Positions 1 to 64,000 of a stretch of 64,000 bases of DNA are shown piece by piece (within the stretch, counting starts at the first letter, position 1; each line of letters begins with the position of its first letter). The position numbers and the translations under genes are program-made. Under the pieces are notes generated by a model that searched no databases, was not told where the DNA came from, and worked only from the letters and a program-made list of their open reading frames with translations. Location of the stretch: the NCBI RefSeq assembly GCF_036967205.1, contig NZ_CP146022.1, forward strand, positions 2,418,001 through 2,482,000, given 5' to 3'. The DNA comes from Streptomyces sp. Q6 (GTDB taxonomy: Bacteria; Actinomycetota; Actinomycetes; Streptomycetales; Streptomycetaceae).

Positions 1-13
1 GCGCGTTGGGGGC

Positions 14-1378
14 ATGAGCCCTCAGCCGTCAGCCACCCAACCGCCGGAGGCACACGTGTACGCGGACGTCGTCATCGTGGGGGCCGGAGTCGCGGGACTC
101 GCGGCCGCCCGGCACCTGACCAGGGCGGGCCTGAGGCCCGTGGTCCTGGAAGCCGCCGGAGGGATCGGCGGCCGCATGTCCACCGAGAAGGTCGACGGGT
201 TCCGGCTCGACCGGATCGGGCAGCTGCTCTGCACCTCGTACCCCGAGCTGCGGCACACCCCGGGCCTCGACGGCCTGGTGCTGCGCCCGTTCGCCCCCGG
301 GGTGCTGGTGCACAGCGAGGGCCGCCGTCATCGCGCCGGGGAGCCGACGACCTCCCGGCGCGCGAGGGGCGCACTCAGTGCCGCACGCGCCCTGGCGAGC
401 GCCCCCGTCCGGCCCGCGGCGTCCGGCCCCCGCTCGGCGGCCCCTGGACCACGCGCGGCTCGGCGCCGCGCTCGCCCGGCTCGCCGCGACACCGCCCGCC
501 CGGCTCCTCACCCGGCCCGAACTCCCCATCGGCCAGGCCCTGTCGGCCCGCGGCATGCCGTCCAGGACGCTCTACGGTTTCGTCCGTCCGCTCCTGTCGG
601 CGCTGCTCTGCGACCCGGACCTGACGACGTCCAGCCGGTGCGCCGATCTCGCCCTGCACGCGTACGCGGGGGCCGCCTCGCCGTGCCCGAGGGCGGCGCG
701 GACGCCCTGCCCGAGCTGCTCGCGGCGGGCCTGCCGGCCGCCTCCGTACGCACCGGGGTCCGGGTGACCGCCGTCGCCGCGAACTCCGTCACCACCGCCG
801 AGCACGGCCGGCTGACCTGCCGCAGCGTGCTGTTGGCCACCGACGCGGTCGCCGCCGCCGAACTGCTTCCCGGGCTGCGGGTGCCGGACTTCCACCCGGT
901 CACCGTCGTGCACCACGCGGTGCCCGAGCCGCCGCTCACCGAACCGGCGCTGCTGCTCGACGCCGACCGGGCCGGGCCCGTGGCGCACACCTCCGTCATC
1001 AGCCAGGTCGACCCCACGCGCGCCCCCGCCGGACGCGCGCTGGTCTCGTCGACGGTGCTCGGGCCGCCGCCCGGCGAGCACGAGCTGCGGGCCCAACTCG
1101 CCGCGCTGTACGGCACGTCGACGGCCGCCTGGGAGACCCTCGCCGTCCACCACGACGCCCGCGCCGTGCCCACGATGCCCGCGCCGCACGACCCGCGCCG
1201 CCCCGTGCGACTGCTCGACGGCCTGTACGTCTGCGGCGACCACCGGGACACGAGCACGGTGCAGGGCGCGCTGCACTCGGGGCGGCGCGCGGCCCGTGCC
1301 GTCCTCGCGGACCTCGGGCTGCCGCTGGTCGCCCCCGCGCCCACCGCCGCCGGGGCGCCGGCCAGCGAGGCCGCCTGA
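14..1378 (+). CDS. FAD-dependent amine-oxidase-like oxidoreductase, reading frame disturbed internally
   Basis: The N-terminus carries a dinucleotide-binding Rossmann motif (VIVGAGVAGLAAARHL, about residues 20-35). The C-terminus has the second FAD-contact motif (LYVCGDHRDTSTVQGALHSG) of the protoporphyrinogen/amine oxidase family. The open frame is continuous at 454 residues, but about residues 125-215 are arginine/proline/alanine-rich noise. The plausible protein for that stretch (RLGAALARLAATPPARLL, then PIGQALSARGMPSRTLYGF) lies in the frame one base over. One extra base around 395-440 and one missing G in the five-G run near 669-673 would explain this. The substrate cannot be told. The gene is convergent with the regulator downstream. 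Confidence 0.7.
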   Translation: MSPQPSATQPPEAHVYADVVIVGAGVAGLAAARHLTRAGLRPVVLEAAGGIGGRMSTEKVDGFRLDRIGQLLCTSYPELRHTPGLDGLVLRPFAPGVLVHSEGRRHRAGEPTTSRRARGALSAARALASAPVRPAASGPRSAAPGPRAARRRARPARRDTARPAPHPARTPHRPGPVGPRHAVQDALRFRPSAPVGAALRPGPDDVQPVRRSRPARVRGGRLAVPEGGADALPELLAAGLPAASVRTGVRVTAVAANSVTTAEHGRLTCRSVLLATDAVAAAELLPGLRVPDFHPVTVVHHAVPEPPLTEPALLLDADRAGPVAHTSVISQVDPTRAPAGRALVSSTVLGPPPGEHELRAQLAALYGTSTAAWETLAVHHDARAVPTMPAPHDPRRPVRLLDGLYVCGDHRDTSTVQGALHSGRRAARAVLADLGLPLVAPAPTAAGAPASEAA

Positions 1379-1395
1379 GGGCACCCCGGGCCCAC

Positions 1396-1447
1396 GCGCC
1401 CGCCCCCGAACGCGCCCGTCTCCGTGGAACGAACCGGGGGCGGGCGC
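1396..1447. terminator. Bidirectional hairpin between convergent genes
   Basis: A 13-bp perfect GC-only stem (1396-1408 pairing with 1435-1447) lies in the short gap between the stop codons of the oxidoreductase and the regulator. Its position fits a shared terminator. There is no U tract, which is usual in Streptomyces. Confidence 0.55.
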
Positions 1448-1513
1448 ACCAACTCCCCTATAGCGCAAGCCGGTTGTCGCGATGGTCACACCCCACGGCC
1501 CGCGCCCCCGGTC

Positions 1514-2948
1514 TCACCCGAGCGCGGCGACCTTCTCCCGGTAGCCCCGCACGGGCCCGGCGTCCCGGTAGGGCTCCAGGCGCCGCTCGAACTCCCTGAC
1601 GTACTCGTGCGCCCGCACCGACCGCATGTCCGCCGCGGCGGCCGCCGCCTCCGCCCCGAGCGCGCAGGCCGCGTCGAGCTCCCCGAGCCCGAGCCGCGCC
1701 GAGGCCAGCACCACCCGGCAGAACAGCCGACTGCGCGCGAAGCCCGGCGCCCGCAGCTGGAGCGAGCGCTCCGCGTGCTGCGCCGCCGCCCGGTACTGCT
1801 GAAGATCGCGGTGGCAGTGCCCGAACTCGTCGGCGAGCTGAGCCTCGTCGAAGAACCGGGCCCAGGGCGGCACGTCGTCGCCGGCCCGCGCCGCCTCCAG
1901 CGCGCGCTCGGCGCGTACGAGGGACGACGTGCAGGCGCGGATCTCGCCGAGCACGCCGTGCCCGCGCGCCTCCACGGCGTGCAGCAGCGCCTGCACCACG
2001 GGCGGCGCCGAGGCCCCGATCCCCTGCTGCGCGACCCGCGCGAGCTGCACCGCCTCCCGGCCGTGCCCGAGGTAGACGGCCTGCCGGCTCATGGTGACCA
2101 GCACGTACGAGCCGTACATCCGGTCACCGGCCGCCTGCGAGAGCCGCAGCGCCTGCACGAAGTAGCGCTGCGCGAGCCCGTGCGCCGCGATGTCGTACGA
2201 GGTCCAGCCCGCGAGCCGGGTCAGATCGGCGACGGCCCCGAAGAGCCTGCGCCCTGTCTGCTCCCCGTACGCCCCGCGCAGCATCGGCTCGGCCTCGTGC
2301 TCCAGGTAGCGCACCAGGGCCTGGCGCGCGTGCCCGCCGCCGTAGGCGTGGTCGAGCGCGCGGAACAGTTCGCTCACCGAGCGCAGGGCCGCGATGTCGC
2401 CGGTCGTCACCTTCTGGCCGGGGCCGCGCTCGGTCTGGGTGCGCTGGCGGGGCACGAGGGGCGGCCCTGCACGGGGATGCGGGCGCGAGGTCGCCGCGGG
2501 CGACCCGGTCGTCGGCGCGGCCGATCAGCCAGTCGCGGCTGGGCACGACGAGCCCGGCCGGGGTGAACGCGATCTTGCGGAGCTCTGCGTGGCTGCCGGA
2601 GTCCTTGCGCCACAGGCCGCTGACGATGTCGACGGCCTCCTCGGGCGACGCCGCGAACTCCAGGCCCGCGTAGACGGGCGCGCAGGCGTCGAGCCCGAGG
2701 TCCTGGGCGGAGAGCCGGCGCCCGAGGCGGCGTGTGAACACCTCGGCGATCAGCGCGGGGGTCGTGCCGCGCGGCTGCTGCCCGCGCAGCCACCTGGTCA
2801 CGGATGTCTTGTCGTAACGGAGGTCAAGACCGTGTTCGAGCCCTAGCTGGTCGACGCGGCGCGCGAGCCCCGCGTTGGAGAAACCCGCCTCCGCGATGAG
2901 CGCGGCGAGCTGGCGGTTCGGTGTGCGCTGCGGAGGTCGTTCCGTCAT
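1514..2948 (-). pseudogene. XRE-type regulator with TPR-like C-terminal half, two frame breaks
   Basis: Translation from ATG 2948 gives a helix-turn-helix region (AALIAEAGFSNAGLARRVDQ), then the family-typical WLRGQQPRGTTPALIAEVF. The frame is lost after VARGDLAP. It resumes from about 2455 down to 1514 with the alpha-helical TPR-like domain (ALRSVSELFRALDHAYGGGH onward). The gap reads correctly as IPVQGRP in the third frame. Restoring one C near 2494 and one C in the C run near 2471 therefore gives one continuous protein of about 477 residues. The architecture matches the island regulator at 11497-12858. It is divergent from lipB. Either it is a genuine double-frameshift pseudogene or the sequence under-calls C runs. 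Confidence 0.75.
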
Positions 2949-3168
2949 CAGCTGTGCGGTCTCCTGCCTTCCGGGCCGGGGTGCAGCCCTCATGGAACGG
3001 CGTGAATGTAGCGGCGATACCAGCCCGTGCAGGGGTCTTCGCGAGCCCTTCATCCGATCGTGTGACGATGGGACGGAGTCGCTGACATCGCGGGCCCGCG
3101 ATCCGGGCGCCGTACAGTGACTCGGCGCGCGATATGTGCACGGTGAAGGTTCTAGGGAGGCGCTTGCC

Positions 3169-3972
3169 GTGAGTGAGTTCCGGTTCGTCCGCATGGGGTT
3201 CGGTGCGGACATGGTCGAGTACCAGGTCGCCTGGGACGAGCAGCGCCGCGTGCACGCAGCCCGCTTCGCCGACGAGATCCCCGACACCTGCCTGCTCCTC
3301 GAACACCCGCCGGTGTACACCGCGGGCCGCCGCACCGCCCCCGAGGAGCGGCCGCTGGACGGCACCCCGGTCATCGACGTGGACCGCGGCGGCAAGATCA
3401 CCTGGCACGGCCCCGGCCAGCTCGTGGGCTACCCGATCCAGAAGCTGCCGCGTCCCGTGGACGTGGTCGCGCATCTGCGCCGCCTGGAGGACGCGATGAT
3501 CGCGGTCTGCGCGGACTTCGGCATCGAGGCGGCGCGGGTCGAGGGCCGCGCGGGCGTCTGGGTCCTCGGCGACCCGATCGAGACCCGCGCAGGGCTCGGC
3601 GGCCTGTCCCTCGACTTCGACCCGCGGCTCAGCAGCGAGGACGAGGAGTTCGACCACCGCCTGGTCGGCCCCGAGTACGCGCCGTCGAACGCGGGCCAGC
3701 GTCACGAGGACCGCAAGATCTGCGCCATGGGCATCCGCGTCGCCAAGGGCGTCACGATGCACGGCTTCGCGCTGAACGTGAACCCGGACACGTCGAACTT
3801 CGACAAGATCATCCCGTGCGGCATCCGCGACGCGGGCGTGACCTCGCTCTCGTACGAGCTCGGTCGCGAGGTCACGATGGACGAGGTGCTGCCGGTGGCG
3901 GAGAAGCACGTGCGGGCCGTGCTCGGGAACGCGGACCTCAAGCCCCGCGAGATCGAGAAGGCGACCGCCTAG
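3169..3972 (+). CDS. lipB: Octanoyl-[acyl carrier protein]:protein N-octanoyltransferase LipB
   Basis: LipB transfers octanoate from acyl carrier protein to the lipoyl domains of 2-oxoacid dehydrogenases and GcvH, the first step of cytoplasmic lipoate assembly. The BPL/LplA fold motif [18 protein letters not shown] is at about residues 73-90. The acyl-thioester cysteine is in IIPCGI (C217), and the catalytic lysine is in RKICAMG (K183). An insert of about 40 residues (141-182) lengthens it relative to the E. coli protein. The start is GTG 3169 because AGGGAGG lies eight bases upstream; an in-frame ATG at 3136 has no such site. lipA follows on the same strand. Confidence 0.96.
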
Positions 3973-4113
3973 CCCTACGGACCGTCTGAGACCACGGACG
4001 GGGAATGCTGGGAATGCTCCCCACAGGCCAGAGGTTGGCCATCCGTGAGGGCCATGAACATCACGGGCGTACCCTGAGGTACGCCGAGGAATCAAAGCTT
4101 TAGGGAGCCGGTC

Positions 4114-5079
4114 GTGTCCGCAGTCGCACCCGACGGACGCAAGATGCTGCGCCTGGAGGTCCGCAACAGCCAGACCCCCATCGAGCGCAAGCCCGAGTGG
4201 ATCAAGACCCGGGCGAAAATGGGCCCCGAGTACACGAAGATGCAGAACCTCGTGAAGTCCGAGGGCCTGCACACCGTCTGCCAGGAGGCGGGCTGTCCCA
4301 ACATCTACGAGTGCTGGGAGGACCGCGAGGCGACGTTCCTCATCGGCGGTGACCAGTGCACGCGGCGCTGCGACTTCTGCCAGATCGACACCGGCAAGCC
4401 CGAGGCCCTCGACCGCGACGAGCCGCGCCGCGTCGGCGAGTCCGTCGTCACGATGGACCTGAACTACGCCACGATCACCGGCGTCGCCCGCGACGACCTG
4501 GAGGACGGCGGCGCCTGGCTGTACGCGGAGACGGTCCGCCAGATCCACGCGCAGACCGCCGAGCGCGCCGAGGGCCGCACGAAGGTCGAGCTCCTGGCCC
4601 CCGACTTCAACGCGGTGCCGGAGCAGCTGGCCGAGGTCTTCTCGTCCCGCCCCGAGGTCTTCGCGCACAACGTCGAGACGGTCCCGCGCATCTTCAAGCG
4701 GATCCGCCCCGGCTTCCGCTACGACCGCTCGCTGAAGGTCATCACCGAGGCCCGCGAGTACGGCCTGGTGACCAAGTCGAACCTGATCCTCGGCATGGGC
4801 GAGACCCGCGAAGAGGTCTCCGAGGCGCTGCGCCAGCTGCACGAAGCGGGCTGCGAGCTGATCACCATCACGCAGTACCTGCGCCCGTCGGTGCGCCACC
4901 ACCCGGTGGAGCGCTGGGTCAAGCCGAACGAGTTCGTGGAACTGAAGGACGAGGCCGAGCAGATCGGTTTCTCCGGCGTCATGTCGGGCCCGCTGGTCCG
5001 TTCCTCGTACCGCGCAGGTCGGCTCTACCAGATGGCCATCGAGAAGCGTGGCGCGTACGTCGCCTCGCAGGCTGTGTGA
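4114..5079 (+). CDS. lipA: Lipoyl synthase LipA (radical SAM)
   Basis: LipA inserts two sulfurs into octanoylated lipoyl domains using S-adenosylmethionine radicals. Both iron-sulfur ligand sets are present. The auxiliary cluster cysteines are in [12 protein letters not shown] (C56, C61, C67), and the radical SAM CxxxCxxC is CTRRCDFC (C82, C86, C89). The 321-residue length is normal. The GTG start is preceded by TAGGGAG. It lies 141 bp after lipB, so the pair probably works as one lipoate unit, though a separate promoter in the gap is possible. Confidence 0.97.
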
Positions 5080-5119
5080 ATTCACGCACAAGTGGCTACT
5101 GATCAGTAGTGGCTCGTAC

Positions 5120-5170
5120 GACGCGGTCCTGACCGTCCTCGCAGATGAGGGCGAACGTCAGGGCCGCGTC
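5120..5170 (+). terminator. Hairpin downstream of lipA
   Basis: A 14-bp stem (5120-5133 with 5157-5170, one G-T pair) encloses a loop of 23 bases, starting 40 bases after the lipA stop. It is likely the lipA terminator. A separate perfect 14-bp palindrome (CTACTGATCAGTAG, 5096-5109) lies just before it. Confidence 0.55.
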
Positions 5171-5313
5171 AGTGTGTGAGGCGCGCGCATCAAGGCTTCA
5201 TTGGTGTTTGACCGTCCGGTCACGCCCTGGTAACACCAATCAGTGACTGTGAAATCACCGCTCGCGCACACCCAGCCCAAGCCGTGATCCGCTCCCGAGG
5301 GGGGACCTCCACC

Positions 5314-5508
5314 ATGCAGGCCGCGCCCGTACGCGCCACCGCCATTCCGACCTTCACCGACGCCCTGCGCGTCGTCGAGTCGCTGCTCATGAGCAGCGGC
5401 CAGCGCACCGCACGCCGCAACGCCTGGACCTCCGTCCTGGAGGACCGCCGCCGCGCCAAGGACCGGGTCGAGGCACAGCGTGTCCTGGAGTCCGTCGCCC
5501 GGAGCTGA
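5314..5508 (+). CDS. Small conserved hypothetical protein (64 aa)
   Basis: A short basic protein with a central helix-rich stretch (FTDALRVVESLLMSSGQR) and a charged C-terminal half (RRRAKDRVEAQRVLESVARS). No recognised domain. The ATG at 5314 follows a purine-rich GAGGGGGGA, which is why it is preferred over the GTG at 5284. A small gene in this position between lipA and the DUF4191 membrane gene is typical of Streptomyces gene order. Function unknown. Confidence 0.65.
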   Translation: MQAAPVRATAIPTFTDALRVVESLLMSSGQRTARRNAWTSVLEDRRRAKDRVEAQRVLESVARS

Positions 5509-5551
5509 TGCTGCTGTTCAAGTGGCGTCTCCGGCCACGTAGACTTCAGGC

Positions 5552-6256
5552 ATGGCGAGGAAGGAAACCGCAGCGGACGCTGCGAACCCCGGGCGACTCA
5601 AGCAGATCGCTCTGACCTACAAGATGACCCGCAAGGCCGATTCGAAGATCGGTCTTGTACTCGCGGCTGTGGGAATCGTCACCTTCGGTGTCTTCCTCGC
5701 GATCGGTTTCTTGATCGGTCACCCCATCTATCTCGGAATTCTCGGCTTCCTGCTCGCCTTCCTCGCGATGGCGATCGTCTTCGGACGCCGTGCCGAGCGG
5801 GCGGCCTTCGGGCAGATGGAGGGGCAGCCCGGCGCAGCGGCGGCCGTGCTCGACAACATCGGACGTGGCTGGACGACGACCCCCGCGGTCGCGATGAACC
5901 GCAGCCAGGACGTGGTGCACCGCGCCGTCGGCAAGGCCGGCATCGTGCTGGTGGCCGAGGGCAACCCGAACCGGGTGAAGGGCCTGCTGGCCGCCGAGAA
6001 GAAGAAGATGGCACGCATCGTGGCGGACGTCCCGGTGCACGACATCCTCGTGGGCAACGGCGAGGGCCAGGTCCCGCTCAAGAAGCTCCGCACCACCATG
6101 CTGAAGCTGTCCCGCGTGCTGACCGGCCCGCAGGTGACCGCGACCAACGACCGGCTGCGGGCGATGGGCGACCTGATGTCCAACATGCCGCTGCCGAAGG
6201 GGCCGATGCCGAAGGGCATGCGGATGCCGAAGGGTGGCGGCGGCCGCGCGAGGTGA
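5552..6256 (+). CDS. DUF4191 integral membrane protein
   Basis: Two adjacent transmembrane helices near the N-terminus (IGLVLAAVGIVTFGVFLAIG and IYLGILGFLLAFLAMAIVFG) are followed by a soluble domain of about 160 residues with a basic, methionine- and glycine-rich tail (PKGMRMPKGGGGRAR). This matches the actinobacterial DUF4191 family found next to lipA. The role is unknown; cytoplasmic-membrane location is inferred from the helices. A strong terminator follows directly. Confidence 0.85.
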   Translation: MARKETAADAANPGRLKQIALTYKMTRKADSKIGLVLAAVGIVTFGVFLAIGFLIGHPIYLGILGFLLAFLAMAIVFGRRAERAAFGQMEGQPGAAAAVLDNIGRGWTTTPAVAMNRSQDVVHRAVGKAGIVLVAEGNPNRVKGLLAAEKKKMARIVADVPVHDILVGNGEGQVPLKKLRTTMLKLSRVLTGPQVTATNDRLRAMGDLMSNMPLPKGPMPKGMRMPKGGGGRAR

Positions 6257-6280
6257 CCTCGCGACATCGCTGAACGTGAG

Positions 6281-6312
6281 AAGGCGCCCGGGACTCGTGT
6301 CCCGGGCGCCTT
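6281..6312 (+). terminator. Hairpin terminator after the DUF4191 gene
   Basis: A perfect 14-bp stem (6281-6294 with 6299-6312) has a four-base loop TCGT, and its A/T-ended arms leave TTT on the plus strand. It sits between convergent genes and probably serves both. Confidence 0.8.
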
Positions 6313-6373
6313 TCGTCTGTCGTGCCGCTCGTCCGCCGTCGCCCGCGCGGGTGCGGGTCGGAGCGGGTGCGGA

Positions 6374-6841
6374 TCAGCCGCGTACCTCGACCGACTTGGC
6401 CAGCCGGTCGTGCAGGCCGCGGCCGTCCCGGTCCCAGATCAGCGCCGGGATCGCCACGCACAGCAGCAGCGTGCGGACGACGACGCGGCCGATGCCGAGG
6501 CGGCCGCCCGTCTCGGAGACGACCCGCAGTCCGAAGAGGCGCTTGCCGGGGGTGCAGCCGATGGTGCCGACCGTGAGCACGCCCAGGACCAGGAAGATGA
6601 GCAGCGCCCAGTTGCCGGTCGACTGGTCGTAGCCGTGCGTGACCAGGCCGTATGCGATCAGCATGCACAGCGCCCAGTCGACGACCAGGGCCCCGATACG
6701 CCGCCCCGGACGGGCGATCGACCCTGGCCCGGTCTCCGGGAGGCCGAGCTGTTCACCGCGGTACCCGAAGTCCGCGCCCGCGTTTTCCAGGGCCTCGCGA
6801 GGCCCTGACAGCCACGATCCCATTGCTTCCCTGTTGTCCAC
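6374..6841 (-). CDS. RDD family membrane protein
   Basis: The family hallmark is present: arginine and aspartate in helix one (RRIGALVVDW) and aspartate near the last segment (DRDGRGLHDRLAKS). Three hydrophobic segments are visible (WALCMLIAYGLV, WALLIFLVLGVLTVGTIG, VRTLLLCVAIPALIW), with TPGKRLFGLRVV between the second and third. Transport substrate unknown. It is transcribed away from glnA, sharing the intergenic region that holds the GlnR operator. Confidence 0.88.
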   Translation of the reverse strand: MDNREAMGSWLSGPREALENAGADFGYRGEQLGLPETGPGSIARPGRRIGALVVDWALCMLIAYGLVTHGYDQSTGNWALLIFLVLGVLTVGTIGCTPGKRLFGLRVVSETGGRLGIGRVVVRTLLLCVAIPALIWDRDGRGLHDRLAKSVEVRG

Positions 6842-6893
6842 GCATCAACGGTACTGCGCCGCGTTCCTGAGGCCGTCCCGGCCCCTGGTCCGG

Positions 6894-6931
6894 TTAACTT
6901 GGGCGAAACAAATGGGTCATGCTTGAGAAAT
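6894..6931 (+). promoter_or_regulatory. GlnR operator upstream of glnA
   Basis: Four five-base boxes are spaced by exactly six bases: TTAAC, GAAAC, GTCAT, GAAAT. This is the a-b-a-b pattern of the Streptomyces GlnR site (consensus GTnAC-n6-GAAAC repeated). It lies 110 bases before the glnA start. GlnR is the global nitrogen regulator and activates glnA under nitrogen limitation in S. coelicolor; control here is inferred from the match. Confidence 0.88.
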
Positions 6932-7040
6932 CACGTCTGCTTATGGTCGGGTCCCAGCGTGTGCCACCGCACTGGCCGCACTGTCGAGCTGTACCGAGCT
7001 GCAACCCCGCCCCTCCCCGGGTGGGAGTAGGAGGAGTTGG

Positions 7041-8450
7041 ATGTTCCAGAACGCCGATGACGCCAAGAAGTTCATCGCGGATGAGGACGTCAAGTTCGTC
7101 GACGTCCGCTTCTGCGACCTGCCGGGTGTGATGCAGCACTTCACGGTGCCGGCTGCGGCGTTCGACCCGGCCGAGGAGCTCGCCTTCGACGGCTCCTCGA
7201 TCCGCGGCTTCCAGGCCATCCACGAGTCCGACATGGCGCTCCGCGCGGACCTGTCCACCGCCCGTGTGGACCCCTTCCGCCGCGACAAGACGCTGAACGT
7301 CAACTTCTTCATCCACGACCCGATCACGGGCGAGCAGTACTCCCGCGACCCGCGCAACGTGGCCAAGAAGGCCGAGGCGTACCTGGCCTCCACCGGCATC
7401 GCCGACACCGCGTACTTCGGCCCCGAGGCCGAGTTCTACGTCTTCGACTCGGTGCGCTTCGAGACCTCGGCCAACCGCTCGCTGTACGAGATCGACTCCG
7501 AGGCCGGCGCGTGGAACACGGGCGCGGTCGAGAACAACCGCGGCTACAAGGTCCGCTACAAGGGCGGCTACTTCCCGGCCCCGCCGGTCGACCACTTCGC
7601 CGACCTGCGTGCCGAGATCTCCCTGGAGCTGGACAAGAACGGCCTCCAGGTCGAGCGCCAGCACCACGAGGTCGGCACCGCCGGCCAGGCCGAGATCAAC
7701 TACAAGTTCAACACGCTGCTCGCCGCGGCCGACGACCTGATGCTCTTCAAGTACATCGTGAAGAACGTCGCCTGGCGCAACGGCAAGACCGCGACCTTCA
7801 TGCCGAAGCCGATCTTCGGTGACAACGGCTCGGGCATGCACGTCCACCAGTCCCTGTGGGCCGGTGGCGAGCCGCTCTTCTACGACGAGCAGGGCTACGC
7901 GGGCCTCTCGGACACCGCCCGCTACTACATCGGCGGCATCCTCAAGCACGCCCCGTCGCTCCTCGCCTTCACGAACCCGACCGTGAACTCGTACCACCGC
8001 CTGGTCCCGGGCTTCGAGGCGCCGGTCAACATGGTGTACTCGCAGCGCAACCGCTCCGCGGCCATGCGTATCCCGATCACGGGCTCGAACCCGAAGGCCA
8101 AGCGCGTCGAGTTCCGCGCGCCGGACCCGTCGTCGAACCCGTACCTCGCGTTCTCGGCGCTGCTCATGGCGGGCCTCGACGGCGTGAAGAACAAGATCGA
8201 GCCGGCCGAGCCGATCGACAAGGACCTGTACGAGCTGGCTCCCGAGGAGCACGCGAACGTCCAGCAGGTCCCGACCTCGCTCCCCGCGGTCCTCGACGCC
8301 CTCGAGGCGGACCACGAGTACCTCCTGGCCGGCGGTGTCTTCACCCCCGACCTGATCGAGACGTGGATCGACTACAAGCGCACGAACGAGATCGCCCCGA
8401 TCCAGCTCCGCCCGCACCCGCACGAGTTCGAGCTGTACTTCGACATCTAA
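7041..8450 (+). CDS. glnA: Type I glutamine synthetase
   Basis: GlnA condenses glutamate and ammonia using ATP and is the main ammonium-assimilating enzyme. It is 469 residues, normal for GSI-beta. Visible motifs are FDGSSIRGF near the N-terminus, the ATP-site region [12 protein letters not shown], the glutamate/metal-site [16 protein letters not shown], and the adenylylation region [14 protein letters not shown] with its target tyrosine. GAGTAGGAGGAG precedes the ATG. GlnE, which would modify that tyrosine, is encoded at 49336-52341. The last seven codons form one attachment-site copy of the downstream island, whose insertion left the coding sequence intact. Confidence 0.97.
8430..8450 (+). 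repeat. Island attachment-site copy inside the 3' end of glnA (left)
   Basis: The final 21 bases of glnA, including the stop codon, recur at 19463-19483 with a single mismatch (GAGCTG versus GAGCTC). The last 15 bases (TACTTCGACATCTAA) are identical. Identity stops at the stop codon on one side and at GAGCT on the other, as expected of a site-specific recombination core. Confidence 0.85.
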
Positions 8451-8503
8451 AACGCGGGGTCGGGTGACCTTGGTCGGAGACCCGGAAACGTGATGTGACC
8501 TGC

Positions 8504-8525
8504 GGAAACACCTTCCAGTGTTTCC
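8504..8525. terminator. Small hairpin inside the left island end
   Basis: An 8-bp perfect stem GGAAACAC / GTGTTTCC with a six-base loop lies 54 bases after the glnA stop. It may terminate glnA now that the native terminator has been displaced to 19531-19578. Confidence 0.4.
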
Positions 8526-8554
8526 CCTTGGTGCCGCTCGTTTTCCAGGCTGTT

Positions 8555-8574
8555 GTGCACCGGATGTGCACCGG
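8555..8574 (+). repeat. Putative integrase arm-type site, left end
   Basis: GTGCACCGGATGTGCACCGG holds two near-tandem copies of TGTGCACC and matches 18 of 20 bases of 19401-19420 in the same orientation. Directly repeated short sites on both sides of the crossover are how tyrosine integrase arm sites look. Confidence 0.5.
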
Positions 8575-8609
8575 TCCGGCAGGTTCCTGACTGAGCGTCA
8601 GAGTCATCG

Positions 8610-8650
8610 GTGAGGGCTGCTTCCCTGATTGCCAGGGAAGCAGCCCTCAC
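8610..8650. terminator. Strong 18-bp hairpin near the left island end
   Basis: A perfect 18-bp stem (8610-8627 with 8633-8650) with loop ATTGC. It is the longest perfect hairpin noticed in the window. It separates glnA from the island cargo and could stop transcription from either side. Confidence 0.65.
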
Positions 8651-8885
8651 TGCTTCAAAGGCGTCCGCGATAGATCTACAGTCATGCCGCGTTCGCCGTT
8701 TGGCTCCCGAACCCAGAGGCGACGGAGCGCTAGCCACTCGCCCAACGTGGCGCCATCTCTGCGGCAGCTGAGACGGGCATACGCTTCATCGGTAGCAGAC
8801 CGGTCACAAGGTCTCAGACCGCACGCCAGTTCACGCCCCGCCCGGATAGCATCTCCGGCGGGGCAAATTCGTTCGACGAAGGGGG
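8651..8885 (+). other. Leader region upstream of the reverse transcriptase, possible structured RNA
   Basis: No convincing coding sequence is present. The last part holds a stem CCCCGCC / GGCGGGG (8836-8842 with 8857-8863) with an inner GGA/TCC pairing, ending 22 bases before the reverse transcriptase start. Several bacterial defence reverse transcriptases use an adjacent non-coding RNA; whether this one does is not shown by the sequence. Confidence 0.3.
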
Positions 8886-10388
8886 ATGGTGGACCTTTCC
8901 GGCAGGCTCACCAAGGCCAAAGATCTACTGATAGCGGGGGAGAGCGAATCCGAGGTGCCCGATGTCATCGGGTACCAAGACGTCCGGCATCAGTGGGAAC
9001 GCGGCTACCGCGAGATGCTGGAGCGGGCCATTGCAGACGGTGCATGCGGCCCGGACAGCACCAGCATCATCGACTTCCCCAAGACGGACCTGACTGTGCG
9101 GCCCCTGGCCCGTTTCTCCACCCGAGACCGGCTTATATACGATGCCCTTGTTTTCACGGTCGCAGATGAGATCGACCGCCAGCTCCATCCTGGAGTCTCG
9201 AGCTACCGGTGGAACCACCACAAGGGCGAGCCCATCCGATGGTGGACCAACTGGACGTCATACCGAACAAAGTCGCTGCAGGCAATCCGCTCCGACACAT
9301 CGCTCAGGGTCGCCTACCTCGACATCGCAGCCTTCTACGAGCACATCGACGTGGCCATCCTCGGAGACGACCTAGAAGCCCTCAGCGGCGGCCATCGCGC
9401 CGCTGGCCACATCACCAACTTCCTCAGCCGGTTTCAAACCATCAATCACGCATGGGGCCTGCCTCAGGGGCCAGACGCCTCCGGCATACTCGCCAACCTT
9501 TACCTCGCCCCCGTTGATTCCTACCTGGCCCGGAACAGCGCCAGGTTCCTTCGCTACTCCGACGACATAAAGGTCTTCCACCCCGACTGGAGTGAGCTGC
9601 GCGATCTCTTCCTCGGAGTGAACAGTCAGCTGCGCTCCCGAAGACTCTCTATTTCATCCAGCAAGACCACAATTCTTGACCCCCAAGACGCCAGGGAACG
9701 CGAAACCGACATCCGGCATGACTCCTTGGCTGGCGCCATTAAGTACGGCCGTCCGCGCGCTCGGGAGAATCTCGTGAGCTACTTCGAAAGGATCGCCAAA
9801 GAGGGAGAGTTCAACGGGAATCAGGTCCGTTTCGTTCTCGGCCAGCTCAGCCGAATCAGAGACGATCGCGCGGTCGGCTGGTGCCTGGATAATCTCATCC
9901 GCCTGCCCCACGCCATCACGCACGTTTTCAAGTACCTGAATGCGGCCAAGAGTAGAACGTTCGAAGTCGAAAGCGCCTTGGTCGATTTTCTACACTCCAG
10001 TCACAGCGCCGCCCACCCGTTGATCGAGCAGCGCGTTCTGCGCTACTTCACCGCCATGGACATCAAGGAAGAAAGAGTGAAAGAAGCCGCGTGGGCCATC
10101 CTCGGGGACCGGAACCGGGTCGACTACGCGCGTGAGTTCGCCGCCCGCTACATCGGGGAGCACGCATCTGTTGCCGAGGCTCAAATGCTCCGCCACCGCT
10201 TCGAGGGGGAAAACGACGCTGCGGTCCGACGCGCCCTACTCGTCTCACTGCACGAGGCGGGATACCTAACAACCCGCTACCGCAACGAGGTCGAAGCCTC
10301 CATCCCTGGCATGAAATGGCTCTGCAATTTCCTTGCCACTAGCCCCGCCATACGCCCGCCCCAGATTGGACCCTATGCCTACTTCTGA
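8886..10388 (+). CDS. Reverse transcriptase of the unknown-group/Abi (defence) type
   Basis: The RT palm motifs are clear: motif A DIAAFYEHID (146-155), motif B GLPQGPDAS (191-199), motif C YSDD (224-227), followed by a basic SSSKTTIL. The last 240 or so residues are alpha-helical and repeat-like, as in AbiK/UG-type reverse transcriptases. There is no maturase, endonuclease or intron structure, so a group II intron protein is unlikely. ATG 8886 directly abuts AAGGGGG, so GTG 8889 may be the true start. Its stop lies 14 bases inside the SLATT gene, implying one transcript. Inferred role is antiphage defence. Confidence 0.85.
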   Translation: MVDLSGRLTKAKDLLIAGESESEVPDVIGYQDVRHQWERGYREMLERAIADGACGPDSTSIIDFPKTDLTVRPLARFSTRDRLIYDALVFTVADEIDRQLHPGVSSYRWNHHKGEPIRWWTNWTSYRTKSLQAIRSDTSLRVAYLDIAAFYEHIDVAILGDDLEALSGGHRAAGHITNFLSRFQTINHAWGLPQGPDASGILANLYLAPVDSYLARNSARFLRYSDDIKVFHPDWSELRDLFLGVNSQLRSRRLSISSSKTTILDPQDARERETDIRHDSLAGAIKYGRPRARENLVSYFERIAKEGEFNGNQVRFVLGQLSRIRDDRAVGWCLDNLIRLPHAITHVFKYLNAAKSRTFEVESALVDFLHSSHSAAHPLIEQRVLRYFTAMDIKEERVKEAAWAILGDRNRVDYAREFAARYIGEHASVAEAQMLRHRFEGENDAAVRRALLVSLHEAGYLTTRYRNEVEASIPGMKWLCNFLATSPAIRPPQIGPYAYF

Positions 10389-10866
10389 CACGCGGTTCGA
10401 GAGCACCAGAACCGAGTTGAAGCGCATCCAAAGCAATTGCCTCTACACCGCTCAAGGATACTTCGAAGCAGCCAAGAGCGCCGAGAAGTGGGGGCGCCTT
10501 ATGGTTTTCATTCCCGCCTGCGTGACCGCCATATGTAGCCTGCTGGTCGCGGTCAAGGTCGGCCCCCAATTGTTTTTCAGCGGACTCGGGGCCGTCGCCG
10601 GTGCAATCGCTGCCACCGCAGCCTTTCTAGGCTCCCCAAAGACGGCTGCTGACCATCTTGCATCCGCCCGCGCCTACACCGCCCTCAAGCATCGCGCGGA
10701 TACCGAGATCAGCCTCATGAATGAAGCATCCGACCCGGCGGTCCTCGAAGCAAGAACCCGAGAGCTGAGCGCCGACTACGTACGGATCACCTCCACCGAC
10801 ACTCCAATGGCGAACAAGTTCTATGAGAGGGCCCGCCAGCGGATACAACAGGGTTCGGCCGAGTGA
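10375..10866 (+). CDS. SLATT domain two-helix membrane protein paired with the reverse transcriptase
   Basis: 163 residues: a helical N-terminus (RFESTRTELKRIQSNCLYTA), two close transmembrane helices (about 41-62 and 66-86), then GSPKTAADHLASARAYTALK and a helical C-terminus. This is the layout of SLATT families, proposed pore-forming effectors in bacterial conflict systems, some of which are encoded with reverse transcriptases. ATG 10375 overlaps the RT gene by 14 bases with GGA upstream. Inferred role is membrane effector triggered by the RT or its product. Confidence 0.8.
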   Translation: MPTSDTRFESTRTELKRIQSNCLYTAQGYFEAAKSAEKWGRLMVFIPACVTAICSLLVAVKVGPQLFFSGLGAVAGAIAATAAFLGSPKTAADHLASARAYTALKHRADTEISLMNEASDPAVLEARTRELSADYVRITSTDTPMANKFYERARQRIQQGSAE

Positions 10867-10961
10867 CAGCACTACGCTTTAGTGATTGTCACCGGGCGGA
10901 GGGACTCACTCATGTCCACTAATAGGCGGCCCTCGCCGCCGTGCGCCACGGGCCCCTCGCT

Positions 10962-11495
10962 TTATCGCCAGCTATCGAGAGAGACCTGCGGTCCGCCTTC
11001 GAGATAGCAGTGAAGCGCACTGGCCGTGGTGTCGACGAACTCCTCTGGGATTGCATCGACGTCGATCCACCTCACCTGAGCATGCTTGCGGGGCTCACGG
11101 TTCTCGGGCTCACCAGACCATTCGTGCGCCGCGAACACGACGGTGAGGAAGCCGTTCGGAGCCTCAACCCCCCACGCGCCGTGGATGAGGTGGGCGACCT
11201 TCAACGCCTCAGGCTTCACGACCAGGCCGGTCTCCTCGTACAGCTCGCGCACCGCGGTCTGCGTGATCGGCTCCCCCGGTTCGCTCTTGCCGACCGGCAG
11301 ATCCCACATGCCCTGGGCGAACTTGGCGTTCTCACTGCGCTGCAGCAGCACGACGCGGTTGGTGGCCTTGTCATGGACGATGACAGCCGCGACCAGCAGG
11401 GTCATGGATTCGAGGGCGGGCTTGAGAGCTTGGGGGCGGGCATCGGTCGTCGACTCAGCCACGGGGTTCCCTTCGTCGGCCTGGTTGTTGGGCAT
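10962..11495 (-). CDS. Nudix hydrolase
   Basis: The Nudix box is complete: GKSEPGEPITQTAVRELYEETG matches GxxxxxGExxxxxAxREhxEExG. About 177 residues. The start is chosen at ATG 11495, one base after the stop of the XRE gene (TAA-C-ATG), so the two are translationally linked. Nudix proteins of this kind occur in actinomycete integrative elements (Pif of pSAM2, linked to transfer immunity); a housekeeping nucleotide-cleaning role is also possible. Substrate unknown. Confidence 0.88.
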   Translation of the reverse strand: MPNNQADEGNPVAESTTDARPQALKPALESMTLLVAAVIVHDKATNRVVLLQRSENAKFAQGMWDLPVGKSEPGEPITQTAVRELYEETGLVVKPEALKVAHLIHGAWGVEAPNGFLTVVFAAHEWSGEPENREPRKHAQVRWIDVDAIPEEFVDTTASALHCYLEGGPQVSLDSWR

Positions 11496-11496
11496 G

Positions 11497-12858
11497 TTAG
11501 GCGAGCGCCTCACGGGCTCGGCGAGCAAGTTCGGTCGCGCCCGGCACCTTGCGGCGCTGGTAGATCGCCAGGGGCGAGCGCAGGGACGAGATCGCCTTGC
11601 GGGTGCGGTCGGACGTCATGCCTTCCATCAGAGTCAGGGACTGGGACCACGCGGCGATTGCCTCGTCGGCGCGGGCCTGGGCGGCGAGGCTGTCGCCAAG
11701 GTCGGCGTACGTCAGGGCGTGGACGCGCTTGTACTGGACCGGGTCCCAGCGGGTGAGTGCAGCTCGGTGTTGGATCTCCGTGCCGGGGTGGTCGGCCAGA
11801 TCAGTGAGGGTGCGGGCGGTGTGGCTGGCGACGGTGCCGGTCGCTGGGCCGCTGACGCGGGAGTAGCTGGGCTGCGGGCCGTCCTCGCGGAGGAGCGCGC
11901 CCTCGGCGGCGAGGAGGGCGCGGGCGGCGGAAGGCTTCTCGCCGATGGCGGCGTACGCGCGGGCGTGGGTGATGTGGAGGAGGGCTTCGGTCTGGCCATC
12001 GACGCGGCCGAGCCCTCGGGTGAGCGCGCCTTCGACGAGGTCAACGCAGTGGTGGGGTTGCTTGAGGCTGAGGGCCTGGTGGGCGAGGGCGCGCATCATC
12101 CAGGCGGCGTGGCCGTTCGGGTCGGCTTCGCAGGCGAGTTGGTAGCCGACCTGGTAGTAGCGCTGGGCGGCGCCTTCCTGGCCGAGGTCGTGGTGCTTCC
12201 AGCCTGCCAGGTAGGCGAGTTCTGCGACCGCGCCGAAGGCTGCTTGGCGTAAGGCTTCGTTCGGAAAGCGGGCGCGGAGCATGGGGGCTGCGGTGTCGGC
12301 GAGGTAGGCGGTGACGGTGGTCAGGCCGTGGCCTCCGCCGAGGCGTTCGTCGGCGGAGCTGAACGCGGTGGTGATCTGGCGTACGACGTCGACGTCCTCG
12401 GCTCCGACCAAGACTCCCCCGGTGCGGGCGCGGAGCATGCGGGAGGTCGCCTCGTGATCGTAGGCGAGCGGCATTGCGACCCCGGCGGTGGTGAATGCGG
12501 CGATCGCCAGGAAGCGCCGGCGGTCGACGTCGGCGCGGCCCAGCTCCGTTGCGGCGACGACGGGATCAGGGTTCGCGGTGGCGGTCGGCGTCTCCGTCTG
12601 GCCGCGCAGGCCGATCTCCGTGGGTGTGACTGTGCGTGCCAGACGACGGGACAGGGCTTCGGCCAGGTACTGGCCCATGCGGCCGCTCGGCTCGCGTGCG
12701 CCGTTGACCCAGTGGGAGATCGCGGACTTGTTGGTCTGGAGGACCTCGCCGTTCTCAGCGGCGATGCGGCGCACGTCCTTCGCGAGGGCGTCGAAGGTGC
12801 AGCCGCTGGCAGAGATCACGTCGCGTAGACGTGAGTTGGGCTGGTTGGGCGTTGGCAC
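11497..12858 (-). CDS. XRE-type regulator with TPR-like C-terminal domain
   Basis: 453 residues. The N-terminal helix-turn-helix (about 8-60) includes CTFDALAKDVRRIAAENG and NKSAISHWVNGAREPSGR. A central DRRRFLAIAAFTTAGVAMPL segment, typical of these Streptomyces proteins, follows. A long alpha-helical repeat domain ends in YQRRKVPGATELARRAREAL. The start is GTG 12858 with GGGGAGG just upstream. It is cotranscribed with the Nudix gene. The pair may control element maintenance, as KorSA/Pra-type regulators do in related elements; this is inferred from context only. Confidence 0.85.
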   Translation of the reverse strand: MPTPNQPNSRLRDVISASGCTFDALAKDVRRIAAENGEVLQTNKSAISHWVNGAREPSGRMGQYLAEALSRRLARTVTPTEIGLRGQTETPTATANPDPVVAATELGRADVDRRRFLAIAAFTTAGVAMPLAYDHEATSRMLRARTGGVLVGAEDVDVVRQITTAFSSADERLGGGHGLTTVTAYLADTAAPMLRARFPNEALRQAAFGAVAELAYLAGWKHHDLGQEGAAQRYYQVGYQLACEADPNGHAAWMMRALAHQALSLKQPHHCVDLVEGALTRGLGRVDGQTEALLHITHARAYAAIGEKPSAARALLAAEGALLREDGPQPSYSRVSGPATGTVASHTARTLTDLADHPGTEIQHRAALTRWDPVQYKRVHALTYADLGDSLAAQARADEAIAAWSQSLTLMEGMTSDRTRKAISSLRSPLAIYQRRKVPGATELARRAREALA

Positions 12859-12946
12859 GACCTCCCCCGATCAGGAGCTGTAAACCGCGTATACCGCTTC
12901 CGCCGCCTCTCACCGTACCCACTGTGCGTGACGACCGGTTCACTAA

Positions 12947-13549
12947 TCATCAGCCGCCCGGAACGGTTCCAAGTTCGTCAACTGGCTGCAGAAGGACAAG
13001 GTCGTCCACATCCGCCGCCAGATCACCCACGACCGCGGCACCCTGGTCTTCGCCCCACCGAAGGGTGGCACAGAGGACGACGCCAAGGACCGCTTCGTAC
13101 CGGTCGGCGATGCACTGGCCGCGCTGCTCACCGAGCACATGCGCAAGCACCCGCCGGTTGAGGTCACTTTGCCGTGGATGACCAAGGACGGTGAGCCGGT
13201 GACCGTGCGCCTGGTGTTCACCACGCGCGAGCGCAAGCCGCTGAACAAGAACTACTTCAACTACCTCTGGAAGGCCGCTCTGGAGGCGATCGGCGCGATA
13301 ACAGCCTTGAACGACAGGCCTGTTGGCAAGGGCCGCAAGTGGGAGGAGTGCCGCGACAAGATGATGCACGCCCTACGGCACCTCTTTGCCTCCGAGGCGA
13401 TCAACGAGGGCGTCGACGTCTACACCCTCGCCGATCTCCTCGGCCATGAGGATCCTGCGTTCACGCTCCGCCGGTACGTCCACAGGGTGACCGGAGCGGT
13501 CGAAAAGGCCCGCAAGGCGATCGGCCGACGATATCGAGTCGCTGCGTAG
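12947..13549 (+). pseudogene. Tyrosine recombinase/integrase, N-terminal half missing
   Basis: The open frame starts after a TAA at 12944 with no start codon. It reads into a phage-integrase catalytic domain: FVPVGDALAALLTEHMRK, then HALRHLFASEAINEG (second arginine with its histidine), LADLLGHEDP (histidine) and LRRYVHRV (nucleophilic tyrosine). The N-terminal arm- and core-binding domains and the first catalytic arginine are absent. About 200 residues remain of an expected 380-420. It lies in the middle of the island rather than beside an attachment site, so rearrangement or deletion is likely. Confidence 0.85.
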
Positions 13550-13671
13550 TCCAATCTGCGTCTCATTCACCTTCCCTCGGCGAGGTTCGGCGAAGACAGC
13601 CCCCAGCGCCCGCTCATCCCCGACCATGGTTAAGGCCGCCAAGACCCGGAGCACAGTAACAGGGGGATCAC

Positions 13672-14037
13672 ATGCGCGTTGAGGTTCGCGTCGAGCCGTC
13701 GAACGACGAACTCCGTTCACTGCTCGCCTGGCTTCGTCAGGATCCTGACATCCGTCGGACCGCGACCCTGGAGATGCGCGAGCAGCCACCGCGCAAGGGC
13801 GAGATGGGGGCAGTCGCCGACGTTCTGCAGTTGATCACCGAGAACGGGTGGAACGCCGCGAACTTCACTCTGACGCTTGCTGCTTGGAAGCAGACACGGC
13901 CACGAGCCTCTCGCGTCACGGTCCGGCATAACGATCTCATCGACGCCTTGACGGACTGCAGCGATGAACAGATCGAGCGGATCACCCGGCTACTTCGGGA
14001 GGACCGGGGAGACGATCAGAGGGGCTCGGCAAGTTGA
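13672..14037 (+). CDS. Effector-associated constant component EACC1 family protein
   Basis: A 121-residue protein of the shape and motif content of EACC1 (MRVEVRVEPSNDELRSLLAW, then EMGAVADVLQLITENGWNAA and a C-terminal helix after SRVTVRHNDLIDAL). EACC1 proteins are small partners encoded next to caspases, trypsins and other effectors in actinobacterial conflict systems. ATG 13672 follows AGGGGG. Its TGA overlaps the TTG start of the caspase gene by four bases, so the two are coupled. Confidence 0.8.
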   Translation: MRVEVRVEPSNDELRSLLAWLRQDPDIRRTATLEMREQPPRKGEMGAVADVLQLITENGWNAANFTLTLAAWKQTRPRASRVTVRHNDLIDALTDCSDEQIERITRLLREDRGDDQRGSAS

Positions 14038-15191
14038 GCGTGTTTCCGGACGCCGGCGCTACAAAGGCGGTCCTGGTCGGGACGAGCACATACACCTTCC
14101 TCGAAGACCTGCCGGCCGTCTCCAACAACCTCAACTCCTTGGCCGAGGTACTCACTGGGCCCACGTCCTGGAATCTCAGCCGAGACGACTGCCACGTGCT
14201 CTCCGAGCCGACGAATGCGATTGCCGTGATGGACGCCCTGCGTGACGCCGGAGATGCAGCTAGGGACACGCTGCTTGTGTACTACGCGGGGCATGGGCTG
14301 GTCACACCAGAGGGCGAGCTCTATCTGGGGCTACCCCAATCCAGGCAGCAGCGGGTGGAGACGGGGCTTCAATACAGCTGGTTGCGGGGCGCGTTGTTGG
14401 AGGGAAGAGCGGAGCGGACTGTCGTCATACTCGACTGCTGCTACGCGGGCCTGGCCCTGGGAACAATGGGGCCCTCGGATCTGGCCGCCCAAGCCGATGT
14501 CGAGGGGACCTACCTTCTCGCCGCAGCCTCGGAGACCCGTCAGGCACTCGCCCCGCCCGGGGAGCCCCACACCGCATTCACTGGCGAGCTTCTCACGATC
14601 CTCACTACTGGTATTGCCGGAGGCCCCGAACAGCTCGACCTCGACAGCGTCTTCTTGCAGCTGAGGAAATCCCTCTCTGCGAAGGGGCATCCCGTCCCTC
14701 AAGGACGAGAACGTAACAGCAACGGCCAGCTCGCATTGGGCTGGAACCCTGCCTTCAGCCGAGCACCAGTGTCCACCAGCCACCGAGCGGGCTCCGCCGA
14801 CCTCCGCGCGTGGCCAGATCCGGCAGCCATCCGCAGCGTTGAAGGGTTCATCAGCGCATTGGGGCAAGTACGCGTCACCAGTGGCCTCACCCACTCAGCA
14901 ATCAGCCACCGTTCCGGCGGCCAGATCTCGACCGGAACGGTCAGCACCCTCCTCAACCGCAAGGATCTGCCCAGAACATGGCGGACAACCAGTGTCTATC
15001 TGACCGCCTGCGGGCTGCCGGACGAGCAGCTAAACGACTGGCAACTGCGCTGGGAGCAGCTGCGGTCGACTCTCACCACTACAACAGCCCCTGATGCCGA
15101 GGAGAAGCAGGCACGGAGAGAGGACACCCGCACTCCGACTACTTGGGGACGAGCTCTCCGACAGCTAACGCGACGGCGACTCCGTGACTGA
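14034..15191 (+). CDS. Caspase-family protease, EACC1-associated, with C-terminal helix-turn-helix-like domain
   Basis: The peptidase C14 dyad is present: histidine in LLVYYAGHGL (H87) and cysteine in VILDCCYAG (C136). The fold runs to about residue 240. The C-terminus (about 270-340: RSVEGFISALGQVRVTSG, STGTVSTLLNRKDLPRTW, VYLTACGLPDEQLNDW) resembles the helix-turn-helix module common in Streptomyces signalling proteins. TTG 14034 overlaps the EACC1 stop with GAGGGG ten bases upstream; GTG 14040 is an alternative. Inferred role is a regulated suicide or processing protease; the target is unknown. No NTPase partner sits beside it. Confidence 0.88.
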   Translation: MSVFPDAGATKAVLVGTSTYTFLEDLPAVSNNLNSLAEVLTGPTSWNLSRDDCHVLSEPTNAIAVMDALRDAGDAARDTLLVYYAGHGLVTPEGELYLGLPQSRQQRVETGLQYSWLRGALLEGRAERTVVILDCCYAGLALGTMGPSDLAAQADVEGTYLLAAASETRQALAPPGEPHTAFTGELLTILTTGIAGGPEQLDLDSVFLQLRKSLSAKGHPVPQGRERNSNGQLALGWNPAFSRAPVSTSHRAGSADLRAWPDPAAIRSVEGFISALGQVRVTSGLTHSAISHRSGGQISTGTVSTLLNRKDLPRTWRTTSVYLTACGLPDEQLNDWQLRWEQLRSTLTTTTAPDAEEKQARREDTRTPTTWGRALRQLTRRRLRD

Positions 15192-15380
15192 CTGGACCGT
15201 CCTCTTAGGTTCCGGCTTCGCCTTGTCACCGTCGTCGCCGAAGAGGGAATTCCAAGCAGCGATCAACAAAAGCACACCCACCACAACGCCCCAGAATGCC
15301 GGCTTCTTAGCCCTTCTGGATACCATCGTCGGCTTCACGTAGTGCGCTGCCCGGTAGTAGCCCTTCCTTGTCTGCGCCAT
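15165..15380 (-). CDS. Small single-pass membrane protein (hypothetical)
   Basis: About 71 residues: basic N-terminus (MAQTRKGYYRAAHYVKP, then RRAKK), one transmembrane helix (FWGVVVGVLLLIAAW), and a charged tail. The organisation suggests a real gene rather than a shadow. It overlaps the caspase 3' end by 27 bases in convergent orientation. The start is taken at ATG 15380; ATG 15389 is also possible. Function unknown. Confidence 0.5.
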   Translation of the reverse strand: MAQTRKGYYRAAHYVKPTMVSRRAKKPAFWGVVVGVLLLIAAWNSLFGDDGDKAKPEPKRTVQSVTESPSR

Positions 15381-16169
15381 GGCGTGCATACCCCCGATTC
15401 GTTGCCCAGTACATCAGCTGTGAAGTGTGGCAGAGGTCCTGTTCCGGCAACCATCAGACCGGACACGACGGCCAGATCTAGTCGGCACCTGGCGCTCGTC
15501 CGCCCCTTGCCAGCATCCCAACGACCTGAATAGCCGCTGACATCCCCGCACAACTCGTACGTACGCGCGACAGGCCCAAGGGTCAACCGCCTCAGTGTGC
15601 CATCTTTGCCACTCGGTCGAGGTCTCGCCGAGTGGAGAGCGCAGGCGCCTCATCAGCCGTTCACGCCTACAGATTCCGCGCGGACAGCCTGGCCTGCTCT
15701 ACTACCAGATCAGCGACGCGCAAGCGCAACTCCTCACTTTGCCCTCAAGTGCGAGTGCACCACCAAGTTCGACCTCACTCGGATCGCCGACGGACTCCCC
15801 ATTGCGTCGGAGGATCAACTTCCTTTTGGAGCAGCGGATTTGCCTGATGTACATCTCGACGGACGGTTATAGTTGCGTCGAGCGTGGTGCAAGGCAGCAC
15901 CGTGGCGAACGGGTCCAGGGAATGCCCTGGAGGCCCCGAAATCCCGGAAGTTGACGGATCGGGGCTGTCGCTGGCACGGGTGGTACCTCCCATGAGGTTT
16001 GATCCCGGGTCGACGCGACAACGACGCCCGGAGCAGTGTTTGTACGACGTGGCGCGCGGCAGCAGAGCACCCCGCGCCCGCCTCCTCGAGCGTCTTCGCG
16101 AGGACAGCGGCCGGGCCCCTGGCAACGGTGTCGGGGAAATCCCATGCGTGCTCTCGGAGTTGACTGCCC
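15381..16169. other. Island stretch without a recognisable gene
   Basis: Short open frames exist on both strands but none shows a domain, a convincing start or Streptomyces-like codon bias. It may hold the promoter of the DUF3800 gene and the decayed remains of lost island genes. Confidence 0.5.
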
Positions 16170-16862
16170 ATGGCCGCAGAGAACAGTGCTGCCCCCTTGC
16201 GTCTCTACTTCGTCGACGATGGCGGTGACGCCCGCACGACCGCCGTCTTCGCCTCCTTAGGAATCGATCTTCCGCACATCGACACTGCAATGCGGCACTG
16301 GCTGGACTTCCGCGCCGAACTGGCCGCCGACGCACGGCTGGAAATCCCTGCCAACTCCTCACTTCATTCGGTGAAGCTCGCCGGCACCCGCGGTCGCCAC
16401 ATCCACCGCTCGCGCAGCACGGATCGCGCCACGCACCAACGGCACTCACAGGAGGTCATCCTGCGCGGCCTGCGGGCCACCGCCACGATGGCCGGTGCGC
16501 GAGTTCGTGCCGTATACCGAGAGACCGATAACTACGGGCGCGACCGGCCTGCCCTTTACGCCGCCCTGCTGAGCCGGCTCAACGCAGAACTCGCCGCGTC
16601 CGGCACCCACGGGGTCGTCATCCTCGACGGTGACGGCACAGAGGGTTCCCTACGGCGAGCCCACCGGGCGCTCCCGGACGCGGGGCGGCACATCATCGGC
16701 GACCCGGTTTTCCGGCCTGCTCGCAACCTAGACCTGCTGCAGGCAGCCGACATGCTCGCGTACTCGGCCTACCAGTCCATCGCCAAGCAGCCGTCCCGCG
16801 CGTTCATGTGGCACTGGTTCGGTACCACGTTCCCCGGTGCCCATGGGCCCAGCGCCATGTGA
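16170..16862 (+). CDS. DUF3800 domain protein
   Basis: The family pattern is visible: an N-terminal acidic strand (LRLYFVDDGGD, usually FxDESG), a central HGVVILDGDG, and the C-terminal helix LDLLQAADMLAYSAYQSI. DUF3800 is thought to be an RNase H-fold protein frequently found in mobile and defence loci. 230 residues. It is followed 136 bp later by the large orphan gene in the same direction. Biochemical role unproven. Confidence 0.82.
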   Translation: MAAENSAAPLRLYFVDDGGDARTTAVFASLGIDLPHIDTAMRHWLDFRAELAADARLEIPANSSLHSVKLAGTRGRHIHRSRSTDRATHQRHSQEVILRGLRATATMAGARVRAVYRETDNYGRDRPALYAALLSRLNAELAASGTHGVVILDGDGTEGSLRRAHRALPDAGRHIIGDPVFRPARNLDLLQAADMLAYSAYQSIAKQPSRAFMWHWFGTTFPGAHGPSAM

Positions 16863-16998
16863 GGAAAGCGCTACGTGGAAAGGGGCTGGGCCCCGGGCGA
16901 AGCCGGAGCCCAGCCGGGCCGGACCTGGAACCCCGAGCGAGTCGGGCCAGGACCGCACATCCAGTCTTCCACATCAACCACCAATGAGGAGGGGCGCG

Positions 16999-19269
16999 AT
17001 GCCCACATCTGAGCCCGCCACACCCATCACCGTCTTGTGGGGTAAACAGCAGGTCGAAGTGTCAACCGTTGACAGCGAACTGCCAGGAACGTCCGTCGTG
17101 GACGACCGAATTAAGCTCGTCAAGGCAGGATTGAACACACCGCTGGCCTCGCTGCCCGAGGACGCCTGGCACGCGGTGGCCCGGGCCACCGTGACGCCCG
17201 ACACCGTCGCGCTCCAGTTGCGCGAGTCACAGAGCGACCGCACCAGCCTGCTCCTTGAAGAGCACGTCGACGCAGCCACCCTGCGGTCGGTGCACACTCG
17301 GGTCTGGCTGTCTGAGCTGTTCCCCGCCATTCAGCCGCGTACGGGCCAAGAACTCCTAGCTGTCGAGGACCCTCAGATTCAAGGCATGGCCGAGGACGGG
17401 AAGCCGCAGGCGATTCTGCGCTACCGCTACCAAAGCCTCAGGCATCTCAGGGACCATGTCTGGCAGACCATCTCGGCCACCCTGCACCGAAACTCCTACG
17501 CGGAATCGATCCTTGCCAGGCGGGTGACGCGCGCCCTGATCGTGCACCCGATCATCTACGATTTCGACGACGGTACGGAGTCGGTCTGCGCCCTTGTTGC
17601 CCGCGACGGCATTACGCGTCTGGCCAGTGCATGGAAGGTTCTGGCCGGTCCCGACAGCGATCCAGAGGCGGTCGCCGACCTGGCCGTGGAAACTCTCCTT
17701 GCCCAGCATCAGCCCTCTGCGAGCGAACCCGCCAAGCCGCTCACTCGGCGCATGGCACAGGCTCGGAAGACCCGGCGCGAGGGGTTGCGCGAGGAGTTCA
17801 CTAAGGAGATGGCCAAAGGCAAGACGGACGAGGCACCGACCCTGCGCGCTATCCAGATCGCCCAGACCTACCTCGTCCCAGCACAGGTAACGGTCGGTGC
17901 CCAGGCACACGAACGCGCCTCACTGAACGCTGACGATGCGTTCGACGACGCGCTGCGGTCCATCCTCGCGTCAGTCCATGTCGAGTTCAGGCCGTGGGAT
18001 GACGCCGCCAAGAACGTCGAGGTCGCCAGTCGAGCGCTGAAGCGCGTCCTCCACGATCGTTCGGGCGACAGTCGGAACGGGGGTGGACTGCACGCGGTCT
18101 ACGAACTGGCCGTCGGACGCCGCCGCGCGTCAGACACGCCTCAGGTGTACGGGGACGAAAGTATCCCCGGTGTTGGCTTGTGGCGTGCTGTCCTGCTGCT
18201 GCACACCCTGACCCGTCCAGTCATTTTCGAGGAGCTGAGAAGCCGGGCCAAGGAGATCAAGGGTGACCGCAGGATGACCGACAAGGGGTACGCCGGCCTG
18301 CTCGGCCCGATCATCGACCATCCCTGGCGATCCACCAAGAAGTCAGCTGCCCAGCAGGCCCGCAACGCCTGGAGCAATGGAGGCGTCCTCTTCAAGGAGG
18401 TGCTTGAGGATGGCTGGGCTCCCATGGTGACCGACGACTTCGCCACGCTGGTCGAGCCCGCACTCAAGGGCAGTCGCGATGCCCGCCTGACCCTCGCGCT
18501 AGCGGGTGGTACGGCCTTGATCGCCGACAAGCTGCTGACCAGGAACGTGGGTTCCGCTGTGAGCTTGACCCGGGCACCGGGCAAGGTCCCCTTCCGTGGA
18601 GACACACACAAGATCGTCGAAGGGTTGGCCCAGCCGGGCAACGAGCTCGGTTTCTGGACACTGGCATTGGCGGCCCAACGCTTCGAGGACAGCAGGCTGC
18701 CCCGTAACTCGGGCACCAAGCAACAGCTCGGTCTACCCAACGGCCAGGGCACCGAGGCAGAGGGCGATTACCAGCACATCGTGGTCGACCTAGAGACGCA
18801 TGACCGCCTCCTCCGGGAGGGCGGCGAGCCGGTCATGCTCTTGGAGTGGGACGTCGTAGTTGCCTCAGACCAGGAGCGCGCCCGCCAGATGCTCGGGCCG
18901 TCGACCTCCACGCAGTCGGACGGAGATACCCCCGAGGGCGCGAACGCGAACGGCGGCTCAGCAGCTCCCACCCCGCTGACAGAGGGGGATGAGACAGAGG
19001 GCCTCGGCGAGGTTTCGGACTCGGTCCCGGATGCGGAGAAGCCGGTCGGGCAGCAGCTCCAGGACAAACTGCGCTCGCTCACCAACTATCTGGCTGATGC
19101 CAAGACCTGCCTCGACGAGCTGGAGACGCTCGGTCAGGCTGTGACCTTCCCACCGCTGCTCGGCACCTCCGACCGCTGGAAGGAGCTGCGCGAGACCGCC
19201 CTCCACATCCTCAACGTGATCCAGAACCACGAGGGCGACTACGACGTGGAACGGACCGAGGACCGCTAA
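16999..19269 (+). CDS. Large protein of unknown function, island cargo (757 aa)
   Basis: ATG 16999 is preceded by GAGGAGGGG at good spacing; an upstream in-frame ATG at 16837 overlaps the DUF3800 end and is less likely. No family was recognised. A mid-N-terminal segment (RALIVHPIIYDFDDGTESV, then ARDGITRLASAWKVL, about residues 191-226) is reminiscent of the DGxxR core of ParB/DndB-like domains, offered only as a hint. The middle is basic and helical, and the C-terminus is acidic with a final helical segment. There is no signal peptide or membrane helix. The 3' end is about 190 bp from the right attachment site. Confidence 0.8.
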   Translation: MPTSEPATPITVLWGKQQVEVSTVDSELPGTSVVDDRIKLVKAGLNTPLASLPEDAWHAVARATVTPDTVALQLRESQSDRTSLLLEEHVDAATLRSVHTRVWLSELFPAIQPRTGQELLAVEDPQIQGMAEDGKPQAILRYRYQSLRHLRDHVWQTISATLHRNSYAESILARRVTRALIVHPIIYDFDDGTESVCALVARDGITRLASAWKVLAGPDSDPEAVADLAVETLLAQHQPSASEPAKPLTRRMAQARKTRREGLREEFTKEMAKGKTDEAPTLRAIQIAQTYLVPAQVTVGAQAHERASLNADDAFDDALRSILASVHVEFRPWDDAAKNVEVASRALKRVLHDRSGDSRNGGGLHAVYELAVGRRRASDTPQVYGDESIPGVGLWRAVLLLHTLTRPVIFEELRSRAKEIKGDRRMTDKGYAGLLGPIIDHPWRSTKKSAAQQARNAWSNGGVLFKEVLEDGWAPMVTDDFATLVEPALKGSRDARLTLALAGGTALIADKLLTRNVGSAVSLTRAPGKVPFRGDTHKIVEGLAQPGNELGFWTLALAAQRFEDSRLPRNSGTKQQLGLPNGQGTEAEGDYQHIVVDLETHDRLLREGGEPVMLLEWDVVVASDQERARQMLGPSTSTQSDGDTPEGANANGGSAAPTPLTEGDETEGLGEVSDSVPDAEKPVGQQLQDKLRSLTNYLADAKTCLDELETLGQAVTFPPLLGTSDRWKELRETALHILNVIQNHEGDYDVERTEDR

Positions 19270-19400
19270 CGCATGACGGAAAGTCGCATGCCCCTCCACT
19301 GGTCAAATCGCTGCGGCACGGCAATGGTCGAGATATCTGTCATGCCGTGTTCGCGTCAGCGACTCAGAAGAGCACGACCAGAAGAGATAGTGGCACCGTG

Positions 19401-19420
19401 TGCACCACATGTGCACCGGC
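19401..19420 (+). repeat. Putative integrase arm-type site, right end
   Basis: GTGCACCACATGTGCACCGG matches the left-end motif at 8555-8574 in 18 of 20 positions and has the same orientation. It ends 48 bases before the right core copy. Confidence 0.5.
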
Positions 19421-19462
19421 GCTGCCGTGTATCCAACAAAGTGGCAGGTCAACGCGTTTTCT

Positions 19463-19483
19463 GAGCTCTACTTCGACATCTAA
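19463..19483 (+). repeat. Island attachment-site copy (right)
   Basis: A second copy of the last 21 bases of glnA (20 of 21 identical; TACTTCGACATCTAA exact), encoding the GlnA C-terminus ELYFDI-stop without the rest of the gene. It marks the right boundary of the island. Confidence 0.85.
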
Positions 19484-19530
19484 GATCGCCGCAGGTCAGA
19501 GCGGGTTTCCGCTCGCCTGGGCCGTCTGTG

Positions 19531-19578
19531 GGCCGTCGGCCGTGTTCCTCCGTACCCGGAGGGACACGGCCGACGGCC
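19531..19578 (+). terminator. Displaced native glnA terminator
   Basis: A perfect 15-bp stem (19531-19545 with 19564-19578) and a further inner CCTCCG/CGGAGG pairing, beginning 47 bases after the right copy of the glnA stop. Its location suggests it was the original glnA terminator before the island inserted. It also lies just downstream of the convergent ANTAR gene. Confidence 0.8.
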
Positions 19579-19614
19579 TTGTGCGTGGGCGCCCGCTCGG
19601 GCTTCGAGCCGGCG

Positions 19615-20319
19615 TCAGAGGTCCAGGCTGCCCTCGGTGATGGCTCGGGCTACGTCTTCGACCTTGCGTTGGTGGGAGCGGGCGTAGTGGCGTAAGCGGT
19701 CGAAGGCCGTGGTCAGGGGGAGGCCGTGGCGGGCCGCGAGGATTCCTTTGGCCTGTTCGACGACCACGCGGCTGGTCAGGGCGTGTTGCAGTTGGCGGGC
19801 CAGGGTGCGGCTCCGGAAGACCTCGTGGGTCAGGACGAGAATGTGGCCGAACGTCTCGGCCAGGGAGCGGGCCACCGCCAGGGCGCGGGCGTCCAGGGGG
19901 TGGCCGGGGGCGCCGAGCAGGAGGAGGGCGCCGACCGGCTCGTCGTTCATGTGCAGGGGCAGGGACGCGAGGCGGCCGTAGCCCAGGTGGCGGGCCCGGG
20001 GGGTCCAGCGGGGCCAGCGGGTGGTGGCGAGGTCCACGTCGGCGAGGGCGCGGCCGTTCGTCGTGGCGTCGTGGGCGGGGCCTTCCTGCCACGCGACGGC
20101 GTCCGCGACCAGGGCGTGCAGGGCGCTGTCGGTGCCGGCGGTGTGCACCGGGAGGCCGTTCCCCGGCGCGTACTGGACGGCCGCGCCGCGTACGCCGGGG
20201 AGCGTGCCGCCGTTGCGCACCAGGGTGACGAGCAGGGCCTGGGTGTCGACCGGGTCGGTCGCCGCGTCCCGCGCCAACTGGACGAACAGCTCGGCGAGTT
20301 CCCGCTCCTGCAATGTCAC
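19615..20319 (-). CDS. GAF-ANTAR domain regulator
   Basis: A GAF-like sensor region spans about residues 20-165 (NDEPVGALLLLGAPGHPLDA). The C-terminal ANTAR RNA-binding module is HALTSRVVVEQAKGILAARH through FDRLRHYARSHQRKVEDVA. ANTAR proteins act as antiterminators by binding dual hexaloop RNA structures. 234 residues. Ligand and target RNA are not evident. Confidence 0.9.
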   Translation of the reverse strand: MTLQERELAELFVQLARDAATDPVDTQALLVTLVRNGGTLPGVRGAAVQYAPGNGLPVHTAGTDSALHALVADAVAWQEGPAHDATTNGRALADVDLATTRWPRWTPRARHLGYGRLASLPLHMNDEPVGALLLLGAPGHPLDARALAVARSLAETFGHILVLTHEVFRSRTLARQLQHALTSRVVVEQAKGILAARHGLPLTTAFDRLRHYARSHQRKVEDVARAITEGSLDL

Positions 20320-20421
20320 GGTGGGACCTCTCAGCCGAACTTCGGTGGGCCCTGGACCCTATCGCCCGTGACGTCGGCGGCGGTCCGATCTTCGGCGACG
20401 GGGCGCGAAGAGCACGGTGGG

Positions 20422-21768
20422 TCAGGTGTCCGGCGTCGCCATCAGGAGTCCCGCGGAGATCGCCGTGCGCAGGGTGGCGTGATCCCGTGCCGTCTGGTCG
20501 GCGTAGCGCAGGGCGAAGGACGCGATCGCGCGGTCGAAGGTGTCGGCGCCGCCGAGGTACGACGCGATGGCGATGCGGTCGCCGGAGCGGGCGTGGGCGC
20601 GGGAGAGTGCGGTGCCGCACAGGCGGGCGTAGGCGAGGAGTTCGTCGGGGGGCATGCACGCGACGTCCGCCGAGCCCTTCATGTCGCGCAGCTGACGCCA
20701 GTAGAAGGCGCGGCCCTGGGGGCCCGTCATCCAGCCGAGGAAGATGTCGCCGGTCGCCTGGAGGAGGCGCTGGCCGGAGACGACGCGGTGGCCGGGGTGG
20801 ATGTAGGGGCCGTGGTACGGGATGTGCTCCTCGACGACCGAGCGGGTGGCCTCCTTGATCTGGAGGAAGAGCGGGTCGTCGGCGTCGCGCCCCGCGAGCA
20901 GCACGATGAAGCAGCGGGTGCCGACGCTGCCGACGCCGACGACCTTGCGGGCGGCGTCGACGAATCGGTAGCGGTCGAGGAGGCGGCGGCGTTCCTCGGC
21001 GAGCGTGGAGCGGTAGTCGCCGAACATCTTGCGGATGGTGGCGGCGTCGGTGACGCCCGCCGGTTCCAGGAGCGGCGGGTCGTGGACGATGCGGCGGCGG
21101 CCGTCGGGGGTGGTCTCGGTGAGCTTGCCGAGGGCGTGCAGGCTGGTGCGGCGGGTGGCCTGCGCGAGGGTGTGCTCGACGCGGCGGCGGTGGCGCCCGG
21201 ATCTGACCAGGGGCAGCAGGGCGTGCGCGTCGATGCGCTCGTACCAGACGGCCAGTTCGCCGAGGCCGGCCAGGCGCCGCATGTTCGTCCGGTACGCGGT
21301 GACGGACGCGCGCGCCGCGTGGTGGGCCTGCTTGTCGGAGTGGCCGTTGTCGCGCGCGGCGACGGCGATCGAGGCGGCGAGGCGTTTGACGTCCCATTCG
21401 AAGGGCCCGGGGTGCGTCTCGTCGAAGTCGTTGAGGTCGAAGACGAGCGCGCGCTCGGGTGAGGCGAACAGGCCGAAGTTCAACAGGTGCGCGTCGCCGC
21501 AGAGTTGGACGCTCAGGCCGGTGTGTGTGGTCGCGGCGAGATCGCCGGCCATGACGGCGGCGGAGCCGCGCAGGAACGCGAACGGGCTCGCCGCCATCCG
21601 CCCGTACCGGATCGGCAGCAGGTCCTGGAGCCGGTCGGTGCCCTGCCGCTCCAGGACGACGACCGGGTCGGGGCGGTCCGCGCCCGGTATCCAGGGGGCG
21701 TGCGAGGAGCGGGGGGCGTGCTTGCGGGCGCGTTTGCCCTGGGCGGCGCGTTCGGCGGGGCTGCTCAT
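20422..21768 (-). CDS. DUF2252 family protein
   Basis: 448 residues with family motifs SPFAFLRGSAAVMAGDLA, VQLCGDAHLLNFGLFASPER, FDLNDFDETHPGPFEWDVKR and ARKVVGVGSVGTRCFIVLL. The GDxHxxNFG pattern resembles the catalytic region of aminoglycoside-phosphotransferase-like kinases, so a kinase-fold enzyme is likely. The lipoprotein gene lies just upstream on the same strand with a 16-base gap. Confidence 0.9.
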   Translation of the reverse strand: MSSPAERAAQGKRARKHAPRSSHAPWIPGADRPDPVVVLERQGTDRLQDLLPIRYGRMAASPFAFLRGSAAVMAGDLAATTHTGLSVQLCGDAHLLNFGLFASPERALVFDLNDFDETHPGPFEWDVKRLAASIAVAARDNGHSDKQAHHAARASVTAYRTNMRRLAGLGELAVWYERIDAHALLPLVRSGRHRRRVEHTLAQATRRTSLHALGKLTETTPDGRRRIVHDPPLLEPAGVTDAATIRKMFGDYRSTLAEERRRLLDRYRFVDAARKVVGVGSVGTRCFIVLLAGRDADDPLFLQIKEATRSVVEEHIPYHGPYIHPGHRVVSGQRLLQATGDIFLGWMTGPQGRAFYWRQLRDMKGSADVACMPPDELLAYARLCGTALSRAHARSGDRIAIASYLGGADTFDRAIASFALRYADQTARDHATLRTAISAGLLMATPDT

Positions 21769-21784
21769 GGCGTCGCCCCGCCGA

Positions 21785-22288
21785 TCAGTAGCGCATGGCG
21801 CGGGAGACGTCGGCGGTGACGTCTCCGTCGAGGGAGCGGTTGCTGGTGGCCTTCGCGTCCTTCGACGTGTCGGCGTCGACGTCGGAGACGGTGAGGACGA
21901 CGGTGTCGAGGAGGTTGCCGCCGCTGTCGCGGAAGTCGACCTGGACCGCGAACGACTTCTGGGACGAGGCGCTGTTGGTGACGGTGACCGGGACGGTGGC
22001 GCGGCCGCCGTCCTCGCCCACGTCGCCGAGCTTCACGTCGCTCTTGGCGTCGACGCCGCCCTTGATGTCGTCGAACTTCTCCTGCGCCTTCGCGGTCGCG
22101 GACGCCACCACGTCGGAGGCCTTGGAAGCGGCCGACGAGGCGGCGGAGACCGCCTTCGACGCCGCGTCGGAGGGGCTGGTGTCGCTGTCGGAGCAGCCCG
22201 CCACACCGACGGCGAGCGCCGCGACGAGCGCGGCCGCGCCCACCGTTCGTCCTGTTCGTACGCGCCGCATGCCACCCGTGCCCGCCAT
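21785..22288 (-). CDS. Secreted lipoprotein with FxLYD-like domain
   Basis: A signal peptide ends in the lipobox VAGC (cysteine after LAVGVAG), then a serine/alanine-rich linker. The beta-rich domain (RATVPVTVTNSASSQKSFAV, QVDFRDSGGNLLDTVVLTV) resembles extracellular FxLYD/DUF4352-type domains. The start at ATG 22288 is set by GGAGGTG six bases upstream; longer versions lack a ribosome site. Probably membrane-anchored outside the cell. Function unknown. Confidence 0.75.
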   Translation of the reverse strand: MAGTGGMRRVRTGRTVGAAALVAALAVGVAGCSDSDTSPSDAASKAVSAASSAASKASDVVASATAKAQEKFDDIKGGVDAKSDVKLGDVGEDGGRATVPVTVTNSASSQKSFAVQVDFRDSGGNLLDTVVLTVSDVDADTSKDAKATSNRSLDGDVTADVSRAMRY

Positions 22289-22401
22289 CCGAAACACCTC
22301 CGCTCGACCCGCCACTGCCGGTCGCCCCAGTCAACGGTGCGCCGCCGGGGGGCCGCATGCCCAGTACGGCAAACAGGTGACGCGGCACACGGTCCGGCAG
22401 G

Positions 22402-23604
22402 ATGTGCCGCATGGGTGGCATGAGGCACATCGGCGACGAGGAACGGCGCGTGCGGCTCGCGCTCGCGCACCGGCTGGCTCCGCGGGCGCGGGCGGGCGGC
22501 GCGGAGGAGGTGGCCCGGTCCCTGGTGGCGCTGCACGGCACGGACCCGGCCACGGTGTACCTGGCGGTGGGCGCGCGGCTCACCGATCCCGGGGCGACGG
22601 TCGCGGACGTGGAGCGCGCGCTGTACGAGGACCAAACGCTCGTACGGATGCACGGCATGCGGCACACCGTGTTCGTGTTCCCCACCGAGCTGGCGGCGAC
22701 GGTGCACGCGTCGACCGGGCTCGCCGTCGCCGCGAAGGCGCGGGCCGCGCTGGTCAAGGACCTGGCCACCGGCAGCGGCGGGCGGCTCACGGCGGAGTGG
22801 CTGACGGACGTCGAGGCGTCGGCGCTCCGTGCGCTCCAGCGGCGCGGGCAGGCCACGGTGTCCGAACTCGTGCGGGACGAACCCCGGCTGCGCGAGCAGT
22901 TCACGTACGGCAGGGGGAAGAGTTACGAGGCCGAGCAGACGGTGTCGTCGCGGCTGATGCGGGTGCTGGGCGTGGAGGGGCGGGTGGTGCGCGGGCGGCC
23001 GCTCGGGTCGTGGACGTCGACGCGGTTCCGCTGGGCGGTGATGCCGCCGCATCCCGAACTCCCGGTGGCGGCGGCCCAGTCGGATCTGCTGCGGCGCTGG
23101 CTCGCGGTGTGCGGTCCCGCGACGGAGGCCGACCTGAAGTGGTGGACGGGGTGGAAGGTCACGGAGGTCCGGCGGGCGCTGGGCGCGGTGGGGGCCGTGG
23201 AGGTGTCGTTGGACGGCGGCGGGGCCGTCGGGTATGTCCTGCCGGATCAACTCGACGCGCCTGAAGGGGACTTCGAGCCCTTCGCGGCGCTGCTGCCCGG
23301 CCTCGATCCGACCGCGATGGGCTGGCAGGAGCGGGACTGGTACTGCCCGCCCGAGTTGCGCCCCGACCTGTTCGACCGGAGCGGGAACATCGGGCCGACC
23401 GTGTGGTGGGGCGGGCGGATCGTGGGCGGGTGGGGTCAGCGGGCCGACGGCGCGGTGGTGTGGCGGTTGCTGGACACCTCGGGCGGGGCGGCGGCGCGGC
23501 GGGCGGTCACGGAGGAGGCGGCCCGGCTCACGTCCTGGCTGGACGGGGTCCGGGTGACGCCGCGGTTCCGTACACCGCTGGAGCGGGAGCTGGCGGAAGG
23601 GTAG
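22402..23604 (+). CDS. Winged-helix DNA-binding domain protein (YcaQ/HTH_42 family)
   Basis: About 400 residues of the HTH_42 (former DUF1006) family. Visible segments are SLVALHGTDPATVYLAVGAR, MHGMRHTVFVFPTELA and PGLDPTAMGWQERDWYCPPE. Relatives include AlkX/YcaQ-type DNA glycosylases that act on interstrand crosslinks and lesions; the exact activity here is not clear. Three ATGs (22402, 22411, 22420) are possible starts. Confidence 0.85.
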   Translation: MCRMGGMRHIGDEERRVRLALAHRLAPRARAGGAEEVARSLVALHGTDPATVYLAVGARLTDPGATVADVERALYEDQTLVRMHGMRHTVFVFPTELAATVHASTGLAVAAKARAALVKDLATGSGGRLTAEWLTDVEASALRALQRRGQATVSELVRDEPRLREQFTYGRGKSYEAEQTVSSRLMRVLGVEGRVVRGRPLGSWTSTRFRWAVMPPHPELPVAAAQSDLLRRWLAVCGPATEADLKWWTGWKVTEVRRALGAVGAVEVSLDGGGAVGYVLPDQLDAPEGDFEPFAALLPGLDPTAMGWQERDWYCPPELRPDLFDRSGNIGPTVWWGGRIVGGWGQRADGAVVWRLLDTSGGAAARRAVTEEAARLTSWLDGVRVTPRFRTPLERELAEG

Positions 23605-23672
23605 GAGCGGTTCGGACGCGTCGGCCACCGCGGGGCCGACGCGGGCCGCCGGGAGTACTCGGCGACGCACCA

Positions 23673-23699
23673 CCGGCGGCCGGGACCTCCGGCCGCCGG
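23673..23699. terminator. Hairpin between convergent genes
   Basis: An 11-bp perfect GC stem (23673-23683 with 23689-23699) with loop GACCT, between the winged-helix gene and the convergent small gene. Confidence 0.65.
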
Positions 23700-23718
23700 G
23701 AGCGGAGCAAGGGATCCG

Positions 23719-23994
23719 TCAGCGGCTGTACCGCATCAGTGCCCGCACCATGTGACACGTCGTGTCCGACGGCGGATGGATGCCGACGAGCTCGGCCGTG
23801 GAGCGGATCCTTCGGTTGGTGGCCTGGTCGGGCAGGTAGACGCCGGAGTCGAGCAGGGCTATCGCGAGGCGCATCGCCTTGAGCCGGCGATTGTGCGTGA
23901 TGTACCAGTCGCGGGGGCGCCCCGCGGGGAGCGCCCTCTTCTCCAGTGGGGTGTACGGCAGATCGATCAGCATCGGCGCGGCGGCAGCGGGCAC
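23719..23994 (-). CDS. Conserved hypothetical protein (about 91 aa)
   Basis: A compact protein (LIDLPYTPLEKRALPAGRPR, YITHNRRLKAMRLAIALLD, STAELVGIHPPSDTTCHMV) with no recognised domain. AGGAGG directly abuts an ATG at 24000, leaving no spacing, whereas GTG 23994 is six bases further in, so GTG is preferred. The upstream 24001-24070 is comparatively AT-rich and probably holds its promoter. Confidence 0.6.
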   Translation of the reverse strand: MPAAAAPMLIDLPYTPLEKRALPAGRPRDWYITHNRRLKAMRLAIALLDSGVYLPDQATNRRIRSTAELVGIHPPSDTTCHMVRALMRYSR

Positions 23995-24145
23995 AGGCAT
24001 CCTCCTGTCGCGAGATCGAGAGCCCCCGAAGCTCTCGAACACTGCTTCTATTCTACTGCCGCCCACTGACAAAAGCCGCTGGCCAAGGCCCAGTTGAGGG
24101 CTCGCCAAAGGCGTCCCGCGAAGCGCCTCGCGTACCGTTGGCCCC

Positions 24146-24541
24146 ATGGAGATCTGGATCAACCCGGCCTGTTCGAAGTGCCGCGGCGCGCTCACCCTGC
24201 TCGACGCGGAGGGCGCCGACTACACGGTGCGCCGCTACCTGGAGGACGTGCCGGACCCCGACGAGATCCGGGCCGTGCTCGACCGGCTCGGGCTCGAACC
24301 GTGGGACATCACCCGCACCCAGGAGGCCGACGCGAAGGAGCTCGGCGTGAAGGGGTGGGCGCGGGACGCGGACAGCCGCGAGCGGTGGATCGAGGCCCTC
24401 GCCGCGCACCCGAAGCTGATCCAGCGCCCCCTCATCACGGCCGACGACGGCACGGCCGTGGTGGGCCGCACCGAAGAGGCCGTACGGGACGCCCTCCAGC
24501 GGCGCGGCCCGGGAGCACCACGTACATCAACTCCCGTGTGA
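24146..24541 (+). CDS. ArsC/Spx-family thioredoxin-fold protein
   Basis: 131 residues starting MEIWINPACSKCRGALTLLD, with the CxxC of the ArsC family, then YLEDVPDPDEIRAVLDRLG and the IQRPLITADDGTAVVGRT segment typical of arsenate-reductase-like proteins. With no ars genes nearby, an arsenate reductase role is uncertain; a redox or stress role is equally possible. Confidence 0.88.
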   Translation: MEIWINPACSKCRGALTLLDAEGADYTVRRYLEDVPDPDEIRAVLDRLGLEPWDITRTQEADAKELGVKGWARDADSRERWIEALAAHPKLIQRPLITADDGTAVVGRTEEAVRDALQRRGPGAPRTSTPV

Positions 24542-24644
24542 CACACGTTACTTGAGCGACAGGTGCGGTCCTTGAGCGCGCAGGGCCGGCCACGCGTACG
24601 TAACGGCGTGCGCAGCAACGTTCGTCTCATGACAGGAGGCGCGC

Positions 24645-25334
24645 ATGTCACGCAGGAGGACACTCGGCCCGCAGAAGCGGCTCGTCCTGACCGCGGCCGC
24701 GGCGGTGATCGCGGGCGGCGGGGCGTTCGCGCTCGCCGCGAGCAGTGACGCGGCACAGGTCGACCAGGGCGGCGCGAGCGCGGTGGTGTGCGACGGGCTC
24801 GCCACCGCGCTCGCCAACAACCAGAAGTTCATCGACGGGCAGAAGGCCGCGCCGGACGCCCAGTCGGCGGCACGGATCGCCAACCGGGAGGCGGTGATCG
24901 CCGAGATCCGGCGGAAGCAGGCGGCCTCCGGGTGCGAGACGGAGGCGACCGCCACGGCGTCCCCGGACCCGTCCGTCACCGCCGCCACCTCTCCCCCGGC
25001 CTCTCCCCCGACCTCGGCCTCCGCCTCCGCTTCGGCCCCCGCCGAGGCTCCCCCCGAGGCTTCCTCCGGCGCTTCCGCCGGGGCCGGTGAGCAGGTCTGT
25101 GTCGGATCCACCGTCACCCTCTCCGGCGAGGGCGGCGCGCCCGCCGCGTCCAGCGGTCAGTTCCCCGTCGGGACCCGGCTCAAGGTCACGAACCTGGACA
25201 ACGACAAGTCCACGACCGTCGAGGTCACCTCCGCGTCCGGCTCCTGCGCGCTGCTCAACAACGCCGCCTTCGAGCAGGTCCGCGAGCCCGGCAAGTTCCT
25301 CATCCGCAACGCCCGCATCGAGAAGGTGTCATGA
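24645..25334 (+). CDS. Exported protein with RlpA-like double-psi beta-barrel C-terminus
   Basis: A basic N-terminus and hydrophobic segment (KRLVLTAAAAVIAGGGAFALA) form a signal peptide. A helical stretch follows, then a long proline/serine/alanine linker (about 105-140). The C-terminal domain (FPVGTRLKVTNLDNDKSTTV, then CALLNNAAFEQV) resembles the RlpA/expansin double-psi barrel. Probably cell-wall associated. 229 residues, with GGAGG before the ATG. Confidence 0.75.
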   Translation: MSRRRTLGPQKRLVLTAAAAVIAGGGAFALAASSDAAQVDQGGASAVVCDGLATALANNQKFIDGQKAAPDAQSAARIANREAVIAEIRRKQAASGCETEATATASPDPSVTAATSPPASPPTSASASASAPAEAPPEASSGASAGAGEQVCVGSTVTLSGEGGAPAASSGQFPVGTRLKVTNLDNDKSTTVEVTSASGSCALLNNAAFEQVREPGKFLIRNARIEKVS

Positions 25335-25412
25335 CAGTGACGTAGGACACCCTCCTGTTCGAAACCCATCGCATACGAGTTCACGGGCCCCGTCCCACCA
25401 CGGGCGCCTCCG

Positions 25413-25461
25413 GTAACACGGGGTTCACAAACGGGCAACGGCCGGGAAATCGCCTGTTGAC
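25413..25461 (+). promoter_or_regulatory. GlnR operator upstream of glnII
   Basis: Boxes GTAAC, TTCAC, GCAAC, GAAAT, TTGAC follow each other with exact six-base spacers, and the inner ones match the known glnII GlnR arrangement in S. coelicolor. The array ends 43 bases before the start codon. GlnR activation under nitrogen limitation is inferred. Confidence 0.8.
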
Positions 25462-25504
25462 AGGCTGCCCGGCAGATAAAGACCCGTGACTGAGGATGTG
25501 GCCC

Positions 25505-26536
25505 GTGACGTTCAAGGCTGAGTACATCTGGATCGACGGCACTGAGCCGACGGCCAAGCTTCGTTCGAAGACGAAGATAATCGCCGGCGCGCCGGACGGC
25601 CTGGACTCGCTGCCGATCTGGGGTTTCGACGGGTCCTCCACGAACCAGGCCGAGGGGCACGCCTCCGACCGCGTCCTGAAGCCCGTCGCCGTGTACCCGG
25701 ACCCGATCCGCGGCGGCGACGACGTCCTCGTCATGTGCGAGGTCCTCAACATCGACATGACGCCGCACGAGTCCAACACGCGTGCCGCGCTCGCCGAGGT
25801 CGAGGAGAAGTTCGGCGCCCAGGAGCCGATCTTCGGCATCGAGCAGGAGTACACCTTCTTCGAGGGCGACCGTCCGCTCGGCTTCCCCGTCGGCGGCTTC
25901 CCGGCCGCACAGGGCGGCTACTACTGCGGCGTCGGCACCGACGAGATCCACGGCCGTGACGTCGTCGAGGCGCACCTGGACAACTGCCTCAAGGCGGGCC
26001 TCGGCATCTCCGGCATCAACGCCGAGGTCATGCCGGGCCAGTGGGAGTTCCAGGTGGGCCCGCTCGCCCCGCTGGAGGTCTCCGACCAGCTGTGGGTGGC
26101 CCGCTGGCTGCTCTACCGCACCGCCGAGGACTTCAAGGTCTCGGCCACCCTCGACCCGAAGCCGGTCAAGGGCGACTGGAACGGCGCGGGCGCGCACACC
26201 AACTTCTCCACCAAGGCGATGCGCGAGGGCTACGACGCGATCATCACCGCGTGCGAGTCGCTGGGCGAGGGTTCCAAGCCGCTCGACCACGTCAAGAACT
26301 ACGGCGCCGGCATCGACGACCGTCTGACGGGCCTGCACGAGACCGCCCCGTGGAACGAGTACTCGTACGGTGTCTCGAACCGTGGCGCCTCGGTCCGTAT
26401 CCCGTGGCAGGTCGAGAAGGACGGCAAGGGCTACATCGAGGACCGCCGTCCCAACGCCAACGTCGACCCGTACGTCGTGACGCGGCTGCTCGTCGACACC
26501 TGCTGCTCCGCGCTGGAGAAGGCCGGACAGGTCTGA
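25505..26536 (+). CDS. glnII: Type II (eukaryotic-like) glutamine synthetase
   Basis: 343 residues with the GSII signature: FKAEYIWIDGTEPTAKLRSK at the start, LPIWGFDGSSTNQAEGHASD, PIFGIEQEYTFF, MPGQWEFQVGP and NGAGAHTNFSTKAMR. It is heat-labile in characterised Streptomyces and not adenylylated by GlnE. GTG 25505 is chosen because TGAGGA lies eight bases upstream; the ATG at 25496 lies within that ribosome site. Confidence 0.96.
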   Translation: MTFKAEYIWIDGTEPTAKLRSKTKIIAGAPDGLDSLPIWGFDGSSTNQAEGHASDRVLKPVAVYPDPIRGGDDVLVMCEVLNIDMTPHESNTRAALAEVEEKFGAQEPIFGIEQEYTFFEGDRPLGFPVGGFPAAQGGYYCGVGTDEIHGRDVVEAHLDNCLKAGLGISGINAEVMPGQWEFQVGPLAPLEVSDQLWVARWLLYRTAEDFKVSATLDPKPVKGDWNGAGAHTNFSTKAMREGYDAIITACESLGEGSKPLDHVKNYGAGIDDRLTGLHETAPWNEYSYGVSNRGASVRIPWQVEKDGKGYIEDRRPNANVDPYVVTRLLVDTCCSALEKAGQV

Positions 26537-26578
26537 TCCCGGTCCCATCCACGTCGGATTCAGGCCAACTGTCGTGAC

Positions 26579-26609
26579 GAGGGCGCCCGCTTCTTCCGCG
26601 GGCGCCCTC
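26579..26609 (+). terminator. glnII terminator
   Basis: A perfect 12-bp stem (26579-26590 with 26598-26609) with loop TTCTTCC, followed by TCCTTT. It begins 42 bases after the glnII stop. Confidence 0.85.
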
Positions 26610-26642
26610 TCCTTTGCGTATCCCGTCTGCTTCAATAAGGAC

Positions 26643-26768
26643 ATGGCCAGTTTCCAGAACATCACCGCGCGGGGTCGTCGTCACGACCTCGAGCCGTTCT
26701 GGCCCTCCCGCCAGCACCACGACTTCGACCGGGTGTGTTGCCGCGCGACGAACGCGCAGGCCCTCTAA
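26643..26768 (+). CDS. Candidate 41-residue small protein or leader peptide
   Basis: The ATG at 26643 starts a 41-codon frame ending in a stretch with aromatic, histidine and paired cysteine codons (FWPSRQHHDFDRVCCRATNA). A possible promoter (TTGCGT and CAATAA) would place the transcript start almost at the ATG, so it may be leaderless. It lies after the glnII terminator and 95 bp before the winged-helix gene. A regulatory leader peptide is conceivable; it could also be chance. Nothing else was found in 26610-26863. Confidence 0.35.
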   Translation: MASFQNITARGRRHDLEPFWPSRQHHDFDRVCCRATNAQAL

Positions 26769-26863
26769 AACCGCTCCGGCAGATCCGCCCGGCGGCCTTC
26801 GGTCCGCGCGCACGACGTACGTCCCTTCCTCAGACGGCCTCTCGCGCGAAAGAGACGACCACC

Positions 26864-27424
26864 ATGGCTCACGCCCGCCCCCTCTCCGTTGCCCCCTCCC
26901 CCGCCGCCCGCACCCGGCTGCGCGCCGTCGACCGCGACGAGGTCGCCGCGCTCGCCGACGTCACCGAGTTCCTGCCGCCGGGCGCCACCCTGCTGCCCGC
27001 GCCGCCGCACGCCCTGCCCACGCTGCCGGGCCGCCCGCCGATGATCGGCTACCTGGTGCTCGTCCCGGCCGACCAGCAGCCGCTGCTGCCCGTCACCGCC
27101 GAGCCCGCCCCGCTGCCGCAGGCCTCCCCCGACGCGCTCATCGGGATCGACACCGCGCAGCGCACCGCGAGCGTCGAGGGGCGCCGACTCGACCTGACGT
27201 ACCTGGAGTTCGAGCTGCTCGCGCACCTGGTCGCGCATCCGCACCGGGTGCACACGCGGGACGCGCTCGTCACCACCGTGTGGGGGTACGGGCACGTCGG
27301 TGACGGCCGCACCGTCGACGTCCACGTCGCCCGGCTGCGCCGCAAGCTCGGCGCCGAGCACCGCGCGGTCATCCAGACCGTGCGACGCGTGGGCTACAAG
27401 TACGCGCCGCCGGCCGGCCGCTGA
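26864..27424 (+). CDS. Orphan winged-helix (OmpR/PhoB-type) transcriptional regulator
   Basis: 186 residues. The C-terminal trans_reg_C domain is complete (SVEGRRLDLTYLEFELLAHL, VHTRDALVTTVWGYGHVGDG, VHVARLRRKLGAEHRAVIQT). The N-terminal 90 residues are proline/alanine-rich and contain no phosphoacceptor receiver domain. ATG 26864 is preferred over the upstream frame, which has no Streptomyces codon bias. Confidence 0.85.
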   Translation: MAHARPLSVAPSPAARTRLRAVDRDEVAALADVTEFLPPGATLLPAPPHALPTLPGRPPMIGYLVLVPADQQPLLPVTAEPAPLPQASPDALIGIDTAQRTASVEGRRLDLTYLEFELLAHLVAHPHRVHTRDALVTTVWGYGHVGDGRTVDVHVARLRRKLGAEHRAVIQTVRRVGYKYAPPAGR

Positions 27425-27541
27425 TCCGCTCCGGGGGTGGTGCCAACACCACCCCCGACAGGGGTGCTGTTCCCCCTGACCCCGGCCGCCGCACCGGCGA
27501 CACTGAAGGCACGGGGCCGGGCGGAGCGGACGGAGCGGGCG

Positions 27542-28813
27542 ATGGGGACCAGAGTGCGGAGTGCCGCGGTGGCGGGGCTGCGGGGGCTCGTGCTCGCCGT
27601 GGCCGGGCTCGCCGGGTCGATCGCCCTGTTCGTCCTGAGCGTCCTGTCGATCGCCTTCGTCGTCCTCGGTGTCGGCGCGCTCACCACCCCCTGGGTGCTC
27701 GGCCTGGTGCGGCACTGGGCGAACTGGCGGCGGGTCGTCGCCGCCGAGTGGTGCGGGGTACGGATCCCGGCGACGTACCGACCGTTTCCGGACGATCTGC
27801 GCGGCGGGGTCGTCGGTCAGGCCGAGCGGTGCCGGCTGATGCTGGCCGACCCGGCGACCTGGCGCGATCTGCGGTGGCTGCCGGTCGACATGACCGCCGG
27901 GTTCGTGACGGCGCTGCTGCCCGCGGCGCTGATCGTCTACCCGCTGGAGGGGTACGCGCTCGCGGCCGGGCTGTGGCGGGTCTTCACCGACGGCACGTAC
28001 GTCGGCTGGTGGTACGGGTTCGTGCCGGTCAGCGGCCAGGGCACAGCCCTGCTCGCCGCCCTGCTCGGTACGGCGCTGCTCGCCACCGGCCTCTTCGTGG
28101 CGCCCGCGCTGCTACGGGTGCACTTCCTCCTGACCCGGTCCGTGATCGCACCGGCCGACGGTGAACTCGCCGAGCGGGTCAGGGTGTTGACCGAGACCCG
28201 GCGTGACGCGGTGGACACCTCGGCGGCGGAGCTGCGGCGCATCGAGCGGGATCTGCACGACGGGGCGCAGGCCCGGCTCGTGGCGATGGGCATGGATCTG
28301 GGCACGATCGAGGCGCTGATCGAGAAGGACCCCGCGCGGGCCAAGGAGATGGTCGCGCGGGCCCGCCGCTCGTCCGCGGAGGCGCTGACCGAGCTGCGGG
28401 ACCTGGTGCGCGGCATCCATCCGCCGGTGCTCGCCGAGCGCGGGCTCGGTGACGCCGTCCGGGCGCTGGCGCTGCGGCTGCCCGTGGCGACGGAGGTGGA
28501 GGTGGCGGTCGAGCTGGCCGGGCGGCCACAGGCCCCGGTCGAGGCGGCCGCGTACTTCGCCGCCGGTGAGGCGCTCGCCAACGCCGTGAAGCACGCGGGC
28601 GCCGACCGGATCTGGGTCGACATCGCGCACATCGACGGGATGCTGCGGATCAGTGTCACCGACGACGGCAAGGGCGGTGCGGCCGTCGCGCCCGGCGGCG
28701 GGCTTGCCGGGATCGAGCGCAGGCTCGGTACATTCGACGGTGTCCTCGCCGTCAGCTCACCCGCGGGCGGTCCGACCATGGTGACCATGGAGATCCCTTG
28801 CGTGTTGTCCTAG
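27542..28813 (+). CDS. NarL-family sensor histidine kinase
   Basis: The N-terminal half has four hydrophobic segments in two pairs (for example GLVLAVAGLAGSIALFVLSV and GTALLAALLGTALLATGLFV), as in Streptomyces sensor-domain kinases. The HisKA_3 phosphoacceptor is RRIERDLHDGAQARL. The HATPase region contains GEALANAVKHAGA and VTDDGKGGA. ATG 27542 gives 423 residues. The response-regulator start overlaps its end by 16 bases, so the two are translated together. Confidence 0.9.
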   Translation: MGTRVRSAAVAGLRGLVLAVAGLAGSIALFVLSVLSIAFVVLGVGALTTPWVLGLVRHWANWRRVVAAEWCGVRIPATYRPFPDDLRGGVVGQAERCRLMLADPATWRDLRWLPVDMTAGFVTALLPAALIVYPLEGYALAAGLWRVFTDGTYVGWWYGFVPVSGQGTALLAALLGTALLATGLFVAPALLRVHFLLTRSVIAPADGELAERVRVLTETRRDAVDTSAAELRRIERDLHDGAQARLVAMGMDLGTIEALIEKDPARAKEMVARARRSSAEALTELRDLVRGIHPPVLAERGLGDAVRALALRLPVATEVEVAVELAGRPQAPVEAAAYFAAGEALANAVKHAGADRIWVDIAHIDGMLRISVTDDGKGGAAVAPGGGLAGIERRLGTFDGVLAVSSPAGGPTMVTMEIPCVLS

Positions 28814-29451
28814 CCGAAGACCTGTTCCTGCTGCGGGACGGTCTGGTGCGGATGCTTCAGGCGTACGACTTCGAGATCGCCGCGGCCGTGGAGAGCGGGC
28901 CCGAACTCACCAAGGCGCTCGCCGAGTTGAACCCGGACGTCGCCGTCGTCGACGTACGCCTGCCGCCCTCGCACACCGACGAGGGGCTCCAGTGCGCGCT
29001 CGCGGCGCGCCGGGAGCGGCCGGGGCTTCCGGTGCTCGTGCTGTCGCAGCACGTGGAGCAGTTGTACGCGCGCGAGCTGCTCGCCGACGGGACCGGCGGG
29101 GTCGGCTATCTGCTGAAGGACCGGGTGTTCGACGCGGACCAGTTCATCGACGCGGTGCGCCGGGTCGCGGCCGGCGGGACGGCGATGGACCCCACGGTGA
29201 TCAAGGAACTGCTGTCGCGGCGGGCGGCGGACCCGCCGCTGGGCGGTCTCACGCCGCGCGAGCTCGAGGTGCTCGGTCTGATGGCGCAGGGGCGGTCGAA
29301 CGCGGCCATCGCGGCCGAACTCGTCGTCACCGAGCGGGCGATCGCCAAGCACACGTCCAACATCTTCGCCAAGCTCGGCCTGCCGGTGTCCGACGACGAC
29401 AACCGGCGGGTGCTCGCCGTCCTCGCGTACCTCGACCGGGGCGCCGCCTGA
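28798..29451 (+). CDS. NarL/LuxR-family response regulator
   Basis: Receiver domain with acidic pocket ([13 protein letters not shown]) and phosphoacceptor aspartate in [10 protein letters not shown]. The LuxR-type helix-turn-helix is [20 protein letters not shown] followed by [17 protein letters not shown]. It starts at TTG 28798 inside the kinase gene. Cognate partner of the preceding kinase; target genes not evident. Confidence 0.92.
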
Positions 29452-29551
29452 GACGTGCGGCGGGCCGGGTACGGGGGCGGGATGCGCGGGGCCCGAAGAG
29501 AATTCGGGGAGCCGTTTGAACACGGGGGCCCCGCGGTGCGTACGTAATCCC

Positions 29552-31072
29552 ATGGGACGCACCTCACGGAAACGGCGCTCATCGCTGACGACGCGGATGA
29601 CCGTCGCGTCGGCCGCACTGCTGCTGGGCGGAGGAGGGCTGGTCGCGGTCAACGTGTACGCGTCGGCCCATGAAGAGAACTCCTCCGGCACCGGGCAGGA
29701 CGCGGGCAGCGACGCCGCACAGCAGCAACAACAGATCGCCACGATCGACTGTCCGGACGTCGGCACCTCGCTGCCCGACGTGCCGGACAGAGCACGGGGC
29801 GAGGTCGACGGTGAACTGGCCACGCTGGACACGCAGATCACGGAGGCGTACCAGCGCCTCGCCTCGACCCGGGACGCGGCCGCGCAGGATCCGGCCTTCG
29901 TGCAGAACGCGATCCTGGGCCCGCTGAAGGACAAGCGGGGCGCGGTGCTCGAACGGATCCGCCTGGAGATCAACCGGGCCGGCGGACGGGCACCGGACGG
30001 CCTCGGCGGCATGGCGCAGTGCGCCGGGCAGCCGAGCGGCGGCGGCACCGGCGACGGCTCGTCGCCCGACCCAGGCAACTCCGCCCAGCCGTCCGCCGGT
30101 TCGCCGGAGGGGTCCGCGCAGCCGTCGGACGGCGCCTCCCAGCCGGGCGACGACGGCGGCGGGGGCGGCGGCCAGAACCAGGGCAACGGCCCCGAGGCGA
30201 GCGACTTCGTCGACATCCGGTCCGTCCAGCCCAACGTCACCACGGCACGCAACCGCAGCGGAGCGTCGCGCGGCACCTTCACCACCAAGTGCGGGCGCAA
30301 CGCGAACGGCAAGTTCAACCCGGACAACGTGATCGTCGCGCCCGGCGTGAGCAACGGCGCCCACCACATGCACGACTACGTGGGCAACCAGGCCAACGAC
30401 GCCTTCGCGAGCGACGACGACCTCGCCGACGGCGACACCACCTGCCGCAACCAGGGCGACAAGTCCACCTACTACTGGCCGGTGCTGCGCCTGCAGAACG
30501 GCAACGACGAGAACGACGTCGACGCGGACGGCGGCGGCAAGGACCAGAACGTCGGCGAGATCCAGACGCCGTCGTCCGTCACCCTGAAGTTCGACGGCAA
30601 CCCGACGAGCAAGGTCGTCGCGATGCCGCGCTTCCTGCGGATCATCACCGGCGACGCGAAGTCCTTCACCAACGGCCCGACGAACGCCAACGCCTCCTGG
30701 AGCTGCACCGGCTTCGAGAACCGGCAGCTGAAGGACAAGTACCCGATCTGCCCGGACGGTTCGAAGGTCGTGCGCTCCTTCCGCTTCCAGAGCTGCTGGG
30801 ACGGCACGAACACCGACAGCGCCAACCACCGGACGCACGTGGCCTTCGAGGACCCGAGGACGGGCGCCTGCCCGCAGGGCTTCAAGGCGATCCCGCAGCT
30901 GGTGCAGCGGATCGTGTACGACGTGCCGCCGGGCCCCGGCTTCGCGGTGGACTCGTTCCCCGAGCAGCTGCACAAGCCGGTCACGGACCACGGTGACTTC
31001 ATCAACGTCTTCGACGACCGGTTGATGCGGCGCGTGGCGAGCTGCATCAACCGGGGGGACCGCTGCACCTGA
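29552..31072 (+). CDS. DUF1996 secreted protein
   Basis: A signal peptide or anchor ([20 protein letters not shown]) is followed by a glutamine/serine-rich low-complexity region and a glycine-rich linker (about residues 160-215). The DUF1996 domain begins at [10 protein letters not shown] and includes [24 protein letters not shown] and [14 protein letters not shown]. The conserved histidines suggest metal or polysaccharide chemistry, but activity is unknown. 506 residues from ATG 29552. Confidence 0.85.
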
Positions 31073-31084
31073 GCGGCCCCCGCC

Positions 31085-31103
31085 CCGGCCGCTGCGCGGC
31101 CGG
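31085..31103. terminator. Short GC hairpin between convergent genes
   Basis: An 8-bp perfect stem CCGGCCGC/GCGGCCGG with a three-base loop, directly between the DUF1996 stop and the convergent lipoprotein stop. Confidence 0.5.
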
Positions 31104-31104
31104 C

Positions 31105-31560
31105 TCAGTGGTGACCCGAATGCCCGGAGCCAGCGCCCTCCTCGTGACCCCCACCACCACTACTCCCCGAGTGGTGCGAGGAGGACCGCTCCACGGTCCC
31201 GCCGAGCCGGCCGCGCAGCCGTGTCACGACCTTGTCGGCGCCGACGGCGATCCACTTGCGGCCGATGAGGTAGGTGCCGCCGTAGTCGTCGGCGGCGTCC
31301 AGCCACTCGGCCTGGCCGCGGTCGGTGGCGAAGGTGGCGAGGACGTAGCGGGCCTCTCCCGAACCGCAGTTGGCCTGGCGCAGCTCCTCGGCGTCGGTCT
31401 GCACGTCGGGGTCGCAGCCGGCCTTGCGGGCGAGCTGTTCCAGGGTGCCGGACGCCGTTCGGGGGATCTTCGGCGCGCCGTCGCCGGAGTCCCCGGAGCC
31501 GCATCCGGCCGCCGTCGAGACCGCGAGGGCCACGGCCCCCGCCACCAGCAGTTTCCTCAT
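31105..31560 (-). CDS. Small lipoprotein with histidine/glycine-rich tail
   Basis: The signal peptide ends in lipobox TAAGC. The mature domain of about 100 residues has two cysteines (KAGCDPD, RQANCGSG). The last 25 residues are rich in His, Gly, Ser and Glu, a possible metal-binding tail. ATG 31560 has AGGAGAG five bases upstream. No family recognised. Confidence 0.72.
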   Translation of the reverse strand: MRKLLVAGAVALAVSTAAGCGSGDSGDGAPKIPRTASGTLEQLARKAGCDPDVQTDAEELRQANCGSGEARYVLATFATDRGQAEWLDAADDYGGTYLIGRKWIAVGADKVVTRLRGRLGGTVERSSSHHSGSSGGGGHEEGAGSGHSGHH

Positions 31561-31724
31561 CGCACTCTCCTGTTTCCCTGGGTCATGTGAGTAGGTCGTG
31601 TGAGTAGGTCGTGTGGGCTCGGGTGGACGCCGACACGTTCCCGCCAGACCCGTGCGCACCGTTGAGCACGGACGTGCACCCGGTTAGCGTGCGCCGCACC
31701 ATCCGACGCAGGGGGGTTCCACGT

Positions 31725-34700
31725 ATGTCCGCGCCATCGCGACGCACGGTTCTCGGCACGGCAGGTGCCATCGGACTCGGTACGACCCTGGGAGGCCTGG
31801 GCGTCGCCCCGGCCGCACACGCCGCACCGGCCCTTGATACGTCCGCGGCGCTCGCCGTGCTCAAGCGGCGGCTGCCGCACCACGCGGACCAGTTCAGACT
31901 CAGACTTCTCGCCCCGCAGGACGGCACGGACCGTTTCCGGGTCTCCGGGACAGCGGGCCGCGTCGAGGTGTACGGGACGACCCCGGCCGTGATCCTGGCC
32001 GGGGTCCACTGGTATCTGAAGTACGTGTGCGGCGCGCACATCGCCTGGAACGGCAGCCAGCTGGACCTGCCCGGCCGGCTCCCCGCCCCGGCGAAGCCGC
32101 TGGCGCGGTCGACACCGCTCCCCCACCGGTTCGCGCTCAACGACACGAACGACGGCTACACGGCGCCCTTCGCCGGCTGGGCGTACTGGGAGCGCGAGCT
32201 CGACATCCTCGCGCTGCACGGCTGCAACGAGGTGCTGGTCATCGCCGGTATGGAGGCGGTCTACCACCGCGTCCTCAAGGACTTCGGCTACAGCGACGAG
32301 GAGTCGCGGGCCTGGCTCCCCGCGCCCTCGCACCAGCCGTGGTGGCTGTTGCAGAACCTGTCCGGGTACGGGGGTCCGCTCTCGCCCGAGCTGATCGCGG
32401 AACGCGCCGAGCTGGGCCGCAGGATCACGGACCGGCTGCGCGAGCTGGGCATGAAGCCGGTGATGCCCGGCTACTACGGGCACGTGCCGGAGGGCTTCGT
32501 GGAGCGCAACGGCGGCGACGCGCACGTCGTGCCGCAGGGCGTGTGGCACGGCTTCGAGCGGCCCGACTGGCTCGACCCGCGCACCACGTCCTTCGCCCAG
32601 GTCGCCGAGTCGTTCTACGGGCACCAGCGCGACCTCTTCGGGGAGATCGACGCGTTCAAGATGGACCTGCTGCACGAGGGCGGTACGGCGGGGGACGTGC
32701 CGGTGCCGGACGCGGCGCGCGGCGTGGAGGCGGCGCTCCAGAAGAACCGCCCCGGCGCCACCTGGGTGATCCTCGGCTGGGAGGCGAACCCGCTGCCCGA
32801 GCTGATCGACGCGATCGACAAGAAGAAGATGCTGATCGTGGACGGGGTCTCGGACCGGTTCACGTCCGTCACGGACCGCGAGAAGGACTGGGGCGGCACC
32901 CCGTACGCGTTCGGCACGATCCCCAACTTCGGCGGCCGGACGACGATCGGGGCCCGCGCGCACATCTGGGAGGAGAAGTTCTTCGCGTGGCGCGACAAGC
33001 CGGGCAGCGCGCTCGCGGGCACGGCGTATCTGCCGGAGGGCACGGACCGCGACCCGGCCGCCTTCGAGCTCTGGTCCGAACTGGCCTGGCTGGACCGGGA
33101 CCTGGACCGGGCCGCCTGGTTCGCGGGGTACGCCGACTTCCGTTACGGACGCCGCGACAAGGACGCCCGCGCCGCGTGGCAGGCGCTGCACGAGACGGCG
33201 TACCAGCAGAGGGCGGTGGAGCGCTCCGACCCGCACGACTCGCTGTTCGCGGCGCGCCCGGACCTCTCCGCCGACCGTGCCGCCTACTACGCGCCGCGCG
33301 CGCTCACCTACGACCCGGCCCGCTTCGACGCGGCGCTGACCGGGCTCCTCGGGGTGGCCGGGGATCTGCGGCGCAGCGCGGCCTACAGGTACGACCTGGT
33401 GGACGTGGCGCGGCAGGCCCTCGCGCACCGCAGCCGGCAGCTCCTGCCGCAGCTGAAGGCGGCGTACGCGGCGAAGGACCGGGCCGGTTTCGCGGCGCTG
33501 TCGACGCTGTGGCTGAAGCTGATGCGCCTGTCGGACGAGGTGACGGGCACGCACCCGGCGTTCCTGCTGGGCCCGTGGGTGCAGGACGCCCGCGCTCTCG
33601 CCACGAGCGACGCCGAGCGCGCCGAGTTCGAGCGGTGCGCGAAGGTGCTCATCACGGTGTGGGGCGACCGGGCCACGTCCGATCCGGGCAATCTGCACGA
33701 GTACGGCAACCGCGAGTGGAACGGTCTGATGGCCGACTTCTACCTGCCGCGCTGGCAGAAGTGGCTCGACGAGCTGGGCGACGCGCTGGCGGCGGGCCGG
33801 GAGCCGGTGGCGGTCAACTGGTTCGCGTTCGAGGAGCCGTGGACGCGCGAGCGGAAGGACTATCCGCTGCGCCCGTACGGGGACGCGTACCGGACGGCCG
33901 CCCGGGTGCGGGACGTGCTCGCGCGGGCCCCGTACCAGGGCGCCGTCACGGTCTCGGCCGAGCCGCCCGCGTTCCCGCCAGGCGGGCACGCGCGGGTGGC
34001 GGCCGTCTTCCACAACGTCAACGGGCTGCGCGCGACGGGCCGTGTCGACTTCGAGCTGAAGGGCATCGACGCGCAGCCGCAGGGCCCGACGTTCCTCGCG
34101 AGCGTGCCGCCCGCCGGTGAGGGCACGGTGGCGTGGCGGGCGAGCGCGCCGGGCACACCGCTCGACCGGCCGCTGCGCCCGCTGCCGTACACGATCGACG
34201 TGCGGTACGGGCCGGCGGGCGAGGACCGGGTCACGTACGAGCACAGGGGCACCCTCTTCGAGGCCGGGCCGCTCGCGGCGGGGTGGAAGACCTACAGCGA
34301 CAACGCGGCGGTCTTCGGGCAGTCGGGCGACCGCTTCGCGATCGACGGCGGCGGCGCCGACCTGTGGAAGGGCACGACGGAGTTCGGGACGGCGTACCGC
34401 GAGGGCGGGTTCGTGGACGGGTCGGTGGCGGTGCTGCGCGTCGACGCGCAGGCGGTCACGGGCGCGTGGGCGCGGGCGGGCATCATCGTCCGCGACTCCC
34501 TCGCCACACCCGGGTCGCGGGGCTTCGTGAACCTGTCGGTGACCCCGTCCCAGGGGGTGGTCCTCTCGTACGACACGAACGGCGACGGCACCCTCGACAC
34601 GTACAAGCGGATCACCGGGATCAAGGCGCCCGTGCTGCTGCGGCTGACCCGCTCCGGCGGTACGTACACGGGCGCGTGCTCGACGGACGGCGGGACGACC

Positions 34701-34832
34701 TGGCGGACGGTGGCCACCGTGCCGGTGCCGGGAGCCGCGGCGACGCAGGACGTGGGCCTGTTCATGACGGCGACGAACGGGGGGAACGGGACGCGCGGCA
34801 CGGTCGAGTTCAGCGGGTGGCAGCTGACGTAG
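31725..34832 (+). CDS. Tat-exported alpha-N-acetylglucosaminidase (GH89)
   Basis: A twin-arginine signal (SRRTVLGTAGAIGLG, then AHAAP) is followed by the NAGLU N-terminal domain, the catalytic domain (RFALNDTNDGYTAPFAGWAY, ELDILALHGCNEVLV, VMPGYYGHVPEGF, WVILGWEANP) and the C-terminal helical domain (LWSELAWLDRDLDRAAWFAG). An extra C-terminal sandwich domain follows (about 850-1035). GH89 enzymes release terminal alpha-GlcNAc from glycans. 1035 residues from ATG 31725, with AGGGGGG upstream. Confidence 0.92.
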   Translation: MSAPSRRTVLGTAGAIGLGTTLGGLGVAPAAHAAPALDTSAALAVLKRRLPHHADQFRLRLLAPQDGTDRFRVSGTAGRVEVYGTTPAVILAGVHWYLKYVCGAHIAWNGSQLDLPGRLPAPAKPLARSTPLPHRFALNDTNDGYTAPFAGWAYWERELDILALHGCNEVLVIAGMEAVYHRVLKDFGYSDEESRAWLPAPSHQPWWLLQNLSGYGGPLSPELIAERAELGRRITDRLRELGMKPVMPGYYGHVPEGFVERNGGDAHVVPQGVWHGFERPDWLDPRTTSFAQVAESFYGHQRDLFGEIDAFKMDLLHEGGTAGDVPVPDAARGVEAALQKNRPGATWVILGWEANPLPELIDAIDKKKMLIVDGVSDRFTSVTDREKDWGGTPYAFGTIPNFGGRTTIGARAHIWEEKFFAWRDKPGSALAGTAYLPEGTDRDPAAFELWSELAWLDRDLDRAAWFAGYADFRYGRRDKDARAAWQALHETAYQQRAVERSDPHDSLFAARPDLSADRAAYYAPRALTYDPARFDAALTGLLGVAGDLRRSAAYRYDLVDVARQALAHRSRQLLPQLKAAYAAKDRAGFAALSTLWLKLMRLSDEVTGTHPAFLLGPWVQDARALATSDAERAEFERCAKVLITVWGDRATSDPGNLHEYGNREWNGLMADFYLPRWQKWLDELGDALAAGREPVAVNWFAFEEPWTRERKDYPLRPYGDAYRTAARVRDVLARAPYQGAVTVSAEPPAFPPGGHARVAAVFHNVNGLRATGRVDFELKGIDAQPQGPTFLASVPPAGEGTVAWRASAPGTPLDRPLRPLPYTIDVRYGPAGEDRVTYEHRGTLFEAGPLAAGWKTYSDNAAVFGQSGDRFAIDGGGADLWKGTTEFGTAYREGGFVDGSVAVLRVDAQAVTGAWARAGIIVRDSLATPGSRGFVNLSVTPSQGVVLSYDTNGDGTLDTYKRITGIKAPVLLRLTRSGGTYTGACSTDGGTTWRTVATVPVPGAAATQDVGLFMTATNGGNGTRGTVEFSGWQLT

Positions 34833-34912
34833 CCGTCGGCGTCGCCGGCGGGGCGGGTGGGACACTGGGTGGAACAAACCACCACATATCCGACCGTACG
34901 GGAGTCCCGTCC

Positions 34913-35740
34913 ATGGCCGAGCCCCTCCCCGCCAGCACCGTCACCAACCTCCGTGACCTGGGCGGCACCCCGCTGGCCGACGGCGGCAGGGTGCGCCCGG
35001 GGCTCGCCTTCCGCTCCGGGCAGCTCGACCTGCTCGACCCGACGGCCGACCCGGCCGTCGCGGCGCTCGGGCTGCGCACGATCATCGACTTCCGCACGGA
35101 CGCCGAGCGGGCCGCGCACCCCGACCGCACACCGGACGGGGTGCGCCACCTGGTCGCCGACGTGCTCGCCGACCAGCTGGCGCGGGCGGGGGTCGCCCCG
35201 GCCGCGGCCCAGTTGAAGGAGGTGCTCGCCGATCCGGTGGCGGCCGAGCGGGTGCTGGGCGGCGGCCGGGCCGAGGCGCTGTTCGCCGACACCTACCGGG
35301 CGCTGGTGTCGACGGCGTCGGCGCGGGCCGCGTACCGCACGCTGCTCCTCGAACTCGCCGCGCCCGACGCGGGCCCCCTCCTGTTCCACTGCACGGCCGG
35401 CAAGGACCGTACGGGGTGGGGCGCGACGGTGATCCTCTCCCTGCTCGGCGCCGACGACGCCACCGTCGAGGCCGAGTACCTGTCGGTGAACGCGGCGGTG
35501 CGGGCCGCCTTCGCGCCGCTCGTCGAGGGCTTCACCGCTCAGGGCGGCGACCCGGAGACCGCGCTCTCGGTGATCGGCGTGACACCGGGCTACCTGCGGG
35601 CGGCGCAGGACGAGGTGGCGGTGCGGTACGGCAGCGTCGAGCGGTACGTACGGGAGGGGCTCGGCGTGCCGGACGAGGCGGTGGCGGTGATCCGGGAACG
35701 GTTGACGGATCGCGGCCGATCTTCGACTGTTGCCCCATGA
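34913..35740 (+). CDS. Tyrosine/phosphoinositide phosphatase (PtpB-like)
   Basis: 275 residues with the P-loop LLFHCTAGKDRTGWG (Cys-x5-Arg, with the lysine typical of the Y_phosphatase3/PtpB group) and N-terminal NLRDLGGTPLADGGRVRPG. ATG 34913 has GGAG upstream. The stop overlaps the following TPR gene in ATGA, indicating coupling. Confidence 0.93.
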   Translation: MAEPLPASTVTNLRDLGGTPLADGGRVRPGLAFRSGQLDLLDPTADPAVAALGLRTIIDFRTDAERAAHPDRTPDGVRHLVADVLADQLARAGVAPAAAQLKEVLADPVAAERVLGGGRAEALFADTYRALVSTASARAAYRTLLLELAAPDAGPLLFHCTAGKDRTGWGATVILSLLGADDATVEAEYLSVNAAVRAAFAPLVEGFTAQGGDPETALSVIGVTPGYLRAAQDEVAVRYGSVERYVREGLGVPDEAVAVIRERLTDRGRSSTVAP

Positions 35741-36252
35741 GCACCGAGAGCAGTGACTGGGAGCGGCGTGTCGCCGCCCTGTGGGCGGAGTTCGAGGCGT
35801 CGTCCGACGAGAGCGAGGAGTACGCGCAGCGGTTTCGCGCGCGCGTCGCCGAACTGGCCGCGGAGCTGCCCGCCGACAGCCCCGTCGGCCCCTTCGAGCG
35901 CGGCTGCGCCTTCGACTCGACCGGCCACTCCGACCTCGCGGTCCCGCAGTACGAGGAGGCGCTGCGCCTCGGCCTGACCGGCTACCGCGCCCGCCGCACC
36001 AAGATCCAACTGGCCAGCTCCCTGCGGAACACGGGCCGCGCGGCGGAGGGCGTAGCACTTCTGGAGCCCGAACTGACCGCGCCGAGCGACGAGTTGGACG
36101 ACGCGGTCCGCGGCTGCCTGGCCCTGTGCCTGTCGAGCCTGGGCCGGGACCGGGAGGGCCTGGGCCTGGTCCTCGAAGCCCTCGCGCCGCACCTGCCGCG
36201 CTACCGGCGCTCGATGGCGAACTACGCCCGGGAGCTGACCGGGTCACGGTAG
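35737..36252 (+). CDS. Tetratricopeptide repeat protein
   Basis: 171 residues, helical, with TPR-like units (PFERGCAFDSTGHSDLAVPQ, YRARRTKIQLASSLRNTGRA, CLALCLSSLGRDREGLGLVL). It is of the TPR_5 type. The start overlaps the phosphatase stop by four bases. Likely a protein-interaction partner; no other clue. Confidence 0.88.
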   Translation: MSTESSDWERRVAALWAEFEASSDESEEYAQRFRARVAELAAELPADSPVGPFERGCAFDSTGHSDLAVPQYEEALRLGLTGYRARRTKIQLASSLRNTGRAAEGVALLEPELTAPSDELDDAVRGCLALCLSSLGRDREGLGLVLEALAPHLPRYRRSMANYARELTGSR

Positions 36253-36294
36253 GGCGCGGGGTGACCATCCCACGATTCGCTCGTTCTGCTGAAC

Positions 36295-38219
36295 GTGCAG
36301 TCAAAGGTGCAGCAACCCAAGTCCCCGTCCCCCGGCGGAGCCGCCCGCGCCGACGTGATCGACGTAGAGCAGGCAGAAGCGGCCCTGGTCGAGCACTACC
36401 CCCGCCTGGTCCGCCTCGCGTACCTCGTGCTGCCGCCGGGCCTCGGCCGCAACCGCCGCGTGCTGACCGCCCACTCCGTGACCCAGCGGGCGCTCCCCCG
36501 CGGCCGGACCGCGACCGCGCCCCTGGTGCCCGCCCAGCGCGGCGCCCAGGGCCGCACGGGCGACCCCGGCTACGCGTACGTACGGCTGCGGGTGCTGTGC
36601 AGCGCCCTGGAGGCGGGGTTGCCGCTGCGCCGCGCGGCCTGGCCGAAGCGGGCCCAGCTGCCGCCGCTGCTGCCGCAGGTGTGGGGCCTGCGCCTGTTCC
36701 CGAAGTCGGGCGGCGCCGACGAACTCGCCCTGGACCAGCTGCTGTCCACCCTGAGCGGACCGGCCCGCGCCGCGTACGTGCTGCGCGGACTGGAGCGTCT
36801 CGACGACGACGCGCTGCGCGCGATCCTCACCGACGCGGGCCGTACCGACGAGGAGGCGGCCGCCGCGCTGGCCGAGGCCGACGGCGTCCAGGCTCCGGCC
36901 GTGTCGCTCCTGGAGTCGCCCGAGTTCGACCCCTGCTCCCTGCACGCCCGCCCCACCGACCTGATGCGCCGCCGCCAGCACGGGAAGGCGGTGATCGCGG
37001 CGGCCGCCGCGGTCCTCGTGTGCGGCGCGCTGCTCGGCCTGCCCGGCGAGGGCTGGGGCCCGAACGGCGCGGCGGCCCCGCCGTACGCCCGCAACCCGGC
37101 GGGTCAAGCCGCCCTGGATCCGGGCAAGTTGACGAAGGTGGCGCCCACCGCGTGGCGGACGTCGGCCCGCACCGACTTCTCCGTGTGGCCCGCGCGCGGC
37201 TCCCTCACCGGCGACAGGGACCTGCTGCGCCGCGCCCTCGCGGTGTGGGCGCGGCCCGGCGAGTCCGTCCAGGTCTCGGCCACCCCGGCACCCCGGCCGG
37301 GGCCCCGCCCGGCCCGCCGCAGCTCCTGTACGCGGGCGAGGTCGGCCGGGCGCGTGTCGTGCTGCTCTACGACGGTCTGCGCATCGTCCGCTACGCCGAA
37401 CCGGAGAGCGGCACGAGCGGCGCGGCCCTCGACTTCGCGCGCACCGACGGGGCGGCGGGTCCGCAGTCGGGCGCGGTGGTCGTCGCCCGCTCGGACGGCA
37501 ACGTCCGCTATCTGACGGCCCCCTGGGTCACCGGCGCGGCCGTCCGCGACCTGTTGAAGCCGGACGCCGCGCCGCTGAAGCTGTCCCGTACGAAGGACGG
37601 TCTGACCGCGCCGTTCCCGAGCCCGGCCGTCTCCTCGACCTGTACGTCGTGGAACGCGCTGGCGCTGACCGACTCCGCCGCCACCCGGCTCTCCACCGAC
37701 CTCGGCGAACTCGTGCCCGCGCAGCTGACGTCCGGCCGCCCGGACGCGCCCCGCGAGGCCCGGCCCGCCGACTGGGCCACGACCGCCTGCTCGCTCGCCT
37801 CGGCGCGCTCGCACGGGGTGCGCTCCGTCAACTCCTGGGCGTACGCGCGTCAGGAGCTGCCCGAGGGGAACGGGACGGCGGAGTGGGTGTGCACCCGCGC
37901 CGAGACATGGCGCGGCGGCGGGCCCCGGACGCTCGCCCTGTTCCGGGCGCCCGGGGCGGGCTCGGCGGTCGTGGCGGCGAAGGCGCAGGACGCGCCCGCG
38001 TGCGGCTCCCGCGACCCGCTGGTCCTGGCCGGGGTCCGCTGGAAGTCGCGGGGCGGGACCTGGTACCTGGTCGCCGCGGGCAGCAAGCAGGTCGGCTCGG
38101 TCACGGCCGCGGGGACGACGGGGCAGGGGAACGTCCTGGCCGTGCCGACGGCGCGGGGTGCGCAGGTGACGCTCACCGGCCGCACGACGGACGGCGCGAA
38201 GGTGTCCACCCTGCGCTGA
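36295..38219 (+). pseudogene. Membrane-anchored hypothetical protein with one frame break
   Basis: The first frame gives a helical N-terminus (VEHYPRLVRLAYLVLPPG, sigma-factor-like in flavour), a transmembrane helix (AVIAAAAAVLVCGALLGL) and the start of an external domain, then breaks up at about 37285. The rest continues one frame over from PPGPPQLLYAGEVGRARVVL to 38219. Adding one G in the run near 37288 restores a single protein of about 641 residues. This is probably an under-called G run; a true pseudogene is the alternative. No family recognised. Confidence 0.7.
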
Positions 38220-38355
38220 CGCCTCCCGGCCGCCTTGCCCGACGCCTTGCCGACCGCTTCGTCGGATCCCTCCGCGTCGGCTTGTTGACAGGTATGTAAA
38301 GAAAGTGGGTTCCCAGGGGTGTACCCCTGGGGCTACCCGTCAGTACATTGACGCC

Positions 38356-39246
38356 ATGTCTAATAGCCGCGTCCCGCTGAAGGCACGCCCGGTGTCCTTC
38401 GCCTGGGACAAGACACCGCTGCACTGGCTCCCGGACGACCCGTTCACGACGCACACCATCAACGTGCTGCACCTGCTGCTCCCGGCAGGGGAACGCTGGT
38501 TCGTGCACGTCTACCAGCAGGTCCTGCCGCTCATCCGGGACGACCGGCTGCGCGAGGACGTGATCGGGTTCATCGGCCAGGAGGCCATGCACTCCCAGGC
38601 GCACGACGAGGTGCTGCCGCACCTGCGTGAGCAGGGCCTCGACCCGACGCCGTACACCGCACAAGTGGACTGGTTCTTCGAGAAGTTGCTCGGCGACCGG
38701 ACCCTGCCGCCGGGCAAGGCGCGCACGTGGTGGCTGCTCGAACGCGTCGCGCTGATCGCGGCGATCGAGCACTACACGGCGTTCCTCGGCAACTGGGTCC
38801 TGAACGCCGACGAACTGGACCGGCGCGGCGCCGACCCGACGATGCTCGACCTGCTGCGCTGGCACGGCGCCGAGGAGGTCGAGCACCGGTCGGTGGCCTT
38901 CGAGCTGTTCCAGCACATCGACGGCAGCTACCGGCGGCGGGCCCGCACCTGGGCCACCGCGTTCACGGCGCTGGTCTTCCTGTGGCAGCGGGGCACGCGG
39001 TTCTTCATGGAGAACGACCCGACGCTCCCCGACGACGAGGCCCGCAAGGTCGGCTGGAGGGACTTCCACCGGAGCGGCCGGCAGGGCGTGCTGCCGTCGA
39101 CCGGGGCGATGGTGCGGTCCATACCCCGCTATCTGAGCCGGAGTTACCACCCCGAGCAGGAGGGCGACACGGACCAGGCCGTCGCCTACCTCGCCACCTC
39201 GCCCGCAGCGACCGCCGCCGAAGCCCGCACCGGAGCCGCCCGATGA
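38356..39246 (+). CDS. Metal-dependent hydrolase family (PF10118) protein
   Basis: 296 residues with carboxylate/histidine motifs of a di-iron-like fold: FIGQEAMHSQAHDE, AAIEHYTAFLGNW and WHGAEEVEHRSVAFEL. ATG 38356 is used because upstream codons lack bias. Its stop overlaps the ferredoxin-reductase start (ATGA), so the two are translationally linked and probably work as a redox pair. Confidence 0.9.
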   Translation: MSNSRVPLKARPVSFAWDKTPLHWLPDDPFTTHTINVLHLLLPAGERWFVHVYQQVLPLIRDDRLREDVIGFIGQEAMHSQAHDEVLPHLREQGLDPTPYTAQVDWFFEKLLGDRTLPPGKARTWWLLERVALIAAIEHYTAFLGNWVLNADELDRRGADPTMLDLLRWHGAEEVEHRSVAFELFQHIDGSYRRRARTWATAFTALVFLWQRGTRFFMENDPTLPDDEARKVGWRDFHRSGRQGVLPSTGAMVRSIPRYLSRSYHPEQEGDTDQAVAYLATSPAATAAEARTGAAR

Positions 39247-40319
39247 AAGCCCGCACCCTCCGCAAGGCCGTCCTCGTCGCCGGTGCCGCGCTCGTCGTGC
39301 GCCGGGCGCTGCGCCGCCGCGTCAGGAACTCCCCGCTGTGGCCGCTGCCCGCCCTGGAGGAGCCGACCTCGGGGCGGCCGCGGGCCCGCGCGCTCACCCT
39401 GCTCGTCACGCGGCACGAGCAGATAGCCGACGGCGTCGTACAACTCCGCCTGGAGGGGCACGAGTTGCCCGCCTGGCGGCCCGGGGCCCACCTCGACCTG
39501 GTACTGCCCTCCGGTCTCGTACGGCAGTACTCGCTGTGCGGCGACCCGGAGGACACGTCGTCGTACACCGTCGCCGCCCGGCTGATCCCGGCCGACGAGG
39601 GCGGGCGCGGCGGATCGCGGGAGGTGCACGAGCAGGTGCAGGAGGGCGCGGAGGTCGAGGTGCGCGGACCGCGCAACCGCTTCCCGCTCGACACGGACGC
39701 GCCCGCCCACCTCTTCGTCGCGGGCGGCATCGGCATCACGCCGGTCCTGCCGATGCTCCGTGAGGTCGCGGCGCGCGGCGGCGACTGGGCGCTGCTGTAC
39801 GGGGGCCGCAGCCGGGCCTCGATGCCGTTCCTGGAGGATCTCGCGAAACTCGACGCCGACGGCGGCCGGGTGACGGTCGTCGCCGAGGACACCGACGGGC
39901 GGCCCGACCTGGCGGGCGCGCTCGCGGCCACCGCGCCGGGCACCGCCGTGTACTGCTGCGGGCCCGAGGGCCTGATGGCGGCCGTCGAGGCGGCTCTGCC
40001 CGAGGGACGCACCCTGCACCTCGAACGATTCACGCCACGCAACGCGGGCGACGGCAACGGCCCGTTCGAGGTCGAGCTGCGGCGCAGCGGCAGGGTCGTG
40101 GAGGTGGCCGCCGACTCGACGGTCCTCGCGGCGGTCCGCGCCGAGGTGCCGAACGTCTCGTACTCCTGCGAGCAGGGTTTCTGCGGTACGTGCCAACAGC
40201 GCGTCCTGGAAGGGGAGATCGACCACCGCGACGAGCTGCTCACCGACTCGGAGCGCGGCGACTCGATGCTGATCTGCGTCTCGCGGGCGCGCGGTGAACG
40301 CCTGGTGCTCGACCTGTAG
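39243..40319 (+). CDS. PDR/VanB-type oxidoreductase (flavin reductase-2Fe2S ferredoxin)
   Basis: After an N-terminal hydrophobic/basic stretch come the flavin-binding barrel (GLVRQYSLCGDPEDTSSYTV), the NAD domain (FVAGGIGITPVLPMLR) and the C-terminal plant-type 2Fe-2S ferredoxin (YSCEQGFCGTCQQRVLEGE with the last cysteine in LICVSRA). 358 residues. It likely supplies electrons to the diiron-like enzyme encoded upstream. Confidence 0.92.
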   Translation: MKARTLRKAVLVAGAALVVRRALRRRVRNSPLWPLPALEEPTSGRPRARALTLLVTRHEQIADGVVQLRLEGHELPAWRPGAHLDLVLPSGLVRQYSLCGDPEDTSSYTVAARLIPADEGGRGGSREVHEQVQEGAEVEVRGPRNRFPLDTDAPAHLFVAGGIGITPVLPMLREVAARGGDWALLYGGRSRASMPFLEDLAKLDADGGRVTVVAEDTDGRPDLAGALAATAPGTAVYCCGPEGLMAAVEAALPEGRTLHLERFTPRNAGDGNGPFEVELRRSGRVVEVAADSTVLAAVRAEVPNVSYSCEQGFCGTCQQRVLEGEIDHRDELLTDSERGDSMLICVSRARGERLVLDL

Positions 40320-40367
40320 GCCGCACGGCCTGCTGTACGGCCTGATCCGCTCGGTAGAGTGTTCGGT

Positions 40368-41132
40368 ATGACTACCGGGGTACGGCGCAGAATGGGAGTC
40401 GAGGAGCGGCGGCAGCAGTTGATCGGGGTCGCCCTCGACCTGTTCAGCAGGCGCTCCCCCGACGAGGTCTCCATCGACGAGATAGCGGCGGCCGCGGGTA
40501 TCTCGCGGCCGCTCGTCTACCACTACTTCCCGGGCAAACTCAGCCTGTACGAGGCCGCGTTGAAGCGTGCGGCGGAGGATCTGGCGGGGCGGTTCGTGGA
40601 GCCGCAGGACGGTCCGCTGGGCGCGCGGCTGCTGCGGGTGATGGGCCGGTTCTTCGACTTCGTGGACGAGCACGGGCCGGGCTTCTCGGCGCTGATGCGC
40701 GGCGGCCCCGCGGTCTCCGCCGGCGGCGCCTGCTCCATGAGCTCCGCCTCCACGACGAACGCCCTCATCGACTCCGTGCGGCAGGCCGCGTACGTCCAGA
40801 TCCTCGCGCACCTCGGTGTCGTCACGCCGTCCCCGCGCCTCGAACTGGTGGTGCGCTCCTGGATCTCGCTGGCCGAGTCGACGGCCCTGATCTGGCTGGA
40901 CGGGCGGCGCATCCCGCGCGAGGAGCTCCAGCTCCAGCTGGTCCACGACTTCGCGGCGCTCGCCGCCGTGAGCGCCGCCTACGACGAGGAGATGGCGGAG
41001 CTGCTGCGCCACCTCCTCGCGGACGAGCCGGCCGACGGCCCCTTCGCGGAGCTGGTGACGCGGCTCGTCCGGCTGGCGCCCCTCCAGGGCCCGCCCGGCG
41101 GATCAGGTCACGCCGGTACGGCGGAGCGGTAG
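40368..41132 (+). CDS. TetR-family transcriptional regulator
   Basis: N-terminal helix-turn-helix: RRQQLIGVALDLFSRRSPDE, then SIDEIAAAAGISRPLVYHYF. The C-terminal ligand domain is helical. 254 residues from ATG 40368. It follows the hydrolase-reductase pair in the same direction with a 48-base gap and probably regulates it. Confidence 0.9.
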   Translation: MTTGVRRRMGVEERRQQLIGVALDLFSRRSPDEVSIDEIAAAAGISRPLVYHYFPGKLSLYEAALKRAAEDLAGRFVEPQDGPLGARLLRVMGRFFDFVDEHGPGFSALMRGGPAVSAGGACSMSSASTTNALIDSVRQAAYVQILAHLGVVTPSPRLELVVRSWISLAESTALIWLDGRRIPREELQLQLVHDFAALAAVSAAYDEEMAELLRHLLADEPADGPFAELVTRLVRLAPLQGPPGGSGHAGTAER

Positions 41133-41461
41133 GCGGGCTCCAGGTTCCGTACCTCCACCGACAGGTGCACGCCCCCCGGCTCCTTGATGTGCGCGGGCAG
41201 CAGGGCGAGGACGGCCTCCGTGAGCGCCGTCCTGGCCTCTTCGGTGCGCCCGGCCAGCAGGGCGATCTCCACGTGCACGACGGCCTCGTCCGCCGAGCCG
41301 TCACCGACGACGGTCTCCTCGACGCGCCGGAACCGGGTCTTGCAGGCCGGGATCCGCGCGGCGACCTCGTCCACACAGGCCTGGTGCACGGCCCCGGCGA
41401 GACCGGCCCGGTCGAGGCGGTCGTCGAGGGACGCGGAGTGGTCGACGGTGATCTGCGGCAT
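41108..41461 (-). CDS. 5-carboxymethyl-2-hydroxymuconate isomerase-like tautomerase
   Basis: 117 residues starting MPQITVDHSASLDD; proline 1 after methionine removal is the catalytic base of the tautomerase superfamily. The strand pattern AVVHVEIALLAGRTEEART fits CHMI. No aromatic-degradation genes lie nearby, so the physiological substrate is unclear. The 3' end overlaps the TetR gene by 25 bases. Confidence 0.82.
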   Translation of the reverse strand: MPQITVDHSASLDDRLDRAGLAGAVHQACVDEVAARIPACKTRFRRVEETVVGDGSADEAVVHVEIALLAGRTEEARTALTEAVLALLPAHIKEPGGVHLSVEVRNLEPAYRSAVPA

Positions 41462-41586
41462 GCGGGGCTCCGGGTGCGTGGGCGGCGTTGTCAGGGCTCA
41501 CCTTGACGGTGATCGCCGCGACGGCACAACTCGCGTCCCGCAGTGCGGACACGCGGCCTCGGCACGCCGGCCGCGCCGGACGGCCC

Positions 41587-43245
41587 TCAGGCGGAAGCGG
41601 GCGCGGGCGTCGAGGCCGAGGGGGCCAGGCGCAGGGCGATGAGGGCGATGTCGTCGCCGCGGGCGCGCCCGAAGCGGGACAGGAGCATGTCGCAGAGCGC
41701 GTCGGGGGCCGGTGGAGCCGCGCTCGCCGCGTCGCGCAGTTGCTCCATCGACACGGACAGGTCGACGCCCCGGGTCTCGATGAGCCCGTCGGTGACCATG
41801 AGGATCCGGTCCCCGGGAGCGAGGTCGACCGCGGTGGGCGTGGGATGCGGCAGTCCGAGGCCGAGGAGCGGACCCGACGCCACGGCATAGCGCGCCTCGC
41901 CCCGGGCGGGGACGACGAGCGGCGGGATGTGACCGGCGTTGGCGATGTGGGTGCGGCCGGTGACCGGGTCGACGAGGGCCAGGCACAGGGTGGCCGTGAA
42001 CTCGGGGTGGTAGAGCTGGAGCATCCGGTCGAGCCGGCCCACGAGCCGCGCCGGGCAGGGGTCCTCGATGCTGTAGGCGCGCAGCGCGTGCCGGATCTCG
42101 ACCATCACGGTCGCCGCGTCGAGGGAGTGCCCGACGACATCGCCGATGCCCATCAGGAATCCGGCGCTGGTGTGCAGGCCCATGTAGAAGTCGCCGCCGA
42201 TCTCGGCCTGTTGGGACGCCGGTACGTAGCGGAAGGCGATCTCGGTGCCCGGCACGTGCGGCAACTCGGCGGGCAGGAAGTTGCGTTGGAGCGTGAGGGC
42301 GACATGGCGCTCGCGCTCGTACATGACGAGGGGTTCGGCGGCGAGCGCGACGGCGCGGGCGAGCTGCTCCACGAGCGGGCCGACCCGCCCGGCCACGTCC
42401 TCGTAGACCGGCGTGGCCAGGCACACGGGCAGGTGCCCCTCGCCGGTGCGGGCGAGCACGAGCCGGGCGGCGCCGGGCCCGAAGTACGCCGTGGGCCACA
42501 GCGATCCGGGCACCAGGGCGGTGCGCACCCCGCCGGCGGCGCACATCAGGCGCCGCACCAGCGCCGCGGCCGCCTCGCGCTCGACGGCGCCGGGGGCCGG
42601 GGCGGGCGCGCCGCGCCGGGACAGACCGGCGTGCGTCTCGTCGCCGCCGAGCACGAACGCGGCGGCGCTGTGCCCGGTGAGCCGGGCCGCCGCGTCGGCC
42701 GCGGTGCCGGCCAGCTCGGAGAGGCAGCGGGCGCCCTGGACGTTGACGACGGTCTCGGAGAGCAGCACGAGCCGTCCGGACTGGGCCTGGATGTCGGTGA
42801 GCTCACGGGCGCCGCGCAGCGCGGCCCGCACCACGGCGCGGATCTCCTCCGGTTCGGCGGGCACGGACAGATAGGCCTCGCCGCCCGCGTCGAGGGCGCG
42901 GCAGCGGGCGTCGGTGCCGGACGGCTGGGCGGAGAAGTGCACGACGGGGATGCCGGCGAGGGACGGCAACGCCTTGACGCGGCGGCACAGTTCGTACCCG
43001 CTGAGGTCGGGCAGGCCCACGTCGACGAGCGCCACGTCGGGCAGGGCGCCGGCCCGCATCCGCAGGTCGAGTTCGACGAGGGCCTCGCCCGCGGAGGCGA
43101 CGGGGACGACGCGGTGCCCGGCGCGACTGAGGACGGCGCCCATGGCGTACCGGTTGGCGGGGGTGTCGTCGACGACCAGGACCGTACTGCTGCGGTCGGC
43201 CGGGGAACCCGTAGCGATGGCGTTCACGAGGCGGCCTCGGGGCAT
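41587..43245 (-). CDS. Response regulator-GAF-SpoIIE (PP2C) phosphatase
   Basis: 552 residues: receiver domain (STVLVVDDTPANRYAMGAV, phosphoacceptor in VALVDVGLPD), GAF-like region (about 150-320), then the SpoIIE phosphatase (IAFRYVPASQQAEIGGDFY, LMGIGDVVGHSLDAATVM, LMVTDGLIETRG, RGDDIALIALR). Such proteins dephosphorylate anti-sigma-factor antagonists in Streptomyces stress and development signalling. Confidence 0.92.
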   Translation of the reverse strand: MPRGRLVNAIATGSPADRSSTVLVVDDTPANRYAMGAVLSRAGHRVVPVASAGEALVELDLRMRAGALPDVALVDVGLPDLSGYELCRRVKALPSLAGIPVVHFSAQPSGTDARCRALDAGGEAYLSVPAEPEEIRAVVRAALRGARELTDIQAQSGRLVLLSETVVNVQGARCLSELAGTAADAAARLTGHSAAAFVLGGDETHAGLSRRGAPAPAPGAVEREAAAALVRRLMCAAGGVRTALVPGSLWPTAYFGPGAARLVLARTGEGHLPVCLATPVYEDVAGRVGPLVEQLARAVALAAEPLVMYERERHVALTLQRNFLPAELPHVPGTEIAFRYVPASQQAEIGGDFYMGLHTSAGFLMGIGDVVGHSLDAATVMVEIRHALRAYSIEDPCPARLVGRLDRMLQLYHPEFTATLCLALVDPVTGRTHIANAGHIPPLVVPARGEARYAVASGPLLGLGLPHPTPTAVDLAPGDRILMVTDGLIETRGVDLSVSMEQLRDAASAAPPAPDALCDMLLSRFGRARGDDIALIALRLAPSASTPAPASA

Positions 43246-43427
43246 GCGGGGCGGGCCCCCTCGGCCCGCGGCTTCCCCAAGTTACCGCCGACACGGGGCG
43301 GTACGGCATCGGTTGGACGAGCTTCACTTCTCCAGGTGATGCGCGCGGCGCCGCGCGCGCCCGCGGAACCCGTCCCTCGGCGCTCGACAGTGGGCAATAC
43401 GGCACGTGACCGGTACAGTCGCGTCCC

Positions 43428-44462
43428 GTGACCGCGCGCCTGGCCGACATAGCAGCACAAGCGGGGGTCAGCGAAGCGACGGTCAGCCGCGTGCTCAACG
43501 GCAAGCCCGGTGTCGCCGCGGCCACCCGACAGTCCGTACTCGCCGCACTCGACGTGCTCGGCTACGAGCGCCCCGTGCGGCTGCGCCAACGCAGCGCGGG
43601 CCTGGTCGGGCTGATCACCCCCGAGCTGGAGAACCCCATCTTCCCGGCGCTCGCCCAGGTCGTCGTACAGGCCCTGACCAGGCAGGGGTACACACCGGTC
43701 CTGGCCACGCAGACGCCCGGCGGGTCCACGGAGGACGAGCTCACCGAGATGCTCGTCGACCGCGGGGTCAGCGGCATCATCTACGTCTCCGGGCTGCACG
43801 CCGACACCACGGCCGACACCCGGCGCTACGAGCGGCTGCGCGGCCAGGGGGTCCCCTTCGTCCTCGTGGACGGGTTCTCGCCGTCGATAGCGGCGCCGTT
43901 CATCTCCCCCGACGACCGGGCCGCCGCGCGGCTCGCGGTCACGCACCTCGTCTCGCTCGGCCACACCCGGATCGGTCTGGCGCTGGGGCCGCGCCGCTTC
44001 GTTCCCGTACAGCGCAAGATCGAGGGGTTCGTACGCGCGACGAAGGAGCTGCTGGACCTGCCGTCCGACGAGGTGGAGCACGACCTCGTCCAGCATTCGC
44101 TGTACACGCTGGAGGGCGGCCAGGCCGCGGCGTCCACGCTGCTCGACCGGGGCTGCACGGCGGTCGTCTGCGCCAGCGACATGATGGCACTGGGTGCCGT
44201 CCGGGCGGTGCGCGAGCGCGGCCTCGACGTCCCGAAGGACGTCTCGGTCGTCGGTTTCGACGACTCGCCGCTGATCGCGTTCACCGATCCACCGCTGACC
44301 ACGATCCGCAAGCCGGTGCACGCGATGGGTCAGGCGGCCGTCCACACCCTCCTCGAGGAAATGGGTGGGACACCCGCTCCCCAGAGTGAATTCGTGTTCA
44401 TGCCGGAGCTCGTGGTCCGGGGTTCCACGGCCTCGTCCCCTGGGGTCCGGCCTCGTCCTTAG
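43428..44462 (+). CDS. malR: LacI-family repressor, MalR/Reg1-like
   Basis: The helix-turn-helix LADIAAQAGVSEATVSRVLN and periplasmic-binding-like effector domain (GLVGLITPELENPIFPALAQ, SVVGFDDSPLIAFTDPPLTT) closely match what I know of Streptomyces MalR, which represses maltose/maltodextrin uptake and also lies a few kb from glnE there. No malEFG is adjacent in this window, which is unusual. GTG 43428 start, 344 residues. The symbol is by resemblance. Confidence 0.8.
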   Translation: MTARLADIAAQAGVSEATVSRVLNGKPGVAAATRQSVLAALDVLGYERPVRLRQRSAGLVGLITPELENPIFPALAQVVVQALTRQGYTPVLATQTPGGSTEDELTEMLVDRGVSGIIYVSGLHADTTADTRRYERLRGQGVPFVLVDGFSPSIAAPFISPDDRAAARLAVTHLVSLGHTRIGLALGPRRFVPVQRKIEGFVRATKELLDLPSDEVEHDLVQHSLYTLEGGQAAASTLLDRGCTAVVCASDMMALGAVRAVRERGLDVPKDVSVVGFDDSPLIAFTDPPLTTIRKPVHAMGQAAVHTLLEEMGGTPAPQSEFVFMPELVVRGSTASSPGVRPRP

Positions 44463-44537
44463 GGTGTAGCGGATGCGGCTCCAACCCGCCCGAGGGATGA
44501 TCGGACGAAGAGCCGATATCTGGCAGACTCTGTGCCT

Positions 44538-45395
44538 ATGGGTGAAACGACCGTGACGACACTGGAAGGCCGACAGGGGCCCACCACCTCACCCATCGCG
44601 GAGGACCGTGTCGGGCACCGCTTTCGTACACCGCGGCGTCCCCGGCTCTGGTTCGAGATCCTTCTGATCGCGGTGAGTTACTGGACGTACTCCCTGATCC
44701 GCAACGCGGTCCCGGAGCAGAAGACCCAGGCGCTGAACAACGCCGACTGGATCTGGAAGCTCGAGCACCACCTCGGGATCGCCGTCGAACAGAGCGTCAA
44801 CCATGCCGTGGACTCGGTGACTTGGCTCATCGTCGGCATGAACTACTACTACGCGACCCTGCACTTCGTGGTCACGCTCGGTGTGCTGGTGTGGCTGTTC
44901 CGCTGCCATCCGGGCCGTTACGCGGCGACGCGTCTCGTCCTCTTCGCGACGACGGCGGTCGCCCTCGTCGGCTACTACTTCTACCCGTTGGCGCCGCCCC
45001 GTCTGATGGACCCGGCGTCGGGGACGCGCTTCATCGACACGGTCGCCGTGCACCAGACCTGGGGGTCGATGGCGTCCGGCAACCTGAAGAACATGTCGAA
45101 CCAGTACGCGGCGATGCCGTCGATGCACATCGGCTGGTCGCTGTGGTGCGGACTGACGATCTTCGCGCTGGCCTCGGTGCCGTGGGTGCGGGTCCTCGGG
45201 CTCCTCTACCCGGTGGCGACGCTGGTGGTCATCGTGGCGACGGCGAACCACTTCTGGCTGGACGCGGTGGGCGGGATGCTCTGCCTGGCGTTCGGCTTCA
45301 CCGTGGCGCGGCTCTGGTACGGCGCGCTGCCGTACCGGCTGCCGCGCACGGTGGCGCAGGGTCCGCCCCTGGAGCTCACTCCCCTCGACAGGTGA
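44538..45395 (+). CDS. PAP2-family membrane phosphatase
   Basis: About six transmembrane helices (WFEILLIAVSYWTYSLI, TLHFVVTLGVLVWLF, LVLFATTAVALVGYYFYPL among them). The PAP2/inositolphosphotransferase motifs are AMPSMHIGWSLW and NHFWLDAVGG. It acts on lipid phosphates or phosphoinositol head groups; substrate unknown. ATG 44538, 285 residues. The end overlaps the convergent amidohydrolase gene. Confidence 0.9.
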   Translation: MGETTVTTLEGRQGPTTSPIAEDRVGHRFRTPRRPRLWFEILLIAVSYWTYSLIRNAVPEQKTQALNNADWIWKLEHHLGIAVEQSVNHAVDSVTWLIVGMNYYYATLHFVVTLGVLVWLFRCHPGRYAATRLVLFATTAVALVGYYFYPLAPPRLMDPASGTRFIDTVAVHQTWGSMASGNLKNMSNQYAAMPSMHIGWSLWCGLTIFALASVPWVRVLGLLYPVATLVVIVATANHFWLDAVGGMLCLAFGFTVARLWYGALPYRLPRTVAQGPPLELTPLDR

Positions 45396-46952
45396 CGCGT
45401 CCGTCGGTCACCGTCAGCCGCACCGGCGCCTCGGCGACCTCGTCGGGGCCGGCGGTGACCGGGTCGAGGCCGAGCACGGTGAGGTCGGCGCGCAGGCCGA
45501 CCGCGATGCGGCCGCCCCGGTCGGACTCCCCGCCGCGAGCGCCGCGTGCGAGGTCACTCCTTCGAGTGCTTCGAGCCCGGTCAGTCCCTGCGCCGGTCCG
45601 GCCGCGCCCCGCGGCACCCGGGCCGTCGCGAGCACCTTCCGTACGTCGTAGGGGGCGATCGGCCAGTCCGAGCCGAGGGCGAGCACGGCTCCGGCGTCGC
45701 GCAGGTCGCGGGTGCGCCAGGCGCGGGCGGCCCGCTCGTCGCCGAGCCGTTTCGACCACTCGTCGCTGCGGTCGTCCTTGGTGTACGCGGTGTGCGGCGG
45801 CTGCATCGACGCGGCGACGCCGAGCGCGGCGAACCGCGGGAGCGTGTCGTCCGGGACGGTCTCGATGTGCTCGACGCGGTGCGCGCCGCGGCCGCTCGGG
45901 CCGAGCGCCTCGATCGTGTCGAGGACGTGCCGTACGGCGGCGTCCCCGATGGCGTGGGTCGCGGTGCGCACCCCGGCGGTGTGCAGGTGGCGCACGGCGT
46001 CGCTGTACGCGGCCGGGTCGGGCCAGAACGCGTCGGTGCCCTGCCCGTGGCAGTCCGCGTGCTCCAGCCAGGCGGTGCCGCCCTCGACGGTGCCGTCCAT
46101 GAAGAACTTGACGCCGCCGACGCGCCAGGCGCGGCCGTGGCGCCGCTGGAGCGCGACGAGCTCGTCGAGTCCCTCGCGGTCGACGCCGGGCATGCACCAG
46201 GGCGAGATCGTGAGCCGCAGCGGCAGGTCGCCGTCCGCCTCGACGGCGGCGAGCAGCTCCAGGTCGGCGCCGTCCATGACGTGGGCGGCGGTGAGGCCGG
46301 TGGCGGCCATGCCGTTCAGGAGCTCGACGAGGCCGGTGCGGCGTTCCTCGTACGACAGCCGGGGCACGGCCTGCTCGACGAGCTCCATGGCGGCGTGCTC
46401 GACGAGGTGCCCGGTGGGGCGGCCTTCGGCGTCGCAGACGATCTCGGAGCGCTGGGCGAACGTGCGCGGCCCGGTGATCCTCGCGGCGTCCAGGGCGGCC
46501 CCGCTGACCAGGGCGGAGTGGCCGTCGTACAGGCGCAGGAAGGCCGGGGCGCCGCCCAGGACGTCCTCGATCAGGTCGCGGTGGACGGGCCGCCCGCCGA
46601 ACGCGTTGTGGTCGAGCCCCCAGCCGACGACCCAGCCGTCGATCCGCGCGGCGCCGCGCAGGGCCGCCCGCAGCGCGTCGAGGTCCCGTACGGCGGTGAG
46701 GTCGGCGCCGGTCGCCATGTGCAGACCCCACACGGGGTGGCTGTGGGAGTCGACGAGTCCGGGCGTGACGGTCGCTCCGCGGAGGTCGAGCCGTTCGGTG
46801 CGCGGGCCGGTCCACTCGCGTACGAGGTCGTCCGTCTCGCCGACCGCGACGACGCGCCCGTCGGCGACGGCGACGGCGGTCGCCTCCGGCCGGGCGGGGT
46901 CGAGGGTGCGGACGTGGGTGTGGGTGAGGAGGAGGTCGGCGGGGGGTGTCAT
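45376..46952 (-). CDS. Amidohydrolase (YtcJ-like), frame break near the 3' end
   Basis: Amidohydrolase_3 family: GLVDSHSHPVWGL metal site, WVVGWGLDHNAFGG, GGVKFFMDGTVEGGTAWLE, HAIGDAAVRHVLD and ALGSDWPIAPYDV. The frame from ATG 46952 ends in low-quality sequence at 45414. The expected ending (SDRGGRIAVGLRADLTVLGL to stop at 45376) lies in the neighbouring frame from about 45535. One missing G in the four-G run there explains it. It lies beside an APC permease and a TetR regulator; the substrate is probably an amide or N-acyl compound. Confidence 0.82.
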
Positions 46953-47043
46953 GGTCGGGCGGCTCCGTTCCGGATGGCTCGTCTGTGGGGTGATCGCTCG
47001 GGGGCGGGCGCGGCTTCGTGGCGGTCGCGCGCGGCTTCGCGCG

Positions 47044-48483
47044 CTACTGGCCGAACTTCTCGTACACCTCGGGGCGTGAGCGCTTCAGGCGCTGGGCCAG
47101 TGCGAGGCCCAGGACGAAGACCGCGGGGGACACGGCGATCAGGAGGGTGTTGACCAGGGGGGACGCTCCGGTGAAGAGGTCGATGTGGGTGACCACCAGC
47201 CAGATCGCCGCCGCCAGGAGCAGGGTCGCCGCGACCGGCGCGACGACGGTGCGCACGACCCCCTCCGTGTGCGTGATCCGCCGGAAGAAGAACGGCACGG
47301 CCAGCGCCGCGAGGAGTTGCAGCGCCATCAGGCCCACCATTCCCGGCGTGTTCACCCACAGGAGCAGCTGGTTGTACGGGTCCGCGCCCGCCGCCCAGAA
47401 GCCGATCACGACGGCCGCGCCGAGCACGGTCTGCGCGGCCCCGGCGACGTACGGGGAGCGGTGCCTGGGGTGGACGCGTCCCCAGGCGCGGGGCAGGACT
47501 CCCTCGTCGGCGAGTGCCAGGCCGTACCGGTTGATGGCGTTGTGGAAGGCGAGCAGGGAGGCGATGACGCTGGTGACGATCAGGACGTGCATCAGGTCGG
47601 CCGCCCAGCCGCCGACGAAGGTCGTGATCGCCGTGAAGAAGAGTCCGGCCGGGTCGGAGCCCGCCGCCTTCACGACGGCCGCGTCGCCGAAGGACTGGAT
47701 GGCGATCCAGACGGTGAAGGCGTAGAAGAGGCCGAGGAAGGCGACGGCGATGTACGTGGCGCGCGGCACCGTGCGGTCCGGGTCGCGGGCCTCGCGCCGG
47801 TAGATGACGGTCGACTCGAACCCGGTGAACGCGGCGAACGCGAAGGCGAGGACGGCCGCCGTACCGGGCACGAGCACGTTGTCCGGCGCGAAGGACGCCG
47901 CCGACAGGCCGTGCGCGCCGCCCTTGAGCAGGACCCCGCCGGCGAGGAGGACGAGGATGCCGGTCTCGGCGACGAGCAGTACGCCGAGGACCTTCGCGCC
48001 GAAGTCGATGGAGCGGAAGCCGCCGTACCAGATGAGCAGCAGCCCGGCGAGGGAGACCGGCAGCCAGGGGATGTCGGCGCCGAACAGGGCGTGGACCGTG
48101 TCCTGGGTGGCGGAGCCGAGCAGCCCGTAGACGCCGATCTCCATGCCGTTGTAGCCGATCATCGCGAGCAGCGCGGCGCCGATGCCGGCGGGGCGGCCGA
48201 GTCCCTGCGTGATGTACGCGTAGAACGCGCCGCCGCCGGTGACGTGGCGGCTCATCGTGGTGAAGCCGACGGCGAAGACGGCGAGCGTGAGACCGGCGAG
48301 GAGGTAGCCGGCGGGGGCGCCTATGCCGCCGAGGGCGATGGCGATCGGCGCGACGCCCGCCATGACGGTGAGCGGGGCGGCGGCGGAGACGACGAAGAAC
48401 GAGATGTCGGCGGTGCCGAGCGAACCGGTGCGCAGGCCGGGCGCGGCGCTCGGCGCGGTGGTCTTCGGGGAGGTCACGGACAT
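47044..48483 (-). CDS. APC-family amino acid/amine permease
   Basis: 479 residues with about 12-14 transmembrane helices. The first carries FFVVSAAAPLTVMAGVAPIA; the family-typical FAFAAFTGFESTVIYRREAR and AFHNAINRYGLALADEGVLP follow. It lies upstream of the amidohydrolase on the same strand (91-base gap) and is divergent from a TetR gene, suggesting uptake of the amidohydrolase substrate or a related amine. Confidence 0.9.
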   Translation of the reverse strand: MSVTSPKTTAPSAAPGLRTGSLGTADISFFVVSAAAPLTVMAGVAPIAIALGGIGAPAGYLLAGLTLAVFAVGFTTMSRHVTGGGAFYAYITQGLGRPAGIGAALLAMIGYNGMEIGVYGLLGSATQDTVHALFGADIPWLPVSLAGLLLIWYGGFRSIDFGAKVLGVLLVAETGILVLLAGGVLLKGGAHGLSAASFAPDNVLVPGTAAVLAFAFAAFTGFESTVIYRREARDPDRTVPRATYIAVAFLGLFYAFTVWIAIQSFGDAAVVKAAGSDPAGLFFTAITTFVGGWAADLMHVLIVTSVIASLLAFHNAINRYGLALADEGVLPRAWGRVHPRHRSPYVAGAAQTVLGAAVVIGFWAAGADPYNQLLLWVNTPGMVGLMALQLLAALAVPFFFRRITHTEGVVRTVVAPVAATLLLAAAIWLVVTHIDLFTGASPLVNTLLIAVSPAVFVLGLALAQRLKRSRPEVYEKFGQ

Positions 48484-48519
48484 GCGGCGGTGAGCCCTTC
48501 TGGCGACAGGCGGAAGCGG

Positions 48520-48561
48520 CAGAGGACGTGCGGGGACGGACAGAGGACGTGCGGGGACGGA
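48520..48561. repeat. Perfect 21-bp tandem duplication
   Basis: The 21 bases at 48520-48540 are repeated exactly at 48541-48561, with a further partial CAGAGG copy after. It lies in the permease leader, so it could alter spacing of regulatory signals. Confidence 0.85.
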
Positions 48562-48599
48562 CAGAGGTCGGGCAGGGGTGCGGGGGACGTGCGAGGCGT

Positions 48600-48620
48600 A
48601 AACCTAAAGGCTTTCGGTTT
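48600..48620. promoter_or_regulatory. Putative TetR operator
   Basis: An inverted repeat AAACCTAAAG / CTTTCGGTTT (nine of ten bases match around a central G) lies between the permease and the divergent TetR gene, in a comparatively AT-rich patch. Location and symmetry fit an operator controlling both. Confidence 0.55.
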
Positions 48621-48699
48621 CCGCAATGTAACCTCCCGTTGGGCGGACGGGAAGACCCGTCTCGCGGACGCGCACGGGCGGGACGGGAGAACACAGGGG

Positions 48700-49308
48700 A
48701 TGGGAAGGCCGAGCAAGCCGCTCCTCGACCGGGAGCGCATCGCCGCGACGGCGCTCGAACTCGTCGACGAGGCGGGCGAGTTCAGCGTGCCGCGGATCGC
48801 CAGGCGGCTCGGCGTGCAGACGGGCTCGGTGTACCACCACGTGGACGGCCGGGACGGGATCGTGGAACTGCTGCGCGAGCGGGTGGCCTCGGCGATCGAC
48901 CCGGGCCCGCTCGCCGCCGGGCTGCCCTGGGACGAGGCGCTGGCGGCGTGGGCCCGCTCCTACCGCGCCGCGTTCGCCGCGCACCCGAAGGCGATCCCGC
49001 TCCTGACGACCAACCCGGTGCGGGCGCCGCGGGTCCTCGCGCAGTACGAGCTCGCGGTGGCGCTGCTCCTGGACGCGGGGTTCGCGCTCGCGGACACGAT
49101 GCCGGTGATCATCGCCCTGGAGAACACGGTGCTCGGCTCGGCCCTCGACATGGCGGCGCCGGAGACCATGTGGGAGCTCACGGAGGAGGTCGCGACGCCG
49201 CTGCTCGAACAGGCGCTGGCGGCGGTTCCCGAGGGCCGCGCGGACGCGGCGTTCGAGCTGGCGCTGACGGCGTTCATCGCGCACTGCCGCACGCTGCGGG
49301 ACGCGTAG
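48700..49308 (+). CDS. TetR-family transcriptional regulator
   Basis: 202 residues. The helix-turn-helix is DRERIAATALELVDEAGEFS then VPRIARRLGVQTGSVYHHVD, and the C-terminal half resembles TetR_C. ATG 48700 follows CAGGGG. It is divergent from the permease-amidohydrolase pair and likely its regulator, using the palindrome at 48600-48620. Confidence 0.88.
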   Translation: MGRPSKPLLDRERIAATALELVDEAGEFSVPRIARRLGVQTGSVYHHVDGRDGIVELLRERVASAIDPGPLAAGLPWDEALAAWARSYRAAFAAHPKAIPLLTTNPVRAPRVLAQYELAVALLLDAGFALADTMPVIIALENTVLGSALDMAAPETMWELTEEVATPLLEQALAAVPEGRADAAFELALTAFIAHCRTLRDA

Positions 49309-49335
49309 CGGCCGCGGGCGCGCGGCCGGGCGGCC

Positions 49336-52300
49336 CTACGCCCCGTAGAACCGCTCCTCCACGACCGCCCTCGCGCGCCGGGTGGTCCGCCGGTAGTCGT
49401 CCAGCATGTCGCCGACGTGCCCGGGGTCGTAGCCCAAGTACCGTCCCACGGCGCCGAGTTCGCGCCCGTCGGAGGGGAACGTGTCCCCCGCGCGGCCGCG
49501 CACCAGCATCACCGCGTTACGGACCCGGGCGGCGAGCACCCACGCCTCGTCCAGTATCGCGGCGTCCTCCGCGGGCAGCAGACCGGCCGCGCAGGCCGCC
49601 GCGAGGGCCTCGCGGGTGCGGGTGGTGCGCAGGCCCGATTCGGCCCAGCCGTGCTGGAGCTGGAGGAGCTGCACGGTCCACTCGACGTCGGACAGGCCGC
49701 CGCGGCCGAGCTTCGTGTGGAGCGTGGGGTCGGCGCCGCGCGGCATCCGCTCCGACTCCATGCGGGCCTTGAGGCGGCGGATCTCCCGCACGGCGTCGTC
49801 GCCGAGGCCCTCGGCCGGGTAGCGCAGCGGGGCGATCAGATCGATGAAGGCGCTGCCCAACTCCTCGTCCCCGGCGACGTGCTGGGCACGCAGGAGCGCC
49901 TGGGACTCCCACACGAGGGACCAGCGGCGGTAGTACGCCTCGTAGGACTTGAGGGTGCGCACCATCGGCCCCGACTTGCCCTCGGGGCGCAGGTCGGCGT
50001 CGATCAGGAGCGGCGGGTCGGCGCTCGGCAGGGCGAGCAGCCGGCGCATCTCGGCGACGACCTTGTTCGCGGCCTGCGCCGCCTCGTGGTCGCCGACACC
50101 CTCGCGGGGTTCGTGCACGAACAGGACGTCGGCGTCGGAGCCGTAGCTGAGTTCGTGTCCGCCGAAGCGGCCCATGGCGATGATCGCGAAGCGGGTGGGC
50201 AGGGTGTCGCCCCAGCCCTCGCGGACGACCGCGCGCAGCGTGCCCGCCAGGGTCGCCGCCGTCAGATCGGACACGGCGCCGCCGACCCGGTCGACGAGGG
50301 CTCCCTGGTCGGCGACGACGGGATGCTCCTCGGTGCCGTACGAGGCGACGATGTCGGCGGCCGTCGTACGGAACAGCTCCCTGCGGCGCACCCCGCGCGC
50401 CGCGGCCACGGCCTGCTCGGCGTCGGCGGCCCGGCCGACCGCGGCGAGCACCTCCTGCTCCAACTGGGCATGGTCGCGCGGCTCCAGGCCCTGCGGCGCG
50501 CCGAGCAGGGCGACCGCTTCCGGGGCGCGCATGAGGAGGTCGGGGGCGAGGCGGCCGGCGGACAGGACGCGGGCGAGGTTCTCGGCGGCGGCGCCCTCGT
50601 CGCGCAGCAGCCGCAGGTACCAGGGGGTCTTGCCCAGCGCGTCGGAGACCTTGCGGAAGTTGAGCAGGCCCGCGTCCGGGTCCGCCGAGTCCGCGAACCA
50701 GCCGAGCAGCACCGGGAGCAGCGTGCGCTGGATGGCGGCCTTGCGGCTGACGCCGGACGCCAGTGCCTCCAGGTGGCGCAGGGCCGCGCTGGGGTCCGCG
50801 TAGCCGAGGGCGACCAGCCGCTCGCGGGCGGCTTCGGTGCTCAACCGGATCTCGCCGGGCGCCAGTTGGGCGACGGCGTCGAGCAGCGGGCGGTAGAACA
50901 GCTTCTCGTGCAGGCGGCGGACGACCGAGGTGTGGCGCTTCCAGGCGCGGTTGAGGTCGGTGATCGGCTCCGTGCGCATGCCCATCGAGCGGCCGATGCG
51001 CCGCAGGTCGGCCTCGTCCTCGGGGACCAGGTGGGTGCGCCTCAACTTGTAGAGCTGGATGCGGTGTTCGAGCGTCCGCAGGAAGCGGTACGCGTCGTCG
51101 AGCTGGACGGCGTCGACCCGGCCCACGTAGCCGCCGTCGGCGAGCGCGGCGAGCGCGTCCAGGGTGGTGCCGCTGCGCAGTGACGCGTCCGAGCGTCCGT
51201 GCACCAACTGGAGGAGCTGGACGGCGAATTCGACGTCGCGCAGGCCGCCGGGGCCGAGCTTCAGCTCGCGCTCGACCTCGCCCACCGGGATGTTCTCGAC
51301 GACCCGCTTGCGCATCTTCTGCACGTCGGGGACGAAGTTGTCGCGCTCGGCGACCTGCCAGACGAGCGGCGAGACGGCGGCCAGGTACTCCTCGCCGAGC
51401 TCCGGGTCGCCGGCCACCGGGCGGGCCTTGAGCAGCGCCTGGAACTCCCAGGTCTTGGCCCAGCGCTGGTAGTAGGCGAGGTGGGAGGAGAGGGTGCGCA
51501 CAAGCGGGCCGTTGCGCCCCTCGGGCCGCAGGTTCGCGTCCACCGGCCAGATCGTGCCCTCGACGGTCGTCTCGGAGCAGATCCGCATCATGTGCGAGGC
51601 GAGCCGGGTCGCGGCCTGGACCGCCTTGCCCTCGTCGGCGCCCTCGACGGCCTCGCCGACGAAGATGACGTCGACGTCGGAGACGTAGTTCAGCTCGTGG
51701 CCGCCGCACTTGCCCATCGCGATCACCGCGAGCCGGCAGAGCGCGTCGTCGGCGGGCGCGGCGGCGCGGGCGATGGCCAGGGCCGCGCGCAGGGTCGCCG
51801 TCGCCAGGTCGGCGAGTTCGGCGGCGGTCTGCACGATGTCGGTCGTGCCGCACACGTCGCGCGCGGCGATGGACAGCAGGCAGCGCCGGTACGAGACGCG
51901 CAGCGACACCGGGTCGGTGGCGTCGGCGAGCCCGCGCTCGAACTCCTCCACCCCCGGGTGCAGATCGCTCGGCTCGTACGTGACGAGGGCCTGCCAGTCG
52001 CTGGGGTGGCGGGCGAGGTGGTCGGCGAGGGCCTCGGAGGCGCCGAGCACGCCGAGCAGCCGGTCGCGCAGCGGCTTCGCCGTGATGAGCGTGTCGAGGA
52101 GTTCGCGGCGGCCCGTGTCGCCCGCGGCCGTCCGCTCCTGGGCCTCGACGAGCCGGACCAGGCCGAGCAGCGCGAGATCGGGGTCGGCGGTGGCGCCGAG
52201 CGCGTCCAGGAGCAGCGGGTCGGAACGCACGGTGGACAGGGCGGGGGCGTCGAGCAGCCGCTCGGCCGCGGACGGATCGGTGAACCCGTGTCGCAGCAGG

Positions 52301-52341
52301 CGCGTGAACGTACTGCTCCGTCTCCCCTGCGGCACCGACAT
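49336..52341 (-). CDS. glnE: Bifunctional [glutamine synthetase] adenylyltransferase/deadenylylase
   Basis: Two nucleotidyltransferase halves, each with the GGHELxYxSDxD signature: GGHELNYVSDVDVIF in the N-terminal half and GGHELSYGSDADVLF in the C-terminal half. Each is followed by its helical partner (ELKLGPGGLRDVEFAVQLLQ and KLGRGGLSDVEWTVQLLQL). GlnE adenylylates and deadenylylates the GlnA tyrosine. 1001 residues from ATG 52341, chosen for AGGAGG seven bases upstream. Confidence 0.97.
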   Translation of the reverse strand: MSVPQGRRSSTFTRLLRHGFTDPSAAERLLDAPALSTVRSDPLLLDALGATADPDLALLGLVRLVEAQERTAAGDTGRRELLDTLITAKPLRDRLLGVLGASEALADHLARHPSDWQALVTYEPSDLHPGVEEFERGLADATDPVSLRVSYRRCLLSIAARDVCGTTDIVQTAAELADLATATLRAALAIARAAAPADDALCRLAVIAMGKCGGHELNYVSDVDVIFVGEAVEGADEGKAVQAATRLASHMMRICSETTVEGTIWPVDANLRPEGRNGPLVRTLSSHLAYYQRWAKTWEFQALLKARPVAGDPELGEEYLAAVSPLVWQVAERDNFVPDVQKMRKRVVENIPVGEVERELKLGPGGLRDVEFAVQLLQLVHGRSDASLRSGTTLDALAALADGGYVGRVDAVQLDDAYRFLRTLEHRIQLYKLRRTHLVPEDEADLRRIGRSMGMRTEPITDLNRAWKRHTSVVRRLHEKLFYRPLLDAVAQLAPGEIRLSTEAARERLVALGYADPSAALRHLEALASGVSRKAAIQRTLLPVLLGWFADSADPDAGLLNFRKVSDALGKTPWYLRLLRDEGAAAENLARVLSAGRLAPDLLMRAPEAVALLGAPQGLEPRDHAQLEQEVLAAVGRAADAEQAVAAARGVRRRELFRTTAADIVASYGTEEHPVVADQGALVDRVGGAVSDLTAATLAGTLRAVVREGWGDTLPTRFAIIAMGRFGGHELSYGSDADVLFVHEPREGVGDHEAAQAANKVVAEMRRLLALPSADPPLLIDADLRPEGKSGPMVRTLKSYEAYYRRWSLVWESQALLRAQHVAGDEELGSAFIDLIAPLRYPAEGLGDDAVREIRRLKARMESERMPRGADPTLHTKLGRGGLSDVEWTVQLLQLQHGWAESGLRTTRTREALAAACAAGLLPAEDAAILDEAWVLAARVRNAVMLVRGRAGDTFPSDGRELGAVGRYLGYDPGHVGDMLDDYRRTTRRARAVVEERFYGA

Positions 52342-52498
52342 CGACCGGCCTCCTGTTCGATCACCCACCGGCCTTGAGCCTACTGCCGTTCACCTGGTGC
52401 CGATGAGTCGCGCACGGGTGCAGAGTCGTTCCTACGCACCGGGCGGGACGCCGGCAGGGTCCGGCCCGGAATCCGGATACGCACCAGGAGGGCGCGCC

Positions 52499-52933
52499 AT
52501 GGAATGGACCCTGGAAGTCGTCACGGTTCCCGTCGTCGACGTGGACCGCGCGAAGGAGTTCTACGCCGACCGGGTGGGCTTCAAGGTCGACCTGGACAGC
52601 CAGGTCGCACCCGGCATCCGCATCGTGCAGCTGACCCCGCCCGGCTCGCGCTGCTCCATCGCCCTGACGGAGGGCCTGCCCGGCGCTCCCGGCCAGCCGC
52701 CGATGGAGCCGGGTTCGCTGACCGGGCTCCAGGTGTGTGTCACCGACATCGCGGCGGCGCGCGAGGAACTGGTGCGGCGGGGTGTCGACGTGAGCCCGGT
52801 GCAGCACGCGGGCGCGGGCGGCTGGGAGGAGGGGCCGGGCGGTGACGTCTGGAACTCGTTCATGTTCTTCAAGGACCCGGACGGCAACGGCTGGACGGTG
52901 CAGGAGGCGCCGTCGCCGCTGGCGGAGAGGTAG
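52499..52933 (+). CDS. VOC (glyoxalase-fold) family protein
   Basis: 144 residues. VOC repeats start VVTVPVVDVDRAKEFYADRV and end MFFKDPDGNGWTVQEAP, with conserved acidic and histidine-like positions of the fold. ATG 52499 has AGGAGGG six bases upstream. About half its residues match the VOC gene at 53385, suggesting duplication. Function unknown. Confidence 0.9.
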   Translation: MEWTLEVVTVPVVDVDRAKEFYADRVGFKVDLDSQVAPGIRIVQLTPPGSRCSIALTEGLPGAPGQPPMEPGSLTGLQVCVTDIAAAREELVRRGVDVSPVQHAGAGGWEEGPGGDVWNSFMFFKDPDGNGWTVQEAPSPLAER

Positions 52934-52954
52934 CGGAGGGGCGCGGCGGGCGGC

Positions 52955-53381
52955 GGACGTCAACTTCTGGGGTGTCACGTTCCGTTCGGACGACCGGCAC
53001 TTCTACGCGACGCTCGCCACCGGCGGCAGGACGTACCTCGTCCGCGGCGATCTGCGCACCCGCACGGTCACCACGCTGCACGCGAACGTCGAGTGCCCGT
53101 CCCTCTCCCCCGACGGCACCCGGATCGCGTACAAGAAGCGCGTGCCGGGACTGCCCGCGGACGCGCCCTGGCGCCTGTACGTACTGGACCTGACCACGCT
53201 GCGGGAGACCCCGCTGGCCGAGACGCGCAGCGTCGACGATCAGGCGGTGTGGAGCGACGGCCGTCACCTCACGTACGCGCTGCCCGGCGACTACGGCGCC
53301 GACCTGTACACGGTCCCGGCGGACGGCACCGGCTCCCCGCGCCTCCTCCTGACGGCGGCGGTCTCCCCGGCCTACCTTTGA
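52955..53381 (+). pseudogene. C-terminal remnant of a WD40/PD40 (TolB-like) beta-propeller protein
   Basis: The frame carries good Streptomyces coding sequence with PD40 motifs (ECPSLSPDGTRIAYKKRV, LYVLDLTTLRETPLAETR, VWSDGRHLTYALPGDYGADL) ending in TGA. There is no start codon, ribosome site or signal sequence; upstream codons belong to the VOC gene in another frame. About 140 residues remain of a protein normally several hundred long. The truncation abuts the end of the first VOC gene. Confidence 0.7.
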
Positions 53382-53384
53382 CTC

Positions 53385-53801
53385 ATGGACATGACCCTCG
53401 AGGTGATCCCGCTGCCCGTCTCCGACATCGACCGGGCCAAGGCCTTCTACGTCGACCAGGTCGGCTTCCGCTGCGACGTGGACCGTGAGCTGATGCCCGG
53501 CTCCCGCATCGTCCAGCTCACCCCGCCCGGATCGGGCTGCTCCATCGTCCTCTCCCAGGGCGTCCCGATCCCGACGGGCACCCCCGCCCCCGGCACGTAC
53601 CACGGCCTCCAGCTCGTCGTGACGGACATCAAGGCCGCCCGCGACGAACTGACCGGCCGCGGCCTGGACGTCTCGGAGCCGGTGTCCTTCGGCCCGGACG
53701 ACGGCGGCACGTTCATGCACTTCACGGACCCGGACGGGAACGGGTGGGCGGTGCAGGAGTACCGCAGGCGGGCGACGGTTCCGCTGCGGGACGCGCTCTA
53801 A
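53385..53801 (+). CDS. VOC (glyoxalase-fold) family protein, paralogue of the one at 52499
   Basis: 138 residues, beginning VIPLPVSDIDRAKAFYVDQV and ending MHFTDPDGNGWAVQEYRR. Its TAA stop ends at the first base of an insertion sequence. Removing both IS elements would make the stop TAG, so the insertion did not change the protein. Confidence 0.9.
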   Translation: MDMTLEVIPLPVSDIDRAKAFYVDQVGFRCDVDRELMPGSRIVQLTPPGSGCSIVLSQGVPIPTGTPAPGTYHGLQLVVTDIKAARDELTGRGLDVSEPVSFGPDDGGTFMHFTDPDGNGWAVQEYRRRATVPLRDAL

Positions 53802-54849
53802 CGAGCTCGTGCACGGTAGGCGGTGAGACGTCGAGCCTGGATGGTTGATCATGGTCGGGTGGTGGGGAACTCGACGCGCGCGGTGATCATCGGCAATCGG
53901 CGGATCACGGGGCTGACTGCCGGAGTGATTGCTGAACTCGTCGAGGAGATCGGACCGTTGTGGCATGAGCGTCATCAGGCGAGGCTTGCCGCTCGCCCGC
54001 GGCAGAGGGCTGTGGGCGCAGGCGCGAAGTACCGGCTGGTGTTCGTCGACCGGCTGCTGGCCACGCTGGTCCATCTTCGTCACGGGGTCACCCATGATGT
54101 GCTGGCCTGCTGGTTCGGAGCGGACCGTTCCACCGTCACCCGGGCCATCGGTGAGGTGCGGCCCCTGCTCGCCGAGCGGGGCTGCACCGTCAGCCCCGAC
54201 GTGCGGCTGCGGTCTCTCGCTGAGGTTGTCGACCATCTCGGCGCGAGCGGGGCGACCGGCATCGTCGACGGCACCGAGATCCGGGTCCGCCGGCCCGCTG
54301 CCGGACGCAAGGACCGCGACAAGTTCATCTCCGGCAAGAACAAGCAGAACGCCGTCAAGTCCATGGTGGTCACGGACGGCGAAGGCCGCGTGCTGTGGTG
54401 CAGCCCGGCCCGTCCCGCAAGCTGCGCGGACATCACCCATGCCCGCCAGTTAGGGCTGGTCAACCTCTTGGCCGACGGGCCTGCAGTCGAGATCCTGGCT
54501 GATGCCGGCTACCAGGGACTGGGCGCCCAGACCGGTGGCCGGGTGGTGACACCACCGCACCGCAAGTTCAAGAAGAACGCCCCGGACTGGTACGAAGAGA
54601 TGCACGAGCGCCAGCGCAAGGCGCACTCATCACGACGTATCCGTGTCGAGCACGGCATCGCCCATCTGAAGAACTGGCGGGCCCTGGCCCGCCACCTCGG
54701 CCGCCGCGAGCACATGAGCGACACCGTCCAAGCCATCGCCGGCCTGCTGTCCCACCAGCAGACCGCGGACCTGAACCCGACATGGCAGATGTGAAGCTGG
54801 GTCGCACCGAAGTTCGCGACGTCTCACCGCCTACCGTGCACGAGCTCGT
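53801..54849. mobile_element. IS5-family insertion sequence (copy 1)
   Basis: 33-bp perfect terminal inverted repeats at 53801-53833 and 54817-54849; the outermost ten bases ACGAGCTCGT are themselves palindromic. It contains one intact transposase. The target is inferred to be the TA of the upstream VOC stop codon, with TA on both sides once the adjacent second IS is discounted. Confidence 0.88.
53841..54794 (+). CDS. IS5-family transposase
   Basis: About 317 residues. An N-terminal helix-turn-helix (GVTHDVLACWFGADRSTVTR) precedes the DDE catalytic core: TGIVDGTEIRVRRP (first Asp), PASCADITHARQLGL (second Asp), RRIRVEHGIAHLKNWRALAR (Glu). The upstream GTG at 53823 lies inside the terminal repeat, so ATG 53841 is preferred. 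It appears intact. Confidence 0.88.
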   Translation: MVDHGRVVGNSTRAVIIGNRRITGLTAGVIAELVEEIGPLWHERHQARLAARPRQRAVGAGAKYRLVFVDRLLATLVHLRHGVTHDVLACWFGADRSTVTRAIGEVRPLLAERGCTVSPDVRLRSLAEVVDHLGASGATGIVDGTEIRVRRPAAGRKDRDKFISGKNKQNAVKSMVVTDGEGRVLWCSPARPASCADITHARQLGLVNLLADGPAVEILADAGYQGLGAQTGGRVVTPPHRKFKKNAPDWYEEMHERQRKAHSSRRIRVEHGIAHLKNWRALARHLGRREHMSDTVQAIAGLLSHQQTADLNPTWQM

Positions 54850-54850
54850 A

Positions 54851-55721
54851 AAGCGTGTTGCACAAGGCGGTGTTCGGGCAGGTCAGGGTTAGTGAGGGCA
54901 GTCCTCTGGTCATGAGGCGAGGGCGAGGTTGTGCATCTGGGCGACGGCTTGGACGGCGTGGTGAAGGCCGTCGCCGTGCTGCCGGCAGTCGCGGAGGATC
55001 TTGTAGTTCTTCATCCGGCCGATCACATGCTCCACCCGGGCCCGCACCGTGCGATGGGCGGCGTTGTCGGCCTCCTCGCCCGCCAGCAGCTCGCGTCGGG
55101 GGCGTTTGCGGTGCGGGGTGACCATCCCGCAGTTGAGGTAGGCGCCGTCGGCCAGCATGGTCACGCCCTGGCAGTGCTGGGCCAGGCCGGAGGCCCGCCA
55201 GGCGTGCGCGTCCGCGGTGGTGCCCGGCACCGGCCGGGCCGCGGCGATCACGAGACGGGTGTCGGCATCCACAATGACCTGCACGTTTGCGGAGAACCGG
55301 TAGTTGCGTGAGGAGGAGCCGACGTGCCGGTCGCGGACCGGGATGAGGGTGCCGTCCACGATCCACAACCGGTCCGCCGCGTCGGCCGGACGGGCCACCG
55401 GCTCCAGCGCGAGCAGCGGGCCGAGCTTCTGGATCACCCGGCACACGGTCGAGGAAGAGGTCCCGAACAGCGGCCCGAGCTGCCGCATGGTCAGGTTGGT
55501 GCGGTAGTACACGGCCACGATCAAGACCCGTTCGGCCAGCGGCAGACACCACGGACGGCCCCGCAGCGTGCCGTTGCCGCCTCGGTCACGGACCACCCTC
55601 AGCAGCCGCCCGAACTGCTCCATCGACAGCCCCGTGAACGTCTCCACCCACACCCGTTCAGCCCTCAACACCCCAGCCATACACCGGATATGCCCAGTTC
55701 ACGGCCTTGTGCAACACGCTT
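54851..55721. mobile_element. IS5-family insertion sequence (copy 2, different type)
   Basis: 18-bp inverted repeats AAGCGTGTTGCACAAGGC at 54851-54868 and, inverted, at 55704-55721, each flanked by TA (54849-54850 and 55722-55723), consistent with a TA target duplication. 871 bp. Its left end directly abuts the right end of the first IS. Confidence 0.88.
54910..55680 (-). CDS. IS5-family transposase (DDE_Tnp_4 type)
   Basis: 256 residues. Helix-turn-helix 4 region (LTMRQLGPLFGTSSSTVCRV), then DRLWIVDGTLIPVRDRHVG (first Asp), VTMLADGAYLNCGMVTPHRK (second Asp) and RARVEHVIGRMKNYKIL (Glu). No frameshift, so possibly active. Unrelated in sequence to its neighbour beyond the family fold. Confidence 0.88.
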   Translation of the reverse strand: MAGVLRAERVWVETFTGLSMEQFGRLLRVVRDRGGNGTLRGRPWCLPLAERVLIVAVYYRTNLTMRQLGPLFGTSSSTVCRVIQKLGPLLALEPVARPADAADRLWIVDGTLIPVRDRHVGSSSRNYRFSANVQVIVDADTRLVIAAARPVPGTTADAHAWRASGLAQHCQGVTMLADGAYLNCGMVTPHRKRPRRELLAGEEADNAAHRTVRARVEHVIGRMKNYKILRDCRQHGDGLHHAVQAVAQMHNLALAS

Positions 55722-55746
55722 TAGGACCGCGCCCGGCCACGAAACA

Positions 55747-55790
55747 GCCGCAGCCGCGCCCGCTCGGTCATGAGCGGACGCGGCTGCGGC
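55747..55790 (-). terminator. glnA2 terminator
   Basis: A perfect 12-bp stem (55747-55758 with 55779-55790) with an inner CGCTC/GAGCG pairing; on the minus strand it is followed by TGTTTC. It lies 14 bases after the glnA2 stop and just beyond the IS pair, which left it intact. Confidence 0.8.
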
Positions 55791-55803
55791 TTTCCGGCGG
55801 GGC

Positions 55804-57165
55804 TTACAGCACCGGCAGGTTCTTGCGGAGCTCGAAGGCGGTGACCTCGCTGCGGTACTCCTCCCACTCCTGCTTCTTGTTGCGCAGGAAGAAGTCGTAC
55901 ACGTGTTCGCCGAGCGTCTCCGCGACCAGTTCCGAGCGCTCCATCAGGGCGATGGCCTCGCCGAGGTTCTGCGGCAGGGGCTCGATGCCCATCGCGCGGC
56001 GCTCGGCGTCGGAGAGGGCCCAGACGTCGTCGTCGGCGCCCGGCGGGAGCTCGTAGCCCTCTTCGATGCCCTTGAGGCCGGCGGCGAGGAGGACCGCGTA
56101 GGTGAGGTACGGGTTGGCGCCGGAGTCGATGGAGCGGACCTCGACCCGGGCCGAGCCGGTCTTGCCGGGCTTGTACATCGGGACACGGATGAGCGCCGAG
56201 CGGTTGTTGTGGCCCCAGCAGATGTACGAGGGCGCCTCGCCGCCGGCGCCGGCCGTGCGCTCCGAGCCGCCCCAGATGCGCTTGTAGGAGTTGACCCACT
56301 GGTTCGTGACGGCCGAGATCTCCGCCGCGTGCTTCAGCAGACCCGCGATGAACGAGCGGCCCACCTTGGAGAGTTGGTACTCCGAGCCCGACTCGTAGAA
56401 CGCGTTGCGGTCGCCCTCGAAGAGCGAGAGGTGCGTGTGCATGCCGCTGCCCGGGTGCTCCGAGAACGGCTTCGGCATGAAGGTCGCCTGGACGCCCTGC
56501 TCCAGCGCCACCTGCTTCATGACCAGGCGGAACGTCATGATGTTGTCCGCCGTGGAGAGCGCGTCGGCGTAGCGCAGATCGATCTCCTGCTGGCCGGGGG
56601 CGCCCTCGTGGTGGCTGAACTCGACCGAGATGCCCATCGATTCGAGCATGGTGATCGCCTGGCGGCGGAAGTCCATGCCCACGTTCTGCGGGGTGTGGTC
56701 GAAGTAGCCGGAGTTGTCGGCGGGCGTGGGGCGCGAGCCGTCGAGCGGCTTGTCCTTGAGGAGGAAGAACTCGATCTCGGGGTGGGTGTAGAAGGTGAAG
56801 CCGAGGTCGGAGGTCTTGGCCAGGGCGCGCTTGAGGACGTAGCGCGGGTCGGCGAAGGACGGGGATCCGTCGGGCATCAGGATGTCGCAGAACATGCGCG
56901 CCGTGCCGGGGGCCTCCGCACGCCACGGCAGGACCTGGAACGTGGCCGGGTCCGGCTTGGCGATCATGTCGGACTCGTAGACCCGGGCGAAGCCCTCGAT
57001 CGCCGAGCCGTCAAAGCCGATGCCCTCGTCGAAGGCCTGCTCCAGCTCCGCCGGGGCCACGGCCACCGACTTCAGGAAGCCCAGCACGTCCGTGAACCAC
57101 AGACGTACGAACCGGATGTCGCGCTCCTCCAGGGTCCGGAGCACGAATTCCTGCTGCTTGTCCAT
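55804..57165 (-). CDS. glnA2: Glutamine synthetase-like ligase GlnA2 (probable gamma-glutamylpolyamine synthetase)
   Basis: 453 residues of GSI fold: IGFDGSAIEGFARVYESDM, PEIEFFLL, ATFMPKPFSEHPGSGMHTHL, VNSYKRIWGGSE and SALIRVPMYKPGK. At the GlnA adenylylation position the tyrosine is replaced by tryptophan (DDDVWALSDAERR), so GlnE should not modify it. In S. coelicolor the protein at this locus, GlnA2, glutamylates polyamines; the same role here is by homology and position downstream of glnE. Confidence 0.9.
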   Translation of the reverse strand: MDKQQEFVLRTLEERDIRFVRLWFTDVLGFLKSVAVAPAELEQAFDEGIGFDGSAIEGFARVYESDMIAKPDPATFQVLPWRAEAPGTARMFCDILMPDGSPSFADPRYVLKRALAKTSDLGFTFYTHPEIEFFLLKDKPLDGSRPTPADNSGYFDHTPQNVGMDFRRQAITMLESMGISVEFSHHEGAPGQQEIDLRYADALSTADNIMTFRLVMKQVALEQGVQATFMPKPFSEHPGSGMHTHLSLFEGDRNAFYESGSEYQLSKVGRSFIAGLLKHAAEISAVTNQWVNSYKRIWGGSERTAGAGGEAPSYICWGHNNRSALIRVPMYKPGKTGSARVEVRSIDSGANPYLTYAVLLAAGLKGIEEGYELPPGADDDVWALSDAERRAMGIEPLPQNLGEAIALMERSELVAETLGEHVYDFFLRNKKQEWEEYRSEVTAFELRKNLPVL

Positions 57166-57445
57166 CTTCCGCTTCCACCCATCCTTGCTGGTCAGGCCGC
57201 CTGCTCCTACGCCGCCGATCAGGCCTGGTCACATCCCACCACACGCCGGTTTCGTGCGCGTTGCCGACCTTGATCGTCCTTGACCGGCCGGTGTTGTGTT
57301 CATAGTGCCTGGTGTACCCGTCCTGGCCATAGTGCCTGCCGTGCGGAGCGGCCGGGACACCACCTCCCCCCGCCCCGTTTTCCGCACTACGATCAGCGGG
57401 CCCGCACGCCCCATCCGTTGCCAGCCGTCGCCAGAAGGACATCCC

Positions 57446-58120
57446 ATGGGTTCCGCGAAGAACACGTCCGCCGCGTCCCGCCGTGACCGTATAGAGGAGA
57501 TGCGCCGCGCCGACCGGTCCCGGGAGCGGCGCGGCCGGATCGCGATAGTGGCCGTGAGCGCCGTGGTCGTGGCGGCCCTGGTCGGCGTCGGCGCGTGGGC
57601 CGTGACCAAGGGGGACGACGGGTCCTCGGACAAGGCCGAGTCCAAGGCCGCCGGCTCGGCGTCCGGGCACTTCACGTACGACAAGGACGGCGTCGGCACC
57701 TGGAGCGGCAAGCTCGCCCGCAACCACGTCGCGAAGAAGGTCTCCTACCCGATGACGCCCCCGGTCGGCGGCGACCACAACCAGGTGTGGATGAACTGCA
57801 ACGGCGACGTCTACGAGAAGGCGCTCGCGAACGAGAACGCCGTGCACGCCCTTGAGCACGGCGCGGTCTGGGTGACGTACAACGACAAGGCCGCCGACGC
57901 CGACGTGAAGGCGCTGGCGGCCAAGGTGAAGCAGACGCCGTACACGCTGATGAGCCCGGTCGAGGACCAGAAGGACCCGATCATGCTCAGCGCGTGGGGC
58001 CACCAGCGGACCGTGAAGAGCGCCTCGGACCCCGCGGTCGCCTCCTTCCTCGCCACGTTCGTGCAGGGCAAGCAGACGCCCGAGCCGGGGGCGGCCTGCA
58101 CGGGCGGTCTGTCGCAGTGA
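57446..58120 (+). CDS. DUF3105 membrane-anchored protein
   Basis: 224 residues: a basic N-terminus (RRDRIEEMRRADRSRERRGR), one transmembrane helix (IAIVAVSAVVVAALVGVGAW) and an external DUF3105 domain (YPMTPPVGGDHNQVWMNC, NAVHALEHGAVWVTYN). It overlaps the DUF305 gene by four bases (GTGA), and the two families often occur together. Confidence 0.9.
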   Translation: MGSAKNTSAASRRDRIEEMRRADRSRERRGRIAIVAVSAVVVAALVGVGAWAVTKGDDGSSDKAESKAAGSASGHFTYDKDGVGTWSGKLARNHVAKKVSYPMTPPVGGDHNQVWMNCNGDVYEKALANENAVHALEHGAVWVTYNDKAADADVKALAAKVKQTPYTLMSPVEDQKDPIMLSAWGHQRTVKSASDPAVASFLATFVQGKQTPEPGAACTGGLSQ

Positions 58121-58746
58121 GGCGTCGTACGACCGGTTGGCTGATGTCGGCCGCGGCGGCGGCGCTCCTCGCGGGCGGCGCCGTCACCTACGCCGTCGCC
58201 GACGGGGACGGCGGCCCGAAGGACCTCCGGGTGCCCGCGGCGGAGTCGGCGGACGCCGGGTTCGCCCGCGACATGGCCGTCCATCACCAGCAGGCCGTCG
58301 AGATGGCGTATCTCGTGCGTGACCGCACGAAGGACGAGGAGGTGCGCCGGCTCGCGTACGACATCGCGCAGACCCAGGCCAACCAGCGCGGGATGCTGCT
58401 CGGCTGGCTCGATCTGTGGGAGCTGCCGAAGGTGTCGGCGAAGCCGCCGATGGCGTGGATGGGGATGGCGGACGCGCCGGTCGGCGAGGACGGCGCGCTG
58501 ATGCCGGGGATGGCGACCGACACACAGTTGGAGCGGTTGCGGTCGGCGAGCGGGCAGCGGGCCGAGGTGATGTTCCTGCGGCTGATGATCGCGCACCACA
58601 AGGGTGGGGTGCACATGGCCGAGGGATGTGTGCGGCGGTGCGAGGTGGGGGCCGAACGGCGGCTCGCGCGCGGGATGGTGGCGTCGCAGCGGTCGGAGAT
58701 CGATCTGATGACGGGGATGCTGACGGAGCGCGGCGCCAAGCCGTAG
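58117..58746 (+). CDS. DUF305 exported protein
   Basis: 209 residues: a signal peptide (GWLMSAAAAALLAGGAVTYA) and two DUF305 halves, each with histidine motifs (DMAVHHQQAVEMAYL and MIAHHKGGVHMAEGC), a ferritin-like four-helix arrangement suspected to bind metal. The GTG start is inside the DUF3105 stop, so translation is coupled. Confidence 0.9.
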   Translation: MRRRTTGWLMSAAAAALLAGGAVTYAVADGDGGPKDLRVPAAESADAGFARDMAVHHQQAVEMAYLVRDRTKDEEVRRLAYDIAQTQANQRGMLLGWLDLWELPKVSAKPPMAWMGMADAPVGEDGALMPGMATDTQLERLRSASGQRAEVMFLRLMIAHHKGGVHMAEGCVRRCEVGAERRLARGMVASQRSEIDLMTGMLTERGAKP

Positions 58747-58835
58747 CCGTAGTCGCGGTCGTAGTCGTAGTCGCAGCGGCAGCCGTAGTCGTAGCGGCAG
58801 CCGTAGCCATAGGGGCAGCGGTGGCGGTAGCGGTC
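58742..58835. repeat. Imperfect hexanucleotide (GTAGTC/GTAGCC/GCAGCG) repeat tract
   Basis: About 95 bases are built from drifting six-base units such as CGTAGC, CGTAGT and GGCAGC, directly after the DUF305 stop codon. No coding or hairpin role is evident; likely slippage-generated. Confidence 0.7.
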
Positions 58836-59016
58836 ACCAGCGCCGCCGTCCCTGGGCCAGGTGACTCATGGAGTATCAAATCGGCTGATCCCGGCCGTAC
58901 TTGATTCGACTTGACGGCTTCTTGATCGTTCCATTCCCCCGGCGTGAACGGTTCGTGGCGAGAGTGGGCCATCTGCGTGTGCATTACACGTGCACCTCAC
59001 CCAAGGGGTTCCACTC

Positions 59017-60930
59017 ATGAGATCCATCCGCATCGCAGCAACACTCCCGCTGCTGGCCGGTGCCCTCGTCCTCGCCGCTCCGGGCGCCCAGGCCGACGCC
59101 GGTGCGGCGCGCGACACCCTGTCCGGCACCAAGCCGCTGTGGGCCACCGGCACCGCCGACCAGGGCTCCACCGCGAACGGCAGCACGGTCCGGGCCCGCG
59201 TCTACCTCGCGGGGCGCGACGCCAAGGGGCTCGCCGCCTACGCCAAGGCCGTCTCCGACCCGTCGTCCGCCTCGTACGGGAAGTACCTGAGCGCCCAGGA
59301 GACGCAGGACCGCTTCGGCGCGTCGAAGGAGCAGATAGCCGAGGTCACGGCCTGGCTGACGTCCTCCGGCCTGACCGTGACCGGCACCAGCGCCCACTAC
59401 ATCGCCGTGTCGGGTGATGTGGCGGCGACCGAGAAGGCGTTCGGTACGCAGCTGCACAACTACGCCAAGGGCAGCCACACGTACCGCGCCCCGTCCGCCG
59501 CGGCCTCCGTCCCCGCCTCCCTCGACGGCGCCGTGCTCACCGTCACCGGCCTGGACAGCGCCCCGCACAAGGCGACGAAGCAGGACCAACTCCCGCCGCC
59601 GGACGCGGTGTTCCGCAACTCCGGCCCGTTCTCGTCGTACTACGGCTCGAACGTCGCGACGACGCTGCCCGACGCGTACGGCACCAAGGTCCCGTACGCC
59701 GTGAAGGGGTACACCGGCAAGCAGTTGCGCGCCGCCTACGGTGCGGGCAAGGCCACCGGCAAGGGGGTGCGGGTCGCGATCACCGACGCGTACGCCTCGC
59801 CGACCATCGCGAAGGACGCGGCGACGTACGCGGCCAAGAACGGTGACGCGGCCTACGCGAAGGGGCAGTTGAAGCAGGTCCTGCCGAAGAAGTACGCGCG
59901 GACCGAGGAGTGCGGCGCGGCCGGCTGGTACGGCGAGGAGACCCTCGACGTCGAGGCCGTGCACGCGGTGTCGCCGCAGGCGGACATCACGTACGTGGGC
60001 GCGGCGTCCTGCTACGACGACGATCTGCTCGACTCGCTGAACAAGGTCGTCGACAAGCACCTCGCCGACATCGTCTCCAACTCGTGGGGCGACGTCGAGG
60101 CGAACCAGACGCCCGAACTGGCGGCCGCCTACGACCAGGTGTTCCAGCTCGGCGCCGTCGAGGGCATCGGCTTCTACTTCTCCTCCGGCGACAACGGCGA
60201 CAACGTCGCCTCCACCGGCACGAAGCAGGTCGACACCCCGGCCGACTCGGCGTGGGTGACCGCGGTCGGCGGTACGTCGCTGGCCGTCGGCAAGAACGAC
60301 ACGTACAAGTGGGAGACCGGCTGGGGCACGCTGAAGTCCACCCTGTCGGCGGACGGCACCAGCTGGACCGACTTCCCGGGCGCGTACAACTCCGGCGCGG
60401 GCGGCGGCACCAGCAAGTCCGTCGCGCAGCCCTCCTACCAGAAGGGCGTCGTGCCGGACGCGCTGGCCACGGCGAACGGCTCCGTGAACCGCGTCGTGCC
60501 CGACATCGCGGCCATCGCCGACCCCAACACCGGCTTCCTGGTGGGCCAGACGCAGACCCTGCCCGACGGTTCGCAGGCCTACGACGAGTACCGCATCGGC
60601 GGTACGTCGCTGGCGGCGCCGGTGATCGCGGGTGTGCAGGCCCTCGCCCAGCAGACGCGGGGCGGCGCGCCGCTCGGCTTCGCGAACCCGTCGATCTACG
60701 CCCGCTACGGCTCGCCGCTGTACCACGACGTGACCGACAAGCCCACGGGCAAGGACCTCGCGGTGGCCCGGGTCGACTTCGCGAACTCCTACGACGCGTC
60801 GGAGGGCCTGCTCACGTCGGTGCGCAGCCTCGGCAAGGACGCCTCGCTGAAGGCCGTGCGCGGGTACGACGACGTCACCGGGGTCGGTTCGCCGGCGCCG
60901 GGCTACGTGTCGTCGTACCGCGGTCGGTGA
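59017..60930 (+). CDS. Sedolisin (S53) family serine-carboxyl protease
   Basis: 637 residues: a signal peptide (LPLLAGALVLAAPGAQA), a pro-kumamolisin propeptide (about 40-200), and a catalytic domain with the Glu-xxx-Asp pair in GEETLDVEAVHAV, the oxyanion aspartate in FYFSSGDNGD and the nucleophile in GGTSLAAPVIAG. The calcium site near DDVTGVGSP is present. Secreted, probably acid-active endopeptidase. ATG 59017 follows AAGGGG. Confidence 0.94.
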   Translation: MRSIRIAATLPLLAGALVLAAPGAQADAGAARDTLSGTKPLWATGTADQGSTANGSTVRARVYLAGRDAKGLAAYAKAVSDPSSASYGKYLSAQETQDRFGASKEQIAEVTAWLTSSGLTVTGTSAHYIAVSGDVAATEKAFGTQLHNYAKGSHTYRAPSAAASVPASLDGAVLTVTGLDSAPHKATKQDQLPPPDAVFRNSGPFSSYYGSNVATTLPDAYGTKVPYAVKGYTGKQLRAAYGAGKATGKGVRVAITDAYASPTIAKDAATYAAKNGDAAYAKGQLKQVLPKKYARTEECGAAGWYGEETLDVEAVHAVSPQADITYVGAASCYDDDLLDSLNKVVDKHLADIVSNSWGDVEANQTPELAAAYDQVFQLGAVEGIGFYFSSGDNGDNVASTGTKQVDTPADSAWVTAVGGTSLAVGKNDTYKWETGWGTLKSTLSADGTSWTDFPGAYNSGAGGGTSKSVAQPSYQKGVVPDALATANGSVNRVVPDIAAIADPNTGFLVGQTQTLPDGSQAYDEYRIGGTSLAAPVIAGVQALAQQTRGGAPLGFANPSIYARYGSPLYHDVTDKPTGKDLAVARVDFANSYDASEGLLTSVRSLGKDASLKAVRGYDDVTGVGSPAPGYVSSYRGR

Positions 60931-62012
60931 TCCGAGCGGAACCGTAGCGTTCCCCGCGCCCTCGGGGCGCGGGGAACCGCCTGACGGGGAGGGCGGGTCG
61001 GCGCGCGCTCACGCGACCCGCCGCAGGTCCCCCGGTCGACCCGGCCGGCCGGCTCCCGACCGGACACGTACCGCTCGACCTCCTCGACCGCGTACACGCC
61101 GAGGCGCCGCACCTCGCTCCCCTGCGCCCCGGCGACGTGCGGGGTCACCAGCACGTTCGGCAAGGTCAGCAGGGGGTGCCCGGCGGGCAGCGGCTCCGGG
61201 GTCGTGACGTCCAGGTAGGCCGACAGGCGCCCCGTGCCGCACTCGGCGGCCAGCGCCTGCGTGTCGACGAGCGCGCCCCGCGCCGTGTTGATCACCGTGC
61301 CGCCGTCCGGGATCAGCCGCAGCATCTCCGCGCTCACCATGCCCCGCGTCGTGGGCAGTTCGGGTGCGTGCACGCTCACCACCGAGCTGCGCCGGCACAG
61401 CTCCGCGAGGCCCACGAGTTCCACGCCGAGCCGCGCCGCGCCGTCCGCGTCGACGTACGGGTCGCACAGCAGCACCCGGTACCCCGCGGGGTCGGCCCGC
61501 AGCGCCTCGATCACCCGGCGCCCGATGCGGGACGCCCCGATCACCCCGACGACCCGCCCGTCCGCGCCGGTCCGCTCCGTGAAGCCGGGCCACGCCCGCG
61601 CGTACCCGGCGGCCGCCGCGAGCGCGCCCTTCGCGGCGAAGGTGACGGCGGCGAGCGTGAACGCGACGACCGGCCCGGCGTTCGCGTCGGCCGCCGAGGA
61701 GACGGTCAGGCCGCGCTCCCACACCGCGTCCGTGACGATCGGCCTGACCGATCCCGCGGCGTGGATCACCGCCCGCAGCCGGGGCGCCAGGTCGAGGACC
61801 TCGGCGGTCAGCGGCGGGCAGTCCCAGCCCGTGACGAGAACCTCCGCCGCGCCCAGCGCCCGCGCGGCGGCCGGGCCGTGGAGCGGTCCCGTCAGCGGCG
61901 GACCCGCCAACTCCACACTGCGGGCCAGCCGTTCGCGCACGTCGGGCGGGAAGACCCGCTCGACCACCTGCGCACCCATGGCCAGTACCGCCGTCGGCCG
62001 GTCTGCCGTCAC
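60903..62012 (-). CDS. D-2-hydroxyacid dehydrogenase
   Basis: NAD-binding motif VVGVIGASRIGRRVIEALRA, arginine in TVINTARGALVDTQAL and catalytic histidine in VLVTPHVAGAQGSE. The last 40 or so residues (TCGGSRERAPTRPPRQ) look out of frame. One extra G in the five-G run near 61036 would give the natural-looking ending VDRGDLRRVA with a stop at 61009, avoiding overlap with the protease gene. It is divergent from the sugar permease genes. Confidence 0.88.
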   Translation of the reverse strand: MTADRPTAVLAMGAQVVERVFPPDVRERLARSVELAGPPLTGPLHGPAAARALGAAEVLVTGWDCPPLTAEVLDLAPRLRAVIHAAGSVRPIVTDAVWERGLTVSSAADANAGPVVAFTLAAVTFAAKGALAAAAGYARAWPGFTERTGADGRVVGVIGASRIGRRVIEALRADPAGYRVLLCDPYVDADGAARLGVELVGLAELCRRSSVVSVHAPELPTTRGMVSAEMLRLIPDGGTVINTARGALVDTQALAAECGTGRLSAYLDVTTPEPLPAGHPLLTLPNVLVTPHVAGAQGSEVRRLGVYAVEEVERYVSGREPAGRVDRGTCGGSRERAPTRPPRQAVPRAPRARGTLRFRSDHRPRYDDT

Positions 62013-62108
62013 TCGCCGCCACCCCCGCGTCTCTTTCGCTGCCCTGTCACTGCCCGGTCACTGCTCTGCCGCCGCGCCGACTCGCGCCGCCGCTGGGTCT
62101 CACCTGAG

Positions 62109-62122
62109 TGAAACCGGTTACA
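62109..62122. promoter_or_regulatory. Putative LacI-family operator
   Basis: TGAAACCGGTTACA is palindromic at 12 of 14 positions with the central CG typical of LacI-family sites. It lies between the dehydrogenase and the permease genes. Related half-sites occur at about 62201 (TAACCGTTTTA) and within the permease start (GAAACGGTTTC, 62354-62364). Confidence 0.55.
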
Positions 62123-62249
62123 CCGAACCTTCAGGAGGCTAGGCATCCGCCCACCCTAGGGTCAAGAGAACGCTGAACCAAGGGGGTTGACCCGCCGTAG
62201 TAACCGTTTTAGATTCCGCTCACCTTGTTCCAACGACGGAGGGGTTTCC

Positions 62250-63245
62250 GTGCCCACGGTGGCGAAGGAAAGGCCCGATACCGGGGCGGTGAAGACCTCC
62301 GGTGGGCCACAAAACGGGTCAATTGACCGCACAGTACGTCGAGATACGAAGTGGAAACGGTTTCGGAGCAGCCGGACCCTGCTGCTGCTCATGCTGCCGG
62401 GACTCGTGTACTTCCTGGTCTTCCACTACGGCGCCTTCCTCGGCAACGCGGTGGCGTTCAAGGAGTACGACCCGTTCGCCGGTCTGTGGGGCAGTCCCTG
62501 GGTCGGGGGCGGCAACTTCAGCCGGATGTTCGGCGACCCGGACTTCTGGCACGCGACGTGGAACACGCTCTACATCGCCGTGCTCCAGCTGGTGTTCTAC
62601 TTCCCGGTGCCGCTCGCGATCGCGCTGCTGCTGCACAGCCTGACGTCCGACCTGCTGCGCCGCTTCGTGCAGTCCGTGGTCTACCTGCCGCACTTCCTGT
62701 CATGGGTGATCGTCGTCGCCCTGTTCCAGCAAGTCCTTTCCGACACGGGCCTGTTGAACAGCTTCCTGGGCGACAGCGGCCTGCACACCGTCGACATCAT
62801 CGGCAATCCGGACGCGTACCGGCCGCTCGTCGTCGCCGAGGTGATCTGGAAGGACGCCGGCTGGGGCACGATCATCTTCCTGGCCGCGCTGATGCAGGTC
62901 GACGAGCAGCAGTACGAGGCCGCGGCGATCGACGGGGCAGGGCCCTGGCGCCGCTTCTGGCACGTGACGCTCCCCTCGATCCGGCCGATCGTCGTGCTGC
63001 TCCTGATCATGCGGCTCGGCGACATCCTCTCCGTCGGCTTCGAACAGATGCTGCTGCAACGGCAGTCGGTGGGCCCGGAGGTCGGCGAGGTCCTCGACAC
63101 CTTCGTCTTCTGGCAGGGCATCGTCGCCGGCGACACCGGCTACGCCGCCGCGGCCGGACTCTTCAAGGGCCTGGTGGGCGCGCTCCTCGTGTTCGTCGCC
63201 AACCGGGTCGCACATCGGCTCGGCGAGCAGGGGGTCTACAAGTGA
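62250..63245 (+). CDS. Sugar ABC transporter permease (LplB-like)
   Basis: 331 residues, six predicted transmembrane helices starting at LLLLMLPGLVYFLVFHYGAF, and the binding-protein-dependent permease EAA loop EAAAIDGAGPWRRFWHVTLP. GTG 62250 is chosen because GGAGGGG lies about six bases upstream. Paired with the next gene; a solute-binding protein gene probably follows beyond the window. Poly- or oligosaccharide uptake inferred. Confidence 0.92.
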   Translation: MPTVAKERPDTGAVKTSGGPQNGSIDRTVRRDTKWKRFRSSRTLLLLMLPGLVYFLVFHYGAFLGNAVAFKEYDPFAGLWGSPWVGGGNFSRMFGDPDFWHATWNTLYIAVLQLVFYFPVPLAIALLLHSLTSDLLRRFVQSVVYLPHFLSWVIVVALFQQVLSDTGLLNSFLGDSGLHTVDIIGNPDAYRPLVVAEVIWKDAGWGTIIFLAALMQVDEQQYEAAAIDGAGPWRRFWHVTLPSIRPIVVLLLIMRLGDILSVGFEQMLLQRQSVGPEVGEVLDTFVFWQGIVAGDTGYAAAAGLFKGLVGALLVFVANRVAHRLGEQGVYK

Positions 63246-64000
63246 ACAGGTCCGCGCAGGCTCCCTCCCGTCCCGCGTGGCAGGAGAAGCCGAAGCCCGT
63301 CACCCAGGCCGCCAAGGGCCTGGCCGTCCTCGCGCTCCTCGCGCTCGTCCTCGTACCGTTCCTGGTGATCGTCTCCACCTCGCTGGCCTCCAACAAGGAG
63401 GTCGTCGCGAACGGCGGCTGGGTGCTGTGGCCCACCGAGCCGACGCTGCGCGCGTACGAGAACATCCTCAGCGGCGGCATCGTGACGAAGGCGCTCGGCG
63501 TGAGCATCGGCATCACCGCCCTCGGCACGCTCCTGTCGCTCGCGTGCACCGCGTTCCTCGCGTACGCGCTCAGCCGGCCCGGCGTCTTCGGCGGCAGGCC
63601 CGTGCTGCTCCTCGTGCTGTTCACGTTCCTCTTCCCACCCGGCATGATCCCGGCGTTCCTGCTGGTGAAGGGGCTCGGCCTGCAGAACATGTACGCGGCG
63701 CTCGTCGCGCCCGTGCTCATCAACGTCTTCAACCTGGTGGTCCTGCGCGGCTTCTTCCAGGGCATCCCCGAGGAGCTGTACGAGGCGGCACGCCTGGACG
63801 GTGCCGGGGACTGGGCGACGTTCTGGCGGATCGCGCTGCCGCTGTCGAAGGCCGCGCTCGCCGTCGTCGGCCTCTTCTACGCGGTCAGCTACTGGAACTC
63901 GTGGTTCACCGCGTCGATCTACCTGGAGTCCGACCACTGGCCGCTGTCGCAGGTGCTGCGGACGTACGTCATCGGGGGCGCGCAGATCGCCGACACGGGC
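63242..64000 (+). CDS. Sugar ABC transporter permease, second subunit (partial, runs off the window)
   Basis: GTG 63242 overlaps the previous stop by four bases. Transmembrane segments include GLAVLALLALVLVPFLVIVS, and the EAA loop is YEAARLDGAGDWATFWRIAL. 253 codons are visible with no stop by base 64000. Partner permease of the same importer. Confidence 0.9.
   Translation, partial: MNRSAQAPSRPAWQEKPKPVTQAAKGLAVLALLALVLVPFLVIVSTSLASNKEVVANGGWVLWPTEPTLRAYENILSGGIVTKALGVSIGITALGTLLSLACTAFLAYALSRPGVFGGRPVLLLVLFTFLFPPGMIPAFLLVKGLGLQNMYAALVAPVLINVFNLVVLRGFFQGIPEELYEAARLDGAGDWATFWRIALPLSKAALAVVGLFYAVSYWNSWFTASIYLESDHWPLSQVLRTYVIGGAQIADTG

Follow-up and report, generated by a model that had tools for sequence, protein, structure and literature searches.

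The reverse transcriptases (RTs) of DRT systems have been described by class. Class 1 DRTs are reported to have HEAT-like repeats and to synthesize DNA without a nucleic-acid template, and class 2 DRTs to depend on cis-encoded ncRNAs (PMC13174585). In class 3 DRTs, a nitrilase or phosphohydrolase is present as a domain or as a partner protein (PMC13174585, PMC13275509), and one of them, DRT1, is described as template-free and protein-primed (PMC13275509). For DRT10, defence is reported to depend on SLATT as well as on catalysis by the RT, and control of SLATT by the cDNA has been proposed (PMC12632851). How the DNA made by an RT leads to defence via a membrane partner is a stated open question for DRT9 and DRT10 (PMC12632851 for DRT10). 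UG23 is listed as an RT class by myRT (PMC8934634).

We analyzed a 64,000-nt stretch of DNA from Streptomyces sp. Q6 (NZ_CP146022.1, positions 2,418,001 to 2,482,000; hereafter the window), in which an RT gene overlaps the gene of a SLATT membrane protein. UG classes of RTs were reportedly defined by Mestre et al. in 2022, and the UG23 RT type and its RTasSLATT and RTasNUDIX partners are already catalogued in PADLOC-DB 2023. By its profile matches, the window pair is a member of this catalogued type, UG23 with RTasSLATT. The suggestion of a sequence-only reading that the pair may represent an uncharacterised subgroup thus fails as to recognition but stands as to experiments, none of which were found for UG23 in open-licence PMC papers; UG23 is a predicted anti-phage defence type that is catalogued and apparently untested. 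What the present analysis adds is a switch of partner, the co-inheritance of RT and partner, an element slot shared by both versions, and a negative, low-powered search for an ncRNA.

The UG23 RT and its SLATT partner

The features of the two genes are as follows.
8889..10388 (+): UG23 RT gene, 499 aa from GTG 8889 or 500 aa from ATG 8886; PADLOC RT_UG23, 661 bits
9555..9566 (+): codons of the YSDD catalytic motif, invariant in 15/15 aligned RTs
10008..10250 (+): HEAT-like part of the RT C-terminus, residues 374–454; HEAT_2, E 0.04, below cut-off
10375..10388 (+): overlap of the RT end and the SLATT start, 14 bases, from the ORF coordinates
10375..10866 (+): gene of the two-helix SLATT membrane protein, 163 aa, from ATG 10375; RTasSLATT
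10498..10554 (+): predicted SLATT membrane helix 1, residues 42–60, by hydropathy
10570..10632 (+): predicted SLATT membrane helix 2, residues 66–86, by hydropathy

The RT frame can start at either codon and stops at 10388. Since GTG 8889 is kept in the loci of S. hiroshimensis (L002), S. tanashiensis (L003) and S. diastatochromogenes (L034) and ATG 8886 is not, the true start is probably GTG 8889; further in-frame candidate starts lie upstream in L002 and L003. RTs 85–90% identical to the window RT occur in three other Streptomyces. Numbered from GTG 8889, D145 and Y223-S224-D225-D226 are invariant in all 15 aligned RTs, and the window RT, judged by this alignment, has intact catalytic motifs. 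The protein also matches Pfam RVT_1 above cut-off (49.9 bits). The long helical C-terminus of the sequence-only reading is consistent with the HEAT_2 match, which recurs at E up to 0.1 in six of 15 family members (best 3.6e-05). Family-profile scans of the 500-aa window RT gave no match to a fused nitrilase or phosphohydrolase domain. Beyond residue 421, no Ser, Thr or Tyr is invariant among the aligned RTs, and a C-terminal-tail primer of the DRT3b or DRT10 kind is thus not seen. Y349 and Y421, both C-terminal to the RT domain, are invariant and by conservation are candidate priming residues. In L034, a TAG at 9495–9497 of that locus falls at RT residue 477 of 499 while the SLATT frame is intact; this early stop may be a real truncation or an assembly error.

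RT_UG23 is followed among the PADLOC models by RT_UG21 (219 bits), and RT_UG17 reaches 47 bits. The group II maturase and retron models stay far below their cut-offs, at 65 bits versus 300 and 31 bits versus 235. A maximum-likelihood tree was built from 29 proteins: 20 UG23 or UG23-like RTs, 4 other UG, 3 group II, 1 Cas-RT and 1 retron, with the reference rows typed by PADLOC and L034 excluded because of its early stop. In this tree, for which the program flags several long branches, a branch with support 99/97 separates the 24 UG rows from the five group II, Cas-RT and retron references. A single clade unites the 19 full-length UG23 rows (88/95), at a node that the program did not star. The window RT stands with the UG rows, apart from group II maturases and retrons, so that the grouping named as refuting in the sequence-only reading did not occur. 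When the UG23 family profile was compared with PDB chains, the best matches were group-II-type RTs (67 bits, over the RT domain), and those to 9ioa, which we take to be DRT9, to DRT4 (UG15) and to AbiK scored 40, 35 and 29 bits.

The partner matches PADLOC RTasSLATT (207 bits, E 2.2e-62) and NCBIfam SLATT_4 (62.6 bits versus a cut-off of 55), with a sub-cut-off match only to Pfam SLATT_1, and its hydropathy plot has two hydrophobic peaks. At the chosen starts, the partner begins at −14 to +24 relative to the RT stop in the 18 loci whose genes are intact, a count made without L034 because of its early RT stop. The 14-base overlap is common to the window, L002 and L003 and is absent from the other intact loci. 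Since the RT–SLATT pair is kept in 11 of the 20 full-length UG23 loci, window included, a chance pairing is excluded. The YSDD motif, the two-helix SLATT protein and the 14-base overlap that the sequence-only reading had described were all recovered, and its proposal of a UG/DRT-type RT with a SLATT partner as a candidate defence system is supported by the PADLOC models and the tree.

Two partner types and their co-inheritance with the RT

Directly after the RT, the 20 full-length UG23 loci have a SLATT gene in 11 cases (the window, L002, L003, L034, L022, L031, L028, L025, L035, L055 and L057), a gene for a 2TM-NUDIX protein of 261–263 aa in eight (L023, L026, L027, L024, L030, L029, L032 and L033), and neither in one (L056). 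Two further loci with weak UG23 matches, L036 (215 bits) and L037 (156 bits), were set aside before counting. Partner HMM matches were run for the SLATT proteins of the window and L035 and for the NUDIX proteins of L023 and L033, the latter two matching Sa_NUDIX and RTasNUDIX; the other partners were assigned by alignment. L056 has a UG23-like RT (554 bits) with RFSDD in place of YSDD, a TauD-like neighbour, and no SLATT or NUDIX gene.

The NUDIX-linked RTs form a single clade with support 99/99, which implies a single switch of partner. Counted on the tree, with L056 left uncounted, the fewest partner changes amount to one, so that one SLATT to 2TM-NUDIX effector switch would be the simplest history. 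Distances between RTs correlate closely with those between their partners in Mantel tests, both for SLATT (r = 0.96, 10 loci, none of 5000 permutations as high) and for NUDIX (r = 0.97, 7 loci, 5/5000 as high). L034 has no place in the tree, in alignment A3 or in the Mantel test but was kept as a SLATT locus; A3 and the NUDIX test do not include L026, whose RT is identical to that of L027, and L055–L057, added later, are absent from A3. These correlations indicate that RT and partner are inherited together across the relatives. Because a single RT lineage has changed its partner, the RT may be both the sensor and the source of the signal, with the membrane protein as an exchangeable output, and we infer for the window pair a sensor role of the RT and a pore-forming effector role of SLATT.

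The glnA island and the mobile context

Two copies of a 15-bp repeat bound the DNA in which the cassette lies.
8436..8450 (+): left attachment repeat TACTTCGACATCTAA, at the glnA end
19469..19483 (+): right attachment repeat TACTTCGACATCTAA

Between them, an island of about 11 kb occupies the 3′ end of glnA. The glnA end is present in 30 of 31 genomes, own included. When the loci of 11 relatives were compared, three (L043, L046 and L048) matched the right flank of the window, and L048 is an empty site in which glnA runs directly into this flank. Repeat and empty site together bear out the earlier proposal of a glnA-integrated Streptomyces island.

Several other genes lie on the island. A 136-aa frame at 13139–13549 (+) matches only the C-terminal half of Phage_integrase (profile positions 93–168 of 172), and the island's integrase may have decayed. 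At 13672–15191 (+), an EACC1 gene is followed by an overlapping gene for a caspase-like Peptidase_C14; this pair has no PADLOC match and is likely a second conflict system on the island. At the right end, 16170–19269 (+), a DUF3800 gene overlaps the gene of an 810-aa protein without a Pfam or PADLOC match.

S. hiroshimensis (L002) shares at least 6902–12964 with the window. S. tanashiensis (L003) and S. diastatochromogenes (L034) have only 8791–10870 of the region 6901–16500 in common with it, and the leader therefore moves together with the RT and SLATT genes as a single cassette. One SLATT locus (L028) and four NUDIX loci (L023, L026, L027 and L029) have both flanks in common but differ in the cassette, and thus one element slot holds either the SLATT or the NUDIX version. 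In L028 and L029, family scans place RepSA of pSAM2 and FtsK/SpoIIIE beside the cassette; L029 also has GntR-UTRA there, and L028 has a NUDIX gene and an integrase gene. Such flank genes are typical of the pSAM2-like integrative elements of actinomycetes. Phage defence can be part of the cargo of mobile elements.

In whole-genome draws that overlap one another, RT_UG23 was found in 16/392 Streptomyces genomes (own and one weak match included), 3/120 genomes of relatives (own included), 9/346 relatives of a genome of the same genus (G271), 4/394 genomes from the class (own included) and 2/396 genomes of the phylum (one of them its own, the other a weak match). A second genus draw gave 11/313, all already in earlier draws, and the named-genome scan gave three. 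At E up to 1e-5, searches with the RT returned 27 plasmid records (at most 30% identity), one phage record (26%) and one locus in viral contigs (26%); at E up to 10 they returned 1192 plasmid records, all below 60% identity (60 of the 1192 listed). By these identities, the phage, plasmid and viral-contig collections returned distant RTs only. The plasmids gave no DNA match, and neither they nor the viral contigs gave a SLATT match.

The leader and the search for a template RNA

The cassette begins with a noncoding region just before the RT gene.
8791..8888 (+): conserved noncoding leader, common to the window, L002, L003 and L034
8835..8864 (+): hairpin GCCCCGCC/GGCGGGGC just before the RT

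If the module worked like DRT10, which itself consists of an RT, SLATT and an ncRNA (PMC12632851), the leader would encode a short ncRNA templating a tandem-repeat cDNA that controls SLATT. We regard this as unlikely. Between pairs of the four closest loci the leader is 81–89% identical with gaps left out, and in all six pairs it is more conserved than the 4-fold sites of the RT (64–73%); the 4-fold sites of SLATT are 63–86% identical, but in the pair L003/L034 they equal the leader in conservation (86.4 and 86.6%). L002, L003 and L034 share about 50 nt more upstream of it. Folding energy is low in three of the four close loci (z of −2.6, −3.0 and −2.1), while L034 has a z of +1.7. The eight-pair core of the hairpin has three one-sided (G-U) changes, which favour a conserved RNA, but also one broken cell, and outside the core one two-sided change stands beside three broken cells.

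A covariance model of the leader, R1, recovered its four own seeds and one antisense fragment (E = 1) from 20 sources and no other locus, which argues against a DRT10-like RNA shared by the family; the template loop of DRT10 itself is, however, described as poorly conserved (PMC12632851). Upstream of the RT, 16 pairs were aligned and each was compared with 40 shuffles, which gave z above 3 in seven (L002/L003 25.7, L029/L030 18.5, L002/L034 16.3, L023/L027 5.2, L024/L030 3.9, L022/L031 3.6 and L024/L029 3.5), two of them among the four seeds, but only −0.8 to 1.8 in the other nine. This pattern is explained as well by promoters as by an RNA that changes fast. The RT family also speaks against a DRT10-like template, with 47 bits on RT_UG17 against 661 on UG23.

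No constrained synonymous stretch was found in the RT of the window, L002 and L003, where a maximum as high as that observed arose in 1901 of 2000 shuffles. Rfam gave one sub-cut-off match on 8300–13700, to a miRNA family at the 8592–8666 palindrome and taken as chance, and one tRNA only on the loci of eight relatives. At 8610–8650 lies an inverted repeat of 18 bp, perfect and separated by a 5-base loop, inside the island and about 160 bases past glnA; it is nearly kept in L002 and is probably a terminator. A stretch of 150–300 nt after the effector gene (93% identical over 149 nt between the SLATT locus L025 and the NUDIX locus L029, and 84% over 322 nt between L023 and L026) is unlikely to be a family-wide ncRNA, since in L033 it is reversed and upstream of the RT and since L023, L026, L027, L028 and L029 share pSAM2-like element DNA around it; L025, L030 and L033 stand outside this backbone comparison. 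In these tests, which have low power because of the few close relatives, no family-wide ncRNA was detected. The leader, at about 100–150 nt, could be an ncRNA specific to its subclade.

Proposed mechanism

We consider, with a probability of roughly 0.5, that the pair is a two-gene UG23 DRT module in which protein-linked DNA made by the RT would control the membrane effector and abort infection. The RT would need no dedicated RNA template for its DNA synthesis. Its DNA would be primed on one of the hydroxyl residues of the RT and would probably be kept within an oligomer that the HEAT-like region forms. During infection, the membrane effector would be switched on either by the RT in its DNA-bound state or by the DNA, and would then permeabilise the membrane, aborting infection. 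The defence activity, DNA product and RT–effector coupling are inferred from sequence.

As no fused enzyme and no family-wide ncRNA were detected and the HEAT match is weak, we favour DNA synthesis that is untemplated and primed on protein, of the class 1 or class 3 kind. A point against a class 1 reading is the NUDIX partner, which is of a hydrolase type, as class 3 reportedly has. The group-II-type RTs among the best PDB matches, and L056 with its RFSDD motif and TauD-like neighbour, are counterpoints to the two-gene module as a whole.

The module might instead be a toxin–antitoxin pair, in which a toxic SLATT is silenced by the RT or by the DNA product until phage attack on that product releases it. 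This possibility was raised for DRT10, whose cDNA drops on infection (PMC12632851), retron DNA is reported to work as an antitoxin (PMC13275509), and the coupling and co-inheritance of RT and partner genes in UG23 loci would suit it; we nevertheless think it improbable, as the intact SLATT beside the early RT stop of L034 is compatible with a harmless SLATT, with the caveat that the truncated RT may still work or the stop be an assembly error. That the module serves the mobile element, by competitor exclusion or stabilisation, more than phage defence is very unlikely, although it lies on the glnA island in the window and between pSAM2-like element genes (RepSA, FtsK-type and GntR) in relatives, since DRT1, DRT9 and DRT10 are described as acting against phages (PMC13275509 for DRT1, PMC12632851 for DRT10).

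The two-gene module with protein-linked DNA thus stands as the preferred reading, and UG23 offers a natural experiment on it, with related RTs and the same element flanks combined with two different membrane proteins. Partner swaps between UG23 pairs would reveal directly whether it is the DNA or the RT to which the effector responds, or neither of them.

Comparison with known systems

The window pair agrees with the UG23 type of PADLOC in its best models, gene order and the close spacing of relatives, and nothing beyond sequence sets it apart from its UG23 relatives. DRT10 (UG17 with SLATT and an ncRNA) resembles it in an RT adjoining SLATT, a likely membrane effector, but has an RT of another family. 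The partner matches the SLATT_4 model, whereas SLATT_5 is reported beside UG17 (PMC8934634), and the DRT10 ncRNA is described upstream of SLATT (PMC12632851), with no family-wide counterpart detected in UG23. Because the RT is UG23 and not UG17, the comparison with DRT10 is an analogy of layout.

Class 1 DRT/Abi RTs (AbiK, AbiA and DRT3b) combine an RT with helical HEAT-like repeats, for which the window's match is weak; AbiK matches the UG23 profile over positions 174–381. The window differs from them in its separate membrane-protein gene, and its template-free synthesis is putative. Class 3 UG RTs have a fused enzyme domain, to which the window RT gave no match; a separate NUDIX protein is present in eight of the 20 loci.

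The SMODS/CBASS 2TM effectors are related on the output side. The PADLOC '2TM Effector' models, which we take to be CBASS effectors, match SLATT with 52 bits and NUDIX with 263 bits, and Pfam calls the NUDIX partner domain SMODS-associated. As a doubtful extension of the two-gene module, self-primed, untemplated DNA of UG23 might be the infection signal for interchangeable CBASS-type effectors, the signal being kept when the output switched from SLATT to 2TM-NUDIX. The RT would then replace the cyclic-nucleotide synthase, in whose stead an RT adjoins the effector in UG23 loci.
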